Positions 1 through 64,000 of a stretch of 64,000 bases of DNA are shown here, piece by piece. Origin of the DNA: Branchiostoma floridae (taxonomy: Eukaryota > Chordata > Leptocardii > Amphioxiformes > Branchiostomatidae). A program made the translations under genes and the position numbers. The stretch lies in NCBI RefSeq assembly GCF_000003815.2, contig NC_049996.1:16321452-16385451 (forward strand). The letters are read 5' to 3'. Below the pieces are notes generated by a model that saw only the letters and a list, made by a program, of their open reading frames with translations, had not been told where the DNA came from and ran no database searches. The first letter of the stretch is position 1, and every line of letters begins with the position of its first letter.

Positions 1-168
1 GAACATTTTTCCATAACAGCAAGGACGTTATATCAGATATAGCGTCCTTGATAACAGTAAGAGACTACAGTGCTTTTGGTGGTACCGGGAAATTAAAAAC
101 ACCGTGAAAAGTCTACTATCCCGCTACCGCGAAATTGAATCTCCGCGAACTTAAATGCATTTACAGTA
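1..168. repeat. MITE family A, copy 1 (left end off window)
   Basis: The right part of a 210-bp inverted-repeat element whose intact copies begin TACTGTAAATGCA and end TGCATTTACAGTA and are rich in TTCGCGG/CCGCGAA. The terminal TGCATTTACAGTA is at 156-168. It holds a secondary insertion of a small palindrome at about 21-52 (arms CAAGGACG...CGTCCTTG). Other copies in the window: 6049-6260, 24580-24791, 31850-32052, 50665-50873 and 62298-62465. Confidence 0.75.
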
Positions 169-954
169 CATGTACTTTCACCTCAGGCTCTGTTTTCTTG
201 TAAATTTTCCAGTTATTTTCTTAAAACCCGAGAACCAACAACTAAATTTGGTTTGGCCCCAATGAGTTGACAGACATGATGATTACAGATGACATGATTT
301 CCCCTGACAAGCTGATTGTTCTTCACACAGCAGGGAAATTTAATTTATCCCGTCCATTCATCAATCAATACAGCCTCCCCACCTCCGGTACAATGGCCTG
401 ATTATACCGCCTCGTTAGGAAATTAATTATTGACGATGTTCAGAACAAAGGGCGTGACATCTGCGGCTGCTAAGCTCATCAGGAGAAAGTTAATTATTTA
501 GATTTCCCTGCGGGGAGGTTCGGCCACATCAGGTTAATTTGTTGGTTCTTAGATTTTTAAAAAAATCAATGTTGAACAAGATCAGTCTGAGGGAAAAGTC
601 TGTACCTCAGTACACACGTGTTTATGAAGGGCTCGAAATACCCACTTGCCCACTTGAAAATGCAACAACATTTTGCTTTGCGCAACTTAATTTCAAACCC
701 AGGTTGCACACTGCGCAAACTGAAATTTTGCAGTTAGAACACTACTTTTTCCCCACCTACGTGCATATGCTTTTGTATTTATTTTTTTAATAACAAAAAA
801 CATATTACATACTTACAAATGGAAGAAAAGATAATGGATAAGTAGATGATTTAAAGAAAGTGGGACAACCTGAAATGTTGATGGCGCAACTTGGCTTTTG
901 ACTCAGGTTGCCACTTGGACAACCTGGATGAAAAAAGTATTTCGGGCACTGGTT

Positions 955-1085
955 AGACATCCCGGTGAACAATATTCAAATACAACTCAATCTCTACAAC
1001 TGGATAAAAATGGAGATTTACATCCGTATATTTCAAGTGACATCCATCCCTCTGCTTCAGCATCACCAGAATGAACTGGTACACA
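955..1085 (+). repeat. Family D dispersed repeat
   Basis: Shares the string AGACATCC(A/C)GGT.AACAATATTCAAATAC...TACAACTGGATAAAA...GTGACATCCATC with 22720-22855 (opposite orientation) and 52598-52700 (same orientation). Non-coding; a MITE or SINE tail. The element class is not known to me. Confidence 0.55.
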
Positions 1086-1649
1086 CAGTTTTAGGGAGTG
1101 GATTAGAATGATAAGATGCATGTTTTCTCATCCCTCAGTCTGTTGTTATCAGGAGGTTTTGAAGAATTTCTGTTTTTCTGATGTCCAAAATACATGTGTA
1201 CCAAGGAATTGAATTTGTGTGATGTGGTGTCCAATTGGAGGTTGGCACTTTCCTACTACAGAGCATTTTTCATTTTACGCACTGCTCCATACACAAATTC
1301 TGGAGACAACCAGAGAGTACCTAATGGAACAGACTGTGAACTGTGTTTGACCTAAAATGTCAGCAGAGTTGACAAATTCCATGTTCAGTTTCTCCAGTCT
1401 GACCCTTTGACCTTGGGAATCAGAATTCAGTAAGAACAGCAGTGACAAGGTCACATTCTTCACCTTGCAAGGAACAGAAGGAGTGGTAGCACGTTTCTAA
1501 AGTTCCAAATCTGAGGAAATTGGGAGGTTTTACTTCAGATCTATTCTGTGTGCAGCTGTGCCCCCTGTCTGCTAAGAGTTGGAACTGCAGCCAGGATCTT
1601 CAGCATTCAGAAGATTATGGAGAACAACTGTTGAGATTTCTTTAATTCC

Positions 1650-1860
1650 TCACATCACTCAGGTTAAATGACTAGCTTTGGCTAGGGATGTCCCTTGGAT
1701 AAGACATAAAACCAGCGTCCTGTGTGAGAGCCACACCTCAAGCATGTTAAAGAATCCACCACATTTACAGAAACTGAGAAAGTGAGAAACAAGCAGGGTT
1801 CCTTCCCAGTGTGAGTGGATCAAACCTCACAGTCTGATCTTACACAGCTTGTACCTTAGA
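1650..1860 (+). repeat. Diverged SINE-body copy
   Basis: The order of blocks (tcaggtTaaaTGA, CTAGCTTTGG, GATGTCCCTTGGATA, GAGAGCCACAC, GCA(C/T)GTTAAAGAA) matches the body of the tRNA-derived SINE seen better preserved at 28405-28885 and 37688-37990. It is strongly diverged and lacks the tRNA-like head. Confidence 0.55.
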
Positions 1861-2939
1861 CTGTCCAAAACATGTGCTATGCCCAAAGGTGGTTTATCGG
1901 TTATGCAATACAAACAAACAAATTCCAAGTTAACCCTTGTGTCTTAAACTGTGCCATCTGCTGGTAGAAACAGGACTGAGGTTGTAGCTATTTGAAGTGT
2001 TTTGTTGTTTTCATCCATGAAAATTACCAGTATGATCCTTTCTTTGTGTTAAGCTGAATCCTGATAACAAACCAGCAACAGCTGGGAGCACCAGTCTTTT
2101 CTTTATTGAAAATAATGAAAAATTTTCTTGCCATTGGCATAGAAGAATATCAATGTTTTTCATTTATCAATTTAAAAGTTCACAGCAGATTGTTACAAAC
2201 TTTTATCCTCCAAATAACATGTCACCCACCATGTCGCAGAACTTGTGGTTGTTTGTACGCCAACTTGTCGTGTTCCATCTTGATTGTTTTCCATTGCCAG
2301 CTTTTATTTTATGTGTGTTGAACTGCATTCTTTTAATATCAATCAATTTGTATTTGAAATTGTTTTACATTTGTCTTGTATGCTTCTGAGGTGAGGGCCT
2401 CTTAATGTTGTTTTTGCCCCATCCTCAATGTCTTAATGTGAATAATATGAAATAAATCAACATGTTTACAGAATGTGTTGAGATTAAAACAGACATGTAG
2501 GAAAACGGAAATCCATTTGTAAACATTTTGCTGAAATCTCAGCATCTACATCAGATTACCGCTGCTTCCTTTCATTAACCTCAAATGTCCCCTTCTATTT
2601 CTCAATTAACAACCTAATTAGCGCCTTCTGACATCGTTAGCTGGGGATAACTAATCCATCAAATTAGACAAGACCTCACCACAGATAGGAGGATGTCTCA
2701 GGATGGTGTGTGTGTGGGGAGGGGGGGGGGGTAGCATCTTAGTTAGGGGAATATTTGGAAGAAGCATTATACTAGATACTAAACTATACTAGATTTTAAA
2801 CTAAAAAAAGCGAACTTTTCTCTTCCGTACCATCAATCTATAGAATGTCCTAGCACCAAACATCAAATCCCTGCCCAACATCTCAACGCAATGTACCATG
2901 TCTTCTCAAGTTAATCTTTTTTTATGATTGTGTATGTTT

Positions 2940-3066
2940 CTTTTGATCTGTTATGTATATATACATGTATGTTTGCATTGTATATCTATATTTTATTGTT
3001 GGAACCCTGGTAAACTAGCCCTAAATAGGGCTAAAGTAAAGGGTATCTGAATAAAGGAATATCTAG
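2940..3066 (+). repeat. Non-LTR retrotransposon-type 3' end
   Basis: The segment ends GGAACCCTGGTAAAC..GGGCTAAAG..GTATCTGAATAAAGG, a short structured tail followed by an ATAAA-like unit. This is the kind of end left by 5'-truncated CR1/L2-type LINEs. No reverse transcriptase coding is left. Confidence 0.35.
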
Positions 3067-3136
3067 GACTAGATGCTAGAGACACATATACATACCCAAA
3101 AATGTTGAAACACCAGTGCCATTGTCACTTCTATTA

Positions 3137-3735
3137 GCCTGAGTATCATCCTCCGTAGTAACCGTTGNNNNNNNNNNNNNNNNNNNNNNNNNNNNNNNNN
3201 NNNNNNNNNNNNNNNNNNNNNNNNNNNNNNNNNNNNNNNNNNNNNNNNNNNNNNNNNNNNNNNNNNNNNNNNNNNNNNNNNNNNNNNNNNNNNNNNNNNN
3301 NNNNNNNNNNNNNNNNNNNNNNNNNNNNNNNNNNNNNNNNNNNNNNNNNNNNNNNNNNNNNNNNNNNNNNNNNNNNNNNNNNNNNNNNNNNNNNNNNNNN
3401 NNNNNNNNNNNNNNNNNNNNNNNNNNNNNNNNNNNNNNNNNNNNNNNNNNNNNNNNNNNNNNNNNNNNNNNNNNNNNNNNNNNNNNNNNNNNNNNNNNNN
3501 NNNNNNNNNNNNNNNNNNNNNNNNNNNNNNNNNNNNNNNNNNNNNNNNNNNNNNNNNNNNNNNNNNNNNNNNNNNNNNNNNNNNNNNNNNNNNNNNNNNN
3601 NNNNNNNNNNNNNNNNNNNNNNNNNNNNNNNNNNNNNNNNNNNNNNNNNNNNNNNNNNNNNNNNNNNNNNNNNNNNNNNNNNNNNNNNNNNNNNNNNNNN
3701 NNAACGGTTACTACGGAGGATGATACTCGGGCTAC
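3137..3735. repeat. Palindrome whose centre is an assembly gap (N run 3168-3702)
   Basis: The bases on the two sides of a 535-N gap are reverse complements: AGTATCATCCTCCGTAGTAA before the gap and TTACTACGGAGGATGATACT after it. The gap therefore lies inside a large inverted repeat, either a TIR transposon or a collapsed palindrome. The long open frames spanning it exist only because Ns carry no stops. Confidence 0.8.
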
Positions 3736-5348
3736 ACTTCTATGTACTACTGTAGTCACCACTTTTGTTGAGTCCCTTACAGTATGCAAGTTTGACTTGG
3801 CAAAAGTTTGAAATCTGGCCAAAATTTGACTGTTACAATATTAATGTTGGAGCATAGATGCCCTACTTTTTACTTGGTAGGGTCATCTGTTTGGGAGGGA
3901 GAAATCCAATGGTATTGTTTCGATCTTTTACTTTTAGTCGTAAATGTCAAAAATTCGAGAGTCAAAATCCTGAAATATATTTTATCTTTCCCCAAATCAG
4001 ACAAATTTGGTAACGTTAGGGATTTATTGATTTTTTTTTTTTTTTTCCAAATCATGTTCGTAGGGCCTGATGTTACCATCATGTTGATGAAGGGCGGCCC
4101 ATAGCGATAACTGTAGCAGCATCTCTTCTCCCTAAGTCAGAAACATCAAGCTTAAGCAAGCTTGACTTCACTGACTCAATAGGCGATTAATCAAACAGGA
4201 AGGTACAATCAGGGCTGCCCATGTGTAATCTGATGCGAATGTGCGGGACGAATGTCGGTATATGGTTACTGCAGTTTGGATGAGGGGATGAGTCATCGAG
4301 TATGATGTATGGACGGATCCCTCCCCTGATTGGTCAGATTAATGGATTTCCCCTGGGTACATTTTGGCGCCACTGACGTTTCTAGTCTCATATTTTTGGA
4401 ACATACCATTGTTAACACATGAGGGGGGAACAATTCAGTGAAAATCACCTTAATTGAATAATTCCCACCAAAAAATTTGGGAATGTCGAAAATCTACATC
4501 ATACATGTCTTGTTGATATTCAAATTAGTACATGTATAATTCTTGAAAGTATCTTTTGCACTTTTTACCTTTCTCCATCAAATATGGACTGTTCCAATGA
4601 TATTTATGTTTCTGCACAGTGCCCTGTAGTCAGTAATGGAATGTCCCCAGGCATTGTTCATGATATATGCAGGGTGAATGAGAGAGTGCTGGGTGTGGAT
4701 AGATTTACAATATCAGTATATGCAGTGGTGTTTTCTATGGAATGCACAGGTAAGATTTCTAGCATACTGCTATACATGTTTTCTTGTGAGGATTTTGCTA
4801 GTAGTTGTATAGAATTGAGTTTTTTTTTGTGTATGATGTATGAATGAGCTGCAAATTTTGAGCCATTTAAAATTTGTTATCCCATATATAAGCATTCCTA
4901 GACAAAAATGACCAAAAATTATTGTACAGCATTAGACATAGTCATTTTGTTTATTGTGATCAATGAATTTTTTCACATCACTTTGCCAAGTACAATATAT
5001 AAGGAAATTTGCCGTAACCAGTATTTGATTGTGGCTAATAATTACATTTATTAAAAACAATTATTGCATTTTACATCCATAAATAGCTTTACATAGTACA
5101 GCAAATAACTTACTAACATGTATAAGGGAATTTTCTGTTGTTTCTGAATGTAGCTAAGGTTGTAGTTTGTTTGGCCTGTATTTCATCAGGTGCCTTTGTA
5201 CATGAAAATTCCAGACTGGATTTGGTTCAATGAGTCACAAGTCTCCAGGGCTAAGCAAATTATTTTGCAGGATGTCAAGACGAAAACAGAGAAAAACATG
5301 CTTCAATATTCAGTCCATGAAAGTATGTTTACTAAGTAAGGAAAAGAA

Positions 5349-5565
5349 CAGGGCTGTCTCCAGCTTTAATTTTTTTTAGTCCCTCCCATTGTTTGGTGGC
5401 CAATGTTGTTGATTTTCCTTGTTTAACATGCCATTTTAAGCTTATGAATATAGAATTTCAACAGTTTCATGTCATGAAGTTCAGATTGGGACGAATGTGG
5501 TAATTTTCTTCCGTCCCAACAAGCAAATTTCCATCCTGGGATGGAGGGACAGGTCCTGGAGACAT
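5349..5565. repeat. Family K inverted-repeat element
   Basis: Begins AGGGCTGTCTCCAGCTTTAA and ends with GGGACAGGTCCTGGAGACA. The same ends are found at 28266-28350, 29958-30253 and 30465-30748, with a conserved interior (CAATGTTGTTGAT, TTCATGT..TGAAGTTCAG). Non-coding MITE-like element. Confidence 0.6.
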
Positions 5566-6048
5566 CTCTTTAATCTGATTCTGTGCTTATTTGATTATAC
5601 TGTACTTTTAAGTGATGTTTTAGCGAGTTGACTTATGTGAACACAGAGGGCTGGGAGGAAAAGTTAAATCTGACTCTGAACTGTGTACCAAGGTACAGAC
5701 TTTCCCTTCAAAAACTGTTTTCAGGTTGATTTTCAATTTCAGAATTTTTATTCAAATCCAAGAACCGACAGACTGAATTGGTTGGGCCTTCTGTAATCTC
5801 AGTCATTCAAGATAAAACAGCCGTTTCAATAATCACTTTCCCTTACACAACTGCCGGATGTTTTTCCACTTCCAGTTGCCTCTAAAAGTCTTTAGAAGTG
5901 AAAGTGCTCTGCATGTGGGTGACCACTTCCCTCTTCTCACTTTCACTTAGACATGCCCACTTTCACTTTCATTCACTCACTTTTCCTGTTTAAGATTTGG
6001 AAGAAATTTCGTTTCTTTCTGTGAAGAAAATTGTTGGTGTTTATGATA

Positions 6049-6260
6049 TACTGTAAATGCATTTAAGTTCGCAGGGATTTAATTTCACGGTACCAGGGAA
6101 AAGGACTTTTCCCGGTGGTTTTAATTTCGCGGTAACACCATAGACTGCAGTGTAATACCATAATAGAAAAATAGTCGCGATGGTTTTAAGTTCGCGGTGA
6201 AGTGGTCACCGCGAAAACTGCGAACATTAATCCACCGTGAACATTTCTGCATTTACAGTA
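6049..6260. repeat. MITE family A, intact 212-bp copy
   Basis: Both ends are present (TACTGTAAATGCA ... TGCATTTACAGTA). The interior is full of TTCGCGGT and its complement, so nearly the whole element can fold on itself. Confidence 0.85.
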
Positions 6261-6547
6261 TCAGTCCTTTTGTCTTGGGGGAAATTTGGTTTGCCTACTT
6301 GTCATTTATAGCAAAGTAATTTTCTTGACAACTCCCTATCTTTGCTGTTAAGGCTCATGTTTATGTATATTTCTTTTCCTTGTGTAGAAGCTCCTCCTTA
6401 TGAACACATGTAGCATTGCAGGTAAAGAAGGGAATGAGGAAAAAGTAATTACAGCAGTGGAACCATCAGATTCAGAGAAGACAAATTTTGTGCTATGTTA
6501 AAAGATTTGCAACTGATTAGAACTTCAATCTTGTAATCAGTGCAAAT

Positions 6548-6875
6548 TAGGGGTGGGTACCGGTACAGAAAATTGAATTGGTGATGCTCAAAATAATGGT
6601 CCACTTCGCTACAAAGAGTATGTTTTGTGTAGTATTTGACTCCCACTGGCATTCTAGAACCCTGCAAGACTCTGTACGATTGACTGGAAAACTTTGTAGA
6701 AATGACTATAAACTCTACTCTACTTCGCTCTTGTAATTTTCTTCGACTGGTTAGCCCCCAAACGCATAAATTTCTGATCATATAATCCATTTATTTTCTA
6801 ATAGGTCCAACATCCGGTCCACTACTTTTTTCAGGTCCGGTTTTTCCGGACCGGTACAATAAGAAAAAACGGTTT
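6548..6875. repeat. Family B element, rearranged copy
   Basis: Starts TAGGGGTGGGTACCGGTACAG and ends CCGGACCGGTACAATAAGAAA. Interior pieces (the stretch around TACAAAGAGT, the CTCTACTTCGCTC block) are inverted relatives of those in 7305-7719 and 44967-45434. It looks like a truncated or inverted member of that family. Confidence 0.55.
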
Positions 6876-6934
6876 TGTCTGCCTAGAGTACTAATGTATT
6901 CAAATTTTGTCTGACCCTTACCAGTCCTCTTCAC

Positions 6935-7000
6935 TCATGACCTCAATGAAAAGCGGACTGCAGATTTTCTATCAATATATAAATGCTCAAACAAACAAAC
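6935..7000 (+). repeat. Short dispersed repeat ending in AAAC/AAAT units
   Basis: The block TGACCTCAATGAAAAGCGG.CTGCAG followed by an (AAACA)-like tail recurs at 21620-21690. This suggests a SINE or LINE 3' end with a simple-sequence tail. Confidence 0.45.
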
Positions 7001-7304
7001 TTTGCCTTTAAGCTTAGGCTCCCTCTGGCAGCACTTGGAGAAACTGCAGTACAGAAACACGCACAAACAAACAGATTTGTCTGCAGGGGCATTTATAACA
7101 ATGCCATAAATCACTTTATTGTCCATACTTTTGTGTATAACATGTATACATATAAGTACTGGAGTATATAGTCTTATTACCTCTATGTTCATTATGGCAA
7201 ATCATCTGTAACATTCTAACTAGATTCTTATACACGTGAAGTTTTAAGCATCTTTACAGGTCAGTTTTGATACTTTGTCCTCTGTTGTATCATGAAGTCT
7301 TTCT

Positions 7305-7719
7305 ACTAGGGCTGGGTATCGGTACAGCGTACCGGTACAAAACCGGTTTTTCTTATTGGACCGGTCCAGAAAAACCGGACCTGAAAAAATTAGGTGGACC
7401 GGATGTTGGACCGATTAGAAAATTAACAGATTATTTTATCAGGCATTCACACGTTTTGACGCTTGCAGGTGGAAGAAAATAACAAGAGTGAAGTAGAGTA
7501 GAGTTTTACAGTCAATCGTACAGGTGCAGTTAGCGTTGTAGGATTTTGAAACGTCAGTGTAAGTCTAATACTCCACCAAACAGATTTCTTTGTAGTGAAA
7601 TGGACCATTGGTATGAGTCATACTGCATCAGGTCCAGGTTCAGGTCCAGACCTGGACCTGATCCTTTGGACCTGAACCGGACCTGGACCTGAATTTTCTG
7701 TACCGGTACCCAGCCCTAC
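7305..7719. repeat. MITE family B, intact copy
   Basis: Terminal inverted repeats AGGGCTGGGTATCGGTAC and GTACCGGTACCCAGCCCT bound about 415 bp. The interior has opposed ACCGG and GGTCCAGGT-type blocks. TTCTAC lies on both sides and could be the target duplication. A second full member lies at 44967-45434. Confidence 0.8.
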
Positions 7720-8284
7720 TTTCTACCATGTTGAAGCTTAACAGTTTACTTTAAAGAACCTCTTATTGAAATTACTTGCACAAGCTTATATTTAAGTTAT
7801 AATCACAGTCAAAATCTGTCACCTGGTTCCTGCATACATTACACATGTCCTGCAACAGAAAATGATTTTCTATCTTCCCCTGTTGCCATTTCATCATACT
7901 TTCACACAAAAGTTTATTTCCAAACTATAAACTGTAACTATATCTGTTACTGTTAGATATAACTGTAAACTATATGGTCGACTATTGGTTTTTTACTAAT
8001 GAATTGTGCTAATTTTTCGTCTCTCTCCAATCTTTAGCCTTAATTCTGTCTTCTGTTGTGTAGGTAAGAGTATGGTTACATATCAAGCATTTGAACACAG
8101 TCTCATACTTTTGTACATTCATAAATAAATCAATTTTGTCCTTAGATTAATTTCTCAAATCAAATTAAAATCAATTTCTCATACCAGCCCAGCTGCCACT
8201 AGTACAACCTCCACTATTCCTTTTTTCAGGTTATGATTTCAAATTTTTCTTCCAGTTTGACTGTATTTTCCAACCTTGCCAGCC

Positions 8285-8992
8285 GATTATTCCACAATCA
8301 GTTTTCGTGTCCAATTGAATAGCTGAAAGTTTATCAGTATTGCTAGAATTTCTTATGATCCCTAAGGACCCTAACTACAATTTTCATCCCAAAGTATTGG
8401 ACATGCCCAAAAGTTACGATGACACAACATTTTATTCCTTGACTGATGTTGTGCTGTCCCTTCCCAAAATAGTTCCCAACCCTGCTCAATGATTATTCCA
8501 CAGAATCAGTTCCCCGTCCGATAGCTGACAGTTTCTCATCAGTATTGCTAGAATTTATTACGATCTTTAACTACAATTTTCAAGACAAAGTATTGGACTT
8601 GCCCCAAAATTTACGACTATACAACATTTTACTCATAGTGAACTAAGCCCTTGATTGGCGTTCTGCTGTCATATCTTAATATTTCCCAACCCCCGCTCGC
8701 TGATTATTCCACAGAATCAGTTTTCCTGTCCAATTGAATAGCTGAAAGTTGATCAGTATTGCTGTGCTAGATAGGCGACGCCTCATTGGGCGAGCCTAAC
8801 AGTATAGAGAGCAATTCGTTTAACAAGAATTTCCAGAACTTAATAATAGGCATGTCAGGAATTTTTTTTTCACGCATGTGTAGTTGTTTTAATTTGTTAC
8901 AGTTTTGAACACAAAATATTGGACTTGCCCCAAATTTATGACGGCACAACATTGAATGGCATTGTACCGTCTTTTCCATATTTGATCGACAA
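8285..8992 (-). repeat. Exon-edge array: copies of the LRR gene stop-codon region
   Basis: The last coding bases, stop codon and start of the 3' UTR of the LRR gene (plus-strand reading ATTATTCCACGGAATCAGTT at 8992) are repeated downstream of the gene at 8285, 8491 and 8702 as GATTATTCCACA(GA)ATCAG. Each copy is followed by the same 3' flank (TATTGGAC(A/T)TGCCC...ACGAC..ACAACATT). Unit spacing is about 206, 211 and 288 bp. The copies have drifted and could serve as alternative 3' UTR. Confidence 0.75.
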
Positions 8993-11567
8993 TTATTCCA
9001 CGGAATCAGTTTCCCCGTCCGGCTCTTCCGTCGGCTCGCACACGAGATCGTCAGCGCCAAGAGTCCCGAGGAGCCGTCGGTTCAGCGGCTCGGGTTGCAC
9101 GCAGCGAATACGGGACACGATCGCAGTGGGACAGAGGTCGGGGACACGCTCCATGAGACAGTCGCACAGCCAGGGGTTCCCAGCGAGTTTGATGTGGAGC
9201 TGACCCTCAGGCAGGCTGCGGCACAGGCCGGGGGGGATCATTTTCAGACGGTTGTTCCGAAGATCAATCTGGATCTGCATAGAACACAAAAAACAGTCAT
9301 GGTTAGCTATAGAGGGGAAGAGTTGCCTGCAGTGCTAATTGTGTCCACCAGGAGGTACTACTGCACAGGCTGCGGCACAAGCCCGCGGGATCATTTTCAG
9401 GTCAATCTGGATCTGTGCAGTCATGGTTTGTGGTTATCTACAGAAGGGAACAGTGGCCTGCAGTGCTAACTGTATCCACCTGGAGGAGCTGCTACACAGG
9501 CCAGGCGGGATCATCTTCAGATGGTTGTTCTGCAGATCAGTCTGGATCTGCACACTCAGGAAGCAATGTACAATAGTACAATGCTATAGTACAATGCTAA
9601 ACTTTCTTTTAACACAAAAGAATACATGGATAAAATTTTCAACAACCACTGTCGCCTTCTTCAGGTAATAATGACCAGTTAGTTCCGAACGAAACTTGCA
9701 AGAGTTAGAACATACGCCAGCCCTAAATGGTGTCATGCAACTGACTCAACAGAACAAAGATAAAAGCTGGGAACCTTTGCGTCTTCATTGCCGACGTCGC
9801 GGAAGCAGAACTTGTCGACAGCGCGGAGGTTCATCCTGCGCAGGTGGAGGCGAAGTTTGGAGGAGTTGGTGGCCACGTTGGTGAACATCCCGCGGTTGAA
9901 CCGCTGCACGTTGTTCCCCTGCAGGTCCAGGCTCCGCAGCTCCGTCAGGTTAGCGAACACGCCCTCCGCGATCATCCCGATACGGTTATACGCCATGGAC
10001 AGCACCTGGGGCAAAGGGCAAAGGTTAAAGCTCTGTGAGGTTAGCGAACACGCCCTCCGCAATCATCCCGATACGGTTGTATGCCATGGACAGCACCTGG
10101 GGCAAAGAGCAAAGGTTAAAGCTCCGTCAGGTTAGCGAACACGCCCTCCGCGATCATCCCGATACGGTTGTATGCCATGGACAGCACCTAGGGAAAAGGG
10201 CAAAGGTTAAAGACCATGAACAACTTCTAGGGATAAGGGCAAAGATCAAAGGCCATGGACAGTGCGGAGGCACAAGGTCATTGACAGTACCTTGGGATGG
10301 GAGCAAAGGTTAAAATCCATGGACAAGATCTAGAGAAAAGGGCAAAGTTCAAAGGCTATGGACAGCATCTACAAGCATATATAGGGTTAAGGGCAAAGTT
10401 TAAAGGTCATTCGCCCAACCCAAAGATAAGGGTGAAGGTCATGGATAAGGGCAAAGGTTAAAGACCACAAGCAACACCTGTGAGGGCAAAGGTCAAAGGT
10501 GTTGAAATCTGACTTACCTGCAGGTTCTCTATGTTCTGGAAAATGCCGGGGTCAAGGTGCATGACCCTGTTGTTGCTGAGGTCGAGGGTCAGCAGGGAGG
10601 TCATATTCTGGATGGTGCTGATGGAGCTGATGTTGTTCCCGGCCAGGTTCAGCGTCTGCAGGTTTTCCAGCAGGCCGATGGCTGCAGGGATTTCCGGCAG
10701 CATGTTGTAGCGCAGCCCCAGTTCCTTCAGGTTCCCCTCCAGACCACTCAGAATGGCAGACACTCCTAAAGCTAGGAACTCAGACATGTTAGACTGCAGG
10801 GATTTCTTGCTGAAAACACAGACTTCAGAGATTTTCTGCAGCTGGAAACACTCACAATCACATGATAGACTTAGGGACTTTATGCAGCTAGAAAAACAGA
10901 CATATTAAACTGCAGGATTTTCCTGCAGCTAAAAACGCAGACATGTTTGATTGCAGGCATTTTCTACTGCTGGAAACACACATGTCAGATTGCAAGGACT
11001 TCCTGACAGGCATTCCAGGTCATTAGGTCAACGGAAGATACCACAATTTAATGGGTAGGTACCTGTGATCTTGTTGAAGCTGAGGTCCAGCACCTTGAGG
11101 CTGCCGAGTGGCTGGAAGCTCCCGTCCTCAATGATGCTGATGTTGTTATGGATGAGCGACAAAGACGACAGCTTGTCCAACCCGACGAACGTTTGTGCCG
11201 TAACCGTGGTAACCATGTTGTAGTCCAGCGCCAGGTGCTGTAGGTTCTGAAGGTCGCTGAAGGACCCATCCTCAATGTCGTTGATGCTGTTGAAGTGAAG
11301 GTTGAGCTTCTCAAGGTCGGCGAGCCCGGCAAGGTCGTTGGCGTTGAGTTCGGTGATGTAGTTCCCCTCGACGTGAAGCTTGAGCGTTTCTGCCGGGATT
11401 TCCTGTGGAAATTCCTCCATGCCCTTGTACCGACAGTCCACGGTGTGGTCGTCCGAACAGTCGCACACACCGTCACCATCGTCGTTAGAGCAGGCAACCT
11501 CTGCAGAGGTCATCGCCATGGAGACCAGACACCCGATCCAGAACAGCTTGTAGTGCCAGATGGCCAT
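8993..11567 (-). CDS. Secreted leucine-rich-repeat protein (LRRNT-LRR-LRRCT), 4 exons
   Basis: Predicted 423-aa extracellular LRR protein. Exons on the minus strand: 11567-11063, 10771-10518, 10005-9775 and 9274-8993 (TAA). Phases fit throughout. A hydrophobic signal peptide (about residues 1-23) precedes a Cys-rich LRRNT cap (CSNDDGDGVCDC...VDC), then about ten LRRs of the LxxLxLxxNxI type, and an LRRCT cap near residues 365-420 (NPWLCDC, then C-x6-C spacing and a final VCEP). There is no membrane segment or GPI signal, so the product should be secreted. The architecture resembles amphioxus VLR-like and SLIT-type LRR proteins; ligand and role are unknown. The exon 2 acceptor (CCTAG) was chosen because only it keeps phase and gives a regular LRR; the exon 3 donor (AAG|GTTCCC) is weak. 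Exons 3 and 4, and probably 2, have tandem copies of their 5' edges in the preceding introns. Confidence 0.88.
9358..9560 (-). repeat. Exon-edge array: two decoy copies of the LRR exon 4 5' end
   Basis: Upstream (minus strand) of real exon 4, which starts at 9274, are two diverged copies of its acceptor and first 50-60 coding bases, at about 9417-9360 and 9556-9490. Both keep TGCAG or CACAG before ATCCAGA(T/C)TGA(T/C)CT and both keep TGA(A/G)ATGATCCC. The nearer one has lost about 15 bases. If spliced in, they would add partial LRRCT sequence. Confidence 0.8.
9945..10500 (-). repeat. Exon-edge array: 91-bp units copying the LRR exon 3 5' end
   Basis: The acceptor and first 70 or so coding bases of exon 3 (encoding VLSMAYNRIGMIAEGVFANL) occur three times at 91-bp spacing; plus-strand TAGCGAACAC starts at 9951, 10042 and 10133. 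They are followed to 10500 by increasingly degenerate units of GGGCAAAGGTTAAAG. 91 is not a multiple of three, so the copies sit in different frames. The second copy keeps the CCCCAG acceptor and its reading frame; in the third the acceptor reads CCCTAG. Confidence 0.88.
10772..11010 (-). repeat. Acceptor-proximal minisatellite before LRR exon 2
   Basis: About six imperfect 38-47-bp units (plus-strand CAGACATGTTxGACTGCAGGGATTTTCxTGCAGCTGGAAA) fill the intron end just before exon 2. In the transcript sense each carries a CCTGCAG or similar, i.e. a potential 3' splice site. The relation to coding sequence is less clear than at exons 3 and 4. Confidence 0.6.
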
Positions 11568-13815
11568 GTTGGCTTTTACTTGTAAATTCTGTAAAGAAAA
11601 AGTGACATTTCAGTCTTAGCACACAATTAACTTTCAATCAAATTCCATGTTCTTTTACAAAATACGGGATTCGGACGTTGGAATAGATGATACGAAATAC
11701 ACTGTTGTATTCTATATGTATATCTTTCAGGTAACATTTTAGCTTCACTGGAGCTAGACCTATATTCCACTGTCATATATAACAAGATTTTACTCACGTG
11801 GCAGTATTTATTCAGTAGTATGTACTATTCTAGTGCAATGGCACCTGGTAGAATCATGAGAGTTCATGTCACTTATAGGGGTTTAGTCATGTGACCTTGC
11901 CCCAGCAAGACTCGGGAAACAAGCTGTCTTGCAACTTTATAATACGATATCTCGGCAATGCTATTACATATATTGACAAAGTACACATCAAAGTAAAGGA
12001 ACTTTGTTGTTAAATCACACAGAATTACATATGATCTGTCTCGAGATATTTTACAGAACGCACTAGAGGTTCTCTCCTTGAAAGATGATAAAACAAAATC
12101 TACTTCCAGATCTCCCGTTTGCTGGCACTGGTTTCCGAAAGCGGTCGTTTAGGTCAGACAAACCAGCTCTGCTCTAATCAGTACCAGAACTCGTCAGGCA
12201 CAACATTCAACAACATCCAGTAGGAATTGGGTCAGGTTGGAGTAACTTTAGATGCTTCAAGTCCTTAGAATTATCCAGATAATGCTTTTATCTACAACTG
12301 AAGCGAATGTCCAGATATGGTGATCAGTTCCTTTCAGTTTGGTAACTGATTTCCAAGGCGTTGAAGGGAGCCCTTACAAAATCGTAACAAATCGAGATGA
12401 ATGAAAAATGATATTCCATAACATACTATAGTGAACAAAAGCCATGAATAGGAATAATTAAAGATAGGATTAGTTCTGCAATGTCCTCCAGTTCGGTGGC
12501 TAATAAGTGGTTCGCAGCTGCCAAGTGATCTTGCATCTTGATAAGGTGGAGATAAGCCCAAGTCTTATTAAAAAGCTTGGAGGCAACTTTCAGTGATTCC
12601 AATGTCTCACAACTATACACTGCAAGTTGTGGTAAGCTGACTCAAAGCAAATTTTGTTTAAAACATATATTGAATCTTCCATCTTTTTTATGTGAAATGT
12701 TTTAAGTTTTGTTGTAATTGATGCATTCAATGAGATTCAGTAGTTGAGCACCAAAGGTGATTGACAAGAACGATAGACAGGACTCTTAACTCTGGGTACA
12801 TCCTTAAGTGAGCCCAGCTGTCAAGGTCAAGTGGCAGAGTTTGACCTTGTGAGAGCAGGAGAAACACCTTTAGCTCATCATCTTTAAGTTGTTCTCAAAT
12901 AATCTATGAGAAATTTCAGCATTGCAAGGAGCCTTTCTAAAGTTCAGGCTGTCTTAGATACCGTTACTGCAAGCATAGTAGAATCCCTTGATCAGTCTTT
13001 ACAGGGAAAAAGCTCTAGAACGTTCCTTATCTTTGGTTGGTATCTTTGGTAAGAGGAGTGAGGAGAACTTACCTTTGGTTCTTAAGGAACAGAATCAAGA
13101 CGAAGGTTTCTACAAGACGCTCCTTAAGTGTCCCTCCTACCTGAGTTCAGATCAGTGCAGGGTGATGTCCTTCAAACTGGCCCAAGGGCGTGGAACAATG
13201 GAGGAGTCTGGCTAGCGCTGTTCTGTACATGTGTGTCTGTTTGTGAGGGGCTGAGATAGAACAGGGGGCAAAGGTCACCTGGAGCTGGGATTGGCCGAAG
13301 GTCAACGAGGTCACATCAACTTGTTCCAAGTGATTCTGGGAGAGACAAGGCTGGCTTAGGGCCAGGGGAGGGAGGGAGCAGGGTGGATGGAACAGCCCGG
13401 GCCATACCAAGCTGATTTGTTGGTTTTTTGGATTTTTCCAAAAATGATGCTGAACTCGAAAATAAATGTGAAAAAAGGAGAAAGTCTTGATCTACACAAG
13501 CGTCAGCGAGGGTCCTTGTTTTTAGGAATGGATAGAGACTCAAATTTTCCACTTGGGTAGCAAAATAGGGAGGGAGGATAATAGATAGAAGAGTCTACTC
13601 CTGTCTTTAGTAAAGTTTAGAGATGTTGGATTTGCTACAAGTTCGTCCGCAGCTTTGGCAAGTTAGGTTGTTGGATTGTAATGTGATAAAACCTGCAGAA
13701 CAAAGCCCAGATGTTTGGTATTTGATACCAGTTGGCCTCAGATCAAGTCTGTAACATTTTGGGGTGTGACACTATAAAAGTTCTGGCAGCAAAGCCAACA
13801 CTTCTGGCAGCAAAC

Positions 13816-14198
13816 TAAGGCCAAATCTAGACATGTAGTTTTTCCCGATATCTGTGGATGTGTCGGGAGGGATCTGGAACGTTGGCAGCGGGACACCCGT
13901 GGCGCTTGTAGTCATAAACAGCTATATAGCCCAATGAGCCCGCGTTGTATGCTAATGAGCCCTCCCGAAGTCGGGACGCATCTACACGCACGCGAAAGTT
14001 GTCGGGGACCCCTGCTAAGCTATCGGGGATCCCTGCTATTATAAGGTATCGGGCGAATACTCCAGGCCTTTCGGGAGAAATTCTGCCGATATCTTTATGG
14101 CGATATTGCAGTTCCATCTAGACGCTGAAAAAAAGCTGTTGGCGAGAGATTGTCGGCTCGCAGATATCGGGAAAAACTGTGTCTAGATCATGCCTAAG
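13816..14198. repeat. Inverted-repeat element, about 380 bp
   Basis: Ends are near-perfect complements: CTAGACATGTAGTTTTTCCCGATATCTG at the left and CAGATATCGGGAAAAACTGTGTCTAG at the right (described by their first and last 20 bases). The interior is unusually GC-rich with many CGGG/CCCG motifs. No transposase frame; a non-autonomous DNA element. Confidence 0.8.
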
Positions 14199-15042
14199 GT
14201 GAAAAATTCTGGCATCAAACGGAAGAAACCTGGCATGCTAACAGAACGGCGGGGTCCAAGTTGGGCTTGGTTCAGGTCTGGTGATTTGCAGTTTTAGGAA
14301 ATTCAGCAGAACAACCCGCCAAGATGTTTTGTCTGATAAGATTTCTTCTGGCAACAATATTAACTCTTTGATAATGATATTTTCACTCCTTCCAGATACT
14401 TTTAAGAGGGACTGTAGGGGGGCAGAGTGAAATGTGATGAGCTCTGCAGAATTTGAGATTCTGTATCTTTTCTAGGAGTAGGAGTTTTTACTAGGCTAGT
14501 AGTAGTTAAAACAGAGGGCTAAGGGAAGAAAATATCCACTCTCTGATTCTGAAACTGTGTGTACTGAGGTACACACTTTTCCTCAAAATTCCCTTAGAAG
14601 TTCTTTTATATGCAAGTTGATACGAGAAGCTTGTGTTAAACTTTTTCCATAATTGAACATAGAAAAACCTCAGTGGTTACATTAAATTGAAAAGACACAA
14701 CAAACTAATTTGGTCTCACAACCAAGGAACTGATTTTGGACAGCCCCGGAGTCATTTCCATCCCCTGATGGGGGGTTAATAGAGGTCATGTTGTTGAACT
14801 TGACCCGCACATAGCAGCTCTGATCCTGTAGCAACTATAACAGTAAACTCCTGTAACTTCTGATCTTGGAGTCAGCTACAGATGGCTTTTTGAGAGTGTT
14901 GTAATGCTAGTCCTACAATAGGTAGAATTTAAATGTTGCAAATAATTAGTTTCATTCTATATTGTATGTTTGAACCTACACAGTTTTTCAGTCTCCACAT
15001 GTCTCTGACAGTTGACTGTATTCTGTATCTATCAAAGTATAT

Positions 15043-15258
15043 AGTTTACCTTTATCCGTGGGTTAACCTATATACGTTGTTAATAAAACAAGGTAATTAG
15101 GGATGAATGAGGAATACAGTATCAAGTCAATGGAGGTTTCAAATTATAAGATATTCAATATACGGTTTGAAACAACCGTCTGTCAACTTGCTATCCCCAA
15201 ATACCTTTTTTTCTATGAACAACAGAATAAGTTAACCAGATAAAGGTGAACTAGCGTT
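15043..15258. repeat. MITE family E, copy 1
   Basis: Ends AGTTTACCTTTATCCGTGGG and TAAAGGTGAACTAGCGTTAC are inverted. The same ends bound 56097-56266, and half-elements recur inside the ZP-exon array at 60285-60720. Confidence 0.7.
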
Positions 15259-15410
15259 ACCTCTTGTTTGAACATTAACTTATCCAGGGTTGAACGACCT
15301 GTAGTGGTAAGAAAGTGTGCCATCAGTGATGAAATGTTTGTTTTAAAGTATTAATTAAACCACTATCAGAACAAGAGACAGACTTTGGACCAAGAATATG
15401 GAGTCTCTGT

Positions 15411-15662
15411 AATACCCCTTTTCCACTAGGACGGCGCTCTCTTTGCGCTCTCTCTGCAACCTAACATTTGACACATTGCTCAACGAATTGTATAGAAAAG
15501 AAAGGAATCTTGTTACACTTTGAGTGTTTTGTTGTCTTCTCAATCACACTTTTACGTTTTGTATGATATACCCTGTGTGAAAGTGAAGGTTACACAGTCA
15601 TATTCTATTTAGGTCTCAGTGAGAGCGCAGCGCGATCGCCGTCCTAGTGGAAAGGGGGCCTA
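15411..15662. repeat. Inverted-repeat element, about 250 bp
   Basis: TACCCCTTTTCCACTAGGACGGCG at the left is matched by CGCCGTCCTAGTGGAAAGGGGGCC at the right (inverted). No coding capacity. Typical MITE. Confidence 0.8.
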
Positions 15663-16725
15663 AGCCAGTGATGTGCCAAATATGGACTTTTCTAGGAGCT
15701 TTGTACCTATTTGCTGTATTTCTAATCCTTTTTGTCATCATCAAACAACGATTTATTGCCTTAGCAAGCAATCCATTTGCAAACCACTTCGATAAGTTTG
15801 GCTTTAGGAAGATATTGATATATTGTACGTTTTATGGTTGTTGTACATGTATAGGATAAGTGACAAAGGCAATGATTGGATGTTATATATTTATAAGTTT
15901 TACAAAGTTGGTAAAAATCCATATTTTTAGAAAATTTTGATGCCTTTGAGGATTCCTGAATATGACATTGTACAGATAAACTTTCAATGTGCAACCATAC
16001 TTAGAATAAGATCAGAGATCATCAGGTTACAAGCATATTGCCTTTAGTACAGTGGAACATATCTAGTTTCCCAGCAATGTGTTTTCAAATTGGCACTTGT
16101 CCAGTCTGTATAGTCCTTACTGCTGGCTCAAGTGTGTCCCTATAGCTGCCCATTGGTGCATGACATGTTTAGTCTACCCCCCTCCCCACTTTACACTAAA
16201 CAGGTTGGTTTGTAACTTTGTCTCCTGTTACTTTTGTTTGTCCTCTCAACTTAACAGACACCCTGATTCCTGATATTTAAGTATTCTATCAAAAGTTAAA
16301 GACAAATTTTCCCTTAGTCCTTATTATACACAAAAATACAAAGGTTGATGATAAGGTGGACAGGGTTGAAAGGTTATCAAAATTTGAGATGATGATGACC
16401 TTGAAGGTGCTGAAAGCTTGATGTCAGTGACCTTGTCATGTTTGCTCTATGACTCCCCTCCCCCCTTCCCTTCTCACTCACTTTGTTGGTAGGACATGAA
16501 ACAGGTACTTTATTTTGTACCTGGAAGCAGCGGTGATACAGCAATAAAGTAGTCACTGTGACTGAGTGTGAGTGAACTCCAGAATGGGTGAATTCTTTTT
16601 GAATATGCTTTTCAAAAATTCTGTGCCAATGTCATCCAGACCAGTGTGTTGTGTATACTCTGACCTTGTCTTGAGTGTTCTGAAGGTGACTCTGACCTTG
16701 TGTTTTCTTCTGTGTTAATCCACAG

Positions 16726-17418
16726 GTTTATCTCCACCATGTGATGGTCTCCTCCTGTTCAAGGTCATCCCAAGGACACTGCCAGCCCCCTGTCCCAGTC
16801 GGAAGTGAGTGGTTCTAGAACGTCCGTCACCATGACGACTTGTGCACAGCGATGACTTTACCAGCTCTAACGAGGTCGGAGTTCAACCACAGTATTGCAG
16901 GGAAAGAAGGGACCAACGGGAAGAACTGGCCAGACAGCCAACAGTTCCCAAACGTGTTCTGTACATTGTGGGCATTGGATCTCGTTCCAGATAAAATTTT
17001 CAGATCTCACAGGTACTAACTAGATCTCAGTCTGTCAGAGGATCATCCTTGGATCAGTGGGATCATCAGATCTGGATCCAAGTACCTATTAATAATGCTC
17101 TGACTGTGAGAGGACTGGACTGCCACAGACTATTCCCTCCAAACATCTTCTGTTGCAAACATTGGAGCAGACCTGCCCAACCTTTAGGATTTTCAATCGC
17201 ACGGATCCCCTGGATCAAACAGAGGATCATCCTTGGATCTGCAGGATTATCAGATCAGGATCTAACTTCCCTATAATGCTCTGACGGTGTGAAACAAACA
17301 GACGACTTCACATCCATTCCAGACAAGCTGTGTTGCCTACAACAGCAAAATTGCCTCACTTCAAGGTGCTCCATTTTGAAGACATTTTCTAGACGTCTCA
17401 GGGAATTCTTAAGAAACC
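16726..17418 (+). other. Putative 5' UTR exon sequence of MPP7
   Basis: A possible acceptor CCACAG lies at 16720-16725 and continuous sequence runs to the MPP7 ATG at 17419. It contains repeated GGATC(C/T)-rich phrases (e.g. AGGATCATCCTTGGATC at about 17039 and 17221), which look like a short diverged tandem duplication of about 180 bp. It could equally include the transcription start. No upstream ATG-initiated frame of note. Confidence 0.35.
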
Positions 17419-20400
17419 ATGCCGGGACTCTCGACTCTGGGAAGCGATCCAGGTAAGAAAACGTCTTCTAACATACTTTGAATTTCTTGAAGTAGCTACT
17501 TTTAATTCCTATATTGTTCCTCTCAAACTTTGTGCTCATGTGCTTACAGTGCCTCCTAGTACCAATTTGAGGTACTGCAACTTGGAAGCTTATAAGTAAG
17601 AGATATACATGTAACTGCTCTAAAGTTAGTTCTCTTTCTTGCTTATTACATCCCAGTGGATGATTAAATTTTCTTGGTCATGTACTGGTAATACTAAAGT
17701 TAAGGGGATTGTTTATTTGTTTGTTTGTTTATAATGTCTGCAGGTTTACAGCGGTTACTGCAGTCCCTGACCCATGTGCAGGGGAAGGTCGAAGGTCAAC
17801 AGAATGACTTCTCGTTCCTCAACACCCTGTTCCAGAGCAGGGACTTCGAGGCCCTCCTTAAGGTAAACAAACAAACAAACAAACATATACTGGTAGCATG
17901 TTTCTGATATCTTCTAATATATCATCTAATATCTTTGTTTTTTTCTACTCTATGTATTTTACATGTGTTAAATAGTTCTCAATTGTGCACTTCAAGGTTG
18001 GGACAAAAGGAAGGTCAAAGTTAAGCCACACCATTTGGCTGCAATGAAAAGATAGATTTGACCATATCTACTCGCTAAAACTCTGTGTACCAATTTATAG
18101 ACTTTCCCCAAAGACTCTTGTTTTGAGGTTTATCTTCAAGTTTGTAATTAGTTTTTAAAACCAAGAAAAAGAAAATTAAATTGATCCCCTAACGAACAGA
18201 GGCTGTTGTTGAATAGGCTGCCGTCAACCACATTTTAGTTAATTTTTACCCTCACCTGATGGTGAACAACAGACAATAAACCAGATAATAGTGAGTGTGA
18301 GTGTTTGGCTCAAGAAAACAAAAGCATCACTATTCCCGAAATTGAGGTTAGATACAATGTAGAACATATGTCCCAGGCTTGTACTTACAATAAGTTACAT
18401 CTCAGCTTTGTCTATCTTGTTATCACACCTTCCAGCTAATACTAGTCATCAGGAGGTCGTAATAACTGTTATACTGGTATAATGAGAGGCTGTGGTGGGC
18501 AGAAACAAGTTTTTCTTCGGTTCACACTTTCTTTAAGTGATGCCATCTTTTTATCTTTTAGGGAAAAAATGATCTTTACTACAATTGGTCCAATGTAACA
18601 CAATGACATGTGTGTGACCACCTTTGAATAAGGACCACCTTGCCATTGATATACAGTCAAACCTGTACAAGAGGTTACTTTTTGGTAGTCCCTTGACACA
18701 AGCAACATAGTAAAAATCTTGTTTATAGTGGCCTTGTAAATACCGCTACTATTTTCTTGGCTAGTCAAGTCAAACTGGTTAAAGCATTAACAGAAATGGG
18801 GCTTTGGTTTACACATAGCCAGTTAGATTTCTCATTGACAACTTCTTGGTTAAGCCCTAGTGACACCTGGAAACGACCCCCCTGATTAAAAAGCCATAAA
18901 AAACACCAGTCTGCCTTAATGACACCTATTGGCAAAGAGAAGCAATTTTCAGAATACCTAAGCTGCTGGTTTTGCGGTACCTGATATTTAACATTTGCAC
19001 ATTTTAACAACTAACCTGTTGCACCTCAGTAGTAGTAGTATCGGATTCCAGTATTTGATTACACTGCTGCTGGAATGCCTGACACAGGGGTAGGCAGCTA
19101 GTCTTCACATCGCACTTGTAAACGGCTCTGTCCAGTGGGTTCACCCCTGTTTGACTGAACAACTCAATGTCCCTCCTAACACCTCAGACTTTGGTGATTT
19201 TCCAGTTCAGATTTATTTTTCTTTGATTCAAGATTCATCAAATAAGAGAGGTGTGGCCTAACCACACCTTTATATGTGAACAGGTAAAGGTTGCCGTTTT
19301 GAGGCCGTAGGGACAGTGGGTTGTTATCCACTGTGTCTAGGGCACGGTATTGGGAGGTGAACAGGGTTCTAGCCAGGATTTTATTTTAGCGTAGTGGGAA
19401 TGGCATTGTAGCGAATGGACCAACCAAGAGATTGGTGTGGAAGGGGGGTCTTGGTCCTTCCACAGTGAGATTTGAAGATGTAGAGTTAAAAGTTAAGATT
19501 TTTGGTTCAGTTTTGAGTGGCATATTATCATCATTTTTGATTGTTCAGACATTGATTAGTCATTGTTGAACAAGCAAATGACAGCAAAGCACCACTACAC
19601 TAGTTAAAAATTAGCGTAGTGGCCCTTATTTTAGCGTAGGGGTCACAAATTTTAGCGTAGTGGCCCACTACGCTAAAATGCACTAGCTAGAACCCTGGTG
19701 AAACCGAACCCCCTCCTACTATTGCCTTTTACCTCCCCTTTTTACACCTGGGTGGAGTGAGAAAAGTCGTGTTCAGTGCCCAGAATTAAACCTGTGATTT
19801 CTCGAATTTGTGCCCACTTAGTCTAGCCACTCAGCCATTCCATGCAAGTTTTGCAAACATTTAGAATATACTTAATGTGTCTTTTTCTTTTCATCTGCAG
19901 GTTCACAGCATTGTGTCAGCACATATGGAGCAGGACCCCAGCCCAGTCATGTACACAGCCGCCGCGCTCTCGCTCGATGTGAGTACAACTTTCCCTTACC
20001 ACTTTGCTTACTTTTCCCAGCCAAATAGCCTTACAGTAGCCTCCATAGCAGGTTCTTTGGACCTTTTTTTTTTGCTCATAATACACTTTTGCTGGCCATT
20101 TCTTTTTGTACTGGTTCTTGGTGGTAGTGTTGTAATACTAGTACTTTGTTACAAATTTGTTTTGATAACAGTAGAAATACTTGAATAACTGGAAGTTCAC
20201 TCTGTCTTTCTGTGTCTAGAAATTGTGTCAACGTCTATAAACCCCACTAGCACTTATGGTGTTTATTTACTATGCATATACTGCACTCTTCTGTCTCTTA
20301 CAATGATGTAAATGGTTTGTTATAACAGTCTTGCTAAAGTTTAGGTGAAGTTATTGTATATCTTTAGTTCTTGACTTAACCAATCTTCTCTCTACGTCAT

Positions 20401-23400
20401 TCTAATACATCGTGACTCACCAACTTACAGATTTCTGAAGAACTCCGCTTCATGATGCCGACTCCAGAGAACTTGGAGCTCCTCAGATTACTGAACAGTC
20501 CCCACATCAGGGTAAGGTTGTTACTGAACTGTCCCCACTGACTAATGTTGCTATGGTAACACCTTAGTATGGTAAAGTAGATGTGAAGAAATTATTTTGT
20601 GTTCTCTAACACTTAATTCTCTCTCACAAACATGAACAGGTAATCACACAATCCTCACATGATTATCACATGTCTATCACATGTTAATTACATGATAGAA
20701 CATTAGAACATGAGATGACCTTGACATGCCCCCCTCCCCCATTCAGGCTCTCCTGTCTTCCCACGACCGGGTGGCCAATAAGGAGTTCTCCCCGCGTCTT
20801 CCAGAAGTCGAGTCCGACTTTGAGGAGGAGGATCAGTCTCTCAAGGTCGTTCAACTGGTCAAGAATGAGGAACCACTGGTCAGTACGCGTCATGGTTGTC
20901 CGCCATTTTTATCTTTATCAAGAAGGCTAGTATATTTTAGGTAATGTTTATCTGTGTATATTTTAGTCAAGATAACTCAAGAATGGCTAGATAACTTGGT
21001 TTCATATTTGCCGTGTTGGTAGGTTGTGACAGAAATTGGAAATGATTAGATTTAGGTGCGAAATTTTGGTTTGGATATCCCTTTTTCTGTACCAGCTTTG
21101 ATCTGGATTTCTTGGTGATAGATTTTAGGAAGAACTCTTATGCCACTTGGCAGCATGTTGTTTGAAATCTTTTCCATAACATGGAAATTTTGTGTTTGAC
21201 TTGGATGACTACAAAACTCAATAAACTTCTTTGAATTTGGAATTCATTCTTCATGGTCACCTTGTTGATTGATTTTCAGGGAGCCACGATACGGCTGGAG
21301 GAGAAAACGGGTCAGATCTTCATCGCCAGGGTGATGATTGGCGGCGCTGCAGACCGCAGTGGCCTCATGGCGGTCGGCGACGAGATCTGGGAGGTGAACG
21401 GGATCTCAGTTCGCGGGAAAACGCCGGACGAAGTCGTTCAGATTCTGAGTAACGCGGTGGGAACGATCACGTTCAAACTGGTGCCGGCAGACCTGGACCT
21501 CAGGCCTCCCAAGGACAGCAAGGTAAGCACATGCCTGTCACATGATGTTCACATGATCATCACATGATAATCATGTGTACTCTGTATATACTTTGTTTGA
21601 CCCTTGCATCTTCCTTCATGACCTCAATGAAAAGCGGCCTGCAGGCTGATTTGAGCTTTCATGAATAAACAAAGGTTCAAACAAATAAATATGATGCAGT
21701 TACAAGATGTCCACGTGATGTTCACATGATCCCTACATTATCGTCACTAGACCTTCGCTTGATGCTCACATGTCGATCAGGACATGTGCAAGGTCACTGT
21801 AACAGTTACTCAAGCAACTGGATATCATTCTGGAAGAGGTTAGATGTTTCAGATAGCAACCAGTAACTTTTGTCAGTGACATCTGACTGTTTCCAAAATC
21901 ATACCATGATGTTGCTTGAGTAGCTGTTACCATGTATACTTATGTCCTGGACGTTTACCTTCAATATGGGATCGGGACATGCTTTTAACTATTCTAACTA
22001 TTCACTCATCTGACTGAAGGCATCCACTGTACTGTACTTTAAGTCTAAAGAATTCATGATGCATATCTAAGAAAACAACTAATGTAACTTTAAAGCCAAG
22101 TAACAGTTACTCAAGCAACTGGATATGATTTTGGGAAAAGTTACATATGAATCTATATCCAGTTGCTTGAGTAACTGCTATTTGGCATATCTTATTACCT
22201 GGATGTCTAACATTCACCAACGTTCACCAATGTATCTTTTGTGTTGAATTCTCTGCTATGTCTTCTCTGCCATGAATGTTGCCATCTTTACTCACGGCTA
22301 ACACTGCTCTGCCCCCCACACGCTGCCAGTTGGCTCCCCCCCTCTGCCCCTCCCTACCACCCTCCTCCCTACCCCCCTCTGCGACCACCTCCCAAAGCAG
22401 CATACTCTCCTGTATTGAGGAGGTGGATGAGGAACAGGTAGGATAACACTAACGACTTTCTTAACATCTTCATTGTCAGTAGAGGTCATATTTCTGCATG
22501 GCTCAAGTTTGGTATATTTAGATAGATAAAACAAGAACTTTGCGTAGAACTCTCTGATACAGTGTGGTCATGGGAGCTAGTTTTCTTCACAAGGACAGTA
22601 GCTTTTCCTATGGTATTGTCGTACCATAGGAACTTAATAACATGATTTACATGAGTGACATTTGCATACAATCCTTACATGTTTAACCATTTTTTCTACT
22701 TAGATATACTTGTATTGAATTGTTCTGCCAGTTCATTCTAGTGACGCTGCAGAAGCGTGATGGATGTCACTCGAAACATCCTGAAGGTTTTATCCAGTTG
22801 TAGAGATTGAATTGTATTTGAATATTGTTTACCTGGATGTCTAACCTACATAAACATAAAACATGAAACTAATTATTAAATGACAATAATAAGGCCAATT
22901 ACGACGTAAAAGGGCAACACTGCCGCCGCAGCAGTGTGCTGAAAGTCATGAAATCAAAGTGTATTTTTTCAAGTCTTGAGATTTTCTGAATGGCCACTGA
23001 CTGCCTTTCTGCCCTTTCCCCCTCCCAGGTGCGTATGAAGCTCACTTTGACTACGATCCTTTCAAGGATAAGAATAAGTTATATTTAATGATAGCACTGA
23101 CGAAAGGCAATGCACTTCTCCTGTCCCAAAATGGCCACTGACTGCCTACCTCCCCCTTTCCCCCTCACAGGTGCGTATGAAGGCGCACTTCGACTACGAC
23201 CCTTTCGAGGATAAGAACATCCCGTGTCGGGAGGCGGGCCTTCCGTTCCAGCGCGGGGACGTCCTGCACATCGTGAACATGGAGGATCCGAACTGGTGGC
23301 AGGCGCGCCGCGAGGGCGACCGGAACTGTCGCGCCGGGCTGATACCGGGCAGGCTCCTACAAGAGAGGTGAGCACATGATATTGAAACAACCAGAGGAGC

Positions 23401-26400
23401 GAGTAGAACAGAAAGAAACACCGCCACCCGGGATCGAACCCGGGTCGGCAGATCACAAATCCAACGTGCAAACCGTTCAGCCAAAAGGCTTAAGCCGTTA
23501 GGCATCTTCAGTTTAGCAGTCCTTGAACACCACTGTTACAATAGTCACATGATACTCACATGATAGTCACATGGTAATCACATGATTCTCACATGATAGT
23601 CACATGGTACTGACATGATAGTCACATGATACTCACATGATACTCACATGATACATGATACTCACATGATAGTCACATGATACATGATACTCACATGATA
23701 GTCACATGATACATGATACTCACATGATAGTCAGATGATACATGATACTCAAATGATAGTCACGTGATACATGATACTCACATGGTAACCACATGATGCT
23801 CACATGATACTTACATTATAAACATAGATAGTCTTTAATCAAGCTAATCAAAAATCTCAATCTCCCCCTGCAGAAGAGAAGCAGTGCGGCAGGGGCGCAC
23901 GGCTAACGGCGGGGTTCACAGGGACAAGCCAAGCAAATGTGAGTTCCTGATGAGTTATAAGGAATGGTTTGTATTGTTTTCGTTCAGCCAATGATATTAT
24001 GTGCTTTTTTTTTACACCTGCATGTTTATGGGTAGATAATATTTACCTTAATACTGTATTAATATTAATTTGTTGTTGTTGCTGCAGCTCCCCAGAAGTC
24101 GCGGTGGGGATCATTCCGCAGCAGCAAGAAGAATGCGAAGACACGGAAAGTGATGTACCAGGCTCACCAGAACGATGGTACAAGCTTTCAATCAGTCATC
24201 AATTAATCAATCAATCATTCATTCAATTAATGAATTAATTAATCAGTCAACCAATTTATTAATTGATCTGTCATAAGTCAATCAAGGTGATGTGCCAGGT
24301 ACACCAGATAGAACATGATAGTCACATAATGCTCACATGATTGTATGGGCCTATCAATCAATTCATTTATTTCAAGGTAATGTACATTTGTACTGCCAAT
24401 CAATCGCTCACTAAATCAATAATTTGATTACTAGTAATCAATATTAATATTAATAGTTACTAGTAATCAATATTAGCTTGAATGTTGCATTACCAAAAAA
24501 CAAGACTTAAATCAAAAAATGTAGAAGTCTCCAAGCTCCTACTATATCTGTATGATTTTAGTCAATGAAGATATTGAAATACTGTAAATGCATTTAAGTT
24601 CGCGGGGATTTAATTTCGCGGTAGCGGGAAAAATGACGTTTCGCGGTGGATTTAATTTCGCGGTAACACCATCGACTGCAGTCTAATACCTTAGTAGAAA
24701 AATGTTCGCGGTGGATTTAATTTCGCGGTAAAGTGGTCGCCGCGAAAACCGCGAACATTAATCCACCGCGAACATTTCTGCATTTACAGTAGTTGTTTTT
24801 TTGTGTGTGTGTTTGTTTGTTTGTAGAATACGACACCAGAGAAATCCTGACCTATGAGGAGGTGGTTAAGGTTCTGCCCAGACCTGGCCGGCCTAGACCG
24901 GTCGTTCTGATTGGTCCGCCGGGGGTTGGGAGAAACGAGCTGAAACGGAGGCTGATCGCCAGCGACCCCGACATGTATCGGAGCACTGTGCCTCGTGAGT
25001 CTCACACCGCAGTTCTGATTAACTCTCAATCTAAAGTTTTACTCATAAGGGTCTCACACTGCTGTTTTGCATAGGTTTTAGACGACCATTCCACTCACAA
25101 ACGTCTCACACCACAGTTAAGCTTAGGTTTCACACAGCTGATCCACTCATGAAAGTATCCCACCACTGTTCTGCTTAGGTATCACACTACTGGTCCACTT
25201 ATAAAAGTCTCACACTACAGTTCTCGTTAGGTATCATACTACAGTTCCACAAGCTTGACCACTCTGCTGCTGATGTCTCACACCATAGTTTTCGTCAGGT
25301 CTTTTTTTTTCAAGTGAAAATGTAGGGCATCTAATGTGGTGATCCTTCAATTTCAAAACTGATTAATTTGTTGAATGAAAATGCTGATTGTTTGCTGAAT
25401 AATGTTCCCCTCACTTCTCTGTTCTCCTTCTCTCTTCCGCTGCCTTCATTCTGCTTGCACAGACATGGCGTATGGTATGTTCTGGTCTCAGCCAATCAGT
25501 GGAGTCCATGTGGCTGTCATGTGATGAGCATGCACCTGTCCAGTCCTGATCATGTGATGATCATGTGATGGCTAAAAATCACGCATGCTTCAATTATGTG
25601 ATTGTGATGATGTCATTGTTGCATGAAGCTTTTCTACAATGGCTTCAGACATTCTAGTTAAGGCCACACAAAATTGTTTCCTTGGGTATACGTAAATTAT
25701 GAAGTAAAATCTAGTAGAATGTGATATCTTCCTACCTAGCAATGGAAGAAATATTTTCTTGTGTTCTACTTGTATTGTGGCAATCCAAATAGATCAAATT
25801 TAAGTAAAGGTATGATTTTGTATAGAAACAGAATTATTGTAACAGAAGACTTTTTGTTTACTTGTTTGTTTGTTTGTTTGTTTGTTTGCAGACACGACGA
25901 GACAGAGGAAGAACGTGGAGATTGATGGAAAGGATTACCACTATGTCTCCCGACAAGTCATGGAGGCAGAGATTCAGAACAACAAGTTTGTTTCTTTACT
26001 CCCTTGTTGTGTGTCAAAATCATGCTTTCAGACATTGTTTGGCAGAGATACAGAACAACAAGTTTGTTTGTGTGCTTATTCCTGTTGGGGGACAGAGTTA
26101 TACTTTTAGATATGTATGTGTAGAGACTTGACCTTTTCGTTGATGAAAAAAGTTAGCATCTTAGTATATGAACTAAGACAGGGTAGAAGGATGTTCAAAC
26201 AAAAGTTGATTGTAGTCTTGTTTGAATCAACTGATTCTACCTCTGATAGCTACACAGTGTTTGAGGTGCTGGTGTGTGTTCGTTTTTTTGTTCACGTTTG
26301 TTTGTTTGTTGCTCCCAGGCTGATCGAGTATGGTGAATACCGCGGGAACTTGTATGGGACGCACATCGACTCTGTGCGCGCCGTGGTGCAGGCAGGCCGG

Positions 26401-27482
26401 GTCTGTGTGCTCTGTGTCCAGCCTCAGGTCAGTAACCTCTAACCTACAACCTTCAACCTCTAACAGCTAATGACCCCCACAGATAATGACTGTCAGGTTT
26501 GTTGCTATGGATACCAATGATTGACACATTTTCCATGCAGGCTCTGTTTTTTACCATAGCTGCCAGAGACTGCCCCCTCCCCCAGTTCATGACTGACAAG
26601 TTTGTTGCTATGGTTACCGATGACTGACAGCTCCTGACCTCCCTGCAGGCCCTGAAGCTGCTGAAGACCTCTGACCTCCAACCCTGTGTCATCTATGTGA
26701 AACCCCCGCCGCTGGACCGGCTACGAGAGACAAGGACGGCCGCCAACGCCAAGTCAACCCACGACCCCTCATCCTCACGAACATTCTCGGTGAGACTCCT
26801 CATCCTTTGTCTTAATGAAAATAGTCTAACTGTTCTTAAATGCAAATGTTTAAATCTCAGAGGATCAAACCCTTTTTCAGACCTGTTGGTTCAAGGCCAA
26901 ACTCTGTAACCATTATGCCACACAATGCCAAACTCTTGCCTTAGGCCACACCCATTTGATATGTTGGTTCTCGTGTTTGAGAAAGTTGTGCTGGACTGAA
27001 AAATGAACATACAGACTTTGCAGACTTTGGGTAACTTAAGTTCTTTGTACACAACAAGTGAGTCAACATTTTGATGACCTTCTGTCACCTTCCTCAGGGC
27101 AATACTGACTAATTACATACTTCACGCTACAGTTAGGTGTCGCTGCTGCAGTACCCCACACAGCGGCTAGGTGGTGACTCTGGTTGTGTACCAAGAACTT
27201 TGTGAACCAGTGGTTTACCAAACAGATGAAACTAACTATTCATGTTGATGTTGAGAGTTTGGGTTAAATTATTGTGATGTTTAAACTCTGTTTTCTTGTT
27301 GACAGGAGGAGGAGCTACAGGAGATGATCATCAGCGGAAAAATCGTGGAGGGTTTGTTCGGACACTACTTCGACTTCATCCTAACCAACGACAGCCTGCA
27401 GCAGGCCTACAGCGACCTCATGAACATCTGTCACATGATCCAGACAGAGCCGCAGTGGGTCCCCGCCGCCTGGGTCAGATAG
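17419..27482 (+). CDS. MPP7: MPP7-type membrane-associated guanylate kinase (p55 MAGUK)
   Basis: Scaffold of epithelial and synaptic polarity complexes acting under the plasma membrane. Constitutive exons: 17419-17452, 17744-17862, 19901-19978, 20431-20511, 20747-20878, 21280-21522, 23171-23367, 23874-23938, 24088-24177, 24827-24994, 25892-25985, 26319-26427, 26649-26789 and 27306-27482 (TAG). All phases fit and give 575 aa, essentially the vertebrate MPP7 length. Domains: N-terminal [10 protein letters not shown] as in MPP7; L27 region (12-104); PDZ (about 143-225, loop EPLGAT); SH3 (about 231-297, AHFDYDP, WWQAR); basic hook (300-345); guanylate-kinase-like domain (about 370-560, [10 protein letters not shown]). 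As in other MAGUKs the P-loop lysine is replaced (Arg), so no kinase activity is expected. C-terminus [12 protein letters not shown]. It could be co-orthologous to vertebrate MPP3 and MPP7. Confidence 0.95.
17744..20511 (+). CDS. MPP7: MPP7 exons for the tandem L27 region
   Basis: Three exons (17744-17862, 19901-19978, 20431-20511) encode the paired L27 heterodimerisation segment, ending at the helix [15 protein letters not shown]27 domains bind partner L27 domains (in MPP7, of DLG1 and LIN7-type proteins). The acceptor of the first exon follows a GTTT repeat tract and its donor is followed by an AAAC repeat tract. Confidence 0.9.
19270..19850 (-). repeat. SINE on the minus strand interrupted by a MITE
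   Basis: Two parts of one SINE, 19270-19366 (GAGGCCGTAGGGACAGTGGG..., also seen at 56715-56790) and 19698-19850 (on the minus strand GGAATGGCTGAGTGGCTAGACTA, a tRNA-like A-box, and AATCACAGGTTTAATTCTGGG), flank an inserted 330-bp element. Confidence 0.65.
19367..19697. repeat. MITE inserted in the SINE
   Basis: Ends CAGGGTTCTAGCCAGGATTT and ACTAGCTAGAACCCTG, with TTTTAGCGTAGTGG repeated near both ends in opposite orientation. Inside an MPP7 intron. Confidence 0.8.
20747..21522 (+). CDS. MPP7: MPP7 exons for linker and PDZ domain
   Basis: Exon 20747-20878 encodes the acidic linker and PDZ start (VKNEEPL); exon 21280-21522 encodes the rest ([11 protein letters not shown] to DSK). The [16 protein letters not shown] stretch is nearly identical to vertebrate MPP7. 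Confidence 0.93.
21799..21932. repeat. MITE family C, copy in an MPP7 intron
   Basis: GTAACAGTTACTCAAGCAACTGGATATCATT at the left, ATGTTGCTTGAGTAGCTGTTAC at the right. A shorter sister (22101-22215, GTAACAGTTACTCAAGC ... GCTTGAGTAACTGC) lies in the same intron. Confidence 0.8.
22330..22437 (+). CDS. Candidate 108-nt cassette exon between PDZ and SH3 of MPP7
   Basis: In the PDZ-SH3 intron, CCAG precedes and GTAGG follows a 108-nt open stretch in phase 0-0. It would insert 36 residues: a Pro/Leu/Ser-rich run ending in [13 protein letters not shown]. Vertebrate MPP7 has no such insert, so it would be an optional, lineage-specific linker. The Pro-rich part is simply C-rich DNA, so this may be chance; the acidic tail with a consensus donor is the main argument. 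Confidence 0.4.
22720..22855 (-). repeat. Family D dispersed repeat, minus orientation
   Basis: Complement of 955-1085: CTAGTGACGCTGCAGAAGCG, GATGGATGTCACTCGAAAC, TTTTATCCAGTTGTAGAG, AATATTGTTTACCTGGATGTC. Confidence 0.6.
23010..23080 (+). repeat. Decoy copy of the MPP7 SH3-exon 5' end
   Basis: CTGACTGCC....CCCCCTCCCAG|GTGCGTATGAAG repeats the acceptor and first 45 or so coding bases of the real SH3 exon at 23171, about 140 bp upstream. The copy diverges after GATAAGAA, where it runs into AT-rich DNA with in-frame stops. Confidence 0.85.
23171..23367 (+). CDS. MPP7: MPP7 SH3-domain exon
   Basis: Starts [15 protein letters not shown] and ends LLQER with a split codon into 23874. It contains the conserved IPC(R)[20 protein letters not shown] and AGLIP motifs of p55 MAGUK SH3 domains. 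Confidence 0.95.
23400..23500 (-). repeat. tRNA-derived SINE, minus strand
   Basis: On the minus strand the block has a B-box-like GGGTTCGATCCC inside a GC-rich stem (ACCCGGG...CCCGGGT), then tail CGGTGTTTCTTTCTGTTC. The same head and tail occur at 40145-40255. The acceptor stem does not pair, so it is not a functional tRNA. Confidence 0.6.
23530..23822 (+). repeat. Minisatellite (TCACATGATA-C/G) in an MPP7 intron
   Basis: About 25 tandem degenerate units of TCACATGATA(C/G), some joined as TACATGATACTCACATGATAG. Similar short runs lie at 20640-20700 and 21538-21570 in the same gene. Every unit contains a CACATG E-box-like hexamer; a regulatory role is speculation. Confidence 0.85.
24580..24791. 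repeat. MITE family A, intact 212-bp copy inside an MPP7 intron
   Basis: Perfect ends TACTGTAAATGCA/TGCATTTACAGTA. It lies only 35 bp upstream of the exon starting at 24827, so its right end sits in the branch-point region of that intron. Confidence 0.9.
24827..27482 (+). CDS. MPP7: MPP7 exons for the guanylate-kinase-like domain and C-terminus
   Basis: Exons 24827-24994, (optional 25463-25474), 25892-25985, 26319-26427, 26649-26789 and 27306-27482. They encode [13 protein letters not shown], the degenerate P-loop, [47 protein letters not shown] and the terminal helix. All are GK landmarks shared with MPP7 and MPP3. Confidence 0.93.
25463..25474 (+). CDS. Candidate 12-nt microexon in the MPP7 GK domain
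   Basis: A very strong pyrimidine tract ending CTTGCACAG precedes the 12 bases ACATGGCGTATG, which are followed by a GTATGT donor. The preceding exon ends in phase 1 (C) and the following one starts in phase 1 (AC ACG ACG). Skipping gives the conserved VPHTTR; inclusion gives VPH-MAYD-TTR, a four-residue insertion in the same frame. The position is the start of the GMP-binding/phosphopeptide-binding subdomain of GK. I infer an alternatively spliced microexon; no transcript evidence was available. Confidence 0.55.
25964..26068 (+). repeat. Duplicated 3' edge of an MPP7 GK exon
   Basis: The exon end and donor (GGCAGAGATTCAGAACAACAAGTTTGTTT, described by its first bases GGCAGAGATTCAG and donor AACAA|GTTTGT) recur 76 bp downstream at 26040-26068 as GGCAGAGATACAGAACAACAAG. 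The second donor is equally good. Using it would extend the exon into intron sequence. Confidence 0.85.
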
Positions 27483-29030
27483 GTCAAGGGTCACAGGTCA
27501 ACACCTGACCCAGGCAGCCAGGGTCAAATAGGTCAAACCTAACCCAGGCAATCTCACATTGGACTGTGTCACATGGTCTGGACTGGCAATCAGGGTCGAG
27601 CAATCGGGTTATCGGTCAAAACCTGCCCTATTAACTATAGATTTGATAGGTCATAGTGTAGAGGTCACAGACAGGTCAGGATCTGTCATTTGGCCCAGAT
27701 TGACCGAAAAAGTGAAGAAGTCAACTCTAACTTGCCTTATTACCCAGGTAGCCTCACAAGATGTCTTTACTTACTCCAAAAAGGTGACAGTTAAGAGGTC
27801 ACAGGTCACTACTTGTGATATGTTCTAAACTGGATGTACCACATTTTATTGGGTCAGACAGGTCAAAGTTTGCAGGTCATGGGCATTTTCCCCTCAGTGG
27901 AGGATTTTATAAGGGTCAAATAAGGCAATAGTCAGGGACCATATTTCGGCACCAGCTAGGAGCTAGATTTGCTAGTTGCTATTGTAGGTAAGTCTGACCT
28001 GTCAGAGGTTAGATGTCAAAGGTTGTGCAAAAGTGATTTGTGCTGTTCAATACTGTCAGGCTAGGAGTGAGCAGATTTAATGTGCAACTTTGTATATAAA
28101 TGTGAAATTTATAGATTTCTCTCAAATTTGAATCAGCTGTAGATAGGAAAAGGCCAAAGGTTATTGTGGCCAAATATGGTGATGTTGCAGATGTCTGAAG
28201 GTCAAGTCTGTGGGCAGCTTGTTGTGAAGGTCAGCAAGATGGTGTAAACGTTGCAGGGTGTTAACCAGGGCTGTCTCCAGCTTTAATTTTTTTTCCATCC
28301 CACTCGTTGTTTTGGAGCCAATGTTGTTGATTTCAATGTTGATTTTTTTTGTTTACAGTGCACAGTACATCTTTTAATCACTATCATAATATTACACAAG
28401 TAACAGCAAGGCCAACAGGTTAGATTCGAGAGGTCTCGAGTTCGAATCCGGCCGCGTGTCACCGATCTTGTGCCCTTGGGAAAGGCACTTTACACGACTT
28501 TCCTCACTTTACTCAGGTGAAAATGAGTACCTAGCTTTGACGAGGGCCGTCCCTCGGATAGGACGTAAAATGGAGGTCCCGTGTATGGGGAGAGCCACAC
28601 CCCAGGCACGTTAAAGAACCCACCACACATGCGATGGTGCGGTATGTGATGGAGCAAACCATTCTGTCTGGAGTTGGTGATTCACTACAAATCACCCGGA
28701 CGGAGGCCTGGCGAACCTCTGTCATGTATCAGCCATTTACATCATTCACCATGCCCCGAAGAGGAGATAGGCGCCGCCAGGGGACTAAAAGTCTGTTGAG
28801 TCAGCATGACAATTGTTGTTGTGCTGCCCCTACGGTTGATTTTTGGTCCTGGGTATGACGTTAAACTGCATCCACTCTCCAACTACGCTACACTACAAAG
28901 TCCAACGGCGTAGAAAAGTGTCATAGTCTGTATAGACTGATTGACAGAGAGACGGTTGATTAATCAGCCTACGGCTGAACGGCTGATTAAAAAAAAAGCT
29001 ATGTTACTGACCTGACCTGACCAAATAGGT
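27483..29030. other. 3' flank of MPP7 and SINE-containing spacer
   Basis: The first few hundred bases carry repeated GGTCA(A/C)AGG/AGGTCA phrases around 27480-27720 (short diverged tandem units) and should be MPP7 3' UTR; I found no canonical AATAAA. A family K half-element lies at 28266-28350 and a SINE at 28405-28885. No exon-like frames. Confidence 0.5.
28405..28885 (+). repeat. tRNA-derived SINE, long copy
   Basis: Head with a B-box (GAGTTCGAATCC), then the body ACCGATCTTGTGCCCTTGGG, AGGCACTTTACACG, GAAAATGAGTACCTAGCT, GGAGAGCCACACCCC, GCACGTTAAAGAACCC, CACCCGGACGGAGGCCTGGC, and the far end ATAGGCGCCGCCAGGGGAC to GCTGCCCCTACGGTTGA. It provides the reference order for the truncated copies elsewhere in the window. 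Confidence 0.8.
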
Positions 29031-29239
29031 CACACCTGTGACCCGATGGCGAACCTCCGCTGTTTCTCAATGCGCCGGAGCTCCTCCATGTCTTCTGTTG
29101 TGGTGAATCCCTCGGTGCCTGACAGGTCGCCTGACATGGCAGCGTCCAGGGTTGAGACCTGGAACAAGTGCAACGCTTCGTCTACATGAGCCTCAGTCGC
29201 AAACAGCGAGATGCTAATGATAGGCTCAAGTTGGCTGAT

Positions 29240-29758
<519 letters not shown>

Positions 29759-29957
29759 TCATTTGTAGCTTTAGGAAAATGTCCAGAAGTCCAAACGTGC
29801 CTGGCACGATGAAGAAATCCTTGAACCTCGTCTTGGTCTGAGTGTTTAGGATGTACTGCTCATCCTGACCTTCATTGCCCCCGAAGTTGTTGCTGAATTG
29901 ATTTCGTTGTTATGTTAAATCTGTCATTTGAAGCTTACACAAGTACATTTTCATTTA

Positions 29958-30253
29958 GTGTTGTTTCATGAAAGTAAGATTTTTGGGAAGGATGCACCAT
30001 TTTTGTCCGACCCAACAAGTATATTGAGGGTCCTGTAGACATCCCTTGAATTGGTGTTGTTAATGTTCTTTGTTACCGTAAATCTGTCATTTTCAGCATG
30101 GAAAAATGCATTTTCATCAATTTCATGTTGTGAAGTTCAGGTTTTGAGGATGGACGGGGTAAATTTTCTCTGTCCTAATTTCACAACAATCAAACTTTCC
30201 AAATAAAGTCAGTCAAAGCGCATGGAGGGACGGGTCCTGGAGACAGCCCTGGC
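29958..30253. repeat. Family K element, unit 1 of a tandem pair
   Basis: Contains GGTCCTGTAGACATCCCTTGA and ends GGTCCTGGAGACAGCCCTGG. Together with the adjacent MCM5 exon 1 copy it forms a roughly 450-500-bp segment that is repeated immediately to the right (30262-30748), about 90 percent alike by eye. Confidence 0.7.
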
Positions 30254-30464
30254 ACAATGTCTGTCAAAATCCTTGAACCTCGTCTTGGTCTGAGTGTTGT
30301 GGATGTATTGCTCATCCTGACCTTCGTCGCTGCAGAAGATGTTGCTGTAAAAGATATCGGGATCGTCGAATCCGTCCATGTTGTTCCTTGCTGTGCTGTG
30401 TACGAACGAACTGATTTCATTGTTATGTTAAATCTGTCATTTGAAGCTTACAAAAGTACATTTT

Positions 30465-30748
30465 CATTAGTATTGTTTCATGAAAGTAAGATTTTTGGGA
30501 TGGATGCACCATTTTTGTCCGTCCCAACAAGTATATTGAGGGTCCTGTAGACATCCCTTGAGTCTGTGTTCATTGTTAAATCTGTCATTTTCAGCATGGA
30601 AAAATACATTTTCATCAATTTCATGTTGTGAAGTTCAGGTTTTGTGGACAGACGGTGAATTTTGTCTGTCCTAGTTTCACAACAATCAAATTTTCCAAAT
30701 AAAGTCAGTCAAAGCGCACGGAGGGACGGGTCCTGGAGACAGCCCTGG
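30465..30748. repeat. Family K element, unit 2 of a tandem pair
   Basis: Second copy of the segment at 29958-30253, with the same order of phrases (TTTCATGAAAGTAAGATTTTTGGG, CCCAACAAGTATATTGAGGG, GGACGGGTCCTGGAGACAGC). It implies a tandem segmental duplication that included MCM5 exon 1. Confidence 0.7.
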
Positions 30749-31424
30749 TGTAATGTCTGTGAAAATGTTATTCAAAATCTTTCAAACCACTGGATATTAC
30801 AATATCAAGGTATCCAACAGGTGTTTCAGACAGTCCAGTTCATCCAGTATCTTTGTATCAGTGAGTGTGAAAATGAGTGAACAAGTACGTACATGCCATA
30901 AGTACAAGGAGTCTTTGAATTTGAGATTTCACATTCCATGTATTAAGTAAGTCTATCAGTGTCCTTGTTTTATCAAACGTAAGTTTTTAAAACTAGTCAC
31001 AGCAAGTTGCTGGTAATTTCTTGGTTTCCTGATTAGCAGGAAGTTGGTGAGTGAAAAACAGATTGTGCACATAGAAGAAACCACAATAATTCCAAGGAAA
31101 GCACACCCTTGCAGATAACAGAGCATGTACAATGTATTACTGTAGAGCTTCACACATATCCCTCTTTAGACTTGTGGAACAACTTTCCAAATTCATTTGT
31201 TTGTTTTTTCTATTGTATTTTGCATCACACTCTCCTGTTCCATCAGTGTTTAAAGAACTCTGCAATCTTGCCCTTGTAGGCTGATGTGAAAACGTCTGTC
31301 ACACTGTCTCGATATTATAATAAAAAGGAGAAAGAAGTCATTTTTGATGGGTCAATGTTTGATTTCTTTTCACTTTATGGTAGTGTAAAATGGAATTATT
31401 GGTTTTGGTCAGTATGTGCGTGTC

Positions 31425-31545
31425 AATATGGCGACTCATAACAGTCAGCATGTTTGGCCCATAACCCAGGGGTCCTGGGTTTAAATCATCTGACAGGCTA
31501 CCGATATTGTGCCCTTGAGAAAGGCACTTGGAGGCCAAGGATTTC
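31425..31545 (+). repeat. Truncated tRNA-derived SINE
   Basis: tRNA-like head (GGTCCTGGGTTTAAATC B-box-like) followed by CTACCGATATTGTGCCCTTGAGAAAGGCACTT, the start of the SINE body seen at 28405-28885. Truncated after the body start. Confidence 0.55.
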
Positions 31546-31849
31546 TTTCCATGGTTTCAAAGTCCATAACATCTGGCACGTAATATATGTTTTAAAACCT
31601 TTTTTCACAGAACTAAGGTGTAAACTGACATGATGATCTGCTGATACAGTTCAGATTGTTAGAGTACTAGTAGTTGAGATCCCCCCCCCCATCTTTCCCT
31701 TAGTAAGTAGAAACAAAGGCCGATTAACACAGATGCTGTTTGTTTTTTCTTACTCGTCTAGCCCAAGCTTTCTTTTCTTTTTTGACAAAGGGTTCCATCA
31801 ACGTTAAAGTTTCATTATTGAGACAAATAATAGAGATCAAGCAGCGGTC

Positions 31850-32052
31850 GAATGCAAATTTTATTTCATCATTTTATTTCGCGGTTTTTGCGTTGTAAAT
31901 TTACCGTGAACTTAAAACCACCGCAAACATTTTTTTCCATGGAAGTAAGAGACTTCAGTGCATGGCACTACCGCGAACTTAAAACCACCGCAAACAGTCC
32001 TTTTTCCTGCTACCGCGAGACTAAATCCCCGCGAACTTAAATGCATTTACAG
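31850..32052. repeat. MITE family A, diverged copy
   Basis: Contains TTTATTTCGCGG..., CGTGAACTTAAAACCACCGC and ends CCGCGAACTTAAATGCATTTACAG. The left terminus is eroded. Confidence 0.7.
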
Positions 32053-32641
32053 GTGTTGACAACTGTACAGAAATCTATTGACAAAAAATACTTTAATGTG
32101 GATCAAGTACATTTGGAGTTCGTTGAATGTGTTTCCATGTCTCAATAGATGCATGATCAACGGACATTTGTGAAATATTAGTGGTTTATGGTCCCTATAT
32201 GTGACTATTTAAATTCATATATCACCAATTACTCAGATTATTCCTGGTATAGAATGGAAATTAATTGAAGCACCTTGGGAATCAAATATTGATTTAAAAA
32301 AAAAAGTAAATTCAGGACAATGTCAGCTTCTTTCCTTAATCATACTTCAATTCATTCAATTGCTATTGCAATAAAATACAGCATACATAGACTAGTATTG
32401 GAGCCTAAAATGAAATGCTAGGTTCTTGTGTACATGAAATGATAGCAGTCCTGATCAGTAACATACATCAGATGTGTTCAATAAAAAAAAAACACATACA
32501 AGGAATCGAAATGTTGTCCAATTACGAGATAATGTCTTAAGTCATGTCTGAATTTTTTACATGCTGTGTTGTAGGAAATGTCTTAAGGGACTTTATCGCC
32601 CACATCATTAAACGTGTTAACTTTAACCCACTGCAAGGCAC

Positions 32642-32647
32642 TTTATT
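32642..32647 (-). terminator. Poly(A) signal of the CARD/TRADD-N/GT gene
   Basis: AATAAA on the minus strand, 40 bases past the stop codon at 32689-32687. The predicted 3' UTR would be very short. The match to the canonical hexamer and its position support the gene end. Confidence 0.5.
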
Positions 32648-32686
32648 TACACTACATGACAAAAGCTCTCCATTGTCATCAGAACC

Positions 32687-35600
32687 TCAGTCGGAATCAT
32701 CAGCTTCAGCATATCCACCCTCCGCTTGGGCACTGGGAGTGGCTGTAAAGTACAAGAATTCAAATGATCGATGAGTCAAGAACAACATTGTTATAAAGAT
32801 TGTAACAACTGGCTGTTTCATTGTTGATGGAAATATTGAAAAGTTTGCATATACATTCACACAATATTTATCTGTTCAGGTATAGTTAGAAATGGCCATG
32901 TTTTCTTACCAGTGATGCCACAGGCCCGTAGGAACGTCTGGTGAGACTCTTCCCAGTACTTGGAGGCCAGCAGTTTCTCCCTGAAGGCACGGGATTCCGG
33001 TGTAAAGCTAAATCCCTGCGCCGCGAAATACGTGAGAGGTCAGGTACTGAGGCTGCGCACTGCAGGGGAGGAGCAAGCATTTCGCAGCGAAGATTACTAT
33101 GGCAACGGCCTTTGTAGAAGCTAACAGATGTTTTGTAGTAGCCGATTCGACAAACCTGTAACTGTTAAATTGAAAAACCTATTTTTCAACAACTTTCCTT
33201 GTTTGAAATTGAACTGGCTATTTCACAATTTAATACTTATGAATAAATGCATTTAAAGGCAACCTTTCAAATGAGCTATTTGCCTTCATTGATTTAATGG
33301 GATTGAAAATTGGGACACTCCATAGAGAACCTTTAGGAATCCTTAAGATAATGATATGCAGCGGGAAAACATGGCACTGTTTTGGCGCACACCACAGCAG
33401 CAATCCTTAAGATACTAACGTTAGTAATAAATGCAGTTCCGCGAGTCCTGACTGCTCTGAGATGAGGACGGGAACTCCTGCCGCGACCAGGCCGACCAGC
33501 CCGAACGGTTCGGCCCGGGACGGCATCAGGACCAGGTGACAGGCCTCCATGTCTCGGCGGATCTCCTCTTGAGTGCCGTACGGAAGCAGGGTGGGTTTGA
33601 CCCGGCCGGAGCTCAGCTTCTCCTCCAGGATTCTCTTGCTCTCCTTGAAGTCGTTCTCATCGATGCCGCGGACTCTCAGCCTCAGTGTGTACTTATTATC
33701 AAGCCGCTGTGCTGCCTTGTCTATGGATTCTGCGGCCAGATCGTGACCTTTCAGCCTCTCCACATTCCGCACCCTGCCTATAGACAGAACGACTCTCTCT
33801 GGCTTTTGGACTTTCTTAGCTTCTTCTCCAAAGGTCACATTGGCTTCACAGAACACTTTTGAAGGTTCAGGTAGGAAGATGTGGTGAGTCACGTGTTCCT
33901 TCTGGAGGAACCTGTCGTAATGGCGGTGAATGCGTGGTCCTACCGAGAAGACGACATCAGCCTTGCCAATATCGTCCTGGATGCTGGCTTCCTTCCTCCC
34001 CACACCCAGGACCTTCTCATCACTCTTGTAGTGCTCTGTCTCCTCTGGCGCCACGTGACCGAACATGGCGAGCTTGGCATGTGGAAATCGCTCCTCTCTG
34101 ATCTTCCTTGCTGCTGTACTGGTGACATCAACATGGCCCACAATGCAGCAGACATCTGATGGGATGTGTGGAAAGTGAACGCTGTGGTACACAGTCAGCC
34201 ATTCTAAGGACGGCTTCGTGCTGCTGTCAGCACCAAGACGAGGCTTGAGGAGTCTCACTCCGTCTCGTTCTGCATCCCTCTCATCTTGCTGACTTGCCTC
34301 CAACACGGTAGCATAGACCTCGGCACCTGCGGCGGTGAGCACGCTTGCGGCATTCAGGTTGATGGTGGAGATTCCTCCCTTCGATGTGCTGTATTCATCA
34401 CTAAGCAACAGGACTGATCCTCTGGCTGTAGAAGAATTTTGCAAACGTAAAGAGGTTACTCTCCCAAGCTTTATCAACTATACTGTTTATTCTGTTGGCG
34501 AATAGACTAGGAAAGCATGAAGCACCAAACCTGTACATGTGCCGGTACTAGCAAAAGGGTTGAGAAGCTAGATATGTGGAATTTTGTCGAAGTCTATGAC
34601 CATCAGTATGTTGCTATTTGTCCGTTTAAAACAGGCATGTGATAATTAATCTGCTGGTCTTAGATAAGCAACACCTATAAAATGATAGAATTTACTCTAT
34701 GTTTCATATCAACTCTTGGCTACATTGCAATGTTTTGACATCGTCCCGATGGAGTGTTGACGAACGTTTCGTATCAGTCATCCTTGTTTACTTCATACAA
34801 ATTTAACAAGCAGTAAAGTTTACTTTTATAATTATAAGCTGAAAATCACCTTTGGTAGCTTTGCTAGAAGCCTTTGGTTTGTCTTCTGATTCAGACAGTC
34901 TGATGCTCTTTCCAGATGTAGAGTCTTTCTCCTCAGCCGGGTCTCCTCTCTTATAACCTTGGCCCTGCCTCAGACCCTTTGCTGTGTGTTTCTCATACAG
35001 CAGTTCCTCTATTGTAGCTGCCATGCTCTTGTTTGTCACCTGGAGCTGTTGGATTTCTTCCTGTTGTTTCTGAAGTCTTCTCTGTGCTTCTTCGTCCTTC
35101 TTTCTCAGGTAGGCTGTCTCCAACGTACCGCTGAACACCGGGGCAAATGTCTGCTCTCTGGCTGTCTTTATATCATCCTGCATTGTCTCGTTGATCTCCT
35201 TTAAGTAGCGAATTTCCTCCTTATGTTCAGAAAGGACTTTTTTTACCGTCTCCTCCTCCTGCTTCATCCTTGCTACGTCCTTTCTCATGACGTCTTCATC
35301 CTGTTTGGCAGTCTTGAGCTCGCCTCTCATTGTCTGAAGCCGAATTTCCATCTGGTGTGATTTCTCCCCAGCTTTCCTCAGAGCCGCCTGTACTTGCCTG
35401 GCTGTGAACTTCAGTGTTGAGACGTCATCAGTACTACTTGAACAGGACAGGTGCTCCCTGCTGACCACCATGGCTAGGTCTAAGGCTCGCAATACAGAAT
35501 GGTCCACGTGTATTCTGGGCGGTGGCAGGGCTGACAGGTTGTCAACAGAAGTGGTACGGCCCAGTCCTGTTCATTAGGCAAAATGCATGTTGTGTCAGAT

Positions 35601-38600
35601 CTTTCATGAAGTGAACTCAGAATTAAGTACTTTTAAGAAGAAAATGTGAACACTATGACTGTACTCATTCTATTCTTTAATGTTAACAAAGAAAGTTGTA
35701 TAAGATCAGTGATAACTAGAAACTCAATTTGAGCTCGATCACATTGCAGAAGAGAGCATTGGCTGAAGATCACAAACTCATTTCTTGATAAAGACTAGGT
35801 AAATTCGGTGTTTATTTAATAGTCCATGGCTACTTCCCCTCAGCCAATGAGAAGCCCCCATTTTCTGTTGCTATATCTACATTGCATTTGGCTATGAAAA
35901 AAAAAGTGTGCTGCTATTTCATCCAAATGAGGAAAAAAGTGTGTTGATATCAAGAAAACTGTGGTGATATCAGCCTGAAAACTAGGGGTGCTATACGCAC
36001 GTGACCTGTTCTGACCAATCCTGGGTTACCTTTGAGACCTTCTTTTGGGACTTGAATTGTGTCATGTGATAACTGACCAATCCTACTCTAGACTTCTAAT
36101 TGCCCAGAGGAATATGACCAGACTTTCTGTCTCTCCAGGCAGTCAGCTTGGGAAGGTTTTGACAAGATTAATGACCTTGTGTTGTTGTCTGACACTGCCT
36201 GTCACAGCTTTTCAAGTAATAAGAAAGATTGTGAACTTTGAGGACAAAATAAAGTAACATTTTGTAGAGCTGATGAAGTAGAGAAGCTTCGGGGAAGTAT
36301 GCCATGGGCTAAGTTAGTTAACCTATGGGATTGGCCTCGTTTTCTGTGTAAAGCACCAGGCCAGCCACCTCGGGGATTTCCAGTCTCCCTCGGGCTTTGC
36401 CCTCAGGGAAACTAGAAACCCCTCTGTGGGCGGGCCTGGTGCTATACACAGAAACTCAGCCACTCCCATAGGTTAACTATTACTTATTTGTTTCATAGGA
36501 CAATTGAATGTGTTATGAGTGAAAAATTAAGTTAGTCTGTAGAATTTCTTACCTCTTCCCAGTCTGTTTCGAACCCGCAGATAGTCTTCATGCTTCACCT
36601 GGAGCCTCACAATCAGCTGTGTGCCCTTGACCTTGTCCTGTAGGTGTTCTGAGATGAGGATGTGTGAGAGTTGTTGAGACAGGCTGCCCTCCCCCACCCT
36701 GTAGTGGTTGTGGTAGAACCTGTCCACATCAGTCTGGCGCAGGAACGTCAGGAGGAGGAGGATGGATCCGTCAACAGCTTTCTTCAACAAAGCCTTGTGC
36801 TTTTTAAAAACTTTTCGCACTTCTTTGTAGCGTACAGGGTCGTTGAGCACCTCCACAGTAAATAGTGTACGCTCTAGTTCCAGGATTCGCTCTAAGATTT
36901 TATCCTTGGGTTCTCTGCTGATGTTCCCAGTGTGCCCCTGAGCAGATATTTGCGGCACCACAGCCAGCTGTAAGTGCACAGGAAGGACTGGATCTGTACT
37001 GTGCAGTTCTGGAGGTGGATACAAATTAAAGGGTGAATGGAAATGTTTAATATTGTGCGCACCGTTAAACCAAAATGTTATTAAAAGAGCAAAGCTCACA
37101 CAGAGTTCAAGAATCTTGAAGTTTTCCATGAATGTACAGCAAATCAGTAGTGGCTGTCATTCTTAGATGAACACTAAAATACTGTTACACAGTACTATTA
37201 GACAGACAACTTTTCTTCCCCATACTACTCTCCTTATCTAATATTCTCCAGATCTCAGAGAACCCAAAACAACCCTCTTCTTAATCTTACATCCTTACCT
37301 TGATATTTGTTCTTCAGCCCATCCACAGAGAGGCGATGTATCAAACCTGTCTGGCTTGTCATTCGAAGAATGTTTATAAATTGTTTTGTTGTGCATTTTC
37401 CACTGCCTGATAGAGTGTCTATAAGTTCTTCTGCCTTTTCCTCTTTTGTTACTTTGCTCAGGATTCTCTGCTTGTCTGTTATTGTCAACATGCCATCTTG
37501 AATCAGGTCAGGAATTACATCCTTCACCGCCAGCATGTTTCTGAGGCATTTATAATTCTTTACAATAAAGTCCTCTATGTCAGGATAAAGCCCTGCAAGA
37601 GAATGAACAACAAAGATGTGTGTCCTTTCATATTCATCACATCACACAATAACATATTTAGCCCTAACTTTGACTGTTACTTTGAATGTGTGACCGCGTG
37701 GCGCAGCGGTAGCATGTGCGGATCTGCACCGAGAGGTGGCAGGTTCGAATCCGCCTGCCGTGCCACCGATCTTGTGCCCTTGGGAATGGCACTTTACACG
37801 ACTTTCCCCACTTTACTCAGGTGAGAGTGAGTACCTGGCTACGGCTGGGGCCGTCCCTTGGATAGGATGTTAAATGGAGGTCCCGCGTATGGGGAGAGTC
37901 ACACCCCATGCACGTTAAAGAACCCCCACACGAGCGATGGTGTGGTGTGGATGGAGCAAACCATTCTGTCTGGAGTTGGTGATTTACTAAACTTGGACTG
38001 AAATTACCATGTTAGATGACATCAATGGAGCCTTAATGCAGCATAAAAACTTTGAGAATCAGTGCAGCAGTGAGCAGGAGTTTCACAAGGACAGCACAGA
38101 CAATACTTCTATGAGCCTGGAGTGTTGGTGGTTAGAACTTTAATGTCTCTCTTTAAAACAAGTAATAATTAAAGATAATCTTATGTCTGAGGAGTTAGGC
38201 TGGGTGGCCCACTGGGCAAATGCAATTGTAATAGAATCGAGGCCATCCCATATGACAGGACACCCCTTGCGTTAGGTAATACAAGGGGTGTCCTGTCATT
38301 TGGGATGGCCTCAATTCTTTACGATTGCTTAAGGAATGACTAAATCTTACCTTCTGTTGGTAATCCCTCCTTAACACCATCCTCACTCCTCTTCCTCTTC
38401 TTCTGCCCACTAGAGGTTGGTGGAGTATCTAGAGTAATATCAATAAAATCTTATGTTACAATTTTAAACCCTATATCCAAACACAGAATTAAGTACTTAC
38501 CAACAAGCTTTTGATCAGTCCTCTGATCCTTATCAAGTTGAACTGACCCAAAGCATAAGTCACACATCCAGACTGGAAGTGTGACATCAGCAAAGGGTCA

Positions 38601-38878
38601 AATGTGCCTGGAAGTCAGTATCGGCCCCCGCTTTGGGTCATTTCAACTTGATTAAGGATCAGAGGACTGATCAAAAGCTTGTTTGTAAGCGCTTAATGTT
38701 ATGTACGGATATAGGGTTTGAATTTGTAACATAATGTCGACTACCATCACAGATGAACTTCCATTCAAGTACATGTATCAATAAAATCTATTTATGAAAT
38801 TTGTAAAAATCAATGACATCGCCAAGTAGTAGTACGCGCAATCTTACCTGTGGGATCTCCCCATTGGTCCTCGGCCAT
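32687..38878 (-). CDS. CARD / TRADD-N-like / coiled-coil / GT-B glycosyltransferase fusion protein
   Basis: Eight minus-strand coding exons join in phase to 915 aa: 38878-38848 (ATG), 38428-38351, 37592-37299, 37008-36553, 35566-34850, 34425-33416, 33015-32910 and 32742-32687 (TGA). Order: basic KKRKR cluster (20-24, NLS-like); CARD (about 37-130); TRADD-N-like alpha/beta domain (about 205-283); long coiled coil (about 315-490); GT-B glycosyltransferase of GT4 type (about 527-862); acidic tail. No signal peptide or membrane segment, so intracellular. CARD and TRADD-N are signalling adaptor modules of apoptosis and innate immunity; a sugar-nucleotide enzyme at the end suggests an effector that modifies a target on oligomerisation, but substrate and donor are unknown. 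The donor of the GT exon (TTA|GTATCT) is the least certain join. I do not know a vertebrate orthologue. Confidence 0.85.
33416..34425 (-). CDS. Exon encoding the GT-B glycosyltransferase domain
   Basis: A single 1,010-nt exon. The N-terminal Rossmann half starts SVLLLSDEYSTSKGGIST (Gly-rich acceptor loop GGI). The C-terminal half holds VVLSIGRV...ERLKGHD (the Arg and Lys that contact donor phosphates in GT4 enzymes), LPYGTQEEI and MPSRAEPFGLVGLVAAGVPV. The last matches the EX7E region, but the second Glu is Val (E-PFGLVGL-V). This could alter donor choice or reduce catalysis. Confidence 0.85.
34850..35566 (-). CDS. Exon encoding the coiled-coil region
   Basis: 717 nt. After a Ser/Pro linker (SALPPPRIHVDHSVL), charged heptad-like sequence runs about 170 residues (KTAKQDEDVMRKDVARMKQE; RRLQKQQEEIQQLQVTNKSM), then a Ser/Lys-rich hinge before the GT domain. 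Suits self-association of the protein. Confidence 0.8.
36316..36478. repeat. Inverted-repeat element in an intron
   Basis: AGTTAACCTATGGGATTGGC and its inverted partner GCCACTCCCATAGGTTAACT, then inner matched blocks TTTCTGTGTAAAGCACCAGGCC / GGCCTGGTGCTATACACAGAAA. MITE of about 160 bp. Confidence 0.8.
36553..37008 (-). CDS. Exon encoding the TRADD-N-like domain
   Basis: 456 nt. The core runs KKAVDGSILLLLTFLRQTDV, DRFYHNHYRVGEGSLSQQLS and LIVRLQVKHEDYLRVRNRLG. The pattern (hydrophobic strand after a G-S-I/L turn, helix with aromatic-rich YHNHY, G-S/A-L start of the next helix, then an L-V-L-V strand and a short helix) follows the TRADD N-terminal fold. Assignment is from pattern memory; a profile search would settle it. 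Confidence 0.6.
37299..37592 (-). CDS. Exon encoding the CARD
   Basis: 294 nt encoding LYPDIEDFIVKNYKCLRNML, IPDLIQDGMLTITDKQRILS and a C-terminal helix FINILRMTSQTGLIHRL. The six-helix spacing, the (L/I)xxGxLTxxxxxxI block and the late FxxxLRxTxQxxLxxxL block are typical CARD landmarks. Confidence 0.75.
37688..37990 (+). repeat. tRNA-derived SINE with intact tRNA-like head
   Basis: A-box-like GTGGCGCAGCGGTAGCATG and B-box GCAGGTTCGAATCC form a recognisable tRNA-like promoter. The SINE body follows and is 3'-truncated after GGAGTTGGTGATT. This is the best head of the family in the window. Confidence 0.85.
38225..38322. repeat. Long near-perfect hairpin in an intron
   Basis: Arms of about 40 bases: GAGGCCATCCCATATGACAG / CTGTCATTTGGGATGGCCTC and ACACCCCTTG / CAAGGGGTGT, with a 12-base loop (CGTTAGGTAATA). 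It could be a minimal foldback element or a miRNA-type hairpin. Confidence 0.8.
38454..38730. repeat. Inverted-repeat element with about 100-base arms
   Basis: Left arm includes CCCTATATCCAAACACAG, AGCTTTTGATCAGTCCTCTG and ATCCTTATCAAGTTGAACTG; the right arm carries their complements in reverse order up to GTTTGAATTTGTAAC. It lies in intron 1 of the fusion gene. Confidence 0.85.
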
Positions 38879-38879
38879 G

Positions 38880-39205
38880 ATGACTCATACAGGTGTTAGA
38901 TATCGGTGGTTACAACACCTGGAACAGACAGGTGTGTGTCAGGTATTTGGGGTTTACACCTGGAACAGACAGGTGTGTCAGGTATCTGTGGTTACAACAC
39001 CTGTAACAGACAGGTGTGTGTCAGGTATTTGAGGTTACAACACCTGTAACAGACAGGTGTGTCAGGTATCTGTGGTTACAACACCTGGAACAGACAGGTG
39101 TGTGTCAGGTATTTGAGGTTACAACACCTGGAACAGACAGGTGTGTCAGGTATCTGTGGTTACATACAATGCCTGCAAGTTTAAAACAGACAGGTGTGTG
39201 TTAGA
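38880..39205 (-). repeat. Exon-edge array: seven copies of the acceptor before the start-codon exon
   Basis: Units of 36-45 bp (plus-strand ACAACACCTGGAACAGACAGGTGTGTCAGGTAT) occur at about 38916, 38957, 38993, 39038, 39078, 39120 and 39165. On the transcript strand each reads CTGTCTGTTCCAG|GTGTTGTAACC, i.e. a good 3' splice site plus the first bases of the 5' UTR of the exon carrying the ATG at 38878. Choice among them would change 5' UTR length only. Confidence 0.8.
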
Positions 39206-39534
39206 TGGGGGGGGGGGCGAAAAAAGCAGTCCGACTTCTTTATATCTGCATGTAGTTACCCCCTTGGTATTTTTGTGAAGGGTTACTTTACCGGTATTAA
39301 ACTTGTCGCGATAACTGATGAGCGAAATTTAGAACATAATCTAAAGTACCAGCTAGCAAATCAACTCTAATTATTCAATAGAGAGAAGTTTCAAGCCCAC
39401 GCCTAGACTGCTTCTTTCAAATCGAACAACTTTGAAGCGGGTAAAAGTCCTTAAACATTAAGTTTCTGACAAAGAACATATTCCTGGCGAATCAGAAAAT
39501 ACTTAAAATTGCTCAGACATACATGTTTACTTAC

Positions 39535-39610
39535 TTTTTTGCGACGAATCTCCCCTGAAACAAATGGCCCCGTTACCCAAACTTTACTTCCGCTTTCCGC
39601 CAGAAGGCAA
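39535..39610 (-). other. Candidate 5' UTR exon of the CARD/TRADD-N/GT gene
   Basis: On the minus strand GGGGAGATTCGTCGCAAAAAA is followed by a perfect GTAAGT donor at 39534. Splicing to one of the acceptors at 38900-39190 would place the ATG of 38878 in the second exon. No TATA box seen. The start point is a guess. Confidence 0.4.
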
Positions 39611-40144
39611 TACCATTCAGTAGTAGGGGTGATGTCCGTAATGTGTATGTTATTAAAACCCCATAAAAGTTAGATATACGCAGCAAAATGAATTACATAC
39701 TAATAAAAAGGTTGCTTTATTAAAATATTGTTTAATATATCTTGAGCCTCAGTCCGTACAATCGTTATTATGTCAACTTAACCAGAATTTTACCCTCCCT
39801 ACACCGGAGAAAATAGGCCGTTCCACGCGTGGGGTCAAGTTTCAGGTCGAACATTTTTTTATCATGAATGTTTCGACATTTTCTAGCAAAACGATTGGAT
39901 ACAACGTCACATTGATATGGAGTGTCTCTTCGTACTTTGCAACTTCCTTAAGTACGTTCTTTACAGTTGTACATAATCCTTCAAGACCCGTTTCTCTGAC
40001 AACTAACGGGCAAGGACTGTTACAGGTGTCAAAGGGACTTGTTGCTGGTGCAGTTACTCATTGATTCCGCATGGGGGCCTTTCGCCCGCCCGGGTAACGC
40101 TTCAAATGTGTCTCACATAGAGTTTGGTCGGTACTGGTTGTAAG

Positions 40145-40255
40145 AAAGGAGTAGGGACAGAAAGAAACAAATATGCCGACACCCGGGATCGAACCCGGGC
40201 TGTCAGATAACAAACACCAGCAGCGCTAACCACTACGCTACGAAAGGCCTACCCG
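40145..40255 (-). repeat. tRNA-derived SINE, minus strand
   Basis: Minus strand: GCGTAGTGGTTAGCGC (A-box-like) and CCCGGGTTCGATCCCGGG (B-box and T-arm). The 5' end GCCTTTC does not pair with the expected acceptor strand. Its T-arm region and the C(A)GAAAGAAAC tail match 23400-23500. Confidence 0.65.
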
Positions 40256-41124
40256 TGAACCAAAAGTGTACGCTCTAGTCAGTCCAGGATTCGCTCCAGG
40301 ACCAACCAATTGGCATGGTTGTTTGACGCTACTTGAACCCCCCACAGTGACACTAACATAAGGAAGCAAAGAACTAACCATTGGTCGGTTCTTTAGATCC
40401 TGGCAGGACGATTCGGCCCCTGGCCCAAAACTATAACGTTATCTCTTCAGTCCAAAAGTCCAAAAATTATGAACAGTGGTGTATGCCAAAGGTGTCAAGA
40501 AAGTCCTGTTAACATATACCCAAGGCATCTTTATGTCAAATTTCAGCCGATCAGTTCAGTTAAGTTCTGTTTATTTATTAAACAGGTTATTTGTTTTAAT
40601 ACCAAGCCACAGGGGCTTTGGTCTAAATATCACCAAAAATCCCAAATTGGGTAATTCTAAAGTGATGTGCTATGTGTGTCAATATCCTGAGGGAACATGT
40701 CCCACGTAACTTCATCCCAAATTCAGATCATTTGGTACAAGGGTTCAATGGTGCCATGAGCAAAAGACATAAATTTTTCGCAAAAAAAAAAACAAATTGC
40801 AAAAAAAATCCCAGACTAAGAAAATTTTGAAGTGGTGTCCTATGAGCATAGATGTCCAAGGTGCCGCCGAATCGTCTGGTTCAGAATAGGCGGAATTACG
40901 TTATTAACTAGCTCATTACTTTTGAACAATTAAAGTCAAAGTTCCTCCCCGCGCCTGATGGTGCATAGGGCGGCGCCCATCTCCGTTTCAGTAGCCCTGA
41001 GCCACACAGCTTTGTACAATCACTACAGCAAGGGGCTAGTCCACTGGTAGTGGCGTGTGTTCAACTTCCATACTCTTTCCCGAATGCTGAGTGCTAAGCA
41101 GAGAAAGTAGTATGTACCATTTTT

Positions 41125-41265
41125 AAAGTCTTTGGTATGACTCGGCCGGAGATTGAATCACGACCTACCGAATGCAAGGCAAACACTCTACTCACTCGGC
41201 CATTGCACTTTCGAACAATGCTATTCATAAAAAAGCCGGCTTCCTTACAGAAATGGGCGATGATG
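41125..41265 (-). repeat. tRNA-derived SINE head, second type
   Basis: Minus strand: GGCCGAGTGAGTAGAGTGTTTGCC..., then GGTCGTGATTCAATCTCC, i.e. a Leu/Ser-like tRNA head with a degraded B-box. Confidence 0.5.
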
Positions 41266-41912
41266 TGTGACGATGCTGGCACCTGTTATACATGTAAGGG
41301 CCACAAGTCTGTCACAGTGAGCCCCCACATGGCAAAATTTACACAACTTATTTGTTAAAATTGTCACAAAAGTTTGTTTCAAAGTGCCCTCCTGCAAGAT
41401 GAGTTATCCTAGTATTCGTTTTCACTCGTTTGCATCACAGAGCCTTGAAAAGTTGATCTGCTGAAAAGCACGTGTCCGTTCGTTTTGGTCATTTCTTTTA
41501 CTACAAGAGTCCCTCAAAGTAGGTCAGGGTTGGAGCCGCACGTGTGTCTGGTGGTAGCTTGCTCCAGACATGAGATTGATTATGTCCACGGTAGGCTATC
41601 GATCTTCTGAAAGTCTCTGGCCTAGATTTTGGGACAACCAGCTGACTGCTTGCGCTTTGTCACTTTGTAATATTTGCTACTTTGTTAAAAAAGGACATTA
41701 ATACATTAATGACACTTTTCAATGTTGAACGATAAATGCTATTCCTGTCATAGATAACAAATCACTGACAGTAACAGTGACGCACACGTTTTTACACCAG
41801 ACACCTGCTTATGAATATTACAAGACAAAAAGTTTCTCACTTCTTCCTTATGTAACGGCTAATTAATATTTCAGGAAGAAAACTTTTACACGCGAAGGTC
41901 TTCCCGTGAAAA

Positions 41913-42139
41913 ACTTTTAAGAGGGTCTGCATGCTCTTTTACGTAAGGCGTAGGCAACCTATTTTATTTCCCGTAATTCGTAGGGAAAACCATCTTATGT
42001 ACGTAATTCGTAGCGAGGCGACCAAATTTAGCGTAATTGCCTTCTTTGATTTAGCGTATTATAAATACGTAGGGGGTTCTTCTGAATTCAGCGTAAATCG
42101 TTGTCGGGACCCCCCATGCAGACCCTCTTTTAAAGAAAA
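41913..42139. repeat. Inverted-repeat element, about 225 bp
   Basis: Ends CTTTTAAGAGGGTCTGCATG and CATGCAGACCCTCTTTTAAAG. The interior carries several direct CGTAATTCGTAG-type phrases. Non-autonomous DNA element. Confidence 0.8.
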
Positions 42140-42744
42140 GTAAAGGTGTTTGAATGCGAGCTTCAAGTTTCTGTCTCTAGGGAGACAAAGGCATTGTTAT
42201 ATGATGTAAGAGTAAGATGCAATGGCACACGAGTCGGGGGTAGGAGGAACCCAGTAGGACGAACAACAAAGCTGCATCTGCTGGAGCCGCCTCACACGTT
42301 GCATACAGTTGCCCCTGTGAAACTTAGTGCTCCAGTAGACGAGAGGGTGGAGAAGGAATTGCACACCCCTCCTTCACCATAAAAAGTCATGTGCAGGTCA
42401 GGCAAACAGGCACAAAGCCTGTCTGCCTCCTCATCTGTCCAATCGACAGGAGAACCAAAAAAAAAAAAGATGCAATGTGCAAATTTCAATGCTTTACAAG
42501 TTTGAATGGAATGTCGAAGGACTGGACTGGAAGTTAGGGTGAGTTCACACGTGCATATATATTCAAGTCCGTGTGGGAGTCAAGTATAGTCTCTACCAGA
42601 CTACAAATTGGACAAATATAGACACATAGCATACCAGAGGTGCTGGTCGCAAATCGTACTTTCAAAACGACCTGTGGAGCCTACTAGAGGCGAAGAATTC
42701 CACACGCTCTCTCTCATGTATTGTGTACCATGCACCATGTACCA

Positions 42745-42950
42745 CCGCCTGCCGTGTTACCGATCTTGTGCCCTTGGGAAAGGCACTTTACACGGCTTTC
42801 CTCACTATACTCAGGTGAAAATGAGTACCTAGCTTCGGCTCACGGTGATTTACATCATTCACCCGGACGGGAGACCTGGCGCATATGAAAGGGTATGTCA
42901 CCCCGTAAGGGGCGGTATAACCCCGTCGTGTGTAAACATGTGCGAACATG
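42745..42950 (+). repeat. SINE copy with internal deletion
   Basis: GTTACCGATCTTGTGCCCTTGGG to TACCTAGCTTCGG, then a jump straight to TTTACATCATTCACCCGGACGGGAGACCTGGC. The middle of the body (GGAGAGCCACACC...) is missing. Confidence 0.7.
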
Positions 42951-43051
42951 TGCGATCACGTCGACCGATGATGTATATTCGTCTGTATCTCTGTGGATCT
43001 GCCGCTACCAGCCCAAAAGCTGCCTTAGCAGATCCGTGTAATGAGTTGTAT

Positions 43052-43197
43052 NNNNNNNNNNNNNNNNNNNNNNNNNNNNNNNNNNNNNNNNNNNNNNNNN
43101 NNNNNNNNNNNNNNNNNNNNNNNNNNNNNNNNNNNNNNNNNNNNNNNNNNNCCCTCTCTCTCTCCCCCCCCTCTCTCTCTCTCTCTCTCTCTCCTCT
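43052..43197. repeat. Assembly gap (43052-43151) followed by a CT microsatellite
   Basis: 100 Ns (a conventional unknown-size gap) abut a pure (CT)n/C-rich run at 43152-43197, a likely cause of the break in assembly. Confidence 0.85.
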
Positions 43198-43242
43198 TAC
43201 TTTTGCCTATCTCCCAAAATATATAAGTTTTGTTTGGATTTA

Positions 43243-43360
43243 TGACGTCAGCCTTTTGCCATGTGAACATAATTAGCGAGACGTCCATTCAAAACTACCA
43301 ATTACGAAATGGTGCTCTTCTTGATATGCAAATATCGGATGATCATTACGTCTATAAAAG
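43243..43360 (+). promoter_or_regulatory. Candidate core promoter: CRE, octamer and TATA box
   Basis: TGACGTCA (perfect CRE) at 43243-43250, ATGCAAAT (perfect octamer) at 43326-43333 and TATAAAAG at 43353-43360, in that order and on the same strand. Initiation would be expected near 43383-43390. The nearest plus-strand gene is the sushi/SRCR/ZP gene 3.4 kb downstream. Confidence 0.5.
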
Positions 43361-43382
43361 ACAGAGTTACAAGGCGTTTTTA

Positions 43383-43490
43383 GCAGAAAACCTGGGTTTT
43401 TCGTCTGCGTTTTGTGTTTTGGACGACATCTACCGTGCGCGGATCTGGGGTCCGGACAACACTCAACCTTCTGACACTGAGTTCAGTCAA
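43383..43490 (+). other. Candidate non-coding first exon
   Basis: Sequence from the expected start to GTTCAGTCAA followed by a perfect GTAAGT donor at 43491. If spliced to the acceptor GTTTCAG at 46837 it becomes the 5' UTR of the sushi/SRCR/ZP gene. The open frame across it has no recognisable family. Confidence 0.4.
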
Positions 43491-44377
43491 GTAAGTACTG
43501 CCTTTCATTCACTTTTGGAAACCCCCAACTTAGTTGATATTCTATATCTTATGTTAGACAGAATGTTTCGATGTATTTTTGTGCTTATTGATGGTATTCC
43601 CTTTTGCAATTGTAGACTGTTGCTCTTTTCCTCGAATCGTTTCGTTTCAGAAAAAAATGAAGCTTTGATTTTGATAATCCCGCGTTTATGGTGTCCAACA
43701 GTAGTATTTACGGCCGTCTGCCATTTTAAGAGCTTTTTCAAAGGCGAATGGAAATGTATATTTGTCAGATTCAGCTTTATTTCTCTTGGCCTGGTATGTG
43801 GCATTCGAAAATGAAATATACACAAGAAGTTGGCCAACAGTTACTTTGCATAAAAACCCATTTATCCATACACAGTGATTACTCTTAGCTATAATGCAAT
43901 TCTAGTTCACATTTTGTTTAAAAAGCAGTCTGGTTTAAGTGTAGATGGTAAGATGTGAATTATAACTTGCACCGGACTTCACATCCGCAGTTGTTAAATA
44001 TACCTTGCATACTGCATAAAACAATGCGTTTTGAAAGTACCATGAAGTTCCTCTGCTGTTCCGTCGTATACTTTCGTCTGTCGATCGTTGTTTCAGACGG
44101 AAAGTACAACCAACGAGCTTTTTTTTTCGCTTTCCTAAATTAAAGATCGTATCTTAATATTTTTCTTCATCTTGAATAAAAAGTGTTGTTATGATTTGTT
44201 ATATTTCTGTGTGCGCGCGGCGCCTTTTTTGATGTGACAAGAATTATACAATGTACTCAGTATGCAATTAGAGCAAGGGTAGAGAAGATGTGTAACGATG
44301 GTCGTCAATGTTTATTCCTGTAACCTGCGAGTGGCTTTCGGGGGGAAAACGTTTGCTTAAGTTCAATTTTTTCTTAT

Positions 44378-44560
44378 AAAAGTGGGAATTATTCTCCTCC
44401 TCTGCTCCAAAACAAGAAATAGCCAACACTAGTATTCGAGTAGTCTTTACAATAATATTTTTCACTATCCATTGTCACATGTATCTTTCTTATATTTCTA
44501 CCCTGTACTTGCAATTAGCCTCCGGGTATGAACTTGCAAGTAAACTTTACGATTAGTTTT
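44378..44560 (+). repeat. LINE-type 3' end, copy 1
   Basis: AAGAAATAGCCAACACTAGTATT...TGTACTTGCAATTAGCCTCCGGG...AACTTGCAAGTAAACTT; a second copy lies at 47790-47925. The GCAATTAGCCxxCGGGxATGAACTTGCAAATAAA ending is typical of CR1-like LINE tails. Confidence 0.55.
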
Positions 44561-44966
44561 CCAGTGTAGTGGAAAGTCCCTTGCACTGGGGCAGAATATC
44601 GAGTGCAACAAAGACTTAATTGCTGTTGATGTCAATACATTTGTTCGTTACTGAGAGTAGTCGGTGGGTTTCTATACATCCTCCAACTCTCGGAGACGTC
44701 CGTGCCCAGTCCGTTATAGGCGGTGAGCCAAGACTTATGGTCCCTACCAGACTGACTACGCTGGCTATTATAGGGAGAATAATTTGCCAGGGGAGTTTTG
44801 CTACCAGAGGAGTCGGCCGGCCGCGCAGCAGGAGAAACATGAACCTAAGCGTGGACTGACCCCCTGGCCAATTTCCCGATTTTTTGTTGCCGAATTCTAC
44901 GATCCCTCGTAGGAAGGCCTGTTGGAGGCTGCAAGACTCCACCCGTCCTCATGATCGTGGTCACCA

Positions 44967-45434
44967 GGGGTGGCACCGGTATATCGTACCAATATGCCGT
45001 ACCAATACAAAACCGGTTTTTCTTCGAGGACTGATCCGAATAAAAAGGAACTGAAAAAAATCAGTAGACCGGATTTGGATCATTTAGAAAATGAACATAC
45101 TGTATCGGCACGCGTTTTGTGGCTTAGTGTGGGGCAAGAAAATAACAAGAGCGTAGAGTTTACAGTCATTTCTGCAAAGTTCCTACAGCCAAAGGGACAG
45201 AGGCAGTTAGCCTTGTTTACAGATGGGGTTTTAGAATGAAAAAAAAACTCCAGTAGAAGTCGAATACTGAATCAAACAGATTCATTTGTAGCAACATGGA
45301 CCATTTTTTGAGCATCGCCAATTCACAAGTTTTCACAGACAACGAGGTCCAGGTTCAGGTCCGAACCTGAACCTGATCCTCTGGACCTGAACCGGTCCTA
45401 GATTTGCATTTCCTGCACCGGTACCGACCCCTAC
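44967..45434. repeat. MITE family B, second full copy
   Basis: Ends AGGGGTGGCACCGGTA and TGCACCGGTACCGACCCCT. The interior AAACCGGTTTTTCTT..., AAGAAAATAACAAGAGCG..., CAGGTCCGAACCTGAACCTG parallels 7305-7719. Confidence 0.75.
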
Positions 45435-46299
45435 TGGTCGGTCACCATTCTTAACGAGTCTGCTAGGGTTGTTTCTCCGGGTCACTCAGGTAGGTCTGTT
45501 TCTGCAAGCCTGTCTGTTTAGCTGGCCTTTGGGGTTATTGCCGCTCTCTCGTGAGCGAAGTAATAGAAACCAACCCCATGAAATTCCCCCAGCGGGCGCT
45601 GATGATCTGGGCGGGCGGGCTACACACTCCCTGCCCCGAAGACATAGCGGCGAGCTCCCGATGGCACGGCTTCCCCAATCTTGTTTGGGACGGCGCGGAG
45701 ATATTTTCCAGCAAACTACAAAAAAATGTCTGTCGGAAGGAACATCGAACGTTTCTTCTATCTAAATAGGTGATCCGACCCGCGGGAGGGCTGGGACCGA
45801 GGGTGATGCGGAATACACCGTGTTGTATTTTATCTATGGCATACCCACATGAGAAAACCCATTATTCGATGCGAAATGCACCAGAAGTTGAGAAAATGTT
45901 GTGTCTTCGAACAAAAGATTCTAACAAAAGCAATTCTAACGTCCGAATCCGGTATTCGAGTTTCAACCGTGCCGTATTCGTCCCGTTCGAAATAGTTTGA
46001 TTTACTCGAAGGAAGCCTGTGTGATACAACTTAGAACCCCTGTGATAAGGAAAGTTATCACACGGTCCGGAACACCCGTATCGAACGTTTTCGCGTCACA
46101 GGTATGGCATAAAAGTCAATATTAGCCAAAACGTTCCAAAGGCACCTCTCTGAAGTTGAGGTCGTTCGCAGTGTTCTTTTTTCTTTCTTTATTTTTGCAG
46201 ACGTCAGTCTATAGAAAGGTCGGTTCTACAGGCTCATACCCAAAAATAATCCTTCTTACCCCGACAGTTTCTACTTTGTTTTATTACGTACGAGGCTCC

Positions 46300-46445
46300 T
46301 TTGCGGGGGACGGTCCTAACCGAAGCTAGGTACTCATTTTCACTTGGGTGAAGTTCGGAAAGTGCCTTTCCCAAGGAACTATGATCGGTGGCACATCAAC
46401 GGATTCGAACCTAGAACCTCTGGGTTATGAATCGAACACCGCGCC
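46300..46445 (-). repeat. tRNA-derived SINE, minus strand
   Basis: Complement of the SINE start: CGAAGCTAGGTACTCATTTTC, GAAAGTGCCTTTCCCAAGG, GATCGGTGGCAC, then the B-box complement GGATTCGAACC and a CGCGCCACACG A-box remnant. Confidence 0.75.
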
Positions 46446-46469
46446 ACACGACCCACTAAAAATACAATG

Positions 46470-46845
46470 ACAATGAAGTTTATTGCATATTCATGCCCCG
46501 ATGGGGCTAAATGCGGTCAGTTTGATATAAAGGTATTAAACGAAAAGTTATACATATACTATAGCTTACATGCTTCTTCGTTCTTCTTAAAACATGTGTA
46601 GACGAACAGAGATTTTCCAGTATATCGTGAACAGATGATGACAAAAGATATATGAACATAACTTCCTTTGTTAGGTGTGCATGTTTCTGGTCAACTTGTG
46701 TCGCATTAACGAATGTATTGCGCAGATCACTGCACAGTGAACATTATAGGACAAATTGTATTTCGTTTTCTACATGCCGCATGGTGTGGTTCTTATCACA
46801 TACAAGAAGAACTTCATGTCGGCTTTTGGCGTTTCAGACTTGACC
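46470..46845 (-). mobile_element. 3' fragment of a LINE reverse transcriptase gene
   Basis: On the minus strand the translation VCDKNHTMRHVENEIQFVL (stop) CSLCSDLRNTF resembles the C-terminal Cys-rich end of non-LTR retrotransposon ORF2 (CxxC...E.H.LL.CPLY.DLR). It is followed by a 3' UTR ending CCCCATCGGGGCATGAATATGCAATAAACTT. Contains stops, so dead. Its 5' break lies at the acceptor proposed for the first coding exon of the receptor gene. Confidence 0.6.
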
Positions 46846-46865
46846 GAGTGAACGCGGAGTCCACC

Positions 46866-49800
46866 ATGACGGCGGGATCGGTCCTCGCGTCGGGACTGGC
46901 CGTTCTGTTCATCATGGCGGCACAGGCAACGGCTCAGGGTCAGAGATAACTTTGATAACCATTGCGCAGTTACTCAAGCAACTGGATATCATTTGTAAAC
47001 GGTCAGATGGTTTCAGTTAGCAACCACTTAGCGTCAGTGACACTGAGGAGATCTTGTAGGTTTTATGCCGAAGTGATATGTAAAGGAGGTGAGACAAATT
47101 TGAGATATTCCAACAGAAAACAAAGGTAGGACAAAGTCAAAGTTTGATAGTCATCTTTCTTTACTTTCCATTTTCGGGAGGAGCCTAATATAGCTTGAAT
47201 GATTGTTTTTCTCCAAAATGACTGTTTTGCTAGTGCTAGTAGTAGCAAGCAGACGCTTTAATAATATCTTGAGTGTGCTGAATAAAAAAGATAAATTAGG
47301 ATGTCATTTTTTTTATCTATGCTGTTTCCACCACCTCAGTTGCTTTCCCCTTTGAATATATTTTTCTGATTGGTATTCCGACAGAAAACCACGCCTTTGA
47401 GGTCCTGAACGTTGCGAACCAAACTTACCAAGGAGTCGACTTCTTCGCCATCGAAGCCCGGCTGCCTGAAGACGGACAGTCGGGTTCTGAGAACTGGTGT
47501 AAGGACTACAGGCTGCTGTGTGCGAAGTACGGGCTGAAACCGACCGGCTGTGGAGAAGAGCTCATGGGCAGCGTGCCCGATGTAGATCGGTAAGGTCCTT
47601 TTATTTACATATTAACTGTTTACTGTTTGCTTTAGGCTCAAAGGACCATACATACATACGCACAACTTCCCCACATTGATAGACGAACAGAAAGCCACTT
47701 TTCTCTTGAAATCGCTGAACCCACAAATTTTAGAAAAGGTGGGGCTTTCGTCTCCCTCTGCTTCCAAAAAAGAAGTCAACCCCAACCTGTTTAGAAATAG
47801 CCAACACTAGTATTAGAGTAGAATATTGTTCATAACTGTTCATTGTCACTTGTATATCTACTATGTTTATACCATGTACTTGCAATTAGCCCTCGGGCAC
47901 GAACTTACAAATAAACTTCTTATTATAAAAAACGACATTATCTACAAAACTGTAAGAGAAAGATTCCGATTGCAGCGAAAGTATGGAAGACAATCTTCAT
48001 GCGTATCGATGGAAGGTCGGCCGTATTTAAGATCAACAGAGAGTTGCGCGTATTTTACCGTCCCTGTCACATATAAGCCATACTTTGTATCTTTTTACAA
48101 TTCTTTTATACTTTATACAATTGTTGTGCAATAAAGTTATTATCATAAGCGAGGCTCGGACGATTGCCGCAGACTCGTCGTCCGATCGATTTTCGCCAAA
48201 TGTGACAGGGGTATAAGTGTTAGGTCACATAGGTCGTACGATTACTAACTTCGGACATTTGGAGGACAAAAATGTACGACCTATGTGACCGACCGCACGA
48301 TTTTGATGCCACAGGATTTTCAAACAGGCTGTAACAGAACAACCCACCGGCATGGATCCAAAACAGCATTTTGTGTATCAAAACAGTTTAACTTTGCTGG
48401 AGACGTACGTTTTTGTCCTCCAAAATGCCCGAAGTAAGCGATCGAACGACGATCGCACGACCTATATGTGACTGCGCCCTTATACCCCTGTCACATTATC
48501 CACGATCTTCGGGCGTATCGATGGAAGATCGGCCATATTTAAGATCGACAGACGGTTGCGCGTATTTTTCACCTGAAATTGTGAAAACCGTCCTTGTCAC
48601 ATATAAGCCATACTTTGTACCCTGTACAATTGTTGTGCAATAAAGGTATTATTATAAGCGAGGCTCGGGCGATTGCCGCAGACTCGTCGTCCGATCGATT
48701 TTCGCGCAATGTGACAGGGGTATAACAAAACCTACCGCTCCTATTGCCATGTTGCCAGGTGCGTGACTGAGTACGACTCCGACCCGAACATCAACAACGT
48801 GCTGGGCTGTGTCCCTGCGGACGGCGTGGCTGCGGTGGCGGGACAGGCGTTCACATCCGCCACGGTCACCAGCGGAAACAGCTTCGGCTTCTACAGGTGA
48901 TCATCTTTGGAATTTAGGCCACACTTAGTTTATTTGTTGCTTCTCGTATTCGCCTGTCCATTTTTTTTTTCATTTTCAAAAAAATAATACAGATTTTGCT
49001 ATTCATTTCATTCATTCATTCGCCCCATAGCCTTTTAATCAGCCGTAGGGGCAGCACAACATGTTATGCTGTTGTTGGATGTCCATCGTCACTTCGATGA
49101 AGACTTCAATGGCGTCTCTGGTGCGACCGCAGCCCGAAGGCCGAGGCGCATATTCGTCCGCATGGATTAAATATGTTATGCTGTATCAATAGGCATTTTA
49201 GTCCCCTGGCGGCGCCTATCTCCTCTCCGGGGCATGGTGAATGGTGTATTTGATTTTGCTATTACAAACCTATAAATATTACCATTCAGATCTTATCGTT
49301 TTCAGGTCTCATCAAGACCATCAAGACACGTACCGAATATCAATACTATCCATCCAGGCCTTCTCAAGTTAAGCTAGTCTTCTACAACCCCACAAACATA
49401 CAAACGCTACCCAACATATAACCTTCAACAAATAAATCACAGCGTCAAGGTTGGGTAGACCAAGATGGTATAAGAAGGACATCATATTTCCAATTGTAAA
49501 TTGGAGGGTTTAGAGGGTAATTTTAAAACGTTAATATCTTACAGATGCTCTACAAGCTACTGCCAGCGCGGGATAGTTGAGAGCCAATGGAGCCTGACCA
49601 GCACATCGGAGGCCTTTCCGGATCCGGGGGACAGGATGGTGTACACTGTGTGCAAAGGTTCCGCAGGTAAGGCTATTTGCCTATGGACAGACGAGGACAA
49701 TGTGGCACTGCACTCAAGTTAGTATCCTTTTTAAGGTGCGCAATTATTGGCCCTCCAGTATGAGTGATGCGGAAATCGTCGTCTGGAGCCTTAAGTGATC

Positions 49801-52800
49801 TTAAGTCACCTATGTGCTAAAGCGACCATCCTGAAGCAGATAGCTAATAATCTACGTACTTAGGCCAATACATATGTAACGCTCTCAAAAGAGAGAATTC
49901 TTTGTAACAGACGGAAACATTTAGCTTGTATATTACAATCATTACACCACTTACGTCCATATTCTTGTAGTCATAGAACTTGGACGAGATCATTGTATAA
50001 ATTGATTCATCACTGTTGCCTTACATTGTACGATGTACAAATGTCGTGCACTGAAGTTCATCCATTCATTCATTCATAAATATGCCATGAGCACCTACCT
50101 CCTGCCCAAGTACCCGGACCAGGGACTGGTACCTTGCTCCTGATCCTTGCGATGTTCCTCCATACTGCAAATTTAATCCAGTGTCTTTTACGATCAACCG
50201 GCCCTGAGAGCCTACAACACTGGCGTGTCAGGACGGCGGACCAGAGGTCGACCACGGCGCCGATGGATCGACGGGGTGAAAGAGACCATGAACACCCATG
50301 GACTGACACTCCAACATGCCACATGTCTGGTGCTGGACCGCCTTCTCCTCCTCCCCGCGACACTCCCAACGGTACAAGCGGACGGATAAAGGATAAAGCA
50401 TTTTTAAGATTTGGTCCTTCTCTTTCCATGTTTCAGCCGTGCGCTGCCCGATGCTGTCAGCTCCTGAAAACGGTGCAAAGACCGGCTCCAACTACTACAG
50501 TAACGTGGTGGACTTCACATGCGAGTCCGGGTACGAGCTGGACGGAGACGCGAGCACCACGTGCCAGGTGGACGGCACGTGGACGCACCCTGTCCCCACC
50601 TGCACAGGTGAGTAACACTCGTGCACAGGTGAGTCTGGGGGTAGTTCGTGTGTGTTGGTGAAGATACTGTAAATGCAGAAACTTTCGCGGTGGTTTAATG
50701 TTCGCGGTCTTCGGGGTGGCCGCTTCACCGCGAATTAAAAAACCACCACGAACATTTTTCCATGGCAGTAAGAGACTACATGGTGCTACCGCGAACTTAA
50801 AACCACCTCGAAAAATCCTTTTTTCCCGCTACCGCGAAATTAAATCCCCGCAAACTTCAATGCATTTACAGTAACATTAATAATGTACATAAAGGATCGG
50901 ACTGTTTTTAGTTTAGCCATGAGAGCGGCAAAGAGAGAGATAGGTGGATAAGAATAGTGGACGGAGTCATGGTGCGCCAACGTCCCAAACAGAGGGCAAG
51001 GGATAGGTGAGGTGAGATGAGTATAATAATTACCTCAAGGAAGATGGAGGTACTGTTTTGGGTGTTGATGGTGTGTGGGGATATAGCTCAAGAACCACTG
51101 TGTCGATTGCAACGATTTTGGGTGGGTAGGAGTGATGTCGACGGAGTAGGTGGATAATGTAATACCGTGGCAAGCCGATAGAGGGCCCCAACATTCAATC
51201 ATTTCGAGGTCTCATGAAAACACTGAAAATCAGAAAGCATCTCCTGTCTAACAGTTGGTCATCTTACACCTGTCTTTATAGACATATCTGCTCCGACATT
51301 TCAAGTATCACAGAGAGGCGAGAAAACTTAGAATTCAGTTAGTAGAATATGATCCTTGCGTTGGTTAACATTGTAAATATTTCATCATTCGCTTGTCACC
51401 TATCATTTTGTTGCGACCTGTACTTCACCCAGTGGGTATAGATGTGCAATAAAGGTCTTATTCTTCTTCTTTACACAGCCTTGCAGTGTCCGGAGGTGAC
51501 AGGTCCCGATAACGGCGCGGTGACCCCCACGGACACCCGTTCCTATGGCGACGTGGTCCGGTTCACCTGTGACGCAGGGTACGAACTTGACGGTGAGGAA
51601 AGCATCACCTGCCAGGCTGATGGCACGTGGGACGATGATGCTCCAACTTGCAGAGGTAAGGACCCTTAAGCTAAGGGCACAACCCACCGTATGTGGAAAT
51701 ACGTGCTGTCTACGTGCGAAAACGTGGGCAAAAAAGATCTTTTGGGATCCGTAAGTGGTGAATACCGCCTCCGTATGAACTCGTAGAGAATCCGACGGAT
51801 TTTGGAGCAGGTAGACTTGCCGTAGAACTTTACGCGTGCAGGCAAAACTTTGTGTTGCCGTGTTTACGTACTCCCTCCCTGCTCTTGCCAGTCGTTCTCC
51901 ACGTTTTCAGAAATACGTGGTGGACGTCGCCCCCCCCCCCCCAAAAAAAAAACTTACGGACAAATTGCACGCGCGGCAGGTTGTGTCCTTAGCTTCATGT
52001 GACCCTTTAGACGGCGTGGCCTAAGCGTCGGGAACACCGAGGGCTACTATAATCTCCAAGCAGATCCTGCGGTGCCATAAGAGTAGTATCAAAGCTGGCC
52101 AGGGAGCAAGCCGGCTCAGGGAGTCAAGCGGGCACGGTAAGTTTGATACTATACATTACGCACCGTGGATCTGGTTGGAGATCGATTAGGCTACTACCGG
52201 TATCCGGCAGTCCACCGGGACAAATTTGTGGCTTCGGAGCCTGGCAGGGGCTACATCCCTGACGGGAACCGTTGTGATTGGAACCTAAGCCTAAGCCGAA
52301 TCCCGGGAGCCAAGAGAGGAGACTGTTTCCACTCGCCTCTTGATTTGTTTTTGAAAGTTGAAGGCAAATCAAGCATTCTTGCTGTTCATTTTCTTCAGAC
52401 ATCGACGGCTGCTCCCCCTCCCCCTGTGCCCCCCTGGCCACCTGTACGGACACCCCTGCCCCCAGGATCGGTGCCACCTGCACGTGTGAACCCGGATATG
52501 ACGGGGACGGGGCCGCGGATGGAACAGGATGCACAGGTAAGAGTTCGGCATCATTCCGAAACACTTTATACTATACAATACTACATGTGTCTGTGCAGGT
52601 TAGACGTCCAGGTATTCTACAACTGGATAAAATTCAGAGATTTGCTTTCTGCCTTTTCGAGTGACATCCATCACTTTTCTTCGGCATCACTAGTACAGTC
52701 AAACCTGTCCGAGCAACCACCTGGCCCAGGCAACCACCTGTCGTCGGAGGACACATTGAAACAGTCCCGTCCCATTTTTACATAGTTAAGACCCCATACC

Positions 52801-55050
52801 AACCGAATTGATTGACAGCAGATGTAGGTGGCGCTGCAGCAGCGAAAATACCGTCCCAAGCGTGACTCAGTTTGTTTACGGAGTTTAACATAGTTACATT
52901 CGCATAATTCCACCAAGTGCCATTATACCGCCACCTTAAAAAAACGATGTTATAGAGGCCTTCTCAAGATTGAACACCTAAATATCGGAATTCTATTACA
53001 TTTACGATATCTAACATTCGGTATTGAAGACAATCTTGGGAAGAACTCTACACTAACGTTATTTTCACGTGGCGATATAATGGCACCTAGTGGAATCATG
53101 ATAGTCGATGTTAACTGTTTGTCTCCATAATTTCAGCCGTGCACTGTCCGGAGCCAACACCCCCAGAGAACGGTGGCATGTACGGCCACTCATTCTCCTA
53201 CATGGATGAAGTCAAGTTCTACTGTAATCGTGGTGATTACGTTGAGAACCTTCCAGCGTACCGGCTTGACGGCGCCGCAACGCTGACGTGTCAGGCAGAC
53301 GGCACCTGGAGTGACCCAGTCCCCACCTGTATACGTAAGACGTCATACCTCTCCAAGCAGAGGTTGGGCTTGTGCAGTTTTCTATTACCTTTCTTATGCG
53401 TTTTTTTCGACTTTCTATTTTGTTCCCTTCCCTTCATGTCCACCGTCTATGAAGAAATGGGACAAAATAGAATGCCCTACGAGAAACGCCAAAGATACAT
53501 TAAAACAGCCTGAGCCGAACCTCTGCTTGGGTGGTACCTGGGCCAGTCCTGTATTTTTCATGCCTGATGTGCTAGTAGTCTTCCATTTTAACCTGGTTCT
53601 CTTGGGAATACTATAGGGGGTAGATATTAGATATTTGTTTATCTATATTTGGAACGATAGGACTCTTTCTTCGCATACCATTTGTCTTTCTTAGCAAAGG
53701 AATCCTAGTTTTGCAAAAAAATCTTTCTCACTGTTTCAGTTTATGGATGTGCTTTGCCAGATAGTCTTCCTAACTACGGGGATTTCGGAGGCTATATCGT
53801 GCCAGCCGCGGACCCGGATCATTCGGAATTTAAACTGCATTGTGCACCTGGATACGCTTTTTATTCCGACTCGGATGGCGATGGTGACGGCTACTTTACT
53901 ATAACTTGTCAGGACGACGGCACATTTCCACGTGATGTCAATTTTCCTTGGTGTGTCGGTAAGTGCCCCCCTTTCCTCTGGATGGTCGAGGCCGTTATGC
54001 GATCAAAAGTCGATTTTGCTTCATAAATCCTTGATGTATGAATTGAAAGACAACAAAAACAAAGCATACATCAAGCGATTAAAGGTGTTTTTTTATTCGT
54101 AAATTGAATATGATTCTTGATGTATTATTTGCTCGACAGTCGCCGACTATCTATCTTTGTATGTTTTGTTGATTTTGCATCCAAAGTAAACCCCCTCATG
54201 ATGTAACATACTAGCTTTGTATTGAAGAGTACAAGCTGCATATCCAGACAGATTTATTTGATCCACTCACATTGGGAAGGACCCCTACTCCTTTCTGTAA
54301 GTGCGGCGGGTTCTCCAAGTTAACGTGCTCTAGGTGTGGCTCTCCTTAAACACTGGACCTCCATTTAATGTCATATCAGAGGGACGTCCCGAACCGAAGA
54401 TAGGTACTCATTTTCCCAAGGGGCGACGTCGGATATCAGGGTACTCAAACCAGGACCTCTAGACTTTGAGCAAAACACCCTACCATTACCCGACGCCAAC
54501 TTGAATGGTGTTTGACATTTGGGTAGAGTGGATAAATACCCCAGTTTTTTTTTTATCTTCAAATATTTTGTCATATAGGCCTTGTCCTTTAAAGTAACAT
54601 CATTACGCTTATTGCCATTTTTGCCATTTTTTTTAAAACTCCCGAACTCCAGAGGAAGGGTCACTAACCACTGGAATTCTTTTGGTTAGACGTCCGGATT
54701 GCATTCGGCGGAGCAGTTGAAATTTTCCACAATGGATGGGGCACAATCTGCGGTGACGGGTGGGACCAGGAGGACGCGGTGGTGGCATGCCGTCAGTTGG
54801 GGTTCCGTGCCAATCCTCCCTCTGTGCAGGCAAGCACAGTGGACCCGCAGCCCGGCCGTAGAGTGTGGCTGGCTGATGTGGACTGTAGCGGAGACGAGTC
54901 CCGTATTGTAGACTGCACCCACAGTGGATTGCCCGACGGACGGGACGGTCTGCCCAACTGCGGTACTGGAGAGGCTGCAGTGGAGTGTGGTGAGTCACGC
55001 AATCGCTATAAGTTATTTAGAGAGTTTATATATAGAGAGAGAGAGAGAGG

Positions 55051-55081
<31 letters not shown>

Positions 55082-55105
55082 AGAAAGAGAAAGAAAGAAA
55101 AAGAA

Positions 55106-55175
<70 letters not shown>

Positions 55176-58100
55176 TAAAAATAGCTAAAACACTGCTTAT
55201 ACTAAAAGTGGACGCCAGGCGTAGGACTGTATTTTAAGTGATCTTTGCCCTGTTCTCCATATCTCAGCCCTAGGGTGCAGGGATGATTACCTGGAAATTG
55301 AAAATGGAGCCCACGTGGGCTTCTATGGCCTCCATGATGTAGTCCACTGGACGTGTAACATGGGGTACCAACTGGACGGTGCGCCAACCGCGGAGTGCCT
55401 GCCCTTTGAGGACGACTACGTTGACTGGGCCGGCTATTGGAGTAACCCTCCCCCCTCTTGCATCGGTAAGGACTTCAAGATAAAAAACTAGACAAAGGGC
55501 GTTAAAACAACACATAACCCAAGATCTAGATGGAGATTTGCCTTTCCATGAAGATATGGGTGTTATCTGAAATAATACATTACCTAAAAAACGCTATGAT
55601 GTAAACAAAAAACAAAACAAAAAGTGCAACATGTCGTATATACGGACAGACGACATGACAAACTACATACAATAGAGTCATAATTCCAGATGCTGCTGAT
55701 CCTACAGCCATCTTGGATTTCCGGGGTTATCCGAGGTCATGTACCAAAACAAGGCTGGATAGTAAGATACAGCTGAGAACGCCATAACCGACCAACTACA
55801 ATACTCCGTAAGGACGTGACCCTCCTTCCCGGAATTAGACATGAAGTTTGGTTGAAATGAATCTTCTTCAAGACGCCGAATGACATCTATTTGTTCCTAT
55901 GTCAGCCGTGCAGTGCGAGCAGCCGACAGCTCCTGAGAACGGTGCTATGAGTGGCGACACCCGGTACCAGAGCGTGATCCAGTTCCGGTGTCAGAGGGGG
56001 TACGAAATTGAAGGTGATGAGAGAATCACCTGCCAGGCAGACGGTACATGGAGCGGCAACGTTCCAGTCTGCAGAGGTAAGGCTCGGTGTAACACTAGTT
56101 CACCTTTATCCATGGGGTAACCTATATCCGTTGTTTAAAAAAAGGGTATATAGGGATATCAAGTCAATATTGCATCTTCAACCCACCGTCAGTCGACTTG
56201 ATATCCCTAAATACCCTGTTCTTAAAAACAACAGATATAGGTTACCCCGCGGAAAAAGGTGAACTTGAATTAGCATTGTTTGTACCAATGGACCACTATG
56301 TATTGCCTCCTTCGGCAAGACAACGACGGTTGTTCCCCCAACCCGTGTGACTCTAAGGCGATGCCCACGTTAGCCATACTCTGCATGACGTAAGTCTATA
56401 TGTAGAAATGCAATACTACTGAGCTAACAAACGAGCCAAACGTCCACCGTTTGTCACTTTTCTTCAGACATCGACGGCTGCTCCCCCAACCCCTGTGCCC
56501 CCCGGGCCACCTGTACGGACACCCCTGCCCCCGGGATCGGCGCCACCTGCACGTGTGAACCCGGATATGAGGGGGACGGGACTGCAGATGGAACAGGATG
56601 TAACGGTAAAACTCTTCCCTTATAAGTCTTAATCCTCTTTCATGCACCCAGGGTAGTCTTCTACCACAGCACAAGTTTTTGTAGTATTAATGTAAAGTAA
56701 AAGTAGTCCCATAACCTTTTTGAGGCCGTCGGTGCAGTCATCTGTTGTCCATTATGTCTGTGCCATGGTACTGGAAGGCGGAGAACTAGTCTAATTTTTT
56801 TGATACAGTATATACATTTATCTATTTATTAGATCATCTAGTTACCGTTATACATGCTAATACTCCAGAACATTGTGAGAATAGACGTTGTCTCCATCCT
56901 GCAGCCGTGCGATGTTCACAGCCGGTACCTCCAGCTAACGGCGACATGTCCTGGTCCCACACCTACATGGAGGAGGTCGTGTTCACCTGTCGTGAGGGAT
57001 ACAGACTCGTAGGTGCTCGGAGCGTCACGTGCCAGCATGACCGCACGTGGAGCGACAGTTTCCCGACGTGTACAGGTAAGACTTGGCCTTTTCAGGTGAG
57101 AGTGGCGAAAGAAGTAGAAAGTTACGCCGAAGAAGGTTAGACATGAAGGTAATAAGATACGCAGAGATAACAGTTGCTCAAGTAGCTGGGTAGATTTGTT
57201 GACGGTCAGGCGTTTCAGGTAGCATCCTCTACCTTTGGTCAGTAGCTTTCATCAGCTGTTATCAGTGACGAAAGACAGCGGATGCTACCTGTAACGACTG
57301 ACTGTTTCCAAAACCTACCCAGTTGCTTGAGTTAAACTGTTATATCCCGTGAGTAGAAATGTGATTGTTCTTGTGACGTCAGAATGTTTCTATAACATTT
57401 TATGTCTCTGGCCAAGAAATGAAGCAAAAGAGGCAATACAGAGTCTTCCTGTGGAAGTTATCTACATTCTTCAAGTTGTGAAATATCCATGTTTACGATA
57501 CTCTGTGTGACTTAGTCTATTGATACTCACGGGTTACTTTGAGCTTAGTCGCGATAGTGTGGAGTACAGCCTTTGGACGGTCACTGTTGGCGGGGTAGTG
57601 GACCAAGGCAAAGAAGGCTGGCTCCAGGCTAAACGTATGAGCCAAACGCCTACCCTCAGCTGTACTTTGTTGCAGACATTGACGGCTTTTCTCCCAACAC
57701 CTGTGACTCCAAGTTAATGTCTGTGAATGTGATATTCTGTATGACTAGTCTATATGTAGAGATTTTACTACTGAGCTAACTAACGTACGAGTCAGACGCC
57801 CTCCCTGCTGTACTTTGTTTCAGACATCGACGGCTGTTCCCCCAACCCCTGTGCCCCCCTGGCCACCTGTGCTGATGTCCTCGCCCCCGGGACCGGCGCA
57901 ACCTGCACGTGTGCAGCCGGATATGACGGGGACGGGACCTCGGAAGGAACAGGATGCACAGGTATGTAGTACTACGGTCATATTACACCGGTACCTGTAG
58001 TCTGTAGGAGGTAGGAAGTAGCTCTGGTCGAGCTTTGAGGCCATGGCATCGGCTTGTCGCCGGGTCCCGTCTGGATTTTACCTGTAAGTTTTTAAAAAAA

Positions 58101-61100
58101 TCCAGGAACCCAACCGTGCCCCAAAATAGACCAGTATCCGGATGGGCCCATTTTCTAATTTGGCACCGTTACATAAAATACCGTTACATCAATACTTCCG
58201 TCATTCCCAGTAGCATGGTCGAGAGAATCTGTCTGTTGGAGAGATAGTAGAACCACCATTAGTAGCTTTAGATCACCGGGTAGAATTGAACATGCAAAGA
58301 TTAAATAGGTTGCTCAGAGTAATATAACATGGAAAGGGAGTGTTCTACCAGGTTAATCGATGTAATACGGATGTGATGCAGATTAGGATGAATTGTGAAG
58401 TGCTCACGCAATCTGACAATGGCAGGCAAGACTGAATCGTATTCAGTCAAATTTGTATTATCTAATACCATTTAAAACCATCAGAAGTTACCGAAAGAGC
58501 GACATGCTTATAAACGGAGTGCTAAAACCACAAGGATGCGATACGGATTTGATACGTATGTGATACGGTACGTTTCCACAGGGCGGCTGGACCTGGTGTT
58601 TACGAATGTTGGGGTGGACCACGTCACCGTGACCTGGACTGGTCCGGATGACCTGGACATTGCGGGGTACCAGGTCGGTGTTTTTACATCATCTTTATTC
58701 ATTTTTCAAAAAACAATAACAACAGGTGTATACACAAAAAGCAACATCAACCAGGAAACAACAATTTGCAATTTTTCCAACTAAATTGACATTGCATGAC
58801 AAAATGATCTTTAACAAATGTTTTTCAATATTTTCTCTGAGATTTGAGCTATGAAGTATTCTAGTTTGTAATAATAATGAACGTAGGCTAAGAAACCATT
58901 CATTGTAGACGTTTTTACATGTTTACAATGGAGGTCCCGTGTATGGGGAGAGTCACACCCTCACGCATTTTAAAGAACCCACCACACCTTTCGAAAAAGA
59001 GTAGGGCATGCCCCGGTGTGCAATGGAGCAAATCCTTCTGTCTAGAGTTCGTGATTTGCTTCAAATCACCCGGATGGAGGCCTGGCGAACCTCCATACCG
59101 TATCAGCCACATGGTGATTTACATCATTCACCCGGACGAGAGACCTGGTATGGTATTCAGCTAGAAGAAAGGGTATGCCACCCCGTAAAGCTAAGGGCAC
59201 AACCCGCCGTACGTTTTTCTAAAAAAAGTGGGGAACGACTGGCAAGAGCAGAGAGGAAGTACGTCAACGCACGGCACACCGAGTTCGTACGGAGGCAGTA
59301 CTTACCACTTACGGATCCCATAAAATTGCCCACGTTCAGTTGGCACGTAGACAGCACGTATTTGCACGTACTGTGGATTGTGCCCTTAGCGACATAACGA
59401 CGGTGTTGTAATATATGGTATGACTATGACTGACTGACCGACTTCCATGTCTACCAGGTCCGTTACAGTCACGGCGGCGGGCCATACCGGGACCTTGTCC
59501 CGCCGCCCGACCCCAACAGCACCGCGGCAACAGTGCGGGGACTGTGGGCAGACACGGAGTACACGGTCGTGGTTACGTCTCTCGGGGAAGGTGGCGAGAA
59601 GAATGGAGAAGGCAACGGGGTGGTGACAACGGGTTAGTTTTTTAAAAATTATTTCAAAGATACATGACGTTAGTACATGTACTGCCGTAGTCATTATGCT
59701 ATCATGATCAAGTTGTGGTGGCAGGCAAACACCAAGGCAAATCCCAACGTCGGAATCTGGCATTCGAATTTTCGACAGCGGCGCACTCAGGGTTCGTTCG
59801 AATTATCCTATGTAACCCCGTTTAATAACAGTAGAACTTCCTAGCGAGTTATCACCCAGTCCAGAATATGGAGCGTTATCGTGGCCCAAATAAAACATGT
59901 ATTGAATAATGTCACCGTGTGATACTATCACTGTTACAGTAGAACCCCATGTGATATGGGAAGTTATATCATACCCGGTTCGTATTTACGTTCGACATCA
60001 CAGTGGTTCGACATCGGAGTTCCGACCGATTTTACAGTACGGCCCGGGATTCCACAGATCGATACAAACAATTCGAACTCGCTTGAGCGCGCCGCTGTCG
60101 AAAATTCGAACAACTGTTTCGTTCCTTTGTCCGGTTCTTTTGTTCGAACCGACGAACACTCGAATCCAACGTTAAAGCGACCCAGTTATGACATTAATAA
60201 TGTTCTGACGTGACCACCTTTACAGCTAAGGTTGTGGTTGACGTGGAATGCTCCGAGGGAACCATGAAGGTTTCCATACCGCTATATGTACGGATATAGG
60301 TTACCCTACGGATTTTATAAACAACGGATAAATAAAAAAAAGGTTACCCTACGGATAAAGGTGAACTAACGTTTTACACAAATGTAATATTACCATGTGT
60401 CTCTGGTACAGCTAAGGTTGTGGTGGATGTGGAATGCTCCCAGGGGACCATGAGGATTTCCATCCCGCTATATGTACGGATATAGGTTACCCTACGGATT
60501 TTTATATACAACGGATATAGGTTACCCTACGGCTACGGATAAAGGTGAACTAACGTTTTATACAAACGTAATATCCCCATGTGTCCCCCGTTACAGCTAA
60601 GGTGGTGGTGGATGTGGAATGTTCCCAGGGAACTATGGAAGTTTCTATCCCGCTATATGTACGGATATAGGTTACCCTACGGATAAAGGTGAACTAACGT
60701 TTCATACAAATGTATTTCCCCCGTTACAGCTAAGGTGGTGGTGGATGTGGAATGCTCAGAGGGAACCATGAGGGTTTCCATACCGCTGGCCGCACTGCCA
60801 GGTGTGGACCTGAACAGCTTGCACCTGCTGGACCACACCTGTATGGCCACCGTCGGTCCAGCTGCGGTCACCTTGGAGACTGGTCTGACGGAGTGCGGGA
60901 CTATTAAACAAGTGAGAATCTTACTAGCATGAAAGTTCACCTGAGCTGGTGAATTAAGTACAGTAATTAGAAATTAGAAACTTTTTTTTTTATATTCGAC
61001 CCGGAGTGCCTCATAAAAACATCACATCCTGACTATACTTGCCGGCTAAACAAAAAGTTGAATAACACTACAAATTATTTCTACAGAAATTGTTGCCATA

Positions 61101-63869
61101 CATAGAACGTAACAAAAAAGAAACATAGCAGGCCGACTGAAGTGTTTTATTGAGTCTGGCATAATAAGTAGTACCTTATTTTATCCCAAAATACTAAAGT
61201 ACAAACAATTTGATTTCTTTCAGGCAAATACGGAATATGACAAGTTCATCTTCATGAACGAGGTTATCTCTGAGCAAGTGACTCTTGAGAACGGGGCTGT
61301 GAGGGGCACTGACTTCAGGCGGAGGTTTCAGTGCGAGTTCCACCGGCAGTTCGTCATCTCACAGGGACGGGAGATCATGTATAACATCCCCTCACCAAGG
61401 TATGTACACTAGCTTCCATAGCAGGCTCTCTGGGCCTTTGTCGCTTCTTTGTAAATATAGTAGTAGTATGTTTGCAATAGTTCATGTAAGTAATTACTGT
61501 AGGTCCCCATTGTCCTATTTATATTGTAATTAGAATTGTTGTTATATAGTGCCTAACAGTCACGTTAACTGTACATTGTCATACATTATCACCGATGCAA
61601 TTTTTGTTCAATGATTCATTCATTCATTCATTCATTCGTCCACCATCCATCCATCCACTATTCATTCATTCATTCATTCGTTTGTTTGTTTGTTCGTTCG
61701 TCCGTCCGTCCGTTCATTCATTCAGTCAATCATCCATCCATCCATCCATTCATCAATCCACTATTCATTCATTCATTCATTCATTCATTCATTCATTCAT
61801 TCATTCATTCATTCATTGAATTCATTCATTCAACATATCTTTTCCAGTGTGGAAATCGTGGATGCGGACGACATCTTGACCTTCAACTTGAACATGTTCA
61901 CTTCGGCAGACTTCAGCACCATGTACGACTCCTCCGACTTTCCTTTGGTGGTAAGACGCTTCACTTACGTTTAAGTGAGGCTAAGATTGGAGGACAAGGA
62001 GCCAAAAGCAGTTTCTCAAGCAACATTTTGGAAATGGTCGGACGTTTCAGTACCTTTCGTCATTGGCACTGAGTAGATCTTGTTGTGTTGAAGAACAGGT
62101 TCTCCAACATTACTTAGCTTAAAAACAGATGTCTTAAACAAGATCTGCTCAGTGTCACTGACAAAATATAGTGGATTCTCCCTGAAGCGTCTGACCGTTT
62201 GCAAAGCCATATCTAGTTGCTCGAATAACTTGCTACTTTGCGTATCTTACCGGGATATCTAACCCTCGTCGACGTAACCTGTACTTAGCAAAGGATTTAC
62301 TGTAAATGTATTTAGTTCGTGGGGATTTAATTTCGCGTGGGAAAAAGGATTTTTCGCGGTGGTTTTAAGTTTGCGGTACGTCATGGAAAAATGTTCGCGA
62401 TGGTTTTAAGTCCAGCGCAAAAAAAGCGAACATAAAACCACAGCGAACATTTCTGCATTTTAATACATTCCTCCTGTGCAGATGAGCTCCTCGGACCGGC
62501 TGTATTTCGGACTGAGTCTGGACACGGAGCTGGACGTACTGGAACTGTTCGCGCTGCAGTGCGTGGCCACGCCCACCACGGACCCGACCGCCGAGCCCAA
62601 CGTCCGGGTCATTCACGAAGGGTTCGTTCATTTAGTTTCTACCGTGGCCGACACAAACAATGGGCAAAACTACTCNNNNNNNNNNNNNNNNNNNNNNNNN
62701 NNNNNNNNNNNNNNNNNNNNNNNNNNNNNNNNNNNNNNNNNNNNNNNNNNNNNNNNNNNNNNNNNNNNNNNNNNNNNNNNNNNNNNNNNNNNNNNNNNNN
62801 NNNNNNNNNNNNNNNNNNNNNNNNNNNNNNNNNNNNNNNNNNGTACCCCCTCAGCAGAGGTTGATGGGGAAAATCGTGACTTTTTCCTTACATGCCGCCT
62901 TATTCTTTCAGATGTAGGGACAGTTGACAGAAGAAGACAGCATGTAAGGAAAAGGCCATGGTTTTCCGCATCAACCTCTGCTTGGAGAGTAGACCAACAG
63001 ACTCATTTTGCTGGCCTATTTTGCCTTCGCAACACACCCCAACTTTACTTGTGCGACACACTTACCTTTTCTTTCGGCACAACACACTGTTTTCTGCGTA
63101 ACACACTTTTTGTCTGCGTAACATACTTTTTTCTCCGTAACACACGTTTTAACTCGTGTACATATGTTTGTTGCAATTATATGATAGACAACCGTTTCCT
63201 AGCCCCTTGACATATGAATGAACAGTAAAAGGTCTTTCTTTTCATAATGCACAGTGTTACAATTCTGTGGAAATCATACATGTAAAGGCTTCCAATGGCA
63301 TTATGTATACAAAAGAAATGTCCAAATGTCCTCCTATTCTTTTCCTGTCCTCTGCTACAGTTGCCATTTGGACCCGACCATAACAAAGGACGACACCCGG
63401 TCCAGCGACACAGCCTTGTACTACTCCGTCGATGCCTTCACTATTCCCAACGCTGATGATTCCCGCCTGGTAACGTATAATGATCAAGCTTCTATTGTTT
63501 ATCATTTTATATGTCATGTACTTTCTTCTTGTGCAAACAAAGAAAAAACAAACAAACAAACAAACCTGTTCCAGGTGTACTTCCATTGCACCATGCTGGT
63601 CTGCCTGAAGGACGACCCAGACTCGCGGTGCAAGCAGGGATGTATCTCCTCACGACGCAGGCGCGCTCTGACGCAAGAGATCCGACCTTCGACCGCTCTT
63701 GGCAAGACCCAAGCTCCGACCGCCCTCGGTAAGACCCGAGCTCCGACCGACCTCGGCAAGACCCAACCTCCGACCGACCTCGGCAAGATCCGAGTCCGCC
63801 GCGAGAGCATCACCGAACGCCGGGCCAACATCTCCCAGGGACCGATCATTATTGCGGATGGGCATGATG
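46866..63869 (+). CDS. Sushi/EGF/SRCR/FN3/ZP receptor-like protein, 3' end off window
   Basis: At least 1,276 aa from 23 in-phase exons: 46866-46938, 47385-47589, 48759-48896, 49545-49666, 50437-50607, 51479-51655, 52399-52536, 53137-53334, 53740-53958, 54690-54989, 55268-55465, 55906-56076, 56468-56605, 56905-57075, 57824-57961, 58582-58673, 59458-59632, 60730-60911, 61224-61399, 61848-61950, 62482-62621, 63361-63469, 63575-63869. Order: signal peptide (1-24); unrecognised Cys-rich module (25-179); sushi 1-2 (180-295); EGF1; sushi 3-4; SRCR (481-580); sushi 5-6; EGF2; sushi 7; EGF3; FN3 (853-941); ZP (942-1205); RRRR furin-type site (1205-1208); short tandem repeats. The next exon, probably a membrane anchor, is beyond the window. 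Such proteins are secreted or membrane-bound; ZP mediates filament assembly, while sushi and SRCR bind ligands or microbes. Almost all ectodomain exons are phase 1-1, which favours module shuffling. The ATG has a good context (CCACCATGA). Confidence 0.9.
47385..49666 (+). CDS. Exons of an unrecognised N-terminal Cys-rich module
   Basis: Three exons (47385-47589, 48759-48896, 49545-49666) encode about 155 residues. Landmarks: ENWCKDYRLLCAKYGLKPTG followed by CG, NNVLGCVPADG, GNSFGFYRCSTSYCQRG, and MVYTVCKG before the first sushi module. There are about eight Cys. I do not recognise the fold; the C-x6-C plus PTGCG arrangement and central aromatic FGFYR could define a new extracellular domain. 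Confidence 0.75.
47790..47925 (+). repeat. LINE-type 3' end, copy 2
   Basis: AGAAATAGCCAACACTAGTATT...TGTACTTGCAATTAGCCCTCGGGC...ACAAATAAACTT, about 80 percent like 44378-44560 by eye. Confidence 0.55.
47950..48726. repeat. Nested inverted-repeat elements in an intron
   Basis: An element with ends TTATACCCCTGTCACATTAT and AATGTGACAGGGGTATAAC spans 48478-48726 (TIR about 18 bp). A diverged partial copy lies at 47985-48212. Between them is a second type with ends GGTCACATAGGTCGTACGAT and ATCGCACGACCTATATGTGAC (about 48220-48475). The order suggests insertion of one element type next to or inside the other. Confidence 0.75.
49025..49260 (-). repeat. SINE 3' portion, minus strand
   Basis: TAGTCCCCTGGCGGCGCCTATCTCCTCTCCGGGGCATGGTGA is the complement of the far end of the long SINE copy at 28750-28790. 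CAGCCGTAGGGGCAGCACAAC matches the complement of its terminus. Confidence 0.7.
50222..50400 (+). mobile_element. Remnant of a LINE ORF C-terminus
   Basis: Translates as GRRTRGRPRRRWIDGVKETM then NTHGLTLQHA, the RGRPRxxWxDxVKEDM-type end found at the C-terminus of many RTE/CR1-class reverse transcriptases. It lies in an intron of the receptor gene just before sushi 1. Confidence 0.55.
50437..51655 (+). CDS. Sushi (CCP) modules 1 and 2
   Basis: Exons 50437-50607 (57 aa) and 51479-51655 (59 aa). Each has the four-Cys CCP pattern with PENGA/PDNGA, a (V/F)xFTC(E/D)xGY core, TCQxDGTW and a final PTC. A MITE family A copy (50665-50873) and a LINE-type tail (51330-51478) fill the intron between them. 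Confidence 0.93.
50665..50873. repeat. MITE family A, 209-bp copy
   Basis: TACTGTAAATGCA...TGCATTTACAGTA with a TTCGCGG-rich interior, 58 bp after the sushi 1 exon. Confidence 0.85.
51330..51478 (+). repeat. LINE-type tail donating an intron end
   Basis: TGTACTTCACCCAGTGGGTATAGATGTGCAATAAAGG is an L2/CR1-like 3' end. The sushi 2 acceptor (TTTACACAG, 51478) follows within 20 bp, so the LINE tail abuts and may form part of the splice acceptor. Confidence 0.45.
51671..51992. repeat. Family J inverted-repeat element, diverged copy
   Basis: CTAAGGGCACAACCCACCGTA at the left, GGTTGTGTCCTTAGC at the right, with many ACGT-containing phrases (ATACGTG, CTACGTG) between. A cleaner copy lies at 59191-59389. 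Confidence 0.7.
52399..52536 (+). CDS. EGF-like module 1
   Basis: 46 residues starting DIDGCSPSPCAPLATC and ending CTCEPGY....GTGC, six Cys, calcium-binding-like DID start. The sister exons 56468-56605 and 57824-57961 are the same length and about 85-90 percent alike, indicating recent module duplication. Confidence 0.92.
52897..53103. repeat. Inverted-repeat element, about 205 bp
   Basis: ATTCCACCAAGTGCCATTATAC at the left and ATAATGGCACCTAGTGGAAT at the right are inverted. A relative appears near 11755-11885 (CAATGGCACCTGGTAGAATCATGA). Confidence 0.7.
53137..53958 (+). CDS. Sushi modules 3 and 4
   Basis: 53137-53334 is a standard CCP with a short insertion (ENLPAYRLDGAA). 53740-53958 (73 aa) is longer and atypical, with an acidic run YSDSDGDGDGYF before the third Cys and C-V as its end. 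Confidence 0.85.
54325..54495 (-). repeat. SINE fragment, minus strand
   Basis: Complement of the SINE body: TGTGGCTCTCC, GGACCTCCATTTAA, GACGTCCCGAACCGAAG, TAGGTACTCATTTTC, then the B-box complement region. Confidence 0.6.
54690..54989 (+). CDS. SRCR module
   Basis: A single 300-nt phase 1-1 exon. DVRIAFGGAVEIFHNGWGTI, CGDGWDQEDAVVACRQLGF, VWLADVDCSGDESRIVDCTH and the terminal EAAVECG are the classical SRCR signature (group A/B type with WGT(V/I)C.D.WD, A.VVCRQLG, WL.DV.C.G.E). Confidence 0.97.
55025..55172. repeat. (GA)n microsatellite, about 145 bp
   Basis: Almost pure GAGAGA with a few GAAA interruptions, beginning 36 bp after the SRCR exon donor. Likely polymorphic. Confidence 0.97.
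55268..56076 (+). CDS. Sushi modules 5 and 6
   Basis: 55268-55465 (66 aa) has ALGCRDDYLEIENGAHVG and an insertion rich in acidic and aromatic residues (FEDDYVDWAGYW). 55906-56076 is a regular 57-aa CCP (PENGAMSG...RCQRGYEIEGDERITCQADGTW). Confidence 0.9.
56097..56266. repeat. MITE family E, copy 2
   Basis: AGTTCACCTTTATCCATGGG ... CCGCGGAAAAAGGTGAACT with an inner inverted pair GGGATATCAAGTC / GACTTGATATCCC. Situated 21 bp after the sushi 6 donor. Confidence 0.8.
56307..56360 (+). pseudogene. Decoy start of an EGF exon
   Basis: AAGACAACGACGGTTGTTCCCCCAACCCGTGTGACTC copies the first 30-40 bases of the EGF exon, about 150 bp upstream of the real one (56468). The preceding acceptor is degraded (GCAAG) and the copy stops after the second Cys. 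Confidence 0.7.
56468..57075 (+). CDS. EGF-like module 2 and sushi module 7
   Basis: EGF exon 56468-56605 (DIDGCSPNPCAPRATC) and sushi exon 56905-57075 (PANGDMSW, VVFTCREGYRLVG, TCQHDRTW). Both phase 1-1. Confidence 0.93.
57136..57350. repeat. MITE family C, long copy
   Basis: GTAATAAGATACGC...AACAGTTGCTCAAGTAGCTG at the left and CAGTTGCTTGAGTTAAACTGTTAT at the right, with inner pairs GTCAGGCGTTTCAGGTAGCATCC / GGATGCTACCTGTAACG. Other members: 21799-21932, 22101-22215, 46955-47062 and 61996-62268. Confidence 0.75.
57670..57722 (+). pseudogene. Second decoy start of an EGF exon
   Basis: GTTGCAG|ACATTGACGGCTTTTCTCCCAACACCTGTGACTCC repeats the acceptor and the first codons of the EGF exon 150 bp before the real copy at 57824. 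The first Cys is lost (TTT) and a stop follows. The flank TCTATATGTAGA...TACTGAGCTAAC is shared with 56390-56430, so the whole intron-exon segment was duplicated. Confidence 0.75.
57824..57961 (+). CDS. EGF-like module 3
   Basis: 46 residues, DIDGCSPNPCAPLATC, ...CTCAAGYDGDG...GTGC. Same length and phase as EGF1 and EGF2. Confidence 0.92.
58582..59632 (+). CDS. Fibronectin type III domain (two exons)
   Basis: 58582-58673 (LVFTNVGVDHVTVTWTGPDD, IAGYQ) and 59458-59632 (VRYSHGGG, TVRGLWADTEYTVVVTSLG). The VTWTGP, GYQVRY and L..(D/G)TEYTV.V landmarks identify FN3. SINE (58925-59185) and family J (59191-59389) insertions fill the intron between the halves. Confidence 0.9.
58925..59185 (+). repeat. 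SINE body copy in the FN3 intron
   Basis: GGAGGTCCCGTGTATGGGGAGAG, TTTAAAGAACCCACCACAC, AAATCACCCGGATGGAGGCC, CATCATTCACCCGGACGAGAG. The head is missing. Confidence 0.75.
59191..59389. repeat. Family J inverted-repeat element, 200-bp copy
   Basis: CTAAGGGCACAACCCGCCGTACGT at the left and GTACTGTGGATTGTGCCCTTAG at the right. Rich in ACGT-containing hexamers throughout. Confidence 0.85.
60226..60729 (+). repeat. Exon-edge array: three decoy copies of the ZP exon 5' end, each with a MITE remnant
   Basis: Acceptor plus the first 57 or so coding bases of the ZP exon (GCTAAGGTxGTGGTxGAxGT...TTTCCATxCCGCT) start at 60226, 60412 and 60597, before the real exon at 60730. In the three copies coding identity stops at CCGCT and continues as TATATGTACGGATATAGG...GATAAAGGTGAACTAACGTT, the terminus of MITE family E. 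An in-frame TAG follows seven codons later (at the GATATAGG). Unit lengths are 186, 185 and 133 bp. Confidence 0.92.
60730..63869 (+). CDS. ZP domain, furin-type site and tandem repeat segment
   Basis: Exons 60730-60911, 61224-61399, 61848-61950, 62482-62621, 63361-63469 and 63575-63869. ZP-N starts KVVVDVECSEGTMRVSIP and ends near TGLTECGT; the ZP-C half has CEFHRQFVI, YFGLSLDTELDVLELFALQC, HCTMLVCLKDDPDSRCKQGC. SRRRRA (Arg 1205-1208) matches the consensus cleavage site that releases ZP modules for polymerisation. After it, a 9-residue unit (PTALGKTQA) is repeated about four times from a 27-bp DNA repeat. The donor GATG|GTATGG at 63870 leads out of the window. Confidence 0.92.
61605..61835. 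repeat. (ATTC)n / (GTTT) microsatellite
   Basis: Long ATTC tetranucleotide tract with TCCA and GTTC/GTCC variants, ending 13 bp before the ZP exon at 61848. The open frames through it (poly SFIH) are artefacts of the repeat. Confidence 0.95.
61996..62268. repeat. MITE family C, long copy 2
   Basis: AGCAGTTTCTCAAGCAACATT...GGTCGGACGTTTCAG at the left and CGTCTGACCGTTTGCAAAG...AGTTGCTCGAATAACTTGCTAC...GATATCTAACC at the right; the same ends as 57136-57350. Confidence 0.7.
62298..62465. repeat. MITE family A, shortened copy
   Basis: TACTGTAAATGTATTTAGTTCG...CAGCGAACATTTCTGCATTT. The right terminus is eroded. It ends 16 bp before the ZP exon at 62482. Confidence 0.8.
62676..62842. other. Assembly gap (167 N) in a ZP-domain intron
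   Basis: Ns between the ZP exon ending at 62621 and the next at 63361. Both flanking exons join in phase (GG|T), so no coding exon need be missing. Confidence 0.95.
62850..62987. repeat. Inverted-repeat element, about 135 bp
   Basis: CAGCAGAGGTTGATGGGGAAAA...CTTTTTCCTTACATGC and GCATGTAAGGAAAAGG...TTTTCCGCATCAACCTCTGCT are complements. It abuts the N gap. Directly after it lies an imperfect TTxTxTxCGTAACACAC repeat (about 63010-63145). Confidence 0.8.
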
Positions 63870-64000
63870 GTATGGGGAATTCAAAATTACTCAGTCCCTA
63901 GTCATCACGTAAGACTCGAAAGCCACCCGAGGTTACATTTTCTACACAGGGCTGTTTGCGGAAACGAAAAAATTAAAGTTTGTGCCAATAGATATGTGCA

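Follow-up and report, generated by a model that had tools for sequence, protein, structure and literature searches.

The minus-strand locus described here, which lies in a window of 64,000 nucleotides (the whole stretch of DNA analysed), most likely (probability about 0.7) encodes a member of an exon-shuffled family of immune adaptors in which a Death-fold domain, a TRADD-N domain and a coiled coil are joined to a variable effector, with the GT4 glycosyltransferase effector decaying in the window copy. The family would comprise lancelet-expanded intracellular adaptors running from CARD or Death through TRADD-N and a coiled-coil-like segment to GT4, TIR or NHL. An earlier note on this DNA had joined eight minus-strand segments into one protein. 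This join, computed from the sequence, does run in phase from ATG to TGA over 915 amino acids, but its sixth intron is a repeat insertion with a donor at chance level. The features are as follows.

32687..32742, minus strand: last exon, common to the C3 GT4 genes
32910..32995, minus strand: leftover C-terminal GT4 coding, forming one exon with 33431-34425 in paralogues
32910..33015, minus strand: exon 7 in the limits of the earlier note, its first 20 bp inside the repeat fragment
32996..33414, no strand assigned: repeat fragment of 419 bp, from a dispersed terminal-inverted-repeat element of ~1.7 kb
33416..34425, minus strand: exon 6 in the limits of the earlier note, the GT4 exon of the eight-exon model
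33431..34425, minus strand: GT4-conflict part of exon 6, matching PF20706, 3' end broken
33486..33487, minus strand: 6-bp in-frame deletion relative to paralogues, removing the second Glu of EX7E
34850..35566, minus strand: exon 5, coiled-coil-like segment
36553..37008, minus strand: exon 4, TRADD-N-like domain, with a G-S motif in the turn predicted between b2 and b3
37299..37592, minus strand: exon 3, CARD, domain core 37327-37554
38351..38428, minus strand: exon 2, with a basic KKRKR stretch
38848..38878, minus strand: exon 1, with the start codon (MAEDQWGDPT) and a donor score of 11.1

Six of the seven introns in the eight-exon model have good donors, scoring 8.8-11.3 on a frequency matrix, and phase-1 introns flank exons 2-5 on either side. 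Exons 3, 4 and 5 have relatives elsewhere in the same genome; exon 1 has none among the comparison loci. The KKRKR stretch of exon 2 is NLS-like, and the exon weakly resembles DTSQPSSGPKKRK-SENGDK, located upstream of the Death exon of L046 (E 3.3, 65%, 20 columns). No tRNA genes were found in 32000-41000. The CARD that the earlier note placed at 37299-37592 was confirmed by the profile comparison it had proposed: exon 3 alone matches PF00619 with 39.0 bits (E 8.1e-10, cut-off 23.9) over profile positions 8-83 of 85, and its nearest relative in the genome (57%) stands at C18:7155085. Exon 5 has relatives at 18 genome places (E <=1e-6, its own place counted), and its Pfam matches are all sub-threshold, to coiled-coil families such as ATG16, suggesting that it is coiled-coil-like.

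For exon 4, the TRADD-N assignment is supported through its paralogues and a shared turn motif, while the direct Pfam scan of the window exon found no family at E <=1, neither PF20694 nor PF09034. Exon 4 has relatives at 55 genome places (E <=1, its own place counted), 21 of which overlap PF20694 places, 13 of these above the cut-off. In the alignment A1 of these relatives, PF20694 was matched by 6 of 24 members, the window's own sequence not among them; it was also matched by six of the seven members of alignment A3, with which the ten-row alignment A2 pairs at 98.6% probability (hhalign). Within A1, the glycine of the turn is invariant and the next residue is S or C in 23 of 24 rows; the predicted structure of exon 4 (pLDDT 83.8) places this motif between strands 72-78 and 82-88. 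Structural comparisons gave no significant match: a profile search against the PDB brought no support (best E 0.23), and Foldseek with the exon 4 model had no match at E <=0.001 (best E 0.011, to cyclases), the TRADD-N structure 1f3v_A appearing at rank 8 without significance (E 0.17, TM 0.36/0.34). Here, the transitive homology to PF20694-positive sequences upholds the TRADD-N claim of the earlier note without a direct profile hit. We dropped the alternative that exon 4 is unrelated to TRADD-N, given that transitive link.

The glycosyltransferase call was confirmed by a direct match of exon 6 to PF20706 (GT4-conflict; E 2e-62, 211.8 bits against a cut-off of 26), with general glycosyltransferase families far below at 42.3 and 38.4. 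The match stops short, covering profile positions 1-319 of 385, and a complete GT-B domain is absent. Among solved structures, the GT4 matches just remote ones, of glycogen synthases and group-1 glycosyltransferases (best E 1.8e-4). Near-full-length copies at C3 and C5 share 84-89% amino acid identity with the window GT4, and the last exon reaches 82-93% against L009, L010 and L014 (tblastn). At the DNA level, similarity of 80-82% extends from the last intron past the stop in three of the nine loci compared (L009, L010, L011). Broken GT4 copies also occur outside the window, several C3 matches being partial or carrying stops.

Two lesions affect this module. Intron 6 of the model (33016-33415) lies almost wholly within the 419-bp repeat fragment, which recurs at nine other places at 90-94%, from query position 47 to at least 464; in its place, close paralogues have 142 bp of GT4 coding (about 47 residues). 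The alignment runs uninterrupted past this site in 12 of 13 C3/C5-type GT4 loci compared, the exception being L024, whose own GT4 is interrupted at that point. The donor of the intron (TTA|GTATCT) has a score of -0.8, which ranks it at the 45th percentile among the 352 GT dinucleotides of the region, and without this splice the GT4 frame meets a stop at about 33407. We rejected 33016-33415 as an ordinary intron on the basis of its repeat content and chance-level donor, and the window copy is a warning that a repeat insertion can be mistaken for an intron.

The second lesion removes a residue of the EX7E motif. The window site reads EPFGLVGLV and so lacks one of the two glutamates. Both are present in all 33 comparison loci, most of which were picked by high score (32 of 33 by motif scan, the 33rd reading EPFGLVALE). 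Because the repeat replaces 142 bp of coding sequence and the second Glu is deleted, this GT4 is, in all likelihood, a dead or truncated enzyme, and the sequence indicates that it has very probably lost its activity. The window copy hardly suits the role of active effector proposed in the earlier note, with the Glu gone and a transposon fragment in place of ~47 residues; an undamaged allele may exist in other individuals.

Lesions notwithstanding, exon 6 is a single open frame of about 330 residues, and the changes unique to the window in the GT4 exon comprise 12 synonymous and 6 nonsynonymous ones (neutral P 1.5e-4). As judged from substitutions, this synonymous excess is a mark of past constraint, lasting until recently. 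Given this recent constraint on the GT4 exon and the open frames of the exons upstream, expression of the locus may persist. That the entire locus is instead a non-expressed pseudogene is unlikely, though it retains real weight and overlaps the preferred reading: the last module carries both lesions, and dispensable lancelet genes are, according to passages of PMC12373286, enriched in immune-type domains, but the upstream exons have good splice sites besides their open frames, and synonymous changes outnumber nonsynonymous ones, which speaks for the past only.

A further question is whether GT4 belongs to the same gene as the exons upstream. By position, TRADD-N is followed by a coiled coil and GT4 at two further loci: L069 on C12 (Death-TRADD-N-coiled coil-GT4, with Death in the position of the CARD), where the coiled-coil exon ends with a phase-1 GC donor, and L072 at C18:7.14 Mb (TRADD-N-coiled coil-GT4), where the coiled-coil donor scores 12.7 and is in phase 1. 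Both GT4 frames lack internal stops, making the effector idea directly testable there. These loci and the window, the three whose splice sites were examined, all have phase-1 sites on the TRADD-N and GT4 exons; these exons are therefore swappable with the frame intact. Other ends occur as well, namely TIR as the C-terminal module in L071 and NHL behind Death-TRADD-N-coiled coil in L041 and L042, where NHL and the coiled coil share one exon. Judged by position around the 55 TRADD-N places, GT4 lies upstream at 11 and downstream at 3. From exon adjacency and phase, we predict a single mRNA for CARD-TRADD-N-coiled coil-GT4. Two transcription units, a CARD-TRADD-N-coiled-coil adaptor ending at exon 5 and a truncated C3-derived GT4 gene, are improbable: exon 5 does meet a stop codon when extended into the following intron, and the GT4 exon and 3' end are related to the C3 type at the DNA level, yet the gap between exon 5 and the GT4 exon is just 424 bp, with a good donor and a phase-1 join, and C12 and C18:7.14 Mb repeat this order, again with phase-1 sites.

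Quite improbable is the protein as the earlier note drew it, a working 915-residue CARD-TRADD-N-GT4 effector made by splicing the repeat out as an intron. In its favour, the joined frame carries through to the last exon common to the C3 genes, and an AG acceptor is present 20 bp inside the repeat edge; however, the donor falls far short of the 8.8-11.3 of the other six, the C-terminal part would still be without about 47 residues, and the second EX7E Glu would still be gone. Very improbable is an inert GT4 kept as a decoy or sensor pseudo-enzyme on the CARD/TRADD-N adaptor, for which the open frame of exon 6 speaks, but recent lesions alone would leave the same frame, and the Glu loss was seen in 0 of the 33 other, mostly high-scoring, loci scanned.

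In the preferred reading of a shuffled adaptor with a decaying GT4, CARD contacts would recruit or nucleate the protein upon an upstream signal, and TRADD-N and the coiled coil would cluster it. In intact members, clustering would put GT4 on its target, to which a sugar would be added. The window product would be no more than an adaptor that carries an inert remnant of GT4, or else the locus is turning into a pseudogene. A broader reading, which we hold tentatively, is of mix-and-match lancelet immunity, in which GT4 is exchanged with FIIND-GT4 genes at the DNA level and the window is a young, transposon-disarmed chimera; CARD or Death would stand ahead of the TRADD-N/coiled-coil core, with GT4, TIR or NHL after it. 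At L070 in the C3 cluster, GT4 is preceded by FIIND, Death and Roc-COR exons. NLRP1 releases its tail by FIIND self-cleavage, and by analogy such cleavage could release the glycosyltransferase. Should transcripts bear out the exchange of ends, it would be a chordate case of immune effectors built by exon shuffling, with a bacterial-conflict-type glycosyltransferase as one exchangeable end around the TRADD-N/coiled-coil core.

Compared with known systems, the window shares PF20706 with bacterial GT4-conflict proteins, at 29-32% identity for the best eight full-length matches, measured against an alignment led by the paralogue L010. A conflict-like setting was seen in two of the four bacterial relatives examined (of 66), a Streptomyces CATRA-N-GT4 protein and, in a bacterium of the Myxococcaceae, a GT4 beside a Piwi gene; L075 and L078 showed no additional Pfam domain. 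The partners seen in these 4 of 66 loci, CATRA-N and the neighbouring Piwi gene, differ from the CARD and TRADD-N of the window. We found no paper in the literature for the family name GT4-conflict. The C3 GT4 cluster is close in its GT4 and last exon but differs at the N-terminus (Roc-COR, Death and FIIND at L070, the single C3 locus examined upstream; CARD, TRADD-N and coiled coil in the window), and most of its frames compared are uninterrupted, L024 excepted, whereas the window GT4 is broken. Vertebrate TRADD and DEDD2 likewise combine a Death fold with a TRADD-N-type domain, as passages of PMC8195603 indicate, but are without an enzyme module, and the Death domain of TRADD is C-terminal.

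The closest precedent shows that this kind of protein was already known, as GT4-TRADD-N fusions in cephalochordates, hemichordates and cnidarians were published in 2021 (Kaur et al. 2021, PMC8195603). In the text of that paper, GT4 precedes TRADD-N and LRRs follow; at the window CARD comes first, TRADD-N precedes GT4, and GT4 is last and broken; its figures or supplements may show the window order. The likenesses, in the same text, are the fusion of a conflict-type GT4 with a TRADD-N-type domain, the lineage-specific expansion, and a Death-like domain adjoining TRADD-N with variable flanking effectors. The proposed adaptor, which would cluster and carry as effector a glycosyltransferase expanded in the lineage, an idea already put forward in the earlier note, fits this published view of GT4/TRADD-N proteins.

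Joining eight minus-strand segments in phase gives a protein of 915 aa, as the earlier note had proposed for 32687..38878, but one junction of that eight-exon gene does not hold up well: six of the seven donors score 8.8-11.3 on a frequency matrix, whereas the sixth scores -0.8, the 45th percentile among the region's 352 GT dinucleotides. Besides these exons, ten of 90 frames elsewhere in the window were chosen for a domain scan and seven had a domain match, the neighbouring domains being LRR, PDZ, MCM, Sushi and SRCR. The features are as follows.

37299-37592, minus strand, exon 3, CARD
36553-37008, minus strand, exon 4, TRADD-N-like
34850-35566, minus strand, exon 5, coiled-coil-like
33416-34425, minus strand, exon 6, GT4
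38889-39164, tandem repeat (unit 41/84 bp) immediately upstream of the start codon
9736-11609, minus strand, neighbouring frame
21235-21564, plus strand, neighbouring frame
29396-29758, minus strand, neighbouring frame
53115-53510, plus strand, neighbouring frame
54668-55114, plus strand, neighbouring frame

Pfam bears out both the CARD on exon 3 (39.0 bits, cut-off 23.9) and the glycosyltransferase, exon 6 matching GT4-conflict (E 2e-62 for the whole protein). The proposed coiled coil on exon 5 agrees in kind with its Pfam matches, several of which are coiled-coil families, but all fall below threshold. Exon 4 had no Pfam match at E up to 1, neither PF20694 (TRADD-like_N) nor PF09034 recognizing it, and its reading as TRADD-N comes instead from homology to PF20694 carriers. 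Across the 513-Mb genome (431 contigs; the window is G000:C18:16321452-16385451), exon 4 found 55 places at E up to 1, its own included; 21 of them coincide by position with PF20694 places, 13 above the cut-off. We aligned the window's exon 4 with 23 of 30 fetched loci (24 rows). Left out were L039, which is the window's own copy, the duplicate L066, the partial loci L053, L054, L056 and L057, and L051 because of its in-frame stop. A Gly shared by all 24 rows has Ser or Cys after it in 23 of them, which fits the TRADD-N motif in the available text of PMC8195603. PF20694 matched six of the 24 members, with a best E of 4e-11; PF09034 gave weak matches to three, none better than 0.029. With hhalign, ten close members matched seven distant ones, six of which carry PF20694, at a probability of 98.6%. 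The AlphaFold2 model of exon 4 (pLDDT 83.8) opens with a strand and three helices, continues with two strands and three more helices, and closes with a strand and a helix; its Gly-Ser sits in the turn that joins strands 72-78 and 82-88. A PDB profile search with exon 4 gave no match (best E 0.23), and Foldseek with the model returned nothing significant, TRADD-N itself (1f3v_A) ranking 8th at E 0.17. Exon 4 is thus taken as TRADD-N by probable descent, without a significant fold match. Separately, a dense array of PF20694 exons at C17:18.30-18.90 Mb holds 50 of the 98 places found in the genome.

The same core recurs with different ends, as read from same-strand exon adjacency, which is not proof of a single gene. 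At L069 (C12), Death, TRADD-N, coiled-coil and GT4 exons follow in order on one strand. Their sites are phase 1, and the donor of the coiled-coil exon is a GC. At L072 (C18:7.14 Mb) the order is TRADD-N, coiled coil, GT4; the TRADD-N and GT4 sites are phase 1, as is a strong coiled-coil donor. About 8 kb upstream lies a CARD-TRADD-N frame with an in-frame TAA (L051, C18:7153147-7156416), probably a decaying relative. Death precedes TRADD-N and coiled coil at L046 (C5), and on C16 (L041, L042) Death and TRADD-N are followed by a single exon with coiled coil and NHL. At C18:16.19 Mb, a TIR exon (L071 136-702) comes after TRADD-N and coiled coil; a GT4 exon lies ~5.6 kb upstream of that TRADD-N. 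By position, of the 55 places, 3 have GT4 within 7 kb downstream of TRADD-N and 11 have it upstream, the latter order being already published in the part of PMC8195603 available.

The closest relatives of the GT4 exon are near-full-length copies on C3 and C5 (84-89% aa identity). C3 GT4 genes and the window locus have their last exon in common, and DNA similarity continues through the last intron in three of nine loci compared. At the sole C3 locus read upstream (L070 2658-6403, taken with L010), Roc-COR, Death and FIIND exons precede the L010 GT4, and the second FIIND frame contains HFS, which we take to resemble the NLRP1 self-cleavage site. FIIND exons also lie immediately upstream of GT4 exons at C3:31.9-33.3 Mb: of 32 FIIND N-part places, 19 have a same-strand GT4 start no more than 6 kb downstream.

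In the window, this GT4 end is broken. An ordinary intron at 33016-33415 is rejected, given that this interval lies almost wholly within a dispersed-repeat fragment of 419 bp, that the donor scores -0.8 and that paralogues are mostly uninterrupted there. The GT4 frame aligns through that interval to residue 371 or beyond in 12 of 13 C3/C5-type loci compared; at L024 (C3:32.26 Mb) it stops at 331, near the window's break, with the tail ~1.8 kb further on. Against C3:32302675-32302883, the window has 434 bp in place of 142 bp lost, most of it the repeat fragment (32996-33414). Nine other places match the repeat with 90-94% identity from query 47 to 464 or beyond. In seven of them its terminal 49-51 bp (query 416 to 464-466) recur in inverted form at the opposite side, which delimits elements of 1715-1870 bp. 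The proposed exon 7 (32910-33015) begins 20 bp inside the repeat edge, and without splicing the GT4 frame meets a stop near 33407. Moreover, a 6-bp in-frame deletion (GLEAIAAG to GLVAAG) removes the second Glu of the EX7E motif. That Glu is present in 32 of 32 matched loci among 33 scanned (L009-L038, L043, L069, L072), a set mostly fetched by high profile score and biased to intact copies; L033, the sole locus without a match, reads EPFGLVALE. Further GT4 matches in the genome are partial or carry stops.

Changes unique to the window's GT4 exon, counted only at positions shared by 8 or more of 11 paralogues, comprise 12 synonymous and 6 nonsynonymous (neutral P 1.5e-4); three single paralogues, counted likewise, gave 6 and 7, 6 and 1, and 4 and 5. 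Pairwise dN/dS against each of the 11 paralogues is 0.166-0.301. The synonymous excess and these ratios therefore indicate that the enzyme was constrained until recently, and its lesions look young. Loss of catalysis is most likely the state of GT4 in this copy.

Alongside the established domain content, phases in three loci, recurrence, varied terminal modules and damage, a working can be proposed in which CARD would recruit the protein, TRADD-N and the coiled coil would cluster it, and intact relatives would glycosylate a target through GT4. The active glycosyltransferase effector suggested earlier may apply to intact relatives, but probably not to the window copy with its repeat fragment and lost Glu.

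Bacterial matches to the GT4 alignment reach 29-32% identity for the best eight full-length ones. Among 66 bacterial or archaeal loci returned, four were scanned with Pfam: one Streptomyces protein is CATRA-N-GT4, in Myxococcaceae (L073 895-5167) a Piwi-domain frame directly precedes the GT4-conflict frame, and the other two had no additional Pfam domain. The first two fit conflict systems, and the bacterial relatives agree with, and do not prove, the derivation of GT4 published in the accessible part of PMC8195603. That paper, the one with both TRADD-N and GT4 among those listed by the literature searches, states in its available text that cephalochordates have GT4-TRADD-N fusions and 46-71 TRADD-N copies of the DEDD2 clade. 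Novel immune domain combinations were reported for amphioxus in 2008 (PMC2575513, in excerpt), and enrichment of immune domains in presence/absence variation in 2025 (PMC12373286, likewise). The architecture, for which the earlier note had no vertebrate counterpart, belongs to a published kind of fusion, but its CARD-first/GT4-last order, the series of varied ends and the transposon damage are new as far as our searches show. Two of the four bacterial GT4-conflict loci scanned have CATRA-N or an adjacent Piwi as partner, whereas the window's locus has CARD, TRADD-N and coiled coil; and whereas the fusions in the available text of PMC8195603 place GT4 upstream of TRADD-N, the window's locus places CARD first and GT4 last.
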